Below, piece after piece: positions 1 through 40,724 of a stretch of DNA of 40,724 nt. Origin of the DNA: an uncultured Pelagibacteraceae bacterium (GTDB lineage Bacteria; Pseudomonadota; Alphaproteobacteria; Pelagibacterales; Pelagibacteraceae); assembly GCA_902615145.1 (NCBI GenBank), contig CACMNK010000005.1:1-40724 (forward strand). The letters are read 5' to 3'. The notes below the pieces were generated by a model that was given only the letters and a program-made list of their open reading frames with translations, did not search any database and was not told where the DNA came from. Both the position numbers and the translations under genes were made by a program. Position 1 is the first letter of the stretch; every line of letters begins with the position of its first letter.

Positions 1-642
1 ATAGAAATAATAAATAAAGTTAAAAATAAGTTAGAAGAAAAAGATGAAATTATTGTTGTTGATGATTATTCAACTGATGGAACTAGAGAAATTTTAGAAA
101 ATCTGAAAGATAAATCTATAAAAGTAATTTATCATGATAAAAATTATGGAAAAGGTAAAGCCTTAAGTACAGCTTTTAAAGAGAATTTAAAAGAAATTGT
201 TATTATTCAAGATGCAGATTTGGAATACAACCCCGAAGATTATGACCTTCTTTTAGAGCCATTTTTTAAAACTAATGCTGAGGTAGTATATGGTTCCCGT
301 TTTTTAGGATCAAATAAGTATACAAGATTACATTTTTTTTGGCACTCAGTAGCTAACAAATTTTTAACTTTTTTTTGCAACTTAATTACAAATTTAAATA
401 TGACTGATATGGAAACTGGTTACAAGGCGTTTAAAAAAGATGCAATAAAATCCATAAGTATAGAAGAAAATTCATTTGGTGTTGAGCCTGAGATAACTAT
501 AAAATTAGCTAAAAAAAAATTTATATTTTATGAAGTACCAATTTCTTATGCTGGCAGATCATATTCTGAAGGTAAAAAAATTGGAATTAAAGATGCTTTT
601 AGAGCGATTTATTGTATTTTATTTTATGGTTTTAAAGGATGA
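1..642 (+). CDS. Family 2 glycosyltransferase, 5'-truncated by window edge
   Basis: The reading frame is open from base 1, so the N-terminus lies outside the window; 213 residues are visible. It carries the GT-A nucleotide-binding motif VDDYSTDGT near the start, then the metal-binding stretch QDADLEYNPEDY, and METGYKAF further on. This pattern is typical of dolichyl-phosphate-mannose-synthase-like or GtrB-like family 2 enzymes, which move a sugar from a nucleotide donor to a lipid carrier or a glycan. The visible part has no obvious C-terminal membrane segments. The stop overlaps the next start (ATGA at 639-642), so it is co-translated with the sugar-nucleotide epimerase. It fits a surface polysaccharide cluster; donor and acceptor cannot be read from the sequence. 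Confidence 0.88.
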   Translation: MEIINKVKNKLEEKDEIIVVDDYSTDGTREILENLKDKSIKVIYHDKNYGKGKALSTAFKENLKEIVIIQDADLEYNPEDYDLLLEPFFKTNAEVVYGSRFLGSNKYTRLHFFWHSVANKFLTFFCNLITNLNMTDMETGYKAFKKDAIKSISIEENSFGVEPEITIKLAKKKFIFYEVPISYAGRSYSEGKKIGIKDAFRAIYCILFYGFKG

Positions 643-1646
643 GTTTAAATAAAAAAAAATTTTTAGTTTGTGGTGCAGGAGGATTCATTGGAGGCCATTT
701 AGTGAAGGACTTATTAAAAGATGGATATGAGGTAACCTGTGTAGATAACAAGCCTTTTGAATATTGGTTTCAATATTTTAAAGAATGTAAAAATTACTCT
801 GTTGATTTAAAAGATTACGATAATTGTTTAAAAATTACTAAAGGTATTGATTATATTTTCAATATGGCTTGTAATATGGGTGGAATGGGTTTTATCGAAA
901 ACAATAAAACTGAGTGTATGTTATCAGTTTTAATAAATACAAACTTACTTAGATCATCAGCTCAAAATTCTGTTGAGAGATATTTTTTTTCATCAAGCGC
1001 TTGCGTTTATAATGATCTAAAACAGAGTAATTCTTACGTTCAGGGATTGAAAGAGTCAGATGCCTATCCTGCTGCACCAGAGGATGGATATGGATGGGAA
1101 AAGTTATTTAGTGAGAGAATGTGTAGACATTTTGAAGAAGATTTTAATATTGAAACAAGAGTCGCAAGATATCACAATGTATATGGACCAATGGGTACTT
1201 ATGATGGCGGTAGAGAAAAAGCTCCAGCAGCTTTATGTAGAAAAATTATTAAAGCCAAATTAAACTCAGAAAATATAATTGAAGTTTGGGGTGACGGTCT
1301 ACAAACTAGAAGTTTCATGTACATAGACGATTGTATAGAAGGAACAAAAAAATTATTTTTTAGTGACTATTCCGAACCTCTTAACATCGGTAGTGAGGAA
1401 CAGGTATCAATTAATGAAATGATAGAAATAATTGAGAATATATCTGGTTCTAAAATTGAAAAAAATTATCTACTTGATAAACCACTTGGTGTAAGAGGAA
1501 GATCTAGCAACAATGACTTAGCTAGAAAAAAAATAAATTGGGATACCACAATTTCTCTTAAAGATGGGTTATCTAAAACTTACGATTGGATATATAGAGA
1601 CATAAAAAAAAACACTAAGAATAATAAATTTACGAGTAAATATTGA
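639..1646 (+). CDS. GDP-mannose 3,5-epimerase-like SDR enzyme
   Basis: This 335-residue extended short-chain dehydrogenase/reductase has the NAD-binding glycine motif GAGGFIGG at residues 12-19. It resembles plant GDP-mannose 3,5-epimerase (GME) closely: CNMGGMGF, SSACVY, LKESDAYPA, YGPMGTYDGGREKAPAA. Residues C122, Y151, K155 and K194 have exactly the spacing of the Arabidopsis GME catalytic residues C145, Y174, K178 and K217 (recalled from the published structure). GME converts GDP-D-mannose to GDP-L-galactose or GDP-L-gulose. The gmd and fcl genes downstream also use GDP-mannose, so the cluster may make several GDP-sugars for a surface glycan. The start overlaps the upstream glycosyltransferase stop by 4 bp. 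Family assignment is strong; the exact product is inferred. Confidence 0.85.
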   Translation: MSLNKKKFLVCGAGGFIGGHLVKDLLKDGYEVTCVDNKPFEYWFQYFKECKNYSVDLKDYDNCLKITKGIDYIFNMACNMGGMGFIENNKTECMLSVLINTNLLRSSAQNSVERYFFSSSACVYNDLKQSNSYVQGLKESDAYPAAPEDGYGWEKLFSERMCRHFEEDFNIETRVARYHNVYGPMGTYDGGREKAPAALCRKIIKAKLNSENIIEVWGDGLQTRSFMYIDDCIEGTKKLFFSDYSEPLNIGSEEQVSINEMIEIIENISGSKIEKNYLLDKPLGVRGRSSNNDLARKKINWDTTISLKDGLSKTYDWIYRDIKKNTKNNKFTSKY

Positions 1647-1731
1647 TGCCTATAATTTTCAAATTTTCATAATTTTAATTACTATACATTTATAATTATT
1701 AGTATATTTAATAGTAACTATTTTAATAATA
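1647..1731. other. AT-rich spacer
   Basis: This 85-bp, almost entirely A/T spacer lies between the GME-like gene and gmd. It probably carries the promoter for gmd-fcl, but no convincing -35/-10 pair or hairpin stands out. Confidence 0.4.
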
Positions 1732-2769
1732 ATGAGCAAAATCGCATTAATATTTGGAATTACAGGTCAGGATGGATCATACTTATCAAAATTTTTACTT
1801 AAAAAAAATTACGTAGTTCACGGTGTTAAAAGAAGATCCTCTTCATTAAATACTGCTAGAATTGATAGCATTTATCAAGAACCTTTTGTGAAAAAAAAAA
1901 AATTGATATTGCATTATGGAGACGTATCTGACTCTAATTCAGTTTTTTCAATAATTAAAAATACCAAACCAGATGAAATATATAATTTTGCTGCTCAATC
2001 ACATGTTGCAGTTTCTTTTGAAATTCCAGAATACACTACTAATACAGACGCTATGGGTACTTTAAGAATATTAGAGGCAATACTAAAAATAAATAAAAAG
2101 ATTAAATTTTATCAAGCAGGCAGTTCTGAAATGTTTGGTAAAGTTATGCAGATACCACAAACTGAAAAAACACCATTTTACCCGAGAAGTCCTTATGGTG
2201 TAGCTAAATTATATTCGCACTGGATAACAATTAATTATAGAGAATCTTATAATTTATTTGCATCTAATGGAATTTTATTTAATCATGAAAGTCCTCTAAG
2301 AGGTGAGACGTTTGTTACTAAAAAAATTGTTCAAGGTTTATGTAGAATTAAATTCGGAAAACAAAAAAAACTTTATCTGGGAAATTTATATTCAAAGAGA
2401 GATTGGGGACATGCAGAAGATTATGTTGAGGCGATTTGGAAAATATTACAAGTAAGAAAACCAGATGATTTTGTAATATGTACTGGAAAACAATATACCA
2501 TTAAAAATTTTTTAGATATTACAGCAAAGAAACTAGGTATAATTTTAAAGTGGAGAGGTAAAGGTTTGAATGAAAAAGCTTACAACTTAGATAACAAGCC
2601 AATAGTTGAAATTAAAAAAAAATATTTCCGACCTTCAGAAGTGGATAAATTAGTTGGAGATTATACAAAAGCAAAAAAAATATTAAATTGGAAACCCAAG
2701 CATAATCTTAGTAGTTTAATTGATGATATGATCAATCATGAAATTAATTTATTAAAGAATGATAAGTAA
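1732..2769 (+). CDS. gmd: GDP-mannose 4,6-dehydratase
   Basis: Gmd converts GDP-D-mannose to GDP-4-keto-6-deoxy-D-mannose, the first step to GDP-L-fucose and related deoxysugars. The 345-residue length is normal. The Rossmann motif GITGQDGSYL lies at residues 9-18, and the catalytic serine/threonine region reads GSSEMFG (131-133 area). The SDR pair is Y155 and K159 in SPYGVAKLY. NHESPLRG and RDWGHAEDYV are family hallmarks. Its last 11 bases overlap fcl, implying translational coupling and sequential enzymes. Together they feed fucose-type sugars to the surface polysaccharide locus. Confidence 0.96.
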   Translation: MSKIALIFGITGQDGSYLSKFLLKKNYVVHGVKRRSSSLNTARIDSIYQEPFVKKKKLILHYGDVSDSNSVFSIIKNTKPDEIYNFAAQSHVAVSFEIPEYTTNTDAMGTLRILEAILKINKKIKFYQAGSSEMFGKVMQIPQTEKTPFYPRSPYGVAKLYSHWITINYRESYNLFASNGILFNHESPLRGETFVTKKIVQGLCRIKFGKQKKLYLGNLYSKRDWGHAEDYVEAIWKILQVRKPDDFVICTGKQYTIKNFLDITAKKLGIILKWRGKGLNEKAYNLDNKPIVEIKKKYFRPSEVDKLVGDYTKAKKILNWKPKHNLSSLIDDMINHEINLLKNDK

Positions 2770-3700
2770 AAAATCAAAGATATTTCTTGCAGGCCACAAA
2801 GGAATGGTTGGTTCAGCCGTTTTAGATACTTTAAAATCAAGAAATTACAGTAATATTATTACAATTGAAAAAAAAAAATTAGATTTAAGAAATCAAAACA
2901 AAGTTAAAAAATTTCTTGAAAAAAAACGACCTCACGCAGTTATAGTTGCAGCAGCTAAAGTGGGTGGAATTTATGCAAATAATGAATATAAGGCAGATTT
3001 TATATACGACAATTTACAAATACAAAACAATTTGATTAATGGATCATATAAGGCAGGTGTAAAAAATTTAATTTTTTTGGGTTCAAGTTGCATATATCCA
3101 AAAAACTGCAAACAACCAATTAAAGAAAATTATCTTCTTTCTGGTTCACTTGAAGAAACAAATGATGCATATGCAATTGCAAAAATAGCAGGGATTAAAC
3201 TTTGTGAAAGTTATAATCAACAATATAAACTAAATTATAAATGCTTACTACCCTGTAATGCATACGGACCCAATGATAATTATGATGAAAAAAATTCTCA
3301 TTTTTTTCCGGCGATAATAAAAAAGATCATAGATGCTGTAAAAAAAAATAAGAAACACATTACAATTTGGGGTGATGGTACACCTAAAAGAGAATTAATC
3401 TTTAGTTATGACTTGGCTGATGCAATAATTTTTTTTTTGAATAAAAGAACTAAGGAAAATGTTATTAATATTGGAACAAAAGACGAAAAATCAATATATG
3501 AATTTACAAAATATGTGATGAATTTTTTAAAAGTTAACTTAAAAATTAGATTTGAAAATAAGAATCTTAAGGGGACATTTCGAAAAAAACTAGATACTAA
3601 CTTAGCAAAGAAATACGGATGGGTTTCTAAAATTAGTCTAAGCAAAGGATTGTCAATTACAATTTCTGATTATTTAGAACAGAATATTTTAAAAAGATAA
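2759..3700 (+). CDS. fcl: GDP-L-fucose synthase
   Basis: Fcl (WcaG) epimerises C3/C5 and reduces C4 of GDP-4-keto-6-deoxymannose with NADPH to give GDP-L-fucose. The 313-residue protein has GHKGMVG at residues 12-18 and GSSCIYP around 108-114. S109, C111, Y138, K142 and H181 match E. coli Fcl S107, C109, Y136, K140 and H179 with a constant offset of two. The ATG lies inside the end of gmd. It is the last gene before the solitary 5S rRNA, whose putative -35 element begins six bases after this stop codon. Confidence 0.96.
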   Translation: MISKKSKIFLAGHKGMVGSAVLDTLKSRNYSNIITIEKKKLDLRNQNKVKKFLEKKRPHAVIVAAAKVGGIYANNEYKADFIYDNLQIQNNLINGSYKAGVKNLIFLGSSCIYPKNCKQPIKENYLLSGSLEETNDAYAIAKIAGIKLCESYNQQYKLNYKCLLPCNAYGPNDNYDEKNSHFFPAIIKKIIDAVKKNKKHITIWGDGTPKRELIFSYDLADAIIFFLNKRTKENVINIGTKDEKSIYEFTKYVMNFLKVNLKIRFENKNLKGTFRKKLDTNLAKKYGWVSKISLSKGLSITISDYLEQNILKR

Positions 3701-3705
3701 TCAAA

Positions 3706-3735
3706 TTGACAATTAAAAGTTAATGTGCATATATG
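3706..3735 (+). promoter_or_regulatory. Putative sigma-70 promoter of the isolated 5S rRNA
   Basis: A perfect -35 hexamer TTGACA at 3706-3711 is followed, after 18 bases, by TATATG at 3730-3735. The predicted start point (about 3740-3742) coincides with the mature 5' end of 5S rRNA. Sites this close to consensus are worth noting even in AT-rich DNA because of the TTGACA. It lies just after the fcl stop, so 5S need not depend on read-through from the polysaccharide genes. No transcript evidence is available. Confidence 0.5.
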
Positions 3736-3738
3736 TTG

Positions 3739-3856
3739 TGCCTGGTAATTATTGCGAAAGGGCAATACCCGATCCCATTCCGAACTCGGAAGTCAAGCCT
3801 TTCTGCGCCGATGGTACTTAGTCTTAAGACTTGGAAGAGTAGGACTTTGCCAGGCT
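3739..3856 (+). rRNA. rrf: 5S ribosomal RNA
   Basis: The 118-base gene contains the universal loop region CGATCCCATTCCGAACTCGG and the GCGCCGATGGTACT segment. Its ends pair as GCCTGG (3740-3745) with CCAGGC (3850-3855), forming helix I. No 16S, 23S or tRNA gene is adjacent: fcl lies upstream and a sugar epimerase gene nine bases downstream. That isolation matches the known SAR11 layout with a hypervariable region between 23S and 5S. No hairpin-plus-T terminator follows, so transcription probably continues into the next gene. Confidence 0.97.
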
Positions 3857-3865
3857 AAATTCTAA

Positions 3866-4750
3866 ATGAAAAATATCATTGTTGTAACCGGTGGAGCAGG
3901 ATTTGTTGGTTCAAATTTAATAGAGCATTTATTAATAAAAACAAAAAAAAATATTATAAGTATTGATAATTATTCATCTGGAAATAAAAAAAACCACATC
4001 AAAGGCAATCATAAAAGAATAAAGTATTTAAAAGCTGAGACTTCAGATATTGAAAAAATACTAAACAAAACTAAAGGAAATATCCATTCTATATTTCATT
4101 TTGGAGAATTCGCAAGAATATATCAAAGTTTTAGAAAATTTGATGAATGTTATAAAGCTAACACCATAGGAACAAATGCAGTATTCAATTTTTGTTTAAA
4201 AAATAAGATTAAGCTTATTTATTCAGCTACCTCAGCAACTCTTGGTAATCGTGGTAATGATAAAAATTTATCACCATATGCTTTTACAAAGTCTAAAAAT
4301 TTAGAGTTATTAGAAAATCTTAAAAAGTGGTTTAATTTTAAATATGAAGTAATTTATTTCTACAATGTATATGGGTCTCGTCAAATAAAAAAGGGACCAA
4401 TGGCTACTGTCATAGGAATATTTGAGGATAAATTCGAGAATAATAAACCTTTACCAGTTGTAAAACCTGGGACGCAGACAAGACGATTTACACACATTAA
4501 CGATACAGTGAATACATGTTTTGAAGCTTGGAAAAAAAATAGATGTGGTCATTATAGCATTTCTCACAAAAAATCATACTCAATATTCCAAGTTGCCAAT
4601 ATGTTCAAAACTAGATTTGTATTGCTAAAAAAAAGACCTGGAGAGAGATATAGTTCTGCTTTAACAAAAATCTCATTAAATAATAAGGTATTTAGAAGAT
4701 ATGGAAAAATAAATTTGAAAGATTATATATCTTCGTTTATTAAAAGATAA
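3866..4750 (+). CDS. NAD-dependent sugar epimerase/dehydratase, short GalE-like SDR
   Basis: This 294-residue extended SDR has the glycine motif TGGAGFVG at residues 8-15, SATSATLG near 120-127 and the catalytic pair Y138/K142 in [16 protein letters not shown] and [10 protein letters not shown] match UDP-glucose 4-epimerase-like enzymes, but it is about 35-40 residues shorter than typical GalE, so substrate is uncertain. The ATG lies only nine bases after the 5S rRNA end, with no room for a separate leader or a clear Shine-Dalgarno site. It is probably cotranscribed with, and released from, the 5S precursor. It may supply another nucleotide sugar to the neighbouring polysaccharide locus. Confidence 0.83.
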
Positions 4751-4755
4751 ATTAT

Positions 4756-4881
4756 ATGAAAATAAAAAGTTCACTCAAGTCGATAAAAAAAAGAGATTTA
4801 AACTCTAAATTAGTAAGAAGAAGAGGAAGAGTATACATAATCAATAAAACAAATCCAAAATTCAAAGCGAGACAGAAATAA
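4756..4881 (+). CDS. rpmJ: 50S ribosomal protein L36, cysteine-free form
   Basis: The 41-residue product starts [14 protein letters not shown] and ends with [20 protein letters not shown], the L36 signature of the longer alphaproteobacterial variant. It contains no cysteine, so the zinc ribbon of classical L36 is absent. It starts five bases after the upstream epimerase stop and is followed five bases later by another small gene. L36 binds 23S rRNA late in large-subunit assembly. Family and boundaries are clear despite the small size. Confidence 0.95.
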
Positions 4882-4886
4882 TTGAT

Positions 4887-4997
4887 ATGGACAATGAAGA
4901 TCACAAGAATACCTGGAATAATTTTACCAGGTTTGTACTGTGGGGAACTGTCGCTGTTATATTTGTTTTAGTTTTAATGGCAATATTCTTATTATAA
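4887..4997 (+). CDS. aa3-type cytochrome c oxidase subunit IV-like small membrane protein
   Basis: This 36-residue ORF has a short charged N-terminus (MDNEDHKNTWNNFTRF) and one transmembrane helix, roughly residues 17-36, ending in LMAIFLL. The layout of acidic/His start, W/F-rich linker, WGT and single helix resembles bacterial aa3 oxidase subunit IV (the COX4_pro_2 type). That family often sits just upstream of pntAA in alphaproteobacteria, as here. It would associate with the terminal oxidase in the inner membrane. The gene is tiny, so the assignment rests on pattern plus position. Confidence 0.75.
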   Translation: MDNEDHKNTWNNFTRFVLWGTVAVIFVLVLMAIFLL

Positions 4998-5006
4998 AGT
5001 CACCTA

Positions 5007-6089
5007 ATGATTATTGGGTCAATTTTAGAAAACAAAAAAGATAAGAGAATTGCTATAACACCAGAGATTGTGAAGAAATATATTTCTTTAGGTTTTGAGA
5101 TATCTTTAGTAAAAAACTACGGTTCACATTTGGGTTTCAGTGACAATGAATTTCATGATGTTGGTGTCAAATTTAAAGATGAGAAGGAAATTGTAAAAAA
5201 TTCAAATATCATTACACAGTTGGGAGTTTTGTCAGATGAAAAACTTTCAATGATGAGTGAAAAACAAGTGCTTATCGGAGTTTTAAATCCTTATGACAAT
5301 AAAGATAAACTTCAAACATTAGTAAAAAAAAAAGTAGACATCTTTTCATTAGAACTTTTACCCAGAATAACAAGAGCTCAATCTATGGATATTTTATCCT
5401 CACAAGCAAATCTTGCAGGTTATAAAGCAGTCATAGAGTCTTTTGCAAACTTTGAAAAAGCAATACCAATGATGATGACAGCTGCAGGAACTATTCCCGC
5501 CGCTAAAGTTTTAGTTGTTGGAGCAGGTGTTGCAGGGCTTCAAGCAGTTGCAACAGCAAAAAGAATGGGAGCAATAGTTTTTGGTACAGATGTAAGAATG
5601 GCATCCAAAGAGCAGGTTGAAAGCTTGGGTGGTAAATTTTTAACTGTAGAGGGCTCGGAAAATCTTGAAACAGAAGGTGGTTATGCAAAAGAAGCTTCAG
5701 AAGATTTTAAGAAAAAACAAGAGGAATTATTAACTGAAACATTAAAAAAAATTGATATTGTTATATGTACTGCTTTAATACCTGGAAAAAAAGCTCCATT
5801 AATAATTAAAGATTATATGATAAGCAATATGCAACCTGGATCTGTTATTTATGATTTAGCATCAGTGCAAGGAGGAAATACGGCATTTACTGAGGCAGAT
5901 AAAACTGTTGAAAAAGATGGAGTAAAAATTATGGGAGAAAGCAATATTTTAAATAAATTACCAGTTTCAGCCTCTAATTTGTACGCAAAAAATGTTTTTA
6001 ACTTTATCGAAAATTTATATGACAAAGAACAAAAAAAACTTAACATAAATTTAGAGGATGAGATAATAAGTAAAACTTTAATTAGATAA
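5007..6089 (+). CDS. pntAA: NAD(P) transhydrogenase subunit alpha, soluble NAD(H)-binding part
   Basis: This 360-residue protein is domain I of the proton-translocating transhydrogenase, which drives hydride transfer from NADH to NADP+ using the proton gradient. The NAD-binding Rossmann motif VVGAGVAGLQA lies near residues 168-178, preceded by PRITRAQSMDILSSQANLAG. As in other alphaproteobacteria the alpha subunit is split; the membrane part is the next gene. It starts 9 bp after the small oxidase-like gene and ends 4 bp before pntAB. This is a likely NADPH source for an oligotroph. Confidence 0.96.
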   Translation: MIIGSILENKKDKRIAITPEIVKKYISLGFEISLVKNYGSHLGFSDNEFHDVGVKFKDEKEIVKNSNIITQLGVLSDEKLSMMSEKQVLIGVLNPYDNKDKLQTLVKKKVDIFSLELLPRITRAQSMDILSSQANLAGYKAVIESFANFEKAIPMMMTAAGTIPAAKVLVVGAGVAGLQAVATAKRMGAIVFGTDVRMASKEQVESLGGKFLTVEGSENLETEGGYAKEASEDFKKKQEELLTETLKKIDIVICTALIPGKKAPLIIKDYMISNMQPGSVIYDLASVQGGNTAFTEADKTVEKDGVKIMGESNILNKLPVSASNLYAKNVFNFIENLYDKEQKKLNINLEDEIISKTLIR

Positions 6090-6093
6090 AGAT

Positions 6094-6402
6094 ATGGAAA
6101 TAGATCCTTTAATATTTAGATTGAGTATATTTATCCTTTCAATTTTTGTTGGATATTATGTTGTTTGGAGTGTTACACCCTCCTTACATACTCCATTAAT
6201 GTCCGTTACGAATGCCATTTCCTCAGTAATTATTGTTGGAGCAATTATTGCAGGATTGTCTGGTGGCACACAAAGTGTGTTCAACACATCAAGTATATTT
6301 GGGTTTCTAGCTATTGCTTTAGCTGCGATTAACATTTTTGGTGGGTTCCTAGTGACTCAAAGAATGTTAGCAATGTATAAGAAAAAGAAAAAAGAAAAAT
6401 AA
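6094..6402 (+). CDS. pntAB: NAD(P) transhydrogenase subunit alpha part 2, membrane anchor
   Basis: This 102-residue membrane protein has about three hydrophobic helices and the conserved segment SVTPSLHTPLMSVTNAIS, diagnostic of the domain II part of the alpha subunit. It ends in a lysine-rich tail. The stop and the pntB start share a base (TAATG at 6400-6404), so the two are translationally coupled. Together with pntB it forms the proton channel linking the NAD(H) and NADP(H) sites. Confidence 0.95.
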   Translation: MEIDPLIFRLSIFILSIFVGYYVVWSVTPSLHTPLMSVTNAISSVIIVGAIIAGLSGGTQSVFNTSSIFGFLAIALAAINIFGGFLVTQRMLAMYKKKKKEK

Positions 6403-7799
6403 TGATATCACCTAATTTATCTGCAATTTTTTATTTAGTATCAGGTGTATTATTTATTCTTGCGTTGAGAGGACTATCTTCACCTGAAACATCTAGACAG
6501 GGAAATTTATTTGGAATTTTAGGAATGATTATTGCTGTTACAGTGACTTTTTTTTCTATTGGAAATTTTTCTAGTGGGTTTATTTTTGTTATAATATTTA
6601 TATTAATTGGAGGATCAATTGGAGCTTTTATAGCTTACAAAATTCCAATGACAGCCATGCCCGAATTAGTGGCAGGTTTTCACAGTCTCGTAGGTTTAGC
6701 TGCAGTTTTTGTTGCCATATCAGCATTTTTAAATCCTACTGCATTCAATCTTGGTTCACCAGGAAGTATCAAACTTGGAAGTCTGATTGAAATGTCAATA
6801 GGGGCCGCAGTAGGAGCAATAACATTTTCTGGATCGATTATTGCCTTTTTGAAATTACAAGGGATTATGTCTGGTTCTCCAATTATATTTAAAGGTCAAC
6901 ACCCTCTTAATGCGATAATTTTAATTTCAATTTTTATTATAATCTATCTATTATGCTCAACCCAATCATCAAACTTATTTTGGATACTATTGGCTGTATC
7001 ATTTTTAATTGGTTTTTTATTAATAATTCCAATCGGTGGTGCAGATATGCCAGTTGTAATTTCCATGCTGAACTCCTATTCTGGTTGGGCCGCTGCTGGA
7101 ATTGGTTTCACCTTAGAAAATACAGCTTTAATCATCACGGGTGCGTTAGTTGGATCATCGGGTGCAATTTTATCTTACATTATGTGTAAAGGTATGAACC
7201 GTTCTTTTTTTAGCGTAATATTAGGAGGATTTGGAGCAACTGAAGAATCTTCATCTTCTCAAAATAAAGAGCAAAGACCCGTAAAAAGTGGTAATGCTGA
7301 TGATGCTGCTTTTTTAATGAAAAATGCCTCATCAGTTATAATTGTGCCTGGTTATGGTATGGCTGTTGCTCAAGCACAACACGCATTAAGAGAAATGGTG
7401 GATACACTTAAAAAAAATGATATTAAAGTTTCTTACGCTATACATCCAGTTGCAGGAAGAATGCCTGGACATATGAACGTTTTACTTGCTGAAGCTAATG
7501 TTCCATATGATGAAGTATTTGAATTAGAGGAAATAAATAATGATTTTGCTAACGCGGATGTAGCATTTGTAATAGGCGCTAACGATGTTACAAATCCAGT
7601 TGCTAAAACTGATCCACAAAGCCCAATTTATGGCATGCCTGTACTGGATGTTGAAAAATGTAAATCAGTTCTTTTTGTAAAAAGAAGTCTATCACCTGGT
7701 TACGCAGGAATAGATAATGATCTATTTTATAAAGAAAATACACTCATGTTATTTGCAGATGCAAAAAAAATGACAGAAGATATTACCAAAAATTTGTAG
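6402..7799 (+). CDS. pntB: NAD(P) transhydrogenase subunit beta
   Basis: This 465-residue subunit has eight to nine N-terminal transmembrane helices followed by a soluble NADP(H)-binding domain of about 180 residues. Visible hallmarks are GADMPVVISMLNSYSGWAAA in the membrane part, then IIVPGYGMAVAQAQ, YAIHPVAGRMPGHMNVLLAE, VIGANDVTNP and VKRSLSPGYAG in domain III. Length is normal. It completes the three-gene pnt operon and is followed nine bases later by a transaldolase-family gene. Confidence 0.97.
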   Translation: MISPNLSAIFYLVSGVLFILALRGLSSPETSRQGNLFGILGMIIAVTVTFFSIGNFSSGFIFVIIFILIGGSIGAFIAYKIPMTAMPELVAGFHSLVGLAAVFVAISAFLNPTAFNLGSPGSIKLGSLIEMSIGAAVGAITFSGSIIAFLKLQGIMSGSPIIFKGQHPLNAIILISIFIIIYLLCSTQSSNLFWILLAVSFLIGFLLIIPIGGADMPVVISMLNSYSGWAAAGIGFTLENTALIITGALVGSSGAILSYIMCKGMNRSFFSVILGGFGATEESSSSQNKEQRPVKSGNADDAAFLMKNASSVIIVPGYGMAVAQAQHALREMVDTLKKNDIKVSYAIHPVAGRMPGHMNVLLAEANVPYDEVFELEEINNDFANADVAFVIGANDVTNPVAKTDPQSPIYGMPVLDVEKCKSVLFVKRSLSPGYAGIDNDLFYKENTLMLFADAKKMTEDITKNL

Positions 7800-7808
7800 G
7801 AAATTAAA

Positions 7809-8507
7809 TTGAAAACTAAAATTTTTTGTGACATCGCAGAATTAAATTTAATAAGAATATTCAATAAAAAAAAAATTGTAAGAGGATTTACTACGAACCC
7901 AAGTTTGATGAGAAAAGCTGGGGCAAAAAATTACAAATCTTACTCAAAAAAAATTTTAAATATTTGTAAGGATAAGCCCGTTTCTCTGGAAGTTTTTGCA
8001 GATCAATACACTGAAATGAAAAAACAAGCGACCCAAATAAATAAATGGGCAAAAAATGTTTATGTAAAAATACCAATAACAAATTCCCAGGGAAAATTTA
8101 TGGGAAGGATCATTAAAGAGTTAAATGATAAAAAAATTAAAATTAATATTACTGCTGTTTACAGCTCTAAACAAACAGAGAAAATTCTAAAATTAATTAA
8201 TAAAAAAACTAAAGTAATTATTTCAATATTTGCAGGAAGAGCAGGAGATACTGGAAGAGATCCAGTTCCAGAATTTAAAAAAAGTATTTCTTTAGCAAAA
8301 AGATTTAAGAATGTAGAAATACTATGGGCTAGTGTAAGAGAGCCATATAATTATATACAAGCAAAGCAATTGGGCTGTCATATTATTACAGTTCCACCTA
8401 AAATAATTGAAAAGATAGAAAAGTTTGGAAAAACATTTGATCAATTGACAAAAGAAACAGTCAAAGCTTTTTTAATTGATAGTAAAAAATCTAAATTTAA
8501 AATCTAG
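7809..8507 (+). CDS. Transaldolase/fructose-6-phosphate aldolase family protein
   Basis: This 232-residue TIM-barrel protein starts with KIFCDIAELNLI and has GFTTNPSLMRKAG, the family's N-terminal signature. The Schiff-base lysine is K87 in VYVKIPI, and INITAVYS and SIFAGRAGDTG follow. Length fits short transaldolases and Fsa-like aldolases. The start is TTG, nine bases after pntB, with AGGA just upstream. It either exchanges dihydroxyacetone units in the non-oxidative pentose phosphate pathway, complementing the transketolase at 18560-20563, or acts as a fructose-6-phosphate aldolase. The two cannot be separated here. Confidence 0.85.
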   Translation: MKTKIFCDIAELNLIRIFNKKKIVRGFTTNPSLMRKAGAKNYKSYSKKILNICKDKPVSLEVFADQYTEMKKQATQINKWAKNVYVKIPITNSQGKFMGRIIKELNDKKIKINITAVYSSKQTEKILKLINKKTKVIISIFAGRAGDTGRDPVPEFKKSISLAKRFKNVEILWASVREPYNYIQAKQLGCHIITVPPKIIEKIEKFGKTFDQLTKETVKAFLIDSKKSKFKI

Positions 8508-8508
8508 A

Positions 8509-9021
8509 TTATATTTTGAGAAATTCAAATATTTTGACATTAGAAAAAGTCGGGTGAAAGGACCAAAAAGACAATATTATAAAAAAAATAATAGAACTTT
8601 TTTTTGACAGATTGCCTAAATTTTTTAGATTTAGGCAAAGTAAAAAAATTATGGAAGTATAACCATGCGTTGCTAGTCTTATTATATTTTTACCCGCCAC
8701 TACCGGTCCTGCAAAAAAAGGTTGAGCCACAAATAGAATTAATACAACAATAAAAAAAACATTTTTTTCATTTATCGATAATAATATTTTTTTTTTTAAA
8801 AGTAGAAAAATTATGATAGCAAATAAAGGACCAAAGCTTAAAAAGGGTAAAAATAAAAACTTTAAAAACATCAAAATTTTGAAATCATTTTGAAAAAAAT
8901 CTATTAGACCAAAAAATTGAAAATTGTAGAATATATTAATATTAGAGATTTCTAAATATTGTTGAGAGATAAAGTAATTAATTATAAATAATAAGAAAGA
9001 AAAAAAAATTAATAAACTCAT
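8509..9021 (-). CDS. C-terminal fragment of a frameshifted polytopic membrane protein
   Basis: This 170-residue open frame encodes about four hydrophobic helices and the motif GPVVAGKNIIRLATHGYTS near its centre. Its apparent start (MSLLIFFSF) falls inside the end of the upstream fragment (8978-9607), and hydrophobic character continues across the junction. The frames differ by one base at a run of nine A (T on the coding strand) at 9000-9008; eight would join them into one protein of about 365 residues. I do not recognise the family. It is convergent with the transaldolase gene, with one base between the stops. It may be a decayed gene, a sequencing error, or a second real gene. Confidence 0.5.
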   Translation of the reverse strand: MSLLIFFSFLLFIINYFISQQYLEISNINIFYNFQFFGLIDFFQNDFKILMFLKFLFLPFLSFGPLFAIIIFLLLKKKILLSINEKNVFFIVVLILFVAQPFFAGPVVAGKNIIRLATHGYTSIIFLLCLNLKNLGNLSKKSSIIFFIILSFWSFHPTFSNVKIFEFLKI

Positions 9022-9607
9022 TTTTATAAGGTAAGACTAAACTGAAAATTAGAGCTAAAATTATAAGTATTGAGGTTTGTCTAGAAATAATTGCTAATAA
9101 TAAAGATAGATAGAATAAAATATTTTTTTTGTCTAAAAAACTCCAAAACAAGAGACTTATAGAAATTATAAATATAATATCATTAAGCATTACAGGATTA
9201 GATAATGAATACCTACAAATGTAGGGATTTAATAAAAATAAAGAAAAAAATAAAAGATTATAATTTTTGTCAGGAATTACTTTGTTTATAATTTTATAGT
9301 TAATAATAATGAGAATGGAAATTGCAAAATAAGTAAATGCCTGAAAAATATAAAAACTACTTATGTCTAATAAATTAGCTACAAAACCAACAAAGTAAGG
9401 AATCAAAAATCTTTCACCATGAATATAGGCTTGTCTAGAATTTTCTAAACTCATGCCTCCAGGAAAAGAATTAGCAATATCCAAATAATAAAAACTGGAC
9501 CTTGCAGAAGCATTTATTTCATGTTCACCATAATAGCTATTTGTGAGCAGCAAAAATAATATTAGTAAAATGAATATTGATTTTTCAGTTTGAATAATCT
9601 TTATCAT
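8978..9607 (-). CDS. N-terminal fragment of a polytopic membrane protein, function unknown
   Basis: This 209-residue frame begins with a membrane helix (IFILLILFLLLTNSYY) and an extracytoplasmic loop containing YYGEHEINASARSSFYYLD and IHGERFLIPYF. About five more helices follow. A large first loop with acidic/His residues and many helices is reminiscent of GT-C membrane glycosyltransferases, but no diagnostic motif is certain. It breaks off at the nine-base homopolymer 9000-9008, and the other frame continues at 8509-9021. It is divergent from the epimerase gene at 9750 and lies in a small accessory block with other sugar genes, which supports a glycan-related role only indirectly. Confidence 0.55.
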   Translation of the reverse strand: MIKIIQTEKSIFILLILFLLLTNSYYGEHEINASARSSFYYLDIANSFPGGMSLENSRQAYIHGERFLIPYFVGFVANLLDISSFYIFQAFTYFAISILIIINYKIINKVIPDKNYNLLFFSLFLLNPYICRYSLSNPVMLNDIIFIISISLLFWSFLDKKNILFYLSLLLAIISRQTSILIILALIFSLVLPYKNEFINFFFFLIIYN

Positions 9608-9749
9608 TTGATGATTTAGAAATTATTTAACATTTAAAAAGATTGAGAAATTATTTTTAAAAAATTCTTATATCATAAATTTAAAAAAGATATAAATATA
9701 AATTAATAAGTATAGTTAAGCTTAAAAATGTAATAAAATACAAAAGATT
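9608..9749. other. Divergent AT-rich intergenic region
   Basis: This 142-bp, very AT-rich region lies between the - strand membrane gene and the + strand epimerase. It must hold promoters for both directions if both are expressed. There are several A/T hexamers resembling -10 boxes but no reliable -35 partner, and no small ORF or hairpin worth reporting. Confidence 0.4.
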
Positions 9750-10799
9750 ATGATATTGGTAACTGGCACAGGTGGATTAATTGGAAATTCAGTTTCTGAT
9801 TTTTTTTTAAAAAGAAAATTTGATGTAATTGGTGTTGATAATAATCAACGAAAAAAGTTCTTTGGTAAAAACGGTAGCATAGAACAGAATATAATACAGC
9901 TTAAGAAAAATAAGAAATTTCAGCATAAGTTTATTGATATTTTAGATAAAAAAAAATTAGAAAATATATTCAAAAAAAATAGATTTAGCTTAATCGTTCA
10001 TGCTGCAGCTCAACCCTCACATGACTGGTCAGCTACTAATCCAAATTTAGACTTTCATACTAATGCAGTAGGTACATTAAATATTCTTGAATGTGTTAGA
10101 AAATATAACCCAAACTCTACAATAATATACCTCAGTACAAATAAAGTGTATGGGGATGTAGTGAATAGTTTTAAATATAAAGAATTAAAGACAAGATATG
10201 AGGTAAAAGATAAACATAAAGATGGATTTGATGAAAATATAAATATCGATAACTCTAAACATAGTCCATTTGGGGTATCTAAATTGTCTGGTGATTTGCT
10301 AGTTCAAGAATATGGTAAATATTTTGGATTAAAAACCTGTTGTTTAAGAGCGGGATGTCTTACAGGCGAAACACATGCGGGAGTAGAGTTACATGGTTTT
10401 CTTTCCTATCTTTTTAAGTCAGCATATTACAAAAAAAAATATTATATATACGGTTATAAAGGTAAACAAGTAAGGGATAATTTGAGCTCTTACGATGTAT
10501 CAACAATTATCTGGGAATTATACAATAAACCCCCAATACCTGGTGAGATCTTTAATATTGGCGGGGGAAGGGAATCTAATATTTCTATTTTAGAGGCAAT
10601 TAAAAAATGTGAAGCAATAACAAAAAAAAAATTCGATTTTAAATATGTTAATACCGAAAGATCCGGTGATCATAAATTTTGGATAACAAATATGAAAAAA
10701 TTTAAAAAAAGATACCCTAAGTGGAAAATTAAATATAGTATAGACGATATATTTCTTCAAATGCTAGACTATGAAAATTTTAGAACTTTCAGAAAATAA
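9750..10799 (+). CDS. CDP-paratose 2-epimerase-like NAD-dependent epimerase
   Basis: This 349-residue extended SDR has the motif TGTGGLIG at residues 5-12. HAAAQPSHDW, LSTNKVYGD, LRAGCLTGETHAGVELHGF and YKGKQVRDNLSSYDV are hallmarks of the CDP-tyvelose (paratose) 2-epimerase family, which inverts C2 of a CDP-3,6-dideoxyhexose or related sugar. The usual YxxxK tyrosine is replaced by phenylalanine: HSPFGVSK puts F174 and K178 in the pair. From memory F also occurs in some homologues, but this should be checked. It overlaps the following glycosyltransferase by 29 bp. No CDP-sugar synthesis genes are visible, so the true substrate is open. Confidence 0.82.
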   Translation: MILVTGTGGLIGNSVSDFFLKRKFDVIGVDNNQRKKFFGKNGSIEQNIIQLKKNKKFQHKFIDILDKKKLENIFKKNRFSLIVHAAAQPSHDWSATNPNLDFHTNAVGTLNILECVRKYNPNSTIIYLSTNKVYGDVVNSFKYKELKTRYEVKDKHKDGFDENINIDNSKHSPFGVSKLSGDLLVQEYGKYFGLKTCCLRAGCLTGETHAGVELHGFLSYLFKSAYYKKKYYIYGYKGKQVRDNLSSYDVSTIIWELYNKPPIPGEIFNIGGGRESNISILEAIKKCEAITKKKFDFKYVNTERSGDHKFWITNMKKFKKRYPKWKIKYSIDDIFLQMLDYENFRTFRK

Positions 10800-12195
10800 C
10801 TACTATCTTAAGTCAAGTATTAACTTTTTTAAAACAAAGTCTGAAAAAAGATTCAATTTTATAAATAAAAAAAAATTCTTATTTACCGAAATTTCAAATT
10901 TTTTGAACAATTGTATAGACACTTCAAAAAACGTGTATATTTTTTGTGCTGGTAATTCAATACTATCTAAAAATATTTCGTCAAAAAAAATTTATGTAAA
11001 AGAAATAGATGAAAAATATAAGATAAATTATAATCCTAATATTTCATATAAAGATGAAGTCTCCAATGAAGAAATCGCTAACTGTGATACAATAATAATT
11101 GCAGACATTGAACATCAGGCTAACCCAACATCAAATTTGCTAAGATTATCTCAAATAGCTAGTGACAATACAAAAATTATAGTTTTATCAAAAAATATGG
11201 TATGGATGATATTAATTAAAATTTTAAAATTTTTTTTTGATTTTTCTCCATTAAAAAATAACTTTTTGCCATCCTCATACCTTAATAATTTATTTACAAC
11301 CTGTAATTTAGAAGTTGTAAGAAATGAACGAATTATTGCACTACCTATCAATGTGCCTTTTTTAACAAATTTTATTAATAAATTATTTAGATTACCTTTA
11401 TTAAATTTACTTTGTTTAAAAAATGTAACAATTTTAAAAAAAATAAATCAAGATCACACAAAAAAAGATAATTTGGGTATTTCATTCATTATACCTTGTA
11501 AAAATGAGGGAGATAATATCAAATTATTTGAAAAAGAAATAAATTCATCAGATAGAAGTTATGAGTATCTATTTGGTGATGACAAGTCTACGGATGACAC
11601 TTCCCAAGAAATTGAAAAATTAAAAAAAAATTTGAGTAAAAATATAATAATCAAATATGATGGACCCGGAATATGCAAATCTGAAAATGTTTATAGAGGA
11701 ATTGAAATTGCATCTGGAGAGATAATTGTTATTTATGATGCTGATTTGACTGTTAGTTTTGAGGATATTAAATTTGCCTTAAAAATTTTAAGGAAAACAA
11801 ATGCTGACTTTGTAAATTGTACAAGAATGATCTATCCTCAAAAAGATGGAGCAATGAAATTACTAAACTTTATTGGGAATAGCTTTTTTGCCAGCTTATT
11901 TGGTATTCTTTTTAAAAGAAAAATAACTGATACTTTATGTGGTACAAAAATATTTTATAAGAAAGATTGGAAGAATATTAAAAAAGATACTTCAAAGTGG
12001 GGTGCTAAAGATCTTTGGGGTGATTTTGATCTGCTAATTGGCGCTTACAAAAATAATTTAAAAATAATTGAAGTTCCAGTAACTTATTTTGAAAGAAAAG
12101 AAAACGAGACAAAAATGAAATCGCTTTTTTCAAATACTTTACGTATGCTTTTTATTGTTTTGATCTCATATTATAAGCTTAGATTAAAAAAATAA
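10771..12195 (+). CDS. Fusion of methyltransferase-like domain and family 2 glycosyltransferase
   Basis: In this 474-residue protein, residues 1 to about 220 look like a degenerate SAM-methyltransferase fold (VYIFCAGNSILSKNI, then NCDTIIIADIEH where the acidic strand-4 motif would be). A GT-A domain begins near residue 237 with SFIIPCKNEGDN, followed by FGDDKSTDDTS, the metal site YDADLT around 322-327, and a late TDTLCGTKIF and WGDFDLL. The C-terminus has one hydrophobic stretch (MLFIVLISYYKL). It starts within the end of the epimerase gene, so the pair is coupled and probably makes and transfers one sugar. It ends 87 bp before the 3' end of the opposing tRNA-fMet. Confidence 0.8.
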   Translation: MKILELSENNYYLKSSINFFKTKSEKRFNFINKKKFLFTEISNFLNNCIDTSKNVYIFCAGNSILSKNISSKKIYVKEIDEKYKINYNPNISYKDEVSNEEIANCDTIIIADIEHQANPTSNLLRLSQIASDNTKIIVLSKNMVWMILIKILKFFFDFSPLKNNFLPSSYLNNLFTTCNLEVVRNERIIALPINVPFLTNFINKLFRLPLLNLLCLKNVTILKKINQDHTKKDNLGISFIIPCKNEGDNIKLFEKEINSSDRSYEYLFGDDKSTDDTSQEIEKLKKNLSKNIIIKYDGPGICKSENVYRGIEIASGEIIVIYDADLTVSFEDIKFALKILRKTNADFVNCTRMIYPQKDGAMKLLNFIGNSFFASLFGILFKRKITDTLCGTKIFYKKDWKNIKKDTSKWGAKDLWGDFDLLIGAYKNNLKIIEVPVTYFERKENETKMKSLFSNTLRMLFIVLISYYKLRLKK

Positions 12196-12282
12196 GTAAA
12201 TTTTAAGGGTATTAATTTATATAAGAAATTTTAAGTGATGAAAGAATTTTATGAATTTTAAACATAAACTTTTTAACAGGTT

Positions 12283-12359
<77 letters not shown>

Positions 12360-12365
12360 ATATTA

Positions 12366-12560
12366 TTAAATTCTGTTTTTAAGTTTATTTAACTTCTTAA
12401 CTCTTTTAATATTCTCTTGAAGAATTCTCTTTTTTTTCTCAGAAGGTTTTTCATAAGTATTTTTTAGTTTAATTACTTTAAAAAATCCATCTCTCTGAAG
12501 TTTTCTTTTTAAAACTCTCAAAGCTTGTTCAACATTGTTATCTTTTACTTCTATTTTAAT
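12366..12560 (-). CDS. rpsU: 30S ribosomal protein S21, probable ATT start codon
   Basis: The frame encodes 64 residues: after the start come KIEVKDNNVEQALRVLKRKL, then QRDGFF and TYEKPSEKKKR. These match alphaproteobacterial S21 (MxVxVRDNNVDQAL...YEKPSEKR). No ATG, GTG or TTG lies in frame before the conserved region; the only upstream codons back to a TAA include one CTG that overlaps the ribosome-binding site. ATT at 12560-12558 aligns with the family methionine and is five bases after GGAGG (12570-12566). Rare AUU starts are known from infC, where they allow IF3-dependent autoregulation. The stop lies six bases before tRNA-fMet. Confidence 0.9.
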   Translation of the reverse strand: MKIEVKDNNVEQALRVLKRKLQRDGFFKVIKLKNTYEKPSEKKKRILQENIKRVKKLNKLKNRI

Positions 12561-12624
12561 AAATTCCTCCAGAAAACTGATTGAGTAGCACTTTTATAAT
12601 TTTATGTCTATGAATTTTATTCAT
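12556..12624 (-). CDS. Putative leader ORF overlapping the rpsU start
   Basis: This ATG-initiated frame of 22 codons (MNKIHRHKIIKVLLNQFSGG then IY) begins 12 bases after the trcR stop. Its TAA stop shares a T with the ATT start of rpsU (ATTAA). The GGAGG used by rpsU lies within it. This geometry would let terminating ribosomes reinitiate at ATT. There is no recognisable family, and the ORF could be fortuitous in AT-rich DNA; only its position makes it notable. Confidence 0.35.
   Translation of the reverse strand: MNKIHRHKIIKVLLNQFSGGIY
12566..12570 (-). promoter_or_regulatory. Strong Shine-Dalgarno site deciding the rpsU start
   Basis: GGAGG on the - strand (GGAGGA including the next base) stands five bases before ATT. 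Strong ribosome-binding sites are scarce elsewhere in this window, so its placement is good evidence that translation of S21 begins at the ATT codon. Confidence 0.75.
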
Positions 12625-12636
12625 AATTTTTGATAT

Positions 12637-13203
12637 TTATTTTAATTTCGCTTTTTCTTTTTCCTTTTTTTCTCTTTTTACTCTTCTTTCTGCTTTTTCT
12701 AATGCTTCAATCAAATCTTTTTGAGAAAAAAGATTAAGCGCCACCGGATCTTTTGGGCTTAAATTATTATAATTCCAATAACTTTTATTTCTTATTGAAG
12801 TAACTGAATTTTTTGTTATTCCAATTAATCTCGAAATTTGTGAGTCTTTTAAGATATTATGTTGTTTAATTAGCCATAGCGCTGAGTCTGGTTTGTCTTG
12901 TCTTTTTGACAGAGGGATGTATTTTTTTATTCTTTTTTCATCATTTGATATCTCAACATCTATATTTTTAATGTTTAGAGGTCTATTTTGGTCTTTGGAA
13001 GATAATTCAATCTCTTCTCTTGAGAGTTGTCCAGTTATAATAGGATTATATGCTTTTATACCTTTTGCAACTTCACCATCAGCAATACCTTGAACTTCAA
13101 CTTCATGTAGATGACAAAACTCAGCTATTTGTTTAAACGTGAGTGTCGTATTTTCAACAAGCCATAGGGCTGTGGCCATAGGCATTAATGGTGCTTCTGA
13201 CAT
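12637..13203 (-). CDS. trcR: DUF1013 family cell-cycle regulator TrcR
   Basis: This 188-residue protein starts MSEAPLMPMATALWLVENT and continues with LTFKQIAEFCHLHEVEVQGI and ADGEVAKGIKAYNPI, the conserved core of the alphaproteobacterial DUF1013 family. That family was described in Caulobacter as TrcR, an RNA polymerase-associated transcriptional regulator of the cell cycle. A second helix-turn-helix-like region is visible at DSALWLIKQHNILKDSQISR and LIGITKNSV. The C-terminus is lysine/glutamate-rich. Its ATG directly abuts the rpmE stop (TAAATG), so the two are coupled. Confidence 0.9.
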   Translation of the reverse strand: MSEAPLMPMATALWLVENTTLTFKQIAEFCHLHEVEVQGIADGEVAKGIKAYNPIITGQLSREEIELSSKDQNRPLNIKNIDVEISNDEKRIKKYIPLSKRQDKPDSALWLIKQHNILKDSQISRLIGITKNSVTSIRNKSYWNYNNLSPKDPVALNLFSQKDLIEALEKAERRVKREKKEKEKAKLK

Positions 13204-13434
13204 TTAGTTTTTTTTTTCTGATTTAAAGTTTTGAAATTTTTTATTAAATTTACTAATTCTTCCTTTATCCATTAATTTTTGTTTTCCTCCTGTCCAGGCA
13301 GAGTGAGACTTTGGATCAATTTCTAATTTTAATATGTCACCATCATTTCCCCAAGTTGATTTAGTTTCAAATTGAGTTCCATCGGTCATTTCAACTTTAA
13401 TTTTATGGTATTTAGGGTGTATATTTTTTTTCAT
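13204..13434 (-). CDS. rpmE: 50S ribosomal protein L31, cysteine-free form
   Basis: The 76-residue product starts [20 protein letters not shown] and contains [20 protein letters not shown], both typical of L31. It has no cysteine, so the zinc-binding CxxC motif of the classical form is absent. The gene abuts trcR with no spacer and lies 35 bp after suhB, in a run of translation-related genes. The C-terminal tail is lysine-rich. Confidence 0.96.
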
Positions 13435-13469
13435 TCGGTGACTTATAGCAAAAGATTATTTTAAAACAA

Positions 13470-14210
13470 TTAAAAGTTACTTATTTTCTCCATTAATTTT
13501 TCATTAATATCAGGGCTTGAAGCAATTATTTTAAGATCTTTATGTTCATTAAGGTCAATTTTATTAATAACACCACCAGCCTCTGTTACAAGAATTAAAC
13601 CTGCAGCAATATCCCATAAGTTTAAATTTTTTTGAAAGTATCCATCATATCTTCCGCAAGCTATGTATGCCATATCCAATGCTGCTGAGCCTGATTTTCG
13701 ATAAGAAAATTCGATTTTTTTTTCAACTATTCCACTAGTAGCAAACAAGCATTCTTGCATGTTATTTTTTTTTGATACTCTAATTCTTTTATTATTAAGG
13801 TAGGCTCCATTATTTTTCTCAGCATAAAACATTTCATCTTTTATCGGATCAAAAATTAAACCAGATATTATTTCATTTTCATGTTTTAGAGCAATTGAAG
13901 TTGCAAAATGAGGAATTCCGTGTAAGAAATTTACTGTTCCATCTATCGGATCAATAACCCATGTATTTTTGCTGTCCTTATTTTTTTTTTCACCATTCTC
14001 CTCACTTATAATTGAATAATCTGGTCTACCTTTTGTCAATTCCTCTATTATTATTTTTTCAGTCTTGAGATCAGAGTTGGTTACAAAATCCGATGGTCCT
14101 TTTTTAGATACTTGTAATTTTTCAATTTCTCCAAAATCTCTAATAAGTGTTTTAGAGGCCTTTTCACAAGCTTTAATCATTAAATTTAAATTTGCCGAAA
14201 TAGAATTCAT
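13470..14210 (-). CDS. suhB: Inositol monophosphatase family protein (SuhB-like)
   Basis: This 246-residue, Mg-dependent phosphatase-fold protein has SEENG (residues 69-73), the metal-binding motif WVIDPIDGTVNFLHGIPHFA beginning at residue 84, and NLWDIAAGLILVTEAGG near the end. These hold the three canonical metal sites. SuhB homologues dephosphorylate myo-inositol phosphate or related sugar phosphates, and in E. coli SuhB also acts in rRNA antitermination and ribosome assembly. It starts three bases after efp, and in this translation-rich neighbourhood either role is possible. Confidence 0.93.
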   Translation of the reverse strand: MNSISANLNLMIKACEKASKTLIRDFGEIEKLQVSKKGPSDFVTNSDLKTEKIIIEELTKGRPDYSIISEENGEKKNKDSKNTWVIDPIDGTVNFLHGIPHFATSIALKHENEIISGLIFDPIKDEMFYAEKNNGAYLNNKRIRVSKKNNMQECLFATSGIVEKKIEFSYRKSGSAALDMAYIACGRYDGYFQKNLNLWDIAAGLILVTEAGGVINKIDLNEHKDLKIIASSPDINEKLMEKISNF

Positions 14211-14213
14211 TTT

Positions 14214-14774
14214 TTAAACTTTTTTAACGTATTCTAAATTTCTTGTGTCAATAATTATATGATCACCAGTCTCAACAAATGGTGGAACTTGTATATTTAA
14301 CCCATTATCTAAAGTAGCAGGCTTGTAAGATGAAGAGACCGTCTGACCTTTTAGAGCGGCGTCTGTTGAGTGAATTTTACATTTAACTTGATTAGGTAAA
14401 TCTAATGAGATTGGCTCGTTATTATAAAAACTTATTGTTACCTCAAGATTTTCAGTTAGTAATTTACCCTTTGGTCCAACTATATTTTTCTTTATTTGAA
14501 TTTGTTCAAAAGATTTAGGATCTATAAAAAAAAAATTATTCTCATCGTCGTAAGAGTAATTAAAATTAATTTCTTCCAAGGAAGCTTTTTCCACAGACTC
14601 ACTTGATCTAAATCTTTCATTTAATTTTGTATTTTTGTTCACACTTTTCATTTCGACTTGTGCAAAAGCTCCGCCTTTTCCAGGTTTTACATGTTGAGTT
14701 TTTAAAACTTGCCACAAATCATCTTTATACTCAAGCAACATACCTACTCTTATTTCACTAGCATTTATTTTCAT
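14214..14774 (-). CDS. efp: Translation elongation factor P
   Basis: This 186-residue protein has the three-barrel EF-P layout. The modification loop reads HVKPGKGGAF, with lysine K33 at the tip, the residue lysylated by EpmA in many bacteria. The C-terminus contains VPPFVETGDHIIIDTR, a family signature. EF-P relieves ribosome stalling at proline runs. The start overlaps the thiE stop in ATGA. No epmA/epmB is visible in this window. Confidence 0.96.
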   Translation of the reverse strand: MKINASEIRVGMLLEYKDDLWQVLKTQHVKPGKGGAFAQVEMKSVNKNTKLNERFRSSESVEKASLEEINFNYSYDDENNFFFIDPKSFEQIQIKKNIVGPKGKLLTENLEVTISFYNNEPISLDLPNQVKCKIHSTDAALKGQTVSSSYKPATLDNGLNIQVPPFVETGDHIIIDTRNLEYVKKV

Positions 14775-15385
14775 TTTAATTTTTTAATCGCCTCACTAGG
14801 TTCAAGTTTTTTATTTTTCCAAATGTAGCCTGAGATAGCTAATAAGTTAGCTTTATTCAACAAAAGTTTTTTATAATTAGTGGAATTGATACCACCAATG
14901 GCGACGATTGGTGTATTTGTTATCTTTCTTGCTTTTTTTAATATATTTAATGAAGGCTTGTATTTTGTTTTTTTTGTACTTGTAGAATAAAAAGCTCCAA
15001 AAGCTAAATAATCAGCTTTATTTTTTAAAGCTACTTTTGCTAATTTGATCGAATTATGACAAGTAACTCCAATTATTTTATTCCCGATTAATTTTCTTGC
15101 TTTATGAATATTCATATCTTTTTGACCTAAGTGACAACCATCAGCATTTAACTTTTTGGCCAAGTAAACATCATCATTTATTAGGAATTTAACTTTAAAT
15201 TTTTTACAGATTTTTCTTATTTTCTCTCCAATTATTAACTTTTTTTTAAGCTTTTCATTTTTAAGTCTTAGCTGAAAAAAACTCACTTTTTTCTGCTTTA
15301 AAACATATCTAAGATTTTGATAAAAAATCTTATTAATTTTTAATGGAGATATTAAATAGATAAATTTTTTTTTATTAAATCTCAA
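14771..15385 (-). CDS. thiE: Thiamine phosphate synthase
   Basis: This 204-residue TIM-barrel enzyme joins HMP pyrophosphate and THZ phosphate to form thiamine phosphate. Visible features are FLINDDVYLAKKLNADGCHL, GQKDM, IIGVTCHN, DYLAFGAFYSTSTK and PIVAIGGI, in the family order. The start is TTG inside the last 11 bases of fba. Together with thiD at 34236 it suggests that precursors are assembled or salvaged; no thiC is present in this window. SAR11 is known to need an exogenous HMP precursor. Divergent TenI-like relatives exist, but the active-site motifs favour ThiE. Confidence 0.87.
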   Translation of the reverse strand: MRFNKKKFIYLISPLKINKIFYQNLRYVLKQKKVSFFQLRLKNEKLKKKLIIGEKIRKICKKFKVKFLINDDVYLAKKLNADGCHLGQKDMNIHKARKLIGNKIIGVTCHNSIKLAKVALKNKADYLAFGAFYSTSTKKTKYKPSLNILKKARKITNTPIVAIGGINSTNYKKLLLNKANLLAISGYIWKNKKLEPSEAIKKLK

Positions 15386-16382
15386 GATCTTTAGACCAAT
15401 TTCCTTGAGCAGCTAAAGTGTTCATTTTTGCACGATGGTTAAAAATTTTTTGAGTACCTTCAGTATTATTTATATCTTTTGACCAAAACTTTAAGGCACT
15501 TTGCTGAAGTGCTCTTCCATAAGAATAACTCATTATAAAATGAGTGTCGTTATACTTATTTATTAAATTTAAATTTTCTGTGGCCTCTAGCTCCGATTGT
15601 CCACCTGATAAAAAGGCTATTCCAGGCACCTCTGAAGGAACACAGCTTTTTAAACACTTCAGAGTTAACTTTGCAACCTCATCATTTGAAATTTTATTTT
15701 TTGACTTATTTCCAGCTAAAATCATATTTGGCTTTAGAATAATTCCTTTTAAATCTACTTTGTGCAAAATTAATTCCTCAAAACATTTTTCTATTACATT
15801 AGAAGTTTTTTCATAGCAATCTTCAGCTGTATGCTCACCATCCATCAAAACTTCTGGCTCTACTATTGGTAGCATATTACATTCTTGAACCAATGCAGAA
15901 TATCTTGCTAAAGCATGTGCATTAGAACTTATTGAAAGTTTACTCGGATAGTCCTTAGAAATTACATAAACTCCTCTCCATTTTGTAAATTTTGCACCAA
16001 TTTTATAATATTCTTTCAATCTTTCTCTTAGCCCATCTAGTCCCTCTGTAATTTTTTCATTAGGAGAACCTGCTAAAACTTTGGCACCTGTATCTACTTT
16101 AATTCCTGGCAAAGAGCCCATTTCAGAAATTAATTCAGTGATTTTATTTTTTTTAGATGATAATTGTCTAATAGTTTCATCATATAAAATAACACCTCCA
16201 ATACAATCAGCCATACTAGATGAACTAAAAAGTGTTTCTCTAAACAACAACCTATTTTTTGGGGTTGATTGCACATTTACACTGTCTAGTCTTTTCGTCA
16301 TAGTTCCTGTGCTTTCGTCAGCAGCTAAGATACCTTTTCCATTTCCGATAATTTTTAAAGCAATATTATTTAATTCAGACAT
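15375..16382 (-). CDS. Fructose-bisphosphate aldolase, class I
   Basis: This 335-residue enzyme of the eukaryote-like class I type starts with GKGILAADESTGTMTKRL. It also has GGVILYDETI, KWRGVYVI, LPIVEPEVLMDG and LKPNMILAG, in which K217 is the Schiff-base lysine. FLSGGQSE and ALQQSALKFW are further signatures. It interconverts fructose-1,6-bisphosphate with DHAP and G3P, probably in the gluconeogenic direction, and needs no metal. It lies one base after pgk and overlaps thiE by 11 bp. tkt, gap, pgk and fba form a continuous sugar-phosphate operon. Confidence 0.96.
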   Translation of the reverse strand: MSELNNIALKIIGNGKGILAADESTGTMTKRLDSVNVQSTPKNRLLFRETLFSSSSMADCIGGVILYDETIRQLSSKKNKITELISEMGSLPGIKVDTGAKVLAGSPNEKITEGLDGLRERLKEYYKIGAKFTKWRGVYVISKDYPSKLSISSNAHALARYSALVQECNMLPIVEPEVLMDGEHTAEDCYEKTSNVIEKCFEELILHKVDLKGIILKPNMILAGNKSKNKISNDEVAKLTLKCLKSCVPSEVPGIAFLSGGQSELEATENLNLINKYNDTHFIMSYSYGRALQQSALKFWSKDINNTEGTQKIFNHRAKMNTLAAQGNWSKDLEI

Positions 16383-16383
16383 T

Positions 16384-17562
16384 TTAATTTAAGGCTCTTA
16401 TACCAGGAAGGTCTTTTCCTTCAAGATATTCTAAAAAAGCTCCACCAGCAGTTGAAACAAAATCGAAATTATTTACTGCGTTCATTTGATTTAAAACTGC
16501 TATTGTATCTCCTCCTCCAGCAATAGAATAAATTTGATTTTTTTCATTTTTTTCAACGATTTTTTTTGTAATTTCAAAACATCCATTCGCGAAGTTTGGA
16601 TTTTCAAAATATCCTGCTGGTCCATTCCACAAAATTGTTTCGCTTTTCTCGATAATATCTCTAATTTTTTTTATGGTTTTTGGTCCAATATCTAAAATCA
16701 AGTCGTCATTAGAAACTTCACTAAGTTCTTTGATTATGGCCTTGTCATCCATACTTTTTCCCACCACAACATCTTCTGGATAACTGATTAAACAAGAATT
16801 TCTTTTTGCTGCTTCAAAAATATCATCAATTATTGATATACAATTCTCTTCTTTGAACGATTTTCCAATTGGATTACCTTTATAATTTAAAATATTATTC
16901 GCCATCGCTCCAACAATTATAATGTTATCAAACTTAGGTATTAAGTTTTTAATAAGACCTATTTTTGTAGATATTTTAGCTCCACCAATAATACAAGTAA
17001 CTGGTTTTTTTATTTCTGTAGTAACTTTTTTTAGCGCACTTATTTCCGTTTCAAATTGTAAGCCTGCAAATGAAGGTAGAAATCTAGTTATTTTGCTTAT
17101 AGATGCGTGAGCTCTATGTGAGCAAGAAAAGGCATCATTGACAAAAATATCTCCCAGTTCTGCTAAGTTTTTTGAAAAATTGGTATCATTTTTTTCTTCC
17201 TCTTCATAAAATCTTATATTCTCTAAAAAAATTATCTGATCTTTTGAATTTTTAAATAAGTCATCTTTTTTAATTTTATAAATATTTTCCTTAATTAATT
17301 TAATATTTTGATTAATTTTTCTCTCTAAATTTTCACAAATTGGTTTTAAAGATAGATCATTATTTATCTTTCCTTTTGGTCGCCCAACATGTGAGATTAC
17401 TAAAATTTTGGATTTTTTTTTTATAAGAAAATTTATGATAGGTAATATCTTATTAATCCTTGTCTCATCGGTAATCATAAGATTTTTCAGAGGTACATTT
17501 AGGTCTAGTCTTAATAATATAACTTTGCCTTCGAGATTTTCTTGATCTTTTATATATTTCAT
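16384..17562 (-). CDS. pgk: Phosphoglycerate kinase
   Basis: The 392-residue length is typical. LLRLDLNVPL near the N-terminus, VISHVGRPKG, LENIRFYEEEEKND, VNDAFSCSHRAHAS, GGAKISTKIGLI, LWNGPAGYFE and SIAGGGDT cover both domains and the nucleotide site. It interconverts 1,3-bisphosphoglycerate and 3-phosphoglycerate with ATP. The start shares a base with the gap stop (TAATG), giving tight coupling to the preceding step of the pathway. Confidence 0.97.
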   Translation of the reverse strand: MKYIKDQENLEGKVILLRLDLNVPLKNLMITDETRINKILPIINFLIKKKSKILVISHVGRPKGKINNDLSLKPICENLERKINQNIKLIKENIYKIKKDDLFKNSKDQIIFLENIRFYEEEEKNDTNFSKNLAELGDIFVNDAFSCSHRAHASISKITRFLPSFAGLQFETEISALKKVTTEIKKPVTCIIGGAKISTKIGLIKNLIPKFDNIIIVGAMANNILNYKGNPIGKSFKEENCISIIDDIFEAAKRNSCLISYPEDVVVGKSMDDKAIIKELSEVSNDDLILDIGPKTIKKIRDIIEKSETILWNGPAGYFENPNFANGCFEITKKIVEKNEKNQIYSIAGGGDTIAVLNQMNAVNNFDFVSTAGGAFLEYLEGKDLPGIRALN

Positions 17563-18563
17563 TAAGAAATTTTATAAAGGTGTTCTGCGATATCAGACAT
17601 CCTGTTTGAAAAACCCCACTCATTATCATACCAAGCTGAAATTTTGCCCATGTTTTTTCCTATTACATTCGTTAAACTTCCATCAACAATTGACGAGGCA
17701 GGATTATGATTGAAATCTATAGAAACAAGTTTTTCTTTTGTAAACTCAAGTACTTTATTTTTTTTACTAAAACTTTGAAATGCTGAATTTATTTTTTCTA
17801 CACTTAAATCTTTTTTTGTACAAAATACAAATTCAATTAAAGAAACATTTGGAGTTGGCACCCTCATTGCTACACCTTCTAATTTACCTTTAAGAGAAGG
17901 AATTATTTCACCAATTGTTTTTGACGCACCAGTTGAAGTTGGCACAATAGATTGACTTGCGGATCGTGCTCTTCTTGGATCTTTATGAGAATTATCTAAA
18001 ATTCTTTGGTCACTCGTAAATGCATGAATAGTAGTCATAAAACCTTTTTCGATTTCAAAATTTTCATTTAAAACAAAAGCTACAGGTGCGAGACAATTAG
18101 TTGTACACGATGCAGCGGAAATTATTTGATCATTTTTTTTCAATTCCAATTCATTTACTCCAAACACAATTGTTTTATCTGCATTTTTACATGGAGCTGA
18201 AACAATAACTTTTTTAGCTCCATTTTTTAAATGGGGCTCTAACTTATCTTTAGAATTAAATTTGCCGGTACATTCAAAAACATAATCCACATCATATTTT
18301 TTCCAGTTGATATTATTTAAATTTGTTTCTTGACTAAAAGTAATTTTATTTTTGTTGATTATTAGATGTTTTTCATTGAAATTAATTTCCGCATTAAATT
18401 TTCCATGAATAGAATCGTATTTTAAAAGTGTTGAGCTGGTTTCTGAACTTGTTCTATTATTTATATGTTTGATCTCAATATTCTTATTACCTTTTTCGAT
18501 AATAGATCGAATAATCATTCTTCCTATTCTACCCAATCCATTTATTCCAACTTTTATTCTCAT
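17562..18563 (-). CDS. gap: Glyceraldehyde-3-phosphate dehydrogenase
   Basis: This 333-residue protein has the NAD(P)-binding start [12 protein letters not shown], the catalytic nucleophile C153 in [23 protein letters not shown], the phosphate-site region [17 protein letters not shown] and the terminal [12 protein letters not shown]. Where NAD-specific enzymes often have Asp after the second beta strand, it reads HINNRTSS, so cofactor preference is not certain. It overlaps tkt by ATGA and pgk by one base. Confidence 0.97.
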
Positions 18564-20563
18564 AACCTTTCTTTAATTCTTTTAATTATATTTTCATTGC
18601 TTATTCCGAAATGATTATAAATATCTTTGTATGGAGCGCTTTTTCCAAAATCATCAATTCCGAAATTTAAACCATTGTAGTTTGTATATTTTTTCCAATA
18701 ACTTGTTTCAGAAGCCTCTATTGATACAACAAGGTCTGTTTCTGATAAAATTTCATTTTTGTAGCCTTCACTTTGTTGATCAAATAATTCGTGACAAGGC
18801 ATTGATATTATTTTTGAATAGATACCATCTGTGGCTAATTTATGACCAACTTCACTTGCCAAACTAGTTTCTGATCCGGTTGCTAAAATTGTAACTTTTA
18901 TATCATCGTTAGTCCTAAAAATTTCATAAGCACCTAATGAGGACATATTTTTTGTTGAACTTTTAATTCTTACAGGTTTGATTGCCTGTCTTGTTAAGGC
19001 AATCACACTTGGTGTATTTTTACTCTCCAATGCTAACTGCCAGCACTCAAAAGTTTCAATAAAGTCAGATGGTCTAAAAACATTTAAATTTGGAATGGAC
19101 CTTAAACTTGCTAATTGCTCAACAGGCTGATGAGTCGGACCATCTTCACCAAGGCCAATAGAATCATGGGTAAAAACATATATGACTTTTTGTTTCATCA
19201 TAGCGGCAAGTCTAATTGATGGCTTACAATAATCGCTAAATATTAAAAAAGTTCCACCGTATGGTATTAGACCACTGTGAAGTGAAATACCATTCATGAC
19301 TCCACACATTGCATGCTCTCTTACTCCGTAATGAATATAGTTTCCAGAAAAATCACCTGACTTTATAATTTTATGATTTTTAGTTTTTGTGTTGTTTGAA
19401 CCAGCCAAGTCAGCTGAACCACCTATTAAACTTGGAAGATTTGATACAATTTCTAAGAATTTTTCAGAGCATTTTCTTGTTGCCATTGGTCCTAGGTTTT
19501 TTAAATACTCTATTTTTGCTTTTTCTATAGATCCAACGATAGCATTTCTTGTAAGATTATATCCTGGTGGAAAATCTTTTTTAAATTTATTGGATATTGA
19601 CCATCCTAACCAACCTAATTTTTTAAGCTCCTTTCTTAAAATTTTTTCATGTTTTTTTGATTTTTTAAATGCTCTTTCACCGATCAATTTCCATTCATTA
19701 AATAATTTTTTTGGAATTTCAAAGGGATTGTAACTCCAGTTTAATTTTTTTCTTACTAATTTTATTTCATCATCACCCAAGGGGCTACCATGTGAAGAAG
19801 CTTTGCCACCTTTGTTAGGAGATCCATAACCAATTGTAGTTTTGCATGAAATAGCGATAGGTTTTTTTGATTTTTGAGCTTTTTTAAGAGCTTGCGATAT
19901 TTCTTTATAATCATGCCCATTTATTTTAATATAATCCCAACCATAACTTCGAAATCTTTTTTCATGATTGTCAGAAACCGCTAAGTTTGTGGGACCATCA
20001 ATTGAAATAGAATTATTGTCGAAAAGCATAATAAGATTTTTCAACTTAAGGTGTCCAGCTAGACTTAAAGCCTCATGGCTAATCCCTTCCATTAAACACC
20101 CATCACCTGCAATCACATAAGTTTTATGATCAATAAATTTTTTTCCAATTTGTTTTTTTAAAATTTCTTCTGAAATAGCAAATCCAACTGCATTAGATAT
20201 CCCTTGCCCTAAAGGACCTGTGGTAGTTTCAATGCCAGTATTAGGGTGATATTCAGGATGACCTGCACAAATTGAATCTAGTTGACGAAAATTTTTAATA
20301 TCATTCAAAGAAACACTTTTATAACCAGTGAGATAAAGAAGCGAATAAAGCAACATCGATCCATGACCGGCAGAGAGAACAAATCTGTCTCTATTTATCC
20401 AACTTGGGTTATTTGGATTAAAATTTAAAAAATCTTTAAATAAAACTGTTACCACATCGGCCATACCCATGGGCATTCCTGGATGACCCGAGTTGGCTTT
20501 TTGTACAGCATCAATTGATAAAAATCGAATGCAATTAGCTAATTCCCTGTATTGTTTACTCAA
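18560..20563 (-). CDS. tkt: Transketolase
   Basis: This 667-residue, full-length thiamine-diphosphate enzyme has [21 protein letters not shown], the ThDP/Mg motif GDGCLMEG at residues 153-160, GVREHAMCG and [14 protein letters not shown]. It transfers two-carbon units in the pentose phosphate pathway. It uses a TTG start preceded by AGGA and is the first gene of the long - strand run, so the operon promoter should lie in 20564-20616. Its cofactor links to the thiE and thiD genes in this window. Confidence 0.97.
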
Positions 20564-20616
20564 AATTATCCTGTCTAGACTTAGAAGATTCTATTTAATA
20601 ATATAAATATATATAT
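20564..20616. promoter_or_regulatory. Divergent promoter region between tkt operon and zapA operon
   Basis: This 53-bp A/T-rich spacer, ending in an alternating TA run, separates two divergent gene runs. It is the only place for the tkt-operon promoter unless transcription starts inside the coiled-coil gene. No unambiguous -35/-10 pair could be picked. Confidence 0.4.
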
Positions 20617-20940
20617 ATGAATTTTTTTAGTGAAAAAGAAAAAAAGTTAAATGAAGCCTTAACAAAATTAAAAAATTTAAATCTCAATGATCCAAATATA
20701 AATAAAAATATTGAAAATCTTAAGGATCAAAAAAATCAATTAGAAATTGAAAAAAAAGAATTAGAGAAAAAATACACTTCTTTAGTTAATGAGCACGATG
20801 AATTGTCGAGGAAATTAGATGAATTTGAGAGACAAGAAAAAATTGAGAAACAAAAGCAATTAAATTTTTCAGAAAAAATTGATGAATTAAATCAAGAAAC
20901 AGATACTTTGTTAAATGAAATAGATGAATGGCAAACGTAA
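20617..20940 (+). CDS. Coiled-coil protein, DUF4164-like, upstream of zapA
   Basis: This 107-residue, highly charged protein (MNFFSEKEKKLNEALTKLKN...) has heptad-like L/I spacing over most of its length, no cysteine and no membrane segment. It resembles the small coiled-coil DUF4164 proteins that sit between tkt and zapA in alphaproteobacteria. The last 13 bases overlap zapA. A role with ZapA at the division ring is inferred from position only. Confidence 0.7.
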   Translation: MNFFSEKEKKLNEALTKLKNLNLNDPNINKNIENLKDQKNQLEIEKKELEKKYTSLVNEHDELSRKLDEFERQEKIEKQKQLNFSEKIDELNQETDTLLNEIDEWQT

Positions 20941-21371
20941 GCATTAAATTTAACGGTAAAGAATTTTTACTTTCTTGTGAAGATGGACAAGAAGAACAAT
21001 TGGAAGAGTTGTTAATTCAAATAAATCAAAAGTTTAATAAAATTAAAAATGAACTTGGTAATTTAGGTGAAAATAAACTTTTACTTATTACCGCAGTTAA
21101 AATTATGGATGAATACTATGATACACAAAAAAAAGTGGAGCAAAAAAAAAAGGAGCTTAGTGATTTGTCGAATAAGTTTAAGGAACTTAAATCCTTAATA
21201 TATGAATATAGAGATAAAAAAGAGAATGAAATTAATAAGTTGAATACAAAACATATTCATTTAAAAAATGAAATTGAGCTGAGCCAACAAAGTTATGAAA
21301 AATTAATTGATGAAGCCACGAATGAAATTTCAAATTTTGTAAAAAAAGCAAACTTAGAAAATTTGTCTTAA
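20928..21371 (+). CDS. zapA: Cell division protein ZapA
   Basis: This 147-residue protein begins MANVSIKFNGKEFLLSCEDG and continues EEQLEELLIQINQKFNKI, then LLLITAVKIMDEYYD, the ZapA globular domain. A long charged coiled coil follows. ZapA promotes FtsZ filament bundling at midcell. It overlaps the upstream coiled-coil gene and is five bases before the 5-formyl-THF cyclo-ligase gene. The coiled coil is somewhat longer than in E. coli ZapA (109 residues). Confidence 0.86.
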   Translation: MANVSIKFNGKEFLLSCEDGQEEQLEELLIQINQKFNKIKNELGNLGENKLLLITAVKIMDEYYDTQKKVEQKKKELSDLSNKFKELKSLIYEYRDKKENEINKLNTKHIHLKNEIELSQQSYEKLIDEATNEISNFVKKANLENLS

Positions 21372-21376
21372 ATTTT

Positions 21377-21922
21377 GTGAAAAAATCTCAAATTAGAAAA
21401 AAATTTTTAAAGCTTAGAGAAAATAAGTTACAAAAAGTTAAATCAATTAATCATAATGATATTATTAAACTTTTAAAAAAAAAAGGAATAAAAGGAAAAA
21501 TAGTTGGAGGATATTACCCTTACAATAACGAGTTAGATTGTATTCAAATTTTGAAAAAATTAGAAAAGAAAAATTACATTATCTCTTTACCAAAAATAAA
21601 AAAAAACTTTCAAATGGATTTTATTCAATGGAGCCCCAAAGAACCACTGGTTATAAATAAATATGGTATACCAGAGCCGAGTAATGGCAAAATAAAATTT
21701 CCAAATATATTGTTAATACCCTTATTAAGTTTTGATAAAAAATTGAACAGAGTAGGTTATGGAGGCGGTTTCTACGATAGATATATTCACGGAATAAAAA
21801 GAAAAAAAAAACCACTTCTTATTGGATTGGCGTACTCTTTTCAAAAAGTTAAAAGCATTCCTATAACCAGTTATGACAAAAAACTTGATTTTGTAGTAAC
21901 AGAAAAAGAGATTATAGAATGA
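21377..21922 (+). CDS. 5-formyltetrahydrofolate cyclo-ligase
   Basis: This 181-residue protein starts at GTG. The N-terminus is K/R-rich (KKSQIRKKFLKLRENK), then GGYYPYNNELD, LLIPLLSFDKKLNRVGYGGG and FYDRYIHG, the ATP/phosphate-binding signature of the family. It converts 5-formyl-THF to 5,10-methenyl-THF using ATP. The zapA-cyclo-ligase order is conserved in many proteobacteria, where 6S RNA often lies between; here only five bases separate them. It overlaps the next gene by ATGA. Confidence 0.92.
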   Translation: MKKSQIRKKFLKLRENKLQKVKSINHNDIIKLLKKKGIKGKIVGGYYPYNNELDCIQILKKLEKKNYIISLPKIKKNFQMDFIQWSPKEPLVINKYGIPEPSNGKIKFPNILLIPLLSFDKKLNRVGYGGGFYDRYIHGIKRKKKPLLIGLAYSFQKVKSIPITSYDKKLDFVVTEKEIIE

Positions 21923-22722
21923 GAATATTATTTTTAGGTGATGTTGTGGGTAGTTCAGGATGTTCAAAATTAGTTGAAAATCTTCCTTCTCAAAAAAAAC
22001 AAAGAGATATCGATTTCGTAATTGTAAATGGAGAAAATGCAGATGAAAGTGGGGTTGGTTTGACACAAAAAATTTGTGAAAAATTCTTCTCAAGTGGAGT
22101 TGATGTAATTACAAGTGGGAATCATATTTGGGATCAGAAAGATATAATGCAATTTATTGAAAATGAAAAAAGAATTCTAAGACCAAAAAATTTTGTTGAA
22201 CCTTCTCCAGGAAAAGGGTTTGAAATTTTTACAACTGTTAATAATTTTAAAATTGGAGTTCTAAATTTAATTGGAAATGTTTTTATGAAAAAAAGTAATG
22301 ATGTTTTTGAAGCAGCAAATCAATTTATTAATAAGTTTAAATTGAAAGAGGATTTCGATTTTTTAGTTGTTGATTTTCATGGAGAAATTACAAGTGAAAA
22401 AAATGCAATTGGACATTTTTTTGATGGTAAAGCTTCGCTTGTAGTAGGTACACACACTCATATACCAACTAATGATGCAAGAATTTTACAAAATGGTACC
22501 GCATATCAAACTGATGCAGGAATGTGTGGTGATTATGACTCAGTAATTGGGATGAACAAAAATAATTCATTAAACAGATTTATGAAAAAAGACTCTGTGA
22601 AACATTTTCCAGCAAATGGAGACTCTACTTTATGCGGGGTGGTTGTTGATTGTAATACAGAAACTGGTTTAGCTAATAAAGTTGAAAGTTATATTTTCGG
22701 AGAACAATTAAAAAATAGTTGA
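21919..22722 (+). CDS. YmdB-family metallophosphoesterase
   Basis: This 267-residue protein has metal-site motifs in order: GDVVGSSG, NGENADESGVG, SGNHIWD, VDFHGE and VVGTHTHIPTND. They match the TIGR00282/YmdB calcineurin-like family, members of which hydrolyse cyclic nucleotides in Bacillus. It starts within the cyclo-ligase stop (ATGA) and ends three bases before yebC. Substrate in this organism is unknown. Confidence 0.92.
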   Translation: MRILFLGDVVGSSGCSKLVENLPSQKKQRDIDFVIVNGENADESGVGLTQKICEKFFSSGVDVITSGNHIWDQKDIMQFIENEKRILRPKNFVEPSPGKGFEIFTTVNNFKIGVLNLIGNVFMKKSNDVFEAANQFINKFKLKEDFDFLVVDFHGEITSEKNAIGHFFDGKASLVVGTHTHIPTNDARILQNGTAYQTDAGMCGDYDSVIGMNKNNSLNRFMKKDSVKHFPANGDSTLCGVVVDCNTETGLANKVESYIFGEQLKNS

Positions 22723-22725
22723 TTT

Positions 22726-23448
22726 ATGGCTGGACATTCACATTGGGCAGGTATTAAACATAAAAAAGGGAAGGCAGATAAGGAAAGATCTAAATTATTC
22801 TCAAAGTTATCAAAAGAAATTACTGTTGCTGCAAAATTAGGAGACAAAGATCCAAATATGAATCCAAGATTAAGATCAGCTATACAAGCAGCAAGATCAG
22901 CCAATATGCCTAAAGATAATATTGAACGAGCTGTTAATAAATCATCATTAAACAACATTGAGAATTTTGAAAATTTAAGATATGAGGGTTTTGGACCAAA
23001 TAAAGTTGCTGTAATTATAGAAACATTAACAGACAACAAAAATAGAACTGCATCAAATATAAGAACTATTTTTCAAAAATCTGGAGGCAGTCTTGGAACA
23101 CAAGGCTCAGCTTCTCATAATTTTACTCAACTGGGTGTCATAAAGATTAACAAAAATGAAATTTCAGAGGAAAAAATTTTAGATTTAGCTATAGATGCGG
23201 GTGCTGATGAATGTAAATCAAATAAAGAATTACATGAAATTCAATGTTCAGTAATTAATATATATAATGTTAAAAAAGAGTTAGAGAAAAAAATTAGTAA
23301 TTTTATATCAACTGGAATAGAATGGGTACCATTAAACAATGTACAAATTCCAAAAGAAGATCATGAAACTTTAATAAATTTTTTTGTTTCATTGGAGGAT
23401 GATGATGATGTTCAAAATGTATATTCAAATGCTGAGTTTTTAAACTAA
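22726..23448 (+). CDS. yebC: YebC/PmpR family transcription or translation regulator
   Basis: This 240-residue protein begins MAGHSHWAGIKHKKGKADKE, the hallmark of the family, and has MPKDNIERAV and NRTASNIRTIF with GGSLGTQGSASHNF. Family members were first described as transcription regulators; related TACO1-type proteins aid translation of proline-rich stretches, a role that would overlap with EF-P. It lies upstream of a RuvC-like gene as in many alphaproteobacteria. Confidence 0.96.
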   Translation: MAGHSHWAGIKHKKGKADKERSKLFSKLSKEITVAAKLGDKDPNMNPRLRSAIQAARSANMPKDNIERAVNKSSLNNIENFENLRYEGFGPNKVAVIIETLTDNKNRTASNIRTIFQKSGGSLGTQGSASHNFTQLGVIKINKNEISEEKILDLAIDAGADECKSNKELHEIQCSVINIYNVKKELEKKISNFISTGIEWVPLNNVQIPKEDHETLINFFVSLEDDDDVQNVYSNAEFLN

Positions 23449-23451
23449 GTT

Positions 23452-23946
23452 ATGTTAATAATTGGTATAGATCCGGGTGTCTCTGGTTCAATTTGCTTTT
23501 TTAAAGATGGAAAAATTTTAGATGTAATTGAAATGCCTGTCATGAATGAAGGAAAAAAAAATAAAAAACAGGTTAATGGAGCTCAAATTTATAATGAAAT
23601 TACTAAAAAAATTAATAAAAATTCTGAAACTAACATAAGAGTTGTGATAGAGCATGTTACAGCTATGCCGGGGCAAGGAGTAACAAGTATGTTTAATTTC
23701 GGCCAGTCTTTTGGAGTCTTAAAGGGTATTTGTTTTGCAATGAGGTTACCGATGTTTTTTGTTAGACCAGCAAAATGGAAAAGATATTATAATCTAATCA
23801 ATTCTGAAAAAGATGCTAGTCGAACTAGAGCCATTGAAATATTTCCAGATTTCTCATCACAGCTATCAAAAAAGAAAGATTCAAATAAGGCTGATGCTAT
23901 ATTAATTGCTAGTTTTTATTATGAAACTCATAAAATTGAAGAATAA
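23452..23946 (+). CDS. RuvC-like Holliday junction endonuclease, divergent type
   Basis: This 164-residue RNase H-fold protein has D7 in IGIDPGVSG, E67 in VIEHVTAMPGQG and D148 in NKADAILIAS as acidic active-site residues; the classical DxxD ends as NxxD, with an extra D143. FNFGQSFGVLKGI and VRPAKWKRYY resemble phage-type RuvC-like resolvases more than E. coli RuvC. Position between yebC and tolQ is that of ruvC, but ruvA, ruvB and ybgC are missing here. It would cut branched DNA. Whether it replaces RuvC or was acquired from a phage cannot be told from sequence alone. Confidence 0.8.
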   Translation: MLIIGIDPGVSGSICFFKDGKILDVIEMPVMNEGKKNKKQVNGAQIYNEITKKINKNSETNIRVVIEHVTAMPGQGVTSMFNFGQSFGVLKGICFAMRLPMFFVRPAKWKRYYNLINSEKDASRTRAIEIFPDFSSQLSKKKDSNKADAILIASFYYETHKIEE

Positions 23947-23997
23947 ATCTTACTGAATAAGTCAAAATCATGACACATTTAAGTGACAGAAGCTTGT

Positions 23998-24672
23998 ATG
24001 GAAGCTGATATATCATCTCAGGCAGTTGGTCTTGCCTCAAGTGCTGATTTTTCATTAATGAATTTGTTCATAAGAGCAGATATTGTAGTTAAGTCTGTTA
24101 TTTTAATTCTTATCGCCTGCTCAATTTATTCATGGGCTGTGATATTTGAAAAATTTAAGCTTTTCAAAAAGATTAATAAATCTACCGAGGAATTTGAAAA
24201 TAAATTTTGGAACTCTAAGTCTGCAGAAACTTTTTATAATAATCTCCCTGCAACCACTGAAGACCCAATGGCTTTACTTTTTAGGGATGCGATGCAAAAC
24301 TTACTTAAAAGAAGATCAAAAACTGATTTAAATGATCGAATGGCAACATTGCTCGAGACTGGTATTGAAAAACAAGTCACCAAAATTAGTAAAGGTTTCA
24401 CTTTTTTAGCCACAGTTGGATCGACAGCTCCGTTCATAGGTCTTTTTGGGACTGTTTGGGGAATTATGAATTCATTTCAGTCAATTGCGATTTCTCGAAA
24501 CACAAGTTTAGCCATTGTTGCACCTGGAATAGCAGAAGCTCTTTTTGCAACTGCTTTAGGTTTATTGGCTGCTATACCAGCAGTTGTCGCTTATAATAAA
24601 TTTAATAATGACTCAATTAAGTATTCTCGAAGATTAGAAAATTTTTCTAAAAGATTTTTAACAATAATTTAA
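23998..24672 (+). CDS. tolQ: Tol-Pal system protein TolQ
   Basis: This 224-residue inner-membrane proton-channel subunit of the MotA/TolQ/ExbB family has three helices: one near residues 25-45, then two in GFTFLATVGSTAPFIGLFGT and the later LFATALGLLAAIPAVVAYN. GLFGTVWGIM is diagnostic. The ATG at 23998 (MEADISSQAVG) has AGAAG five bases upstream and is preferred over an in-frame GTG at 23983. It works with TolR to energise TolA. It begins the tolQRAB-pal-cpoB operon. Confidence 0.95.
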   Translation: MEADISSQAVGLASSADFSLMNLFIRADIVVKSVILILIACSIYSWAVIFEKFKLFKKINKSTEEFENKFWNSKSAETFYNNLPATTEDPMALLFRDAMQNLLKRRSKTDLNDRMATLLETGIEKQVTKISKGFTFLATVGSTAPFIGLFGTVWGIMNSFQSIAISRNTSLAIVAPGIAEALFATALGLLAAIPAVVAYNKFNNDSIKYSRRLENFSKRFLTII

Positions 24673-24675
24673 TTA

Positions 24676-25092
24676 ATGGCTTTTAAGTTTAATCGATCAT
24701 CTAAAGAACCTATGAGTGAAATAAATGTTACACCGTTTGTAGATGTAATGCTGGTTCTTTTAATAATTTTTATGGTTACGGCTCCATTACTGACGGTTGG
24801 AGTGCAAGTTGATTTACCCGAAAGTTCTGCAGACTCACTACCAGAGGAAGCTGAACCATTGACGTTATCAATTAATTCTAAAGGAGAAATATTCATTCAA
24901 GAGTCAAAAGTGGAATATGATAAAATAATCGCAAAAGTCCTAGCAGTCTCAAAAAATAGAACTGATACTCGAATTTATGTGAGGGGGGATAAAACTATTA
25001 ATTATGGTAGGGTACTTGAAATTATGGGTCTTTTATCTGGATCAGGTTTTACAAAAGTAGCTTTGATTTCAGAGCCATATAAAGAGAGGTGA
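24676..25092 (+). CDS. tolR: Tol-Pal system protein TolR
   Basis: This 138-residue ExbD/TolR protein has one N-terminal helix with the essential aspartate in NVTPFVDVMLVLLIIFMVTA. A periplasmic domain follows, including IYVRGDKTINYGRVLEIMGL. Normal length. It is three bases after tolQ and four before tolA. Confidence 0.96.
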   Translation: MAFKFNRSSKEPMSEINVTPFVDVMLVLLIIFMVTAPLLTVGVQVDLPESSADSLPEEAEPLTLSINSKGEIFIQESKVEYDKIIAKVLAVSKNRTDTRIYVRGDKTINYGRVLEIMGLLSGSGFTKVALISEPYKER

Positions 25093-25096
25093 TAAA

Positions 25097-25906
25097 TTGA
25101 ATAGGAGTGTAATTATATCTTCTGTTTTACATGCAGTATTTATATTTTTAACCGCCATGAGTTTACCATTTTTAACAAAAAAACCCATTGATCTTCCCCC
25201 AATTGTATCCATAGAGTTAATACAAATCACCGATAAAACAAATATCCCTTTTGCTCCAAAAGCAAAAAAAATTATAGAAGAGGTAAAAAAGAAAGAGGAA
25301 AAATTGGTGTCTGAGCAGGCACCTCCTAAAAAAGTTAAAAAAATAAAACCTGACTCTGTTCCGATGCCCGATGATCTTGTAAAAAATGAAAAAGAAATAA
25401 AGGAGGATAAGCAAAATCCTGAGGTAGTAGATAATGACGTAAAGCAAGTTTCAGAATTTGAAAAAGATGAGCTTTTTGATCCAAATAACATTGCAGCACT
25501 GATTGATAAGTCAAAAGAGGAAACAGCCGAAACGACAAAAAAAAATGATAAAGTTACTCAAGATCAAAAAAGGAACGTTGAGAATGCAGGTCTATCTTTA
25601 AGCGAAGAGGATGCTCTAAAGGCACAAATATTTGGATGCTGGAGCATACCGTTAGGTCTACCTTACAACGAGAATTTGTTAGTTAGAATTAAATTACAAT
25701 TAAAACCAGATGGCACGGTAGCTAAATCAGAAATTATAGATCATGCAAGAATGAATAAGCCAGGTCAGGGTTTTTACAAAGTATTGGCAGAAAGTGCACT
25801 TAGAGCGGTAAAATTATGTCAACCTCTTAGAGTTCCAACAACAGGTTATGAAAGATGGAAAGAATTACAACTTAACTTTGATGCAAGAGAAATGTTAGAA
25901 GGATAA
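25097..25906 (+). CDS. tolA: TolA-like periplasm-spanning protein
   Basis: This 269-residue protein starts at TTG. It has an N-terminal membrane helix (SSVLHAVFIFLTAMSLPFL), a long K/E/P-rich central region (about residues 50-165) and a C-terminal TolA/TonB-like domain beginning near IFGCWSIPLGLPYNENLLVR and ending KELQLNFDAREML. It links TolQR to Pal and TolB across the periplasm. Sequence is low-complexity in the middle, so the call rests on architecture and position between tolR and tolB. Confidence 0.9.
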   Translation: MNRSVIISSVLHAVFIFLTAMSLPFLTKKPIDLPPIVSIELIQITDKTNIPFAPKAKKIIEEVKKKEEKLVSEQAPPKKVKKIKPDSVPMPDDLVKNEKEIKEDKQNPEVVDNDVKQVSEFEKDELFDPNNIAALIDKSKEETAETTKKNDKVTQDQKRNVENAGLSLSEEDALKAQIFGCWSIPLGLPYNENLLVRIKLQLKPDGTVAKSEIIDHARMNKPGQGFYKVLAESALRAVKLCQPLRVPTTGYERWKELQLNFDAREMLEG

Positions 25907-25915
25907 TATAAACCT

Positions 25916-27259
25916 ATGAGAATTTTGATAAAGATAATTATTTTTCTGATTTTAATACCTTCGAAGAGTTTTGGTCTTATTGAAGTTGATATTACCAGAG
26001 GAAATCTAGATCCTCTCCCTATAGCAGTTTCACCTTTATCGATTGATCAAAATTCAAGGCAGAATTTCGAGAAAATTTTAAAAAAAGAAAATATTGGTGA
26101 TGAAATTTCAAAGATAATTGAGGTAAATTTAAAAACTTCTGGACTTTTTAATCCATTAAATAAAGACGCATTTTTGCAAGCACCTGATATTGCGAACCTA
26201 AAACCAAGATTTGAAGATTGGAATTTGATTAAAGCTCAGGCATTAATTACTGGAAAAGTTAGCTACGTAGATGAAAAGTTACGAGTTGAATTCAGACTTT
26301 GGGATGTGCTTGCTGGAAAAGAAATGGTTGCATTGGCTTTTACAACTGTACCAACAAACTGGAGACGAGTTGGACATATTATAACTGATAAAGTTTATCA
26401 GAGATTGACTGGAGAAAAGGGCTATTTTGATACAAGAATAATTTATGTTGCAGAAGAGGGCCCAAAAACTAAACGTATTAAAAAATTAGCAATAATGGAT
26501 CAGGATGGAGCTAATAATAAATTTTTAACTTTAGGTAACGAGCTTGTTTTGACCCCCAGATTTAATCCAACAAGTCAAATGGTAACTTATCTTTCTTATT
26601 TTAGAAATTTACCAAGAGTATATCTTTTAGATATCGAGACAGGTACACAGGAGGTAGTTGGTGATTTTCCTGGGATGACCTTTGCTCCACGATTTTCTCC
26701 AGATGGAAAAAAAATTATCATGAGTTTTGCTAAAGATGGTAATTCAGAAATTTATACTATGGATTTAGAAAATCGTATCGTAGAAAAAATTACTAATCAT
26801 CCTTCAATTGATACTTCTCCTTCTTTTTCTCCAGACGGTAAATTTATCTGTTTCAATTCTGATAGAAGCGGTTATCAACAAATTTATGTAATGAGAAGTG
26901 ATGGAAGCAAAGTTAAAAGAATTTCATTTGGTAAAGGGCTATACGGAACTCCTGTTTGGTCACCCAGAGGTGATTTAATAGCATTCACCAAACTTCATAA
27001 AGGGAAATTTTATATAGGTGTTATGAGAACAGATGGTAGCGGAGAAAGGCTTTTGACCGAAAATTTTTATCAAGAAGCACCATCTTGGTCGCCCAATGGA
27101 AGAGTTTTAATATTTTATAGAGAGACTAAAACCGATGATAAAGGGGAGGGATTTTCTGCCAAATTATGGTCCATCGATTTGACGGGCTATAATGAGAGGA
27201 TGGTAAAAACCCCTACAGATGCCTCTGACCCATCATGGTCATCATTATTAAGCAATTAA
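25916..27259 (+). CDS. tolB: Tol-Pal system translocation protein TolB
   Basis: This 447-residue periplasmic protein has a signal peptide ([18 protein letters not shown]), then the N-terminal TolB domain. The beta-propeller shows blade repeats [27 protein letters not shown] and SWSPNGRVL. It binds Pal and contributes to outer-membrane constriction. It starts nine bases after tolA. Confidence 0.97.
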
Positions 27260-27344
27260 TCTGATTTATCTTGATTTTTTAACTTGAAAGATCTAATTAG
27301 TTGTGAAAAAGTCATTTATAAGAAATATTGATCAAGGAGCAATA

Positions 27345-27824
27345 ATGAAATTAAACAAAATTCTTAAAAACACTTTATTAATAGTTTTTGCATGTTTTGC
27401 ACTATCTGCTTGTGCAACATCAAAAAAAACTTCAGGTCAAATGCAAGGAGATGTTTATACTGGGACAGATACTGTTGAGTATTTAGCATCCGGAGTTCCT
27501 GATAGAGTATTTTTTGCAACTAATGAGTCAGTTTTGACAACTGCCTCAAGAGAAACTTTAAGAAAACAAGCTGCGTACTTGAGAAAAAATTCAAAAATTA
27601 CAATTGTGCTTGAGGGTCATGCAGACGAAAGAGGCACAAGAGAGTACAACTTGGCTCTTGGTGAAAGAAGAGCAAATGCTGCCAAAGATTATCTGATGAC
27701 GTATGGAATTTCTTCTAACAGAATTTCAGTTTTAAGTTATGGAAAAGAACGACCAGTTGATTCAGGTTCTAATCCTTTAGCATGGTCAAAAAATAGAAGA
27801 TCTGTAACAGTAAAAGCAAACTAA
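27345..27824 (+). CDS. pal: Peptidoglycan-associated lipoprotein Pal
   Basis: Starting at the ATG at 27345 (with AAGGAG at 27334-27339) gives 159 residues. The lipoprotein signal ends in the lipobox LSAC, with C23 the lipidated cysteine. The OmpA-like peptidoglycan-binding domain contains VFFATNESVLT, LEGHADERGTREYNLALGER and RISVLSYGKERP. A longer GTG start at 27303 would bury the signal peptide and is rejected. A Rho-independent terminator follows. Confidence 0.96.
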   Translation: MKLNKILKNTLLIVFACFALSACATSKKTSGQMQGDVYTGTDTVEYLASGVPDRVFFATNESVLTTASRETLRKQAAYLRKNSKITIVLEGHADERGTREYNLALGERRANAAKDYLMTYGISSNRISVLSYGKERPVDSGSNPLAWSKNRRSVTVKAN

Positions 27825-27835
27825 TTTTTTAATTT

Positions 27836-27874
27836 AAGACCCTTGGACATATGATGTTTAAGGGTCTTTTTTTT
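27836..27874 (+). terminator. Rho-independent terminator after pal
   Basis: AAGACCCTT (27836-27844) pairs perfectly with AAGGGTCTT (27860-27868) around a 15-base loop and is followed by a T run to 27874. It is the clearest terminator in the window. Because cpoB follows on the same strand, it probably attenuates expression between pal and cpoB. Confidence 0.85.
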
Positions 27875-27901
27875 GCCATTATTTTAATAATAACTTTATC
27901 A

Positions 27902-28885
27902 ATGAGAAAGTTTATTGAAAAATTAAGACTCAGTGTTTTGTTAATAATTTACTTTTCTCTTTCTTCGCATTTAATAGCAGATAATCATAATATTTATGAA
28001 ACTATAGAACAGTTACAAAAAGATATTAAAACACTTGAAAGAGCAGTTTATTCAGGATCATCAAACTTAAATAATAGAATAAATGAAACAGATGAGTCTT
28101 TAGATCCTAATTCAGAAGATGTGTTAACAAGACACCTATTAAAACTTACAGAAATTGAAACTCAATTTCAAAATTTAACGAACAGGTTTGAAGAAATAAA
28201 TTTTAAACTTGATAAATTATCAAATAGATTATCCAAAGTCCAAGCCGATAATCAAGTACGATTTCAGGATTTAGAGAATGCCTCAATTGTCAATGGTGAT
28301 AAAAAGACTTTGGCTCAAAACTCCAAAGATAAAACTTTACCTGGCAGCTCACAACCTCAAGATCTTGGTTCGATATCTTATAAAGATACGAATACCAATG
28401 AAACAATTCAACAAACTCAATCAATAGACACAACTGCAACAGTAATTACAGAGACTTTTCAAGCTGAAGATAAAATTCTTCCAAGTGAGACGCCAGAAAA
28501 TCAATATGAATTTGCTACAAGCTTTTTAAAAGTTGGTGATTACTCTACAGCAGAAAGAGCTTTTAGAGAATTTGTACAAACAAACCCAAAGCACAAACTT
28601 GCTGGCAATGCACAATATTGGTATGCAGAGACTTTTAGAATAAGACAACTTTATACTGATGCAGCATCTGCGTATTTAGAAGGTTATCAAAAATACCCAA
28701 AAGGTGAAAAAGCTCCTGTAAATTTATTAAAGTTAGGTGTATCAATGGTGCAGATAGGAGAAAAAGACCAAGGTTGTAAAATGATTAATGGTGTTGAAAA
28801 ACAATATCCAGATGCGAATCAGTCTGTGATCCAAAAAGCTAAATATGAGTCTCAAAAATTTGAGTGTAAAAACCAAAATTCCTAG
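27902..28885 (+). CDS. cpoB: Tol-Pal system protein CpoB (YbgF)
   Basis: This is 327 residues from the ATG at 27902. It starts with a signal peptide (LRLSVLLIIYFSLSSHLIA), then a coiled-coil region (TIEQLQKDIKTLERAV), a low-complexity linker and C-terminal TPR repeats (YEFATSFLKVGDYSTAERAF, GNAQYWYAETFRIRQLYTDA). CpoB coordinates peptidoglycan synthesis with Tol action. An upstream in-frame ATG at 27851 lies in the terminator and is not used. Its end overlaps tilS by 41 bp. Confidence 0.93.
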   Translation: MRKFIEKLRLSVLLIIYFSLSSHLIADNHNIYETIEQLQKDIKTLERAVYSGSSNLNNRINETDESLDPNSEDVLTRHLLKLTEIETQFQNLTNRFEEINFKLDKLSNRLSKVQADNQVRFQDLENASIVNGDKKTLAQNSKDKTLPGSSQPQDLGSISYKDTNTNETIQQTQSIDTTATVITETFQAEDKILPSETPENQYEFATSFLKVGDYSTAERAFREFVQTNPKHKLAGNAQYWYAETFRIRQLYTDAASAYLEGYQKYPKGEKAPVNLLKLGVSMVQIGEKDQGCKMINGVEKQYPDANQSVIQKAKYESQKFECKNQNS

Positions 28886-29873
28886 AGTTTTAAAGAATAA
28901 ATTAAATAATAAAAAGATTGGACAAATTTATAAAAAATTTGCAAAGTCTTTAAATATCAATGAAAATTTTATAGTCGCAGTCTCCGGGGGCCCTGATAGT
29001 CTAGCATTAGCTTTCCTATCTAAAATTTACTCAATTCAAAAAAATCTCAAAGTTAAGTTTTATATTATCGATCATAAATTAAGAGAAGAGTCTACTAATG
29101 AGGCAAAATATGTAAAAAAAATACTTAAAAAATTTCACATAAATACTGAGATTTTATATTGGCAAGGAATAAAGCCTATTAGCAACATTCAATCAGTAGC
29201 AAGAGCAAAAAGATTTGAACTTTTGATTTCTAAATGTAAAAAGTTAGGAATAGCGCATATACTATTAGGACATCATCAAGAGGACTTAATTGAAAATTTT
29301 TTTATAAGAATTCTTAGAGGTAGCGGTTTAAAAGGTTTAATTTCATTAAGTAAAAAAACTAAATTACAAAATCTTACAATTTTAAGACCTTTAATAAATC
29401 AAAAAAAAGATGATTTAGTTTTTATTTCCAAAAAGGTTTTCGATTTTTATGTTAAAGATCCGACAAATAATGATGAAAAGTTTCAAAGGGTTAGAATAAG
29501 AAAACTTTTAGATGGGCTCAGAAATGACGGTTTAGATCAAAAAAAATTTGCAAAAACAATCGAAAATTTAAAAAAATCAAACGATGTTGTTAAATACTAT
29601 GTTGCAAAAAATTTAGAAAATAATTCCTTTTTTTCGCACAAAAAAAAACATCTAATTTTAAATGATAAATTTTTTAAACAGCCTCATGAGATAGTATTCA
29701 GATCTCTGTCTGATTCTTTAAATCTTATGAATAAAAAATATTATTCTGTTAGGGGAAAAAAAATTGATAAAATTATCAAAGATATTCAAAAAAGCTCGTT
29801 TTCTAAGAGCACATTGGGGAGTTGTTTGATCGAAAAGGTCAACCAAACAGTCATTATATCCAAAGAACAATAA
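28845..29873 (+). CDS. tilS: tRNA(Ile)-lysidine synthetase
   Basis: This 342-residue protein has the PP-loop ATP motif SGGPDS at residues 47-52 and LGHHQEDLIENFFIRILRGS, and DPTNNDEKFQRVRIR in the tRNA-binding part. TilS changes C34 of tRNA-Ile(CAU) to lysidine, so the tRNA reads AUA instead of AUG. This is important in an AT-rich genome with many ATA codons. It starts inside cpoB. A later start (TTG at 28860) is possible. It precedes ftsH, as in many proteobacteria. Confidence 0.95.
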   Translation: MSLKNLSVKTKIPRVLKNKLNNKKIGQIYKKFAKSLNINENFIVAVSGGPDSLALAFLSKIYSIQKNLKVKFYIIDHKLREESTNEAKYVKKILKKFHINTEILYWQGIKPISNIQSVARAKRFELLISKCKKLGIAHILLGHHQEDLIENFFIRILRGSGLKGLISLSKKTKLQNLTILRPLINQKKDDLVFISKKVFDFYVKDPTNNDEKFQRVRIRKLLDGLRNDGLDQKKFAKTIENLKKSNDVVKYYVAKNLENNSFFSHKKKHLILNDKFFKQPHEIVFRSLSDSLNLMNKKYYSVRGKKIDKIIKDIQKSSFSKSTLGSCLIEKVNQTVIISKEQ

Positions 29874-29936
29874 CTTTCATCAATATTAACCAAAATTGCC
29901 ACTTGTTTAATCTTAAATAATTCTTATTTTAACCTT

Positions 29937-31844
29937 ATGAATTTTAAAAATATAGCTATGTGGGCTGTTATAGTTTTTTTGACTATAGGTCTATATAATA
30001 TGTTTAAAAATCCTCAAGCAAACATTCGAGGTAGCAATAAAGTAATATTCTCAGAATTTTTAACAGCTGTTGATAATGGAGAAGTTGTTAAAGTAGAAAT
30101 TCAAGGTAACAACATAAAAGGAACTTATTCGAATGGTAACAATTTCAACACATATTCACCAAACGACCCGAATTTGATAGAGAAACTTTCAGAAAAAGGT
30201 GTAAGCATTTCTGCAGCACCTATTGAGGAAAAAATGCCATCATTGTTTGGAGTGTTACTTTCTTGGTTTCCAATGTTGTTATTAATTGCTGTATGGATTT
30301 TCTTTATGAGACAAATGCAAGGTGGCAAAGGTGGCGCTATGGGTTTTGGTAGATCAAAAGCAAAAATGATGAACGAGCTCAAGGGGAAAGTAACCTTTAA
30401 TGATGTTGCAGGAGTAGAAGAAGCTAAAGAGGAAGTTGAGGAGATTGTTGAATTTTTAAAAGATCCAAAAAAATTTAGTAGACTTGGTGGAAAAATTCCT
30501 AGAGGAGCTTTGCTAGTGGGTCCTCCCGGGACAGGTAAAACTTTACTTGCAAGAGCAATTGCGGGAGAAGCAGGTGTACCATTTTTCACAATATCTGGTT
30601 CAGATTTTGTTGAAATGTTTGTAGGAGTAGGTGCATCAAGAGTTAGAGACATGTTTGAACAAGGGAAAAAAAATTCTCCATGTATAATTTTTATTGATGA
30701 AATCGATGCTGTTGGAAGAAGTCGTGGAGCTGGTTTAGGTGGGGGAAATGATGAAAGAGAACAAACGCTCAATCAGCTTTTAGTTGAGATGGATGGGTTT
30801 GATACTAACGAAGGTGTAATTATAATTGCTGCAACTAATAGACCAGATGTTCTAGACCCTGCTTTGTTAAGACCAGGAAGATTTGATAGACAAGTAGTTG
30901 TATCAAATCCTGATATTATAGGTAGAGAAAAAATTTTAAAAGTGCATGTGAAAAAAATTAAGATGGCTCCAGATGTTAACTTGAGAACTATTGCAAGGGG
31001 TACCCCAGGTTTTTCGGGAGCAGACTTAGCAAATCTTGTTAATGAGGCAGCATTGTTGGCTGCAAGGAAAAATAAGAGAATAGTTACTTTAATGGAGTTT
31101 GAGGAAGCAAAAGATAAAGTAATGATGGGAGCTGAAAGAAGGTCTATGGTTATGACCGAGGATGAGAAAAAACTTACAGCGTACCATGAAGGTGGACATG
31201 CATTAGTTTCATTTAATATGCCAAGTTACGATCCAATTCACAAAGCAACAATAATTCCTAGAGGAAGAGCTTTAGGTATGGTGATGAATTTGCCGGAGAG
31301 AGATAAACATGGTTACTCTATAAAATATCTTAAAGCTAGGTTAGCAGTTTGCTTTGGTGGCAGAGTGGCAGAAGAACTTATTTTTGGTAAAGATGATATT
31401 ACTACAGGTGCTGGTGGTGGGACAGGATCTGATATAAATCAAGCAACTCAACTCGCAAGAGCTATGGTAACCAAGTATGGTATGAGTGAAGAAATGGGAC
31501 CTGTTGAATATGGTGAAAACCAAGAAGAGGTGTTTCTAGGTAGATCAGTAACACAGACCCAATCTGTATCTGAGGCAGTTGCACAAAAAATTGACAAAGA
31601 AATAAGAAAGCTTGTGGACGAGGGCTATAATCAAGCAAAAAAAATATTAACTGAAAAAATAGATGATTTACACAAAATCGCTAAAGCTTTAATTACTTAT
31701 GAAACTCTCACTGGGGAAGAAATTGAAAATATTATCAATAAAAATATTTATCCAAAAGATAAATTGTCTGAAAAACCAGAAGACAAGGATGATAAAAGTT
31801 CTGCTTTAGGAGCAATGGGTTTAAAACCAAAAATTGTACATTAA
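29937..31844 (+). CDS. ftsH: ATP-dependent zinc metalloprotease FtsH
   Basis: This 635-residue membrane protease has an N-terminal helix (residues about 5-22), a periplasmic loop and a second helix (about 106-124). The AAA+ domain has Walker A GPPGTGKT (195-202), [12 protein letters not shown] and the second region of homology [20 protein letters not shown]. The zinc site HEGGH lies at 417-421. It degrades misfolded membrane proteins and, in other bacteria, RpoH and LpxC; rpoH lies 4.5 kb away. Confidence 0.97.
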
Positions 31845-31850
31845 TAAATA

Positions 31851-32903
31851 ATGATGAGATATTACACAAGAGCGTGTAATTTCTACTTCGGCAAACAATC
31901 AAAAATTTTAGTAAATAAAAAACAATCTATCCCTATACATCAGATTAAAGAAATATCTTTTGACCATGTTGAGATAATTACAAGAAAAAAAATTAGAAAA
32001 ATTTCGATAAATAAAATTAGAAATTTACCAAAAAAACTAAAAACAAAAATAAATTCAGATTTAAAAAAAATTAGGTCAAAAAAATCAAATTTTTCAAATT
32101 TAAATTTTAAAAAAATTCCAAATATATTGGGTGTTTTAAATCTAACTCCTGATAGTTTTTCCGATGGAGGAAAATTTAACAAAAAAAATAAAGGCGTCAG
32201 TCATGCTATCAATTTATATAAAACTGGTGCTTCGTTAGTAGATGTTGGTGGAGAGTCTACGAGACCAGGATCGAGAGAAGTAAATGAAAATCGAGAATGG
32301 TATAGAATTAACAAGACATTAAAATTAATTGTAAAAAAAATACCAATATCTTTAGACACAAGAAAATCTGCAATTATGGAATATGGTATTAGAGTAGGGG
32401 TTAAACTTATTAATGATGTTTCGGGATTAAGCCATGATCCTAAAACAATAAATGTGTTAAAAAAGTATAAAATTCCATTTGTAATACAGCATTCACTTGG
32501 GACACCAGAAAATATGCAAAAGAATCCAACATATAAAAATGAATTATTAGATATATATGATTATTTTGAAGATAAGATTAAGTTAATAAGGTCTAAAGGT
32601 ATTAAACACAATAATATAATTTTAGATCCTGGAATTGGATTTGGAAAAAATTTGAAACATAATATGAATCTTATAAGAGGTGTTTCTATTTTTCATTCAC
32701 TAGGTTTTCCTATACTAGTAGGTAATTCAAGAAAAAGATTTATTAAAGATATATCAAAAAAAAATGATAGCAAAACAAGGATTGGTGGAACTGTGGCTTC
32801 TTCAATTTATTTGATGATGCAAGGAATTCAGATTTTAAGAATTCATGATGTTAATGAAGTTATGCAAGGTATTAAAGTTTTTAATCAGATAATTAAAAAT
32901 TAA
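31851..32903 (+). CDS. folP: Dihydropteroate synthase with N-terminal extension
   Basis: This 350-residue protein has catalytic motifs GVLNLTPDSFSDGG at about residues 94-107, DVGGESTRPGS and ISLDTRK, then LINDVSG, IILDPGIGFGK, LVGNSRKRFI. The N-terminal 90 residues are basic and absent from classical E. coli FolP; similar extensions starting with RYY occur in alphaproteobacteria. It condenses DHPP with p-aminobenzoate to dihydropteroate. It ends on the glmM start (TAATG). Confidence 0.94.
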   Translation: MMRYYTRACNFYFGKQSKILVNKKQSIPIHQIKEISFDHVEIITRKKIRKISINKIRNLPKKLKTKINSDLKKIRSKKSNFSNLNFKKIPNILGVLNLTPDSFSDGGKFNKKNKGVSHAINLYKTGASLVDVGGESTRPGSREVNENREWYRINKTLKLIVKKIPISLDTRKSAIMEYGIRVGVKLINDVSGLSHDPKTINVLKKYKIPFVIQHSLGTPENMQKNPTYKNELLDIYDYFEDKIKLIRSKGIKHNNIILDPGIGFGKNLKHNMNLIRGVSIFHSLGFPILVGNSRKRFIKDISKKNDSKTRIGGTVASSIYLMMQGIQILRIHDVNEVMQGIKVFNQIIKN

Positions 32904-34234
32904 TGGCAAAAAAATATTTTGGAACTGATGGAATAAGAGGAGCAGTTAATAGTAAATATATAAATGGAGATATGTTCTTTAAATTTGGACTTGCAAGTGG
33001 AACATACTTTAAATCTCAAAAAAAAAGAAAACAAACAGCAATAATTGCAAAAGATACGAGATTGTCTGGATATACACTTGAACCAGCTCTTGTCTCAGGT
33101 TTGGCTTCTGCTGGTATGCATGTTTATACTCTAGGACCCTTACCAACTAATGCGTTGGCTATGTTAACAAAAGAGATGAAGGCAAATATGGGTATAATGA
33201 TTACCGCTTCTCATAATCCACATTTTGACAATGGTTTAAAATTGTTTGGTCCTGATGGAATGAAATTATCAGATAAAATAGAAAAAAAAATTGAGAATCT
33301 CATTGATAAGAAAATCTCAAAAAATCTCTCAAATTCTGAAAAATTAGGAAGAGTTAAAAGATTAGAAACAGGCACCAAAAAATATATTAAAATATTAAAG
33401 AAAAATTTCACAAAAGAGTTTAATTTAAGAGGACTAAGAATAGTAATCGACTGTGCAAACGGCGCTGGTTATAAGGCAGGTCCTGAATTATTGAAATCAT
33501 TAGGAGCTAAAGTGATAGCAATAGGTGTTAAACCAAATGGTTTAAATATTAATAAAAATTGTGGATCAACTTTTCCAAGAAAAATTAGATCTGCTGTAAA
33601 AAAATATAAAGCACATATAGGAATTTCTTTAGATGGAGATGCTGACAGAATCATTATGTGTGATGAGAAGAGCAACATAATAGATGGAGATCAAATTATA
33701 TCTGCTTTGGCAACAAGATGGAAAAATAAAAAAATGTTAAAAGGGGGAGTTGTTGGAACATCAATGTCAAATTATGGGTTAGAAAAATATTTTAAATCAA
33801 AAGGAATTAAATTCATAAGGGCAAATGTTGGTGATAGATATGTTAAAGAAAAAATGCAAAAATATAAGTTCAATTTAGGGGGTGAACAATCAGGACATAT
33901 TATTTTGGGTAAATTTGCAACGACAGGAGACGGCCTGTTGGTAGCCCTGGAATCTCTTTTCGCTTTGAGAAAGGGAAAAAAAGCTAGTGAATTTTTTAAA
34001 AAATTTAAGAAGACACCTCAGCTTTTAGAAAATATATTAGTGAAAGATAAAAATATTATTAACAAACCAGAGATTAAAAAAAACATAAAAATTGCAGAAA
34101 AATTAATTAAAGGTAAAGGAAGAATTTTAGTAAGAAAATCAGGAACAGAGTCTAAAATTAGAGTGATGGGTGAAAGTGAAGATAAATCTCTTCTATACAA
34201 ATGTATGAACATTATCACAAAAAAAATTAAATAA
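32903..34234 (+). CDS. glmM: Phosphoglucosamine mutase
   Basis: This 443-residue alpha-D-phosphohexomutase starts KKYFGTDGIRG, with phosphoserine S103 in ITASHNPHFDNG, metal site SLDGDADRI, sugar loop GGEQSGHII and phosphate loop VRKSGTESKIRVM. It converts glucosamine-6-P to glucosamine-1-P for peptidoglycan and LPS. It follows ftsH-folP as in E. coli and many proteobacteria. Confidence 0.97.
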   Translation: MAKKYFGTDGIRGAVNSKYINGDMFFKFGLASGTYFKSQKKRKQTAIIAKDTRLSGYTLEPALVSGLASAGMHVYTLGPLPTNALAMLTKEMKANMGIMITASHNPHFDNGLKLFGPDGMKLSDKIEKKIENLIDKKISKNLSNSEKLGRVKRLETGTKKYIKILKKNFTKEFNLRGLRIVIDCANGAGYKAGPELLKSLGAKVIAIGVKPNGLNINKNCGSTFPRKIRSAVKKYKAHIGISLDGDADRIIMCDEKSNIIDGDQIISALATRWKNKKMLKGGVVGTSMSNYGLEKYFKSKGIKFIRANVGDRYVKEKMQKYKFNLGGEQSGHIILGKFATTGDGLLVALESLFALRKGKKASEFFKKFKKTPQLLENILVKDKNIINKPEIKKNIKIAEKLIKGKGRILVRKSGTESKIRVMGESEDKSLLYKCMNIITKKIK

Positions 34235-34235
34235 A

Positions 34236-35045
34236 TTGAAACCGAATACAAAAATTTTAATTATTGCAGGATCAGATTCTTCTGGTGGTGCAGGCATCCA
34301 AGCTGATATAAAAACTGTTACTGCTCTAGGCTCTTATGCAATGACAGCAATAACTGCAGTTACATCGCAAAATACTATAGGTGTAAAATCAATTGTTGCG
34401 ATTAGTCCAAAAGAAATTTTTAATCAAATAATTTATACTTGTAAAGATATTAGACCTGATGCAATAAAAATTGGCATGCTTCATTCTTCAGAGGTTATAA
34501 GAATGGTACTGAAAGCTTTGGATGTAATTAAAGTTAAAAAAATCGTATTAGATCCAGTAATGGTTGCTAAAGGAGGAGCTAAATTGATAGATAGTAAAGC
34601 TATTCAATTATTAAAATTAAAACTAATTAAAAAAGTATCGCTTATTACGCCCAATATTCCTGAGGCAGAAATTTTGGCTAAAACAAAAATTATAACAAAA
34701 GAGGATATGATTTTTGCTGCTAATAAACTTTTAGGGTTAGGAGCAAAAAATGTACTGATAAAAGGAGGCCATTTAAAACATAAAAATGTAATAGATATTT
34801 TAATAAACACAAAAGATATTAAGATCTTTAAAAGCGAGCGTCACAAAACAAAGAATACTCATGGTACAGGTTGTACTTTATCTAGCTCAGTTACAACTTT
34901 TCTTTCATGTGGAAAAACAGTAAAGAAATCTTGTGAGCTTGGAATTAAGTATGTAAATTCAGCCATTAAATCAAACCCGCAATATGGAAAAGGTTATGGC
35001 CCAATTAACCATCTCACTTCCTTAAAAGTAAATAGAAAATTTTAA
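34236..35045 (+). CDS. thiD: HMP/HMP-phosphate kinase ThiD
   Basis: This 269-residue ribokinase-fold enzyme starts at TTG one base after glm[21 protein letters not shown] near the N-terminus, [19 protein letters not shown] and [11 protein letters not shown] (catalytic) are diagnostic. It phosphorylates hydroxymethylpyrimidine twice to HMP-PP for ThiE. No TPP riboswitch precedes it because the gene abuts glmM. Confidence 0.95.
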
Positions 35046-35047
35046 TA

Positions 35048-36340
35048 ATGAAAAATATTGTTGTTGTTGGATCTCAATGGGGTGACGAAGGTAAAGGAAA
35101 AATTGTTGATTGGTTATCCGAACAGGCTGATGTGGTAATAAGATTCCAAGGAGGTCACAATGCCGGCCATACTTTAGTGATTGATGGTGTTACATATAAA
35201 TTGAGATTACTGCCATCTGGAATAGTTAGAAATGGCAAAATATCAATTATTGGTAACGGAGTTGTCGTAGATCCATGGGCTTTATTAGAGGAAATAGAAG
35301 AAATAAAATCTAAAGGTGTGGAAGTAAATGTAAATAATTTTATTATTTCAGAATCTGCAAATTTGATTTTGCCTTTTCATAGGGAAATGGATGAGATAAG
35401 AGAAGATGCAGCAGGAAAAAGTAAAATAGGAACCACAAGACGTGGAATTGGACCAGCATATGAAGATAAAGTTGGAAGAAGATCTATAAGAGTTATGGAT
35501 CTAAGATCTGAAAAAAATTTAGATCAAAGATTAGACTCAGTATTACTTCATCATAATGCAATTAGAAAAGGTCTGGGAAAAAAAATTTTTGAAAAAGATC
35601 AGCTTAAATCTGATTTGCTTGAAATAGCACCTAAAATATTAGAATTCTCTCAGCCAGTTTGGCTAAAGATTGATCAATTTAAAAAACAAAAAAAGAAAAT
35701 TTTATTCGAAGGAGCTCAAGGTATTTTACTTGATGTAGATCATGGAACTTATCCTTTTGTAACTTCATCTAATACAGTTGCCTCAAGCGCAGCGACAGGA
35801 ACTGGTTGTGGCCCTAATTCGATAAATTATGTTCTTGGCATTACAAAAGCTTATACAACAAGAGTTGGAGAGGGCCCTTTTCCTACAGAGTTAACAGATG
35901 ATATCGGTGAACTTTTAGGAACACGCGGAAAAGAATTTGGAACTGTTACAAGTAGAAAAAGAAGATGTGGATGGTTTGATGGTGTTTTAGTGAGGCAAAC
36001 TATTAAAGTTTCAGGTATTGATGGTATTGCTTTAACGAAATTAGATGTACTAGATGAATTAGATGAAATTAAAATGTGCGTTGCTTATGAGCTTGATGGT
36101 AAAAGATTAGATTATTTACCTGCTGCCGTAGAGGACCAGATAAAAATAAAACCAATTTATGAAACTTTTCCAGGATGGAAAGCTTCTACAAGTGGAGTCA
36201 AAAATATTGACTCGTTACCTGAAAATGCAAAAAAATATATTTTTGCAGTAGAAGATTTCATTGGCGCAAAAGTATCAAGTATATCAACTAGTCCAGAAAG
36301 GGATGATACTATTTTAATTGAAAACCCTTTTGAGGTTTAG
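35048..36340 (+). CDS. purA: Adenylosuccinate synthetase
   Basis: This 430-residue protein has the GTP loop [11 protein letters not shown] at residues 8-18, catalytic D13 and H41 (GGHNAGHT), [14 protein letters not shown] and [20 protein letters not shown]. It converts IMP plus aspartate to adenylosuccinate in AMP synthesis. It starts three bases after thiD. The last three bases overlap the stop of convergent rpoH. Confidence 0.98.
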
Positions 36341-37230
36341 TTTGCGGGTAAAAGATTTTTTGATTTAGCTAAAAGAAGCATATGCTTTTGGAGTTTTTCA
36401 AATGCTTTGTTTTCTATTTGTCTAACTCTTTCTCTGCTAATTTTATATTTTTTACTTAAATCCTCTAGTGTAGTCGGGTCATCGTTTAGTCTTCTTGAGT
36501 ATAAAATTTCTCTTTCTCTATCGTTAAGAATTTTAATAGAGTCTTTTAATAAATCTTTTCTTTGTTCCATTTCCTCGTGGTGAGCAAATTTCAGGTCATG
36601 ATCAAGCTCTTTATCAACCAACCAATCTTGCCATTCATCGCCATCTTCACCAACTTGGGCATTTAGAGAGAATTCCTTTCCAGAAAGTCTTCTATTCATT
36701 GAAACGACTTCTTCTTTACTTACATCAAGCTTATTAGCGATATGATTAACGTGCTCTTCTCTTAAGTCTCCTTCGGTTTCTGGAGAAATTTGATTTTTAA
36801 TTTTTTTTAAATTAAAAAATAATTTTTTTTGAGCAGTAGTAGTTCCAATTTTTACAAGACTCCAAGATCTTAAAATATATTCTTGAATAGAAGCCTTAAT
36901 CCACCACATTGCATAAGTTGCCAATCTAAAACCCTTTTCTGGTTCAAATTTCTTTACAGCTTGCATGAGACCTACATTTCCCTCAGAAATCATTTCATTG
37001 ATAGGCAAACCATATCCTTTGTAGCCCATAGCAATCTTTGCAACTAATCTTAAGTGACTAGTGACTAGTTTTTCTGCAGCTTTAATATTCCCAGTCGTCT
37101 TCCAATTTTTTGCTAGCATATATTCCTCTTCTGCAGCTAACATTGGAAATTTTTTAATCTGTTCTAAATATGCAGATAGCCCACCTTCATTAGAAAGGGT
37201 TGGTAGATTATTACTTACTGTTGCGCTCAT
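36337..37230 (-). CDS. rpoH: RNA polymerase heat-shock sigma factor RpoH (sigma-32)
   Basis: This 297-residue sigma-70 family protein has region 1.2/2 [51 protein letters not shown] and the RpoH box [12 protein letters not shown] that marks the heat-shock subgroup. Region 4 is [19 protein letters not shown]. It directs transcription of chaperones and proteases. The gene is convergent with purA, sharing three bases at the stops. It has no visible upstream operon partner in this window; rluD stops 41 bp before its start. Confidence 0.96.
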
Positions 37231-37271
37231 TGAAGTGTTTATTTAATTAATTTTACCTAATTTTCAATAAT

Positions 37272-38252
37272 TTATTCTTCAGTGTTTCTAAGCATTTTTA
37301 GAATATTATTTAGATCTTGTGGCAAAAGTGAGGAAAAAATCATCTCCTTCTTAGTTTGTGGATGTATAAATCCTAAAGTTTTTGCATGCAAAAATTGTCT
37401 ATTTAATTTAGTAATTGCATTTTGGATATGTAAATCAATATTTTTTAACTTTTTATATTTTTTTTTATATTTATCATCTCCAACTAGACTATTACCTTTA
37501 TAATTCATATGTACTCTTATCTGATGTGTTCTTCCTGTTTCTAATTTACACTCAACTAAACTTAAGGTTGGTGTTTTCTGATTTTCAAAAATTTCAAGTG
37601 TTTTATAATTTGTTATAGCTTTTTTACCTTTAGAACTACTAACTTCCATAAGTTGTCTATTTTTTGAACTACGAGTAATAAATGTTTCAATTCTTCCTGA
37701 GGAAGGTCTTAATTTTCCCCATATCAAAAGTTGGTACTCTCTTATAATTGCATGATCACTAAATTGTTTTGATAAATTTTCATGTGTTTCGTTGTTTTTT
37801 GCAATTACAACTAAACCAGATGTGTTTTTATCAATTCTATGAACAATACCAGGCCTTAACTCGTCACCTATATTTGATAAAGAATCCTTATCATAATGCA
37901 TCAATGCATTAACAATTGTCTTATCGTAATTTCCAGCTCCTGGATGCATGATTATTCCGGCAGGTTTATTAATTACTAATAGATCATCATCTTCGTATAT
38001 TATTTCTAATTTAAATTTGTAAGGTTTAAGGGATGCTATTTCAGGCTCTGGAATCTTAAGATTTATAGTATCACCAATAGAGACTTTTTTTGACGGACTT
38101 TTAATTATTTCATTATTTAGTGTTAACTTTTCTTTTAAAATTAAATTTTTAATCCTAGTTCTACTAATTAATTCCTCTCTTTTGTTAATTAAAATATCAA
38201 CTCTTAAATTCTTCTCATCCTCTTTGACTATAAAATTAATGTTTTTTTCCAT
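37272..38252 (-). CDS. rluD: RluA-family 23S rRNA pseudouridine synthase, RluD-type
   Basis: This 326-residue protein has an S4 RNA-binding domain around residues 17-70, followed by the catalytic domain with NKPAGIIMHPG and HRIDKNTSGL, where D141 is the catalytic aspartate. LETGRTHQIRVHM and RQFLHAKTLGF complete the signature. RluD-type enzymes modify helix 69 of 23S rRNA; RluC is an alternative. It lies between rpoH and the divergent tRNA-Arg. Confidence 0.93.
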   Translation of the reverse strand: MEKNINFIVKEDEKNLRVDILINKREELISRTRIKNLILKEKLTLNNEIIKSPSKKVSIGDTINLKIPEPEIASLKPYKFKLEIIYEDDDLLVINKPAGIIMHPGAGNYDKTIVNALMHYDKDSLSNIGDELRPGIVHRIDKNTSGLVVIAKNNETHENLSKQFSDHAIIREYQLLIWGKLRPSSGRIETFITRSSKNRQLMEVSSSKGKKAITNYKTLEIFENQKTPTLSLVECKLETGRTHQIRVHMNYKGNSLVGDDKYKKKYKKLKNIDLHIQNAITKLNRQFLHAKTLGFIHPQTKKEMIFSSLLPQDLNNILKMLRNTEE

Positions 38253-38256
38253 AAAA

Positions 38257-38262
38257 TATAAT
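38257..38262 (+). promoter_or_regulatory. Possible -10 element of tRNA-Arg
   Basis: TATAAT stands 14 bases before the tRNA 5' end, within the 23-bp divergent gap with rluD. No good -35 box is found at the right distance, so this remains tentative in AT-rich DNA. Confidence 0.3.
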
Positions 38263-38275
38263 ATTAATACTATAT

Positions 38276-38352
38276 GCGCTTGTAGCTCAACTGGATAGAG
38301 CGCCTGACTTCGGATCAGGAGGTTCTGGGTTCGACTCCTAGCAGGCGCACCA
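38276..38352 (+). tRNA. tRNA-Arg (TCG)
   Basis: This 77-base gene has a seven-pair acceptor stem GCGCTTG/CAGGCGC (including one T-G pair). The anticodon stem is CCTGA/TCAGG with loop CTTCGGA, giving anticodon TCG for CGA codons. There is a T loop GGTTCGACTCC and an encoded CCA at 38350-38352. It ends one base before the stop of the convergent ABC permease gene. Confidence 0.95.
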
Positions 38353-38353
38353 A

Positions 38354-39145
38354 TTATTCACCCATATTAATTAATGTTCCTTTAATTCGAGCTCTCAAAA
38401 AAGATAGATAAAATAGAATTATTCCGATGATTAAATAGATCAGGTTTAATAAATATGCTTGTTTTAAATTTGTATAATCAATTGAACCATTTAAAAGTAT
38501 GTTTCTGGTCTCATCGAAAATATAAACAAGTGGCAAACCTTTTGCTATCAATTGAAATAATTCTGGTAGAATTTCTATTGGATAATATATGCATCCTAAA
38601 GGAGCTAGCAAAAATAGGGATGACCATGCAATATTTTCAAAAGATGGACCAAATCTAATTAGTCCTGAACTCACAAACAACCCAAGTGTTATTCCAAAAA
38701 GATATAAACTAAGGAATAGGAATAAAAGTGGTAATCCTAATTTTAAAATTGATACACCAAATAAAGGAGAGGTTAGCATTATTGCAGGAACCAAACCTAT
38801 TAAAGTCCTTATTAAAGCAGTAAAAATTAACGAAACAATAATTTCTTTAAGCTTAAGGGGAGCAATAAATAAATTTGTGAAATTTCTACTCCAGATTTCT
38901 TCTAAAAAAAGCATGTTAAAACTAATGCTTGATCTAAAAAGAATATCGTAAAGTATTGCACACGTTAAAATTACTCCCAAAGTATTGCTATAGTAGTCAC
39001 TATGTATTGAGAAGAACTTTGAGATAAAGCCCCACAAAATTATTTGAATTGTTGGCCAATAAATTAAATCCAAAATTCTTGGTAAAGAACTTTTAATTAA
39101 ATAAAAATGTCTAAGGAAAAGACCATACATTTTATTTAAATTCAT
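38354..39145 (-). CDS. ABC-2 type transporter permease
   Basis: This 263-residue inner-membrane protein has about six helices; the order and the segments YWPTIQIILWGFIS, IWSRNFTNLFIAPL and LAPLGCIYYPIEILPELFQ fit the ABC-2 permease family, whose members include NodJ-like and drug or polysaccharide exporters. It overlaps the ATPase gene by 4 bp. Substrate is unknown; a role in surface glycan or lipid export is possible but unsupported. Confidence 0.9.
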   Translation of the reverse strand: MNLNKMYGLFLRHFYLIKSSLPRILDLIYWPTIQIILWGFISKFFSIHSDYYSNTLGVILTCAILYDILFRSSISFNMLFLEEIWSRNFTNLFIAPLKLKEIIVSLIFTALIRTLIGLVPAIMLTSPLFGVSILKLGLPLLFLFLSLYLFGITLGLFVSSGLIRFGPSFENIAWSSLFLLAPLGCIYYPIEILPELFQLIAKGLPLVYIFDETRNILLNGSIDYTNLKQAYLLNLIYLIIGIILFYLSFLRARIKGTLINMGE

Positions 39146-39870
39146 ACTTTTTCCCTTGTAAGTTTTAAAAAAACTTCTTCCATATTTTTTCTGCCATGTT
39201 TTTTAATTAATTCCTCTGGACTTCCCTCATCAATAATCGATCCTTTATTCATCATTAATACTGAAGAACATAGTCTCTCTACCTCTGCCATATTGTGTGA
39301 TGCCAATAGAATAGATGTTTTATTTTCCTGTTGATATTCCTCTAAAAAACTTCTAACAAAATCACCTGTTTCAGGATCAAGTGATGCCGTAGGTTCATCA
39401 AGAAGTAAAACTTTTGGATTATTAATTATTGATTTTGCAAGACTAACCCTATTTTTTTGACCAGATGACAACTCCCCAGTCAATTTATCTATAAATTCGT
39501 AGAGTCTTAATTTTTCACACAGATATTCAATTCTTTCCTTATGTTTGTTCACATCATAAAGCCTCCCATAAACTTCTAAATTTTGTCTAACTGTCAATTT
39601 TTTTGGTAACTCTATATAAGGTGATATGAAATTTAATTGATTTAATAAATCTACACGTTGATTTTCAATTTCGACTCCATTTATTAAAACTTTTCCTTTT
39701 GATGGTTTTAATAAACCTAAAATCATTCCGATTGTAGTAGTTTTTCCACAACCATTAGGACCAAGTATCCCAATAATTTCATTTTGATTTACTTTAAAAG
39801 AAACGTCTTTTACTGCTTCTTTTGTATTATAAGTTTTTGATAATCCTATAACTTCAAGTGGTTTTTTCAT
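39142..39870 (-). CDS. ABC transporter ATP-binding protein
   Basis: This 242-residue ATPase has Walker A GPNGCGKT at residues 37-44, signature LSSGQKNRVSLAK, Walker B VLLLDEPTASLD and switch histidine in LLASHNMAEV. It fits the DrrA/NodI-like exporter subfamily. It is the partner of the adjacent ABC-2 permease. It overlaps the Sua5 gene end by 17 bp. Confidence 0.95.
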   Translation of the reverse strand: MKKPLEVIGLSKTYNTKEAVKDVSFKVNQNEIIGILGPNGCGKTTTIGMILGLLKPSKGKVLINGVEIENQRVDLLNQLNFISPYIELPKKLTVRQNLEVYGRLYDVNKHKERIEYLCEKLRLYEFIDKLTGELSSGQKNRVSLAKSIINNPKVLLLDEPTASLDPETGDFVRSFLEEYQQENKTSILLASHNMAEVERLCSSVLMMNKGSIIDEGSPEELIKKHGRKNMEEVFLKLTREKV

Positions 39871-40724
39871 TGAATCTTGATGCTCTTAATAACCTATCAT
39901 TAATAGTTTTGCCATATCCTCTATTGGGAATTTTACATACTGCAATCGAGCTATATTTCTTTTTTTTAATTTCTCTCAAAGTAGAATATAAATTTTTTGC
40001 GGCTTCTTTTAAATTTCCTTTTTGTGACAAAAAATAATAATTTGATTTACTTACTTTTTTCTTTCTAATCAATAAGTATGCTTCATCTTTATGAATATTT
40101 TTTGCATTCAATCTGATGGGTAAACCTGGTGAATAATGAACTTTAAATTGACCTGGCGAAACGATTTTTGAGAGTTTGTTATTTATTGATATTTTTTTTC
40201 TTAGTATTTTTTGTATAGTTGAAACATTTAAACCTCCTAATCTTAAGATTTGAGGATTTTTTCTGAGGTCAATTATTGTTGATTCTACTCCAATAGATGA
40301 TTTTCCACCTTCAAGTACGTACTTTATTTTTTTCCCAAAATCATCTTTCACATCAGTGGATGTAACAGCACTAACCCTTGATGAGGGATTAGCACTTGGA
40401 GCCGCTAAAGGAAATTTTAAAATTTTTAGCAATCTTCTCGTGATGGAGTGCCTTGGAAATCTTACTGCCAATGTATTTTTTTTATTAGTAATTATTTTTG
40501 AAATTTTTGATGATTTTTTAAGATTTAGAATGAATGTTAAAGGACCAGGACAAAATTTTTTATATAATTTAATAAAGTCATTGTTAAAATGACAATCTTT
40601 TTTTAACCTTTGAATATTCAGATAATGAACTATCAGAGGGTTATTTTTTGGTCTTTTCTTAAGCTTATATATTTTTTGACAGGCTTGGTCTGAGTAGGCA
40701 TTACCTGCTAAACCATAAACTGTT
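39854..40724 (-). CDS. Sua5/TsaC L-threonylcarbamoyladenylate synthase, 5'-truncated
   Basis: The frame runs off the right window edge; about 289 residues are visible from TVYGLAGNAYSDQACQKIY. KLKKRPKNNPLIVHY and the later LAVRFPRHS and LAAPSANPSS are TsaC/Sua5 signatures. SPGQFKVHYSPGLPIRL is the linker into an additional C-terminal Sua5 domain, so this is the longer Sua5 form rather than single-domain TsaC. It makes threonylcarbamoyl-AMP for the t6A37 modification of tRNAs decoding ANN codons. An apparent TTG start at 40471 is internal. Confidence 0.93.
   Translation of the reverse strand, partial: TVYGLAGNAYSDQACQKIYKLKKRPKNNPLIVHYLNIQRLKKDCHFNNDFIKLYKKFCPGPLTFILNLKKSSKISKIITNKKNTLAVRFPRHSITRRLLKILKFPLAAPSANPSSRVSAVTSTDVKDDFGKKIKYVLEGGKSSIGVESTIIDLRKNPQILRLGGLNVSTIQKILRKKISINNKLSKIVSPGQFKVHYSPGLPIRLNAKNIHKDEAYLLIRKKKVSKSNYYFLSQKGNLKEAAKNLYSTLREIKKKKYSSIAVCKIPNRGYGKTINDRLLRASRFNEKTT

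Follow-up and report, generated by a model that had tools for sequence, protein, structure and literature searches.

The window analysed here, a 40,724-nucleotide stretch of one contig from an uncultured Pelagibacteraceae bacterium, carries rpsU, the gene for ribosomal protein bS21, on its minus strand. A Pfam search identifies the product as Ribosomal_S21 (PF01165, E 1.5e-15, 57.1 bits against a cut-off of 27), and it is the single match in the window's own genome, which is 74% complete. The features of the locus, in the order of transcription, are as follows.

12637 to 13203, minus strand: upstream gene of the TrcR family (PF06242), by Pfam
12556 to 12624, minus strand: leader ORF of 22 codons that runs across the promoter-like element, the Shine-Dalgarno sequence and the start; genus-limited
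12605 to 12610, minus strand: -35-like hexamer TAGACA, of the pattern T[AG]GAC[AT]
12582 to 12590, minus strand: extended -10-like element TGCTACTCA, with TG at 12590-12589 and the hexamer at 12587-12582
12561 to 12570, minus strand: Shine-Dalgarno (SD) sequence GGAGG with an extension toward the start codon; the window copy has -10.3 kcal/mol, the genus ATT median being -14.5
12558 to 12560, minus strand: ATT start codon of rpsU, at the place of the family methionine
12366 to 12560, minus strand: rpsU, bS21 coding sequence from ATT, 64 residues and a stop; PF01165
12283 to 12359, minus strand: tRNA-Met(CAT), probable initiator tRNA, directly downstream of rpsU

The minus strand at the rpsU start reads ...TTTTCTGGAGGAATTT ATT AAA ATA GAA GTA..., with the ATT at 12560-12558 separated by five bases from the GGAGG at 12570-12566, as an earlier sequence-only reading of this DNA had described. 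The further claim of that reading, that no ATG, GTG or TTG precedes the conserved N-terminus, holds for the window, where the first such codon in the rpsU frame is a TTG at 12521 and starting there would cost 13 residues; few other loci share this absence. A tRNA-Met (CAT) does adjoin rpsU at 12359-12283, also as described. C1/A72 ends are a criterion for initiator tRNA, and the ends of this tRNA, read by eye, fit. On the other side of rpsU, a TrcR relative was found in 123 of the 136 loci searched. Elsewhere in the assembly, a 5S rRNA lies at 3741-3855 of the window and the 16S tail on another contig (G000:C8). A special RNA structure at the rpsU start was rejected, because the predicted fold of 81 bases of the window copy is no more stable than those of shuffled sequences (z 0.49).

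The start codon was read in 136 loci of the window's genus, a nonrandom set in which the window and 75 other top matches were joined by 20 low scorers picked by hand and 40 loci taken at steps. It is ATT in 122, ATG in 8, ACG in 5 and ATC in 1, and the step sample taken separately gives 39 ATT and 1 ATG. Ten other genera of the family have ATT in 33/33 loci. Among the best 80 loci named Pelagibacteraceae or Ca. Pelagibacter ubique, which probably repeat some of the other genomes and were kept out of the 136, there are 77 ATT, 2 ATC and 1 ATG. The protein of the window matched 154 of 201 genus genomes, and misses are expected because many of these genomes are 55-90% complete. One locus counted among the ATT loci (L096, G387:C6:70200-72100) has a frame broken soon after the start, with a TAA inside the match; its promoter-like element, SD and ATT are present. 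In the sister family (f2), the frame ATA-GTT/GTC-GAA stands behind AAGGAGGG in 7/7 loci, and rpsU there probably starts at ATA.

This comparison strongly supports the proposal that AUU is the real rpsU start, across the genus and the other genera alike. A normal start in relatives at the same place, which would have spoken against it, was seen in eight ATG loci of the genus and one named ATG locus, and a sequencing error at the ATT is ruled out by its recurrence at that place in genus and named loci. No in-frame NTG lies between the upstream stop and the ATT in 7 of 128 non-AUG genus loci and 26 of 33 other-genus loci. Downstream, at least 53 of the 128 genus loci have no NTG before the stop, and a downstream start would drop conserved residues. 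In family f1 the codon at the start place can be ATG or ACG and is never ATA, Val or Leu. While ATA accounts for 344 of 910 internal Ile codons of the family's rpsU genes, single internal Ile sites are also strongly biased (at codon 9, for example, ATT 34 and ATA 3), and therefore the absence of ATA only softly supports reading this codon as a start.

To gauge the SD, energies were computed with RNAduplex against the 16S tail that the window's genome and relative G205 have, GGATTACCTCCTTTCT. A search for a CACCTCC tail pattern gave no match in seven genomes because the tail reads TTACCTCC. Every one of the 128 non-AUG genus loci has a strong SD (GGAGG in 127, GGGGG in 1), while GGAGG or AGGAG occurs in none of the eight AUG loci. 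The combination of AUG with a strong SD was not seen among the 136 genus loci, and one named AUG locus, perhaps from the same genomes, is also without an SD. Median energies in the genus are -14.5 kcal/mol for ATT (122 loci), -12.9 for ACG (5), -12.0 for ATC (1) and -1.3 for ATG (8); the ATT loci of other genera have a median of -12.4 kcal/mol (33). At -10.3 kcal/mol, the window copy falls short of the median for its genus.

As a control we took 313 ORFs of at least 150 aa from 400 kb of one relative, G012, with starts estimated from the ORFs. Their median SD energy is -2.9 kcal/mol, GGAGG precedes 6 of them and any 4-base SD core precedes 39, and only 1 of the 313 is as strong as G012 rpsU at -14.5 kcal/mol. 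By these ORFs and their estimated starts, SDs are otherwise rare in the genome, as in the Bacteroidota case discussed below. The genus ATT median also lies beyond the roughly -13 kcal/mol of that case and the window copy short of it, on a scale that ranks rpsU among G012 ORFs rather than ribosomal protein genes and uses RNAduplex rather than the method of the Bacteroidota paper.

Protein trees were poorly resolved, and a codon tree of TrcR and rpsU with seven of the eight AUG loci was used instead. It places AUG in two groups, one of them interleaved with ACG loci that keep their SD; the tree rests on two linked genes, and recombination could mimic independent AUG switches. The mutual exclusion of AUG and SD in the genus is the strongest sign of selection on the pair, and we read it as a hint. 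That the weak rpsU start itself is under selection in the genus is supported by these comparisons. The arrangement is nonetheless dispensable, because genomes with AUG and no SD exist.

Upstream of the SD lies an element that resembles a promoter. In 176/176 loci of both families, T[AG]GAC[AT] is followed after 17 bases by TA, with a TG one base before this second hexamer, and the same pattern occurs in 6 of 3520 shuffled upstream regions. The element looks like a promoter because the spacing is fixed while the spacer is free. From the end of the -10-like hexamer, which finishes in A rather than T in 165 of 176 loci, the start is 18-27 bases away in f1 and the ATA 37-39 bases away in f2. A generic consensus promoter scan did not list the element. 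A scan of 400 kb of G012 gave two occurrences of the pattern, compared with 8.3 in shuffles, and before other genes it did not exceed chance; it is therefore either special to rpsU in G012 or too narrow as a pattern, and on this count the motif was rejected as a general SAR11 promoter.

The start of rpsU also departs from AUG in the wider class. We sampled 90 alphaproteobacterial loci (30 best matches and 60 further down the list, 5 of the 90 unparsed) and assigned starts by position; where GTT, GTA or GTC stood at the family methionine place (23 loci), the preceding codon was taken as the start. So assigned, the 85 starts are GTG in 44, TTG in 13, ATG in 12, ATC in 10, ATA in 3 and CTG in 3, which makes 73 non-AUG and 57 GUG or UUG. 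An in-frame ATG lies within 15 codons upstream in 4 of the 73 non-AUG loci, 3 of them GTG loci. For the 16 ATC, ATA and CTG loci, the in-frame NTG within the same distance is absent in 9, GTG or TTG in 6 and ATG in 1. ATC-GTT/GTC/GTA stands at the rpsU start in ten loci (L152, L166, L200, L207, L223, L225, L230, L231, L241 and L242), which include GC-rich genomes and of which four have an in-frame NTG at most 15 codons upstream.

As a control, S20 of Alphaproteobacteria starts with ATG in 30/30 loci. Against a generic 16S tail, median SD energies in the class are -9.5 kcal/mol for rpsU (85) and -4.2 for S20 (24). At this level a strong SD does not exclude AUG: across the 12 AUG-start rpsU loci of Alphaproteobacteria the median SD energy is -12.2 kcal/mol. 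Outside Alphaproteobacteria, rpsU starts with ATG in 13 of 15 parsed loci, the others being 1 TTG and 1 misparse, with 5 of 20 loci unparsed. A full-text literature search, covering mostly papers free of subscription, listed no title, abstract or passage in which rpsU of SAR11 or of other Alphaproteobacteria starts at a codon other than AUG.

Weak starts are known from other translation genes. E. coli rpsT, which encodes S20, starts with UUG and is autoregulated; like SAR11 rpsU it is a small-subunit protein gene with a weak start, which in rpsT is tied to feedback, although the codon is UUG and alphaproteobacterial S20 uses AUG. E. coli infC, the gene of IF3 and likewise a translation gene, starts at AUU as SAR11 rpsU does. 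An AUU start is shared by pcnB as well, according to a title cited within PMC13009471. SAR11 rpsU is unlike infC and pcnB in encoding a ribosomal protein, in its extended SD and, probably, in having a short leader of its own, and infC of the window's genus apparently starts with GTG.

Two systems come closer. In Flavobacterium johnsoniae, ribosomes without bS21 favour rpsU, which has an extended SD (PMC9976891), and bS21 feedback in Bacteroidia involves Tyr54 of the protein. The likeness to SAR11 extends to the same gene, an SD-poor genome and, on the genus median, an extended rpsU SD near or beyond -13 kcal/mol. The Bacteroidota gene, however, starts with AUG, whereas SAR11, in the Alphaproteobacteria, has AUU, AUC, ACG or AUA and AUG variants without an SD; for SAR11 we infer the feedback. 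In Staphylococcus aureus, extended SDs direct AUU and AUA starts, with an output of about 10% of that of AUG and up to 30% for ccpN, and the authors of that study locate bS21 where an extended SD helix would be hindered (PMC13009471). The AUU of cvfC1 and the AUA of ccpN resemble SAR11 rpsU as conserved non-canonical starts directed by a conserved extended SD; they differ in being from Firmicutes, in not belonging to ribosomal-protein genes and in having been shown experimentally. Judged from its sequence, SAR11 rpsU would join the extended SD of F. johnsoniae rpsU with an AUU-class start of the S. aureus type.

Our preferred reading, to which we give a probability of about 0.58, is that SAR11 rpsU is translated by SD-driven initiation at AUU on a transcript from its own promoter, with negative feedback by bS21 as the likeliest use of the arrangement. 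Sequence comparison itself shows the AUU start, the extended SD, its exclusion with AUG in the genus and the promoter-like element; the promoter's activity, the short leader and the feedback with its sign belong to the interpretation. The gene would be transcribed from an extended -10-type promoter, giving a short leader with little beyond a pyrimidine run and the extended SD. This SD could pair over as many as ten bases with the end of 16S rRNA, its 3' tail, in a helix that ends beside the start codon and would force initiation at AUU. With a very strong SD and a very weak start, synthesis would hinge on access to the anti-SD. Subunits without bS21 could accommodate this long helix and would translate rpsU efficiently, while complete 30S subunits would translate it poorly. 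The feedback step is borrowed from Bacteroidia, and that SAR11 bS21 hides the anti-SD is an assumption made by analogy.

The most credible alternative is a fixed set-point, in which the strong SD and the weak start balance to a constant amount of S21 and nothing is sensed, AUG without an SD being an equivalent solution. The eight AUG loci without an SD, and the lack of AUG loci with a strong one, fit a model in which SD strength times start strength is all that counts. A medium SD with AUG would be a simpler way to that amount, though, and the pairing of a very strong SD with a very weak start nevertheless persists in 128 of 136 genus loci; moreover, AUG is rare at rpsU of the class and not at S20. 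We therefore regard a set-point as doubtful, if well ahead of the explanations that follow.

Rather improbable, in our judgement, is a coupling to IF3 as in infC, which is argued by analogy: IF3 would disfavour AUU, AUC, AUA and ACG, and high IF3 would lower S21. IF3 accepts GUG and UUG starts. The SAR11 non-AUG codons (ATT, ATC, ACG and probably ATA) fall outside the set of AUG, GUG and UUG, and rpsU thereby shares the AUU-class start of IF3-controlled genes of the infC type. The starts of infC itself, as they appear in 30 loci from tblastn matches read by eye, are GTG in the genus and in g4, ATT in g5, ATA in f2 and ATG in g9. The GTG of the genus and g4 sits at the upstream stop or two codons after it. 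The sister family f2 apparently uses ATA at both rpsU (L118-L124) and infC (L173, L181, L186, L189, L190, L191, L193, L194 and L196), behind strong SDs, as the coupling might predict. In genus g5 (L168, L176) infC apparently starts at ATT. Against the coupling stand the apparent GTG of infC in the window's own genus and the class, whose rpsU starts are mostly the GUG and UUG that IF3 accepts.

A related suggestion of the sequence-only reading was that S21 and tRNA-fMet could both be tied to IF3 level or to reinitiation. The adjacency of the two genes is real in the genus, where 127 of 128 loci have an initiator-tRNA arm no more than 160 bases downstream of rpsU. Of the 33 loci in other genera, every one of which uses ATT, 16 have such an arm at this range, and AUU is therefore independent of the adjacency.

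The same reading proposed that ribosomes ending at the TAA of the leader ORF reinitiate at the overlapping AUU. The 22-codon ATG ORF (12624-12556) is present and its TAA does share one base with the ATT, but this overlap is no evidence of design because ATT followed by AAA gives TAA automatically. An NTG occupies the leader start in 92 of 136 genus loci (73 ATG, 12 GTG, 7 TTG and no CTG), an excess that stands at a constant distance ahead of the -35-like hexamer. In the other genera it is found in 2 of 33 loci, all of which have the ATT rpsU start; the leader is thus not conserved wherever AUU is. Where the spacing is one base longer, the NTG occurs in 7 of 26 loci. The leader frame is open in 77 of the 79 NTG loci with the common spacing, but column shuffles within these loci give 74.9 and reach 77 in 163 of 1000 trials; its openness therefore cannot count as a sign of coding. 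Furthermore, the ORF begins upstream of the promoter-like element found at every locus, and codon conservation within it is limited to the stretches shared with this element and the SD. Reinitiation from the leader is accordingly very unlikely.

Least probable of all is that the true SAR11 start is an in-frame UUG four codons upstream, with the ATT as an internal Ile codon: a TTG does occupy that position in 119 of the 128 genus loci without AUG, but it is the junction of the T run and GGAGG, it would sit some 9 bases from the -10-like element and within the sole SD, with no further SD to serve it, the window has CTG and 11 loci a stop codon at that very place, the loci counted above have no upstream in-frame NTG whatever, and, as a soft point, the f1 codon at the ATT place is at times ATG or ACG and never ATA, Val or Leu.

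Returning to SD-driven initiation with bS21 feedback, we can propose an extension to the class, which we put forward tentatively and think more likely to be wrong than right. The class may avoid AUG at most rpsU genes to let bS21 production sense the state of the 30S platform through SD pairing, and SAR11 may have taken this further, to AUU, AUC, AUA and ACG starts behind SD helices as long as ten pairs. This would be a second, independently evolved autoregulation of bS21. Phage S21 genes would be free of this control, as their starts are ordinary AUG or UUG ones. All 57 of 57 viral S21 loci with similarity to the query have ATG (36) or TTG (21) as the in-frame NTG closest to the host start place, either at that place or up to three codons before it. 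Phage S21 and a proposed role for it are already known (PMC6375957, PMC9723584, PMC9976891).

For SAR11, the finding would be a ribosomal-protein gene with an AUU-class start that is kept across a family, and probably an order, of very abundant ocean bacteria. Gene calling is affected, as the upstream TTG invites a wrong start in the 119 genus loci that have it. Within a single genus, alleles with AUG and no SD, ACG with an SD and AUU with an SD provide natural experiments. The arrangement suggests that bS21 feedback may exist outside Bacteroidota, and it is relevant to the question of why marine phages encode an S21 of their own.
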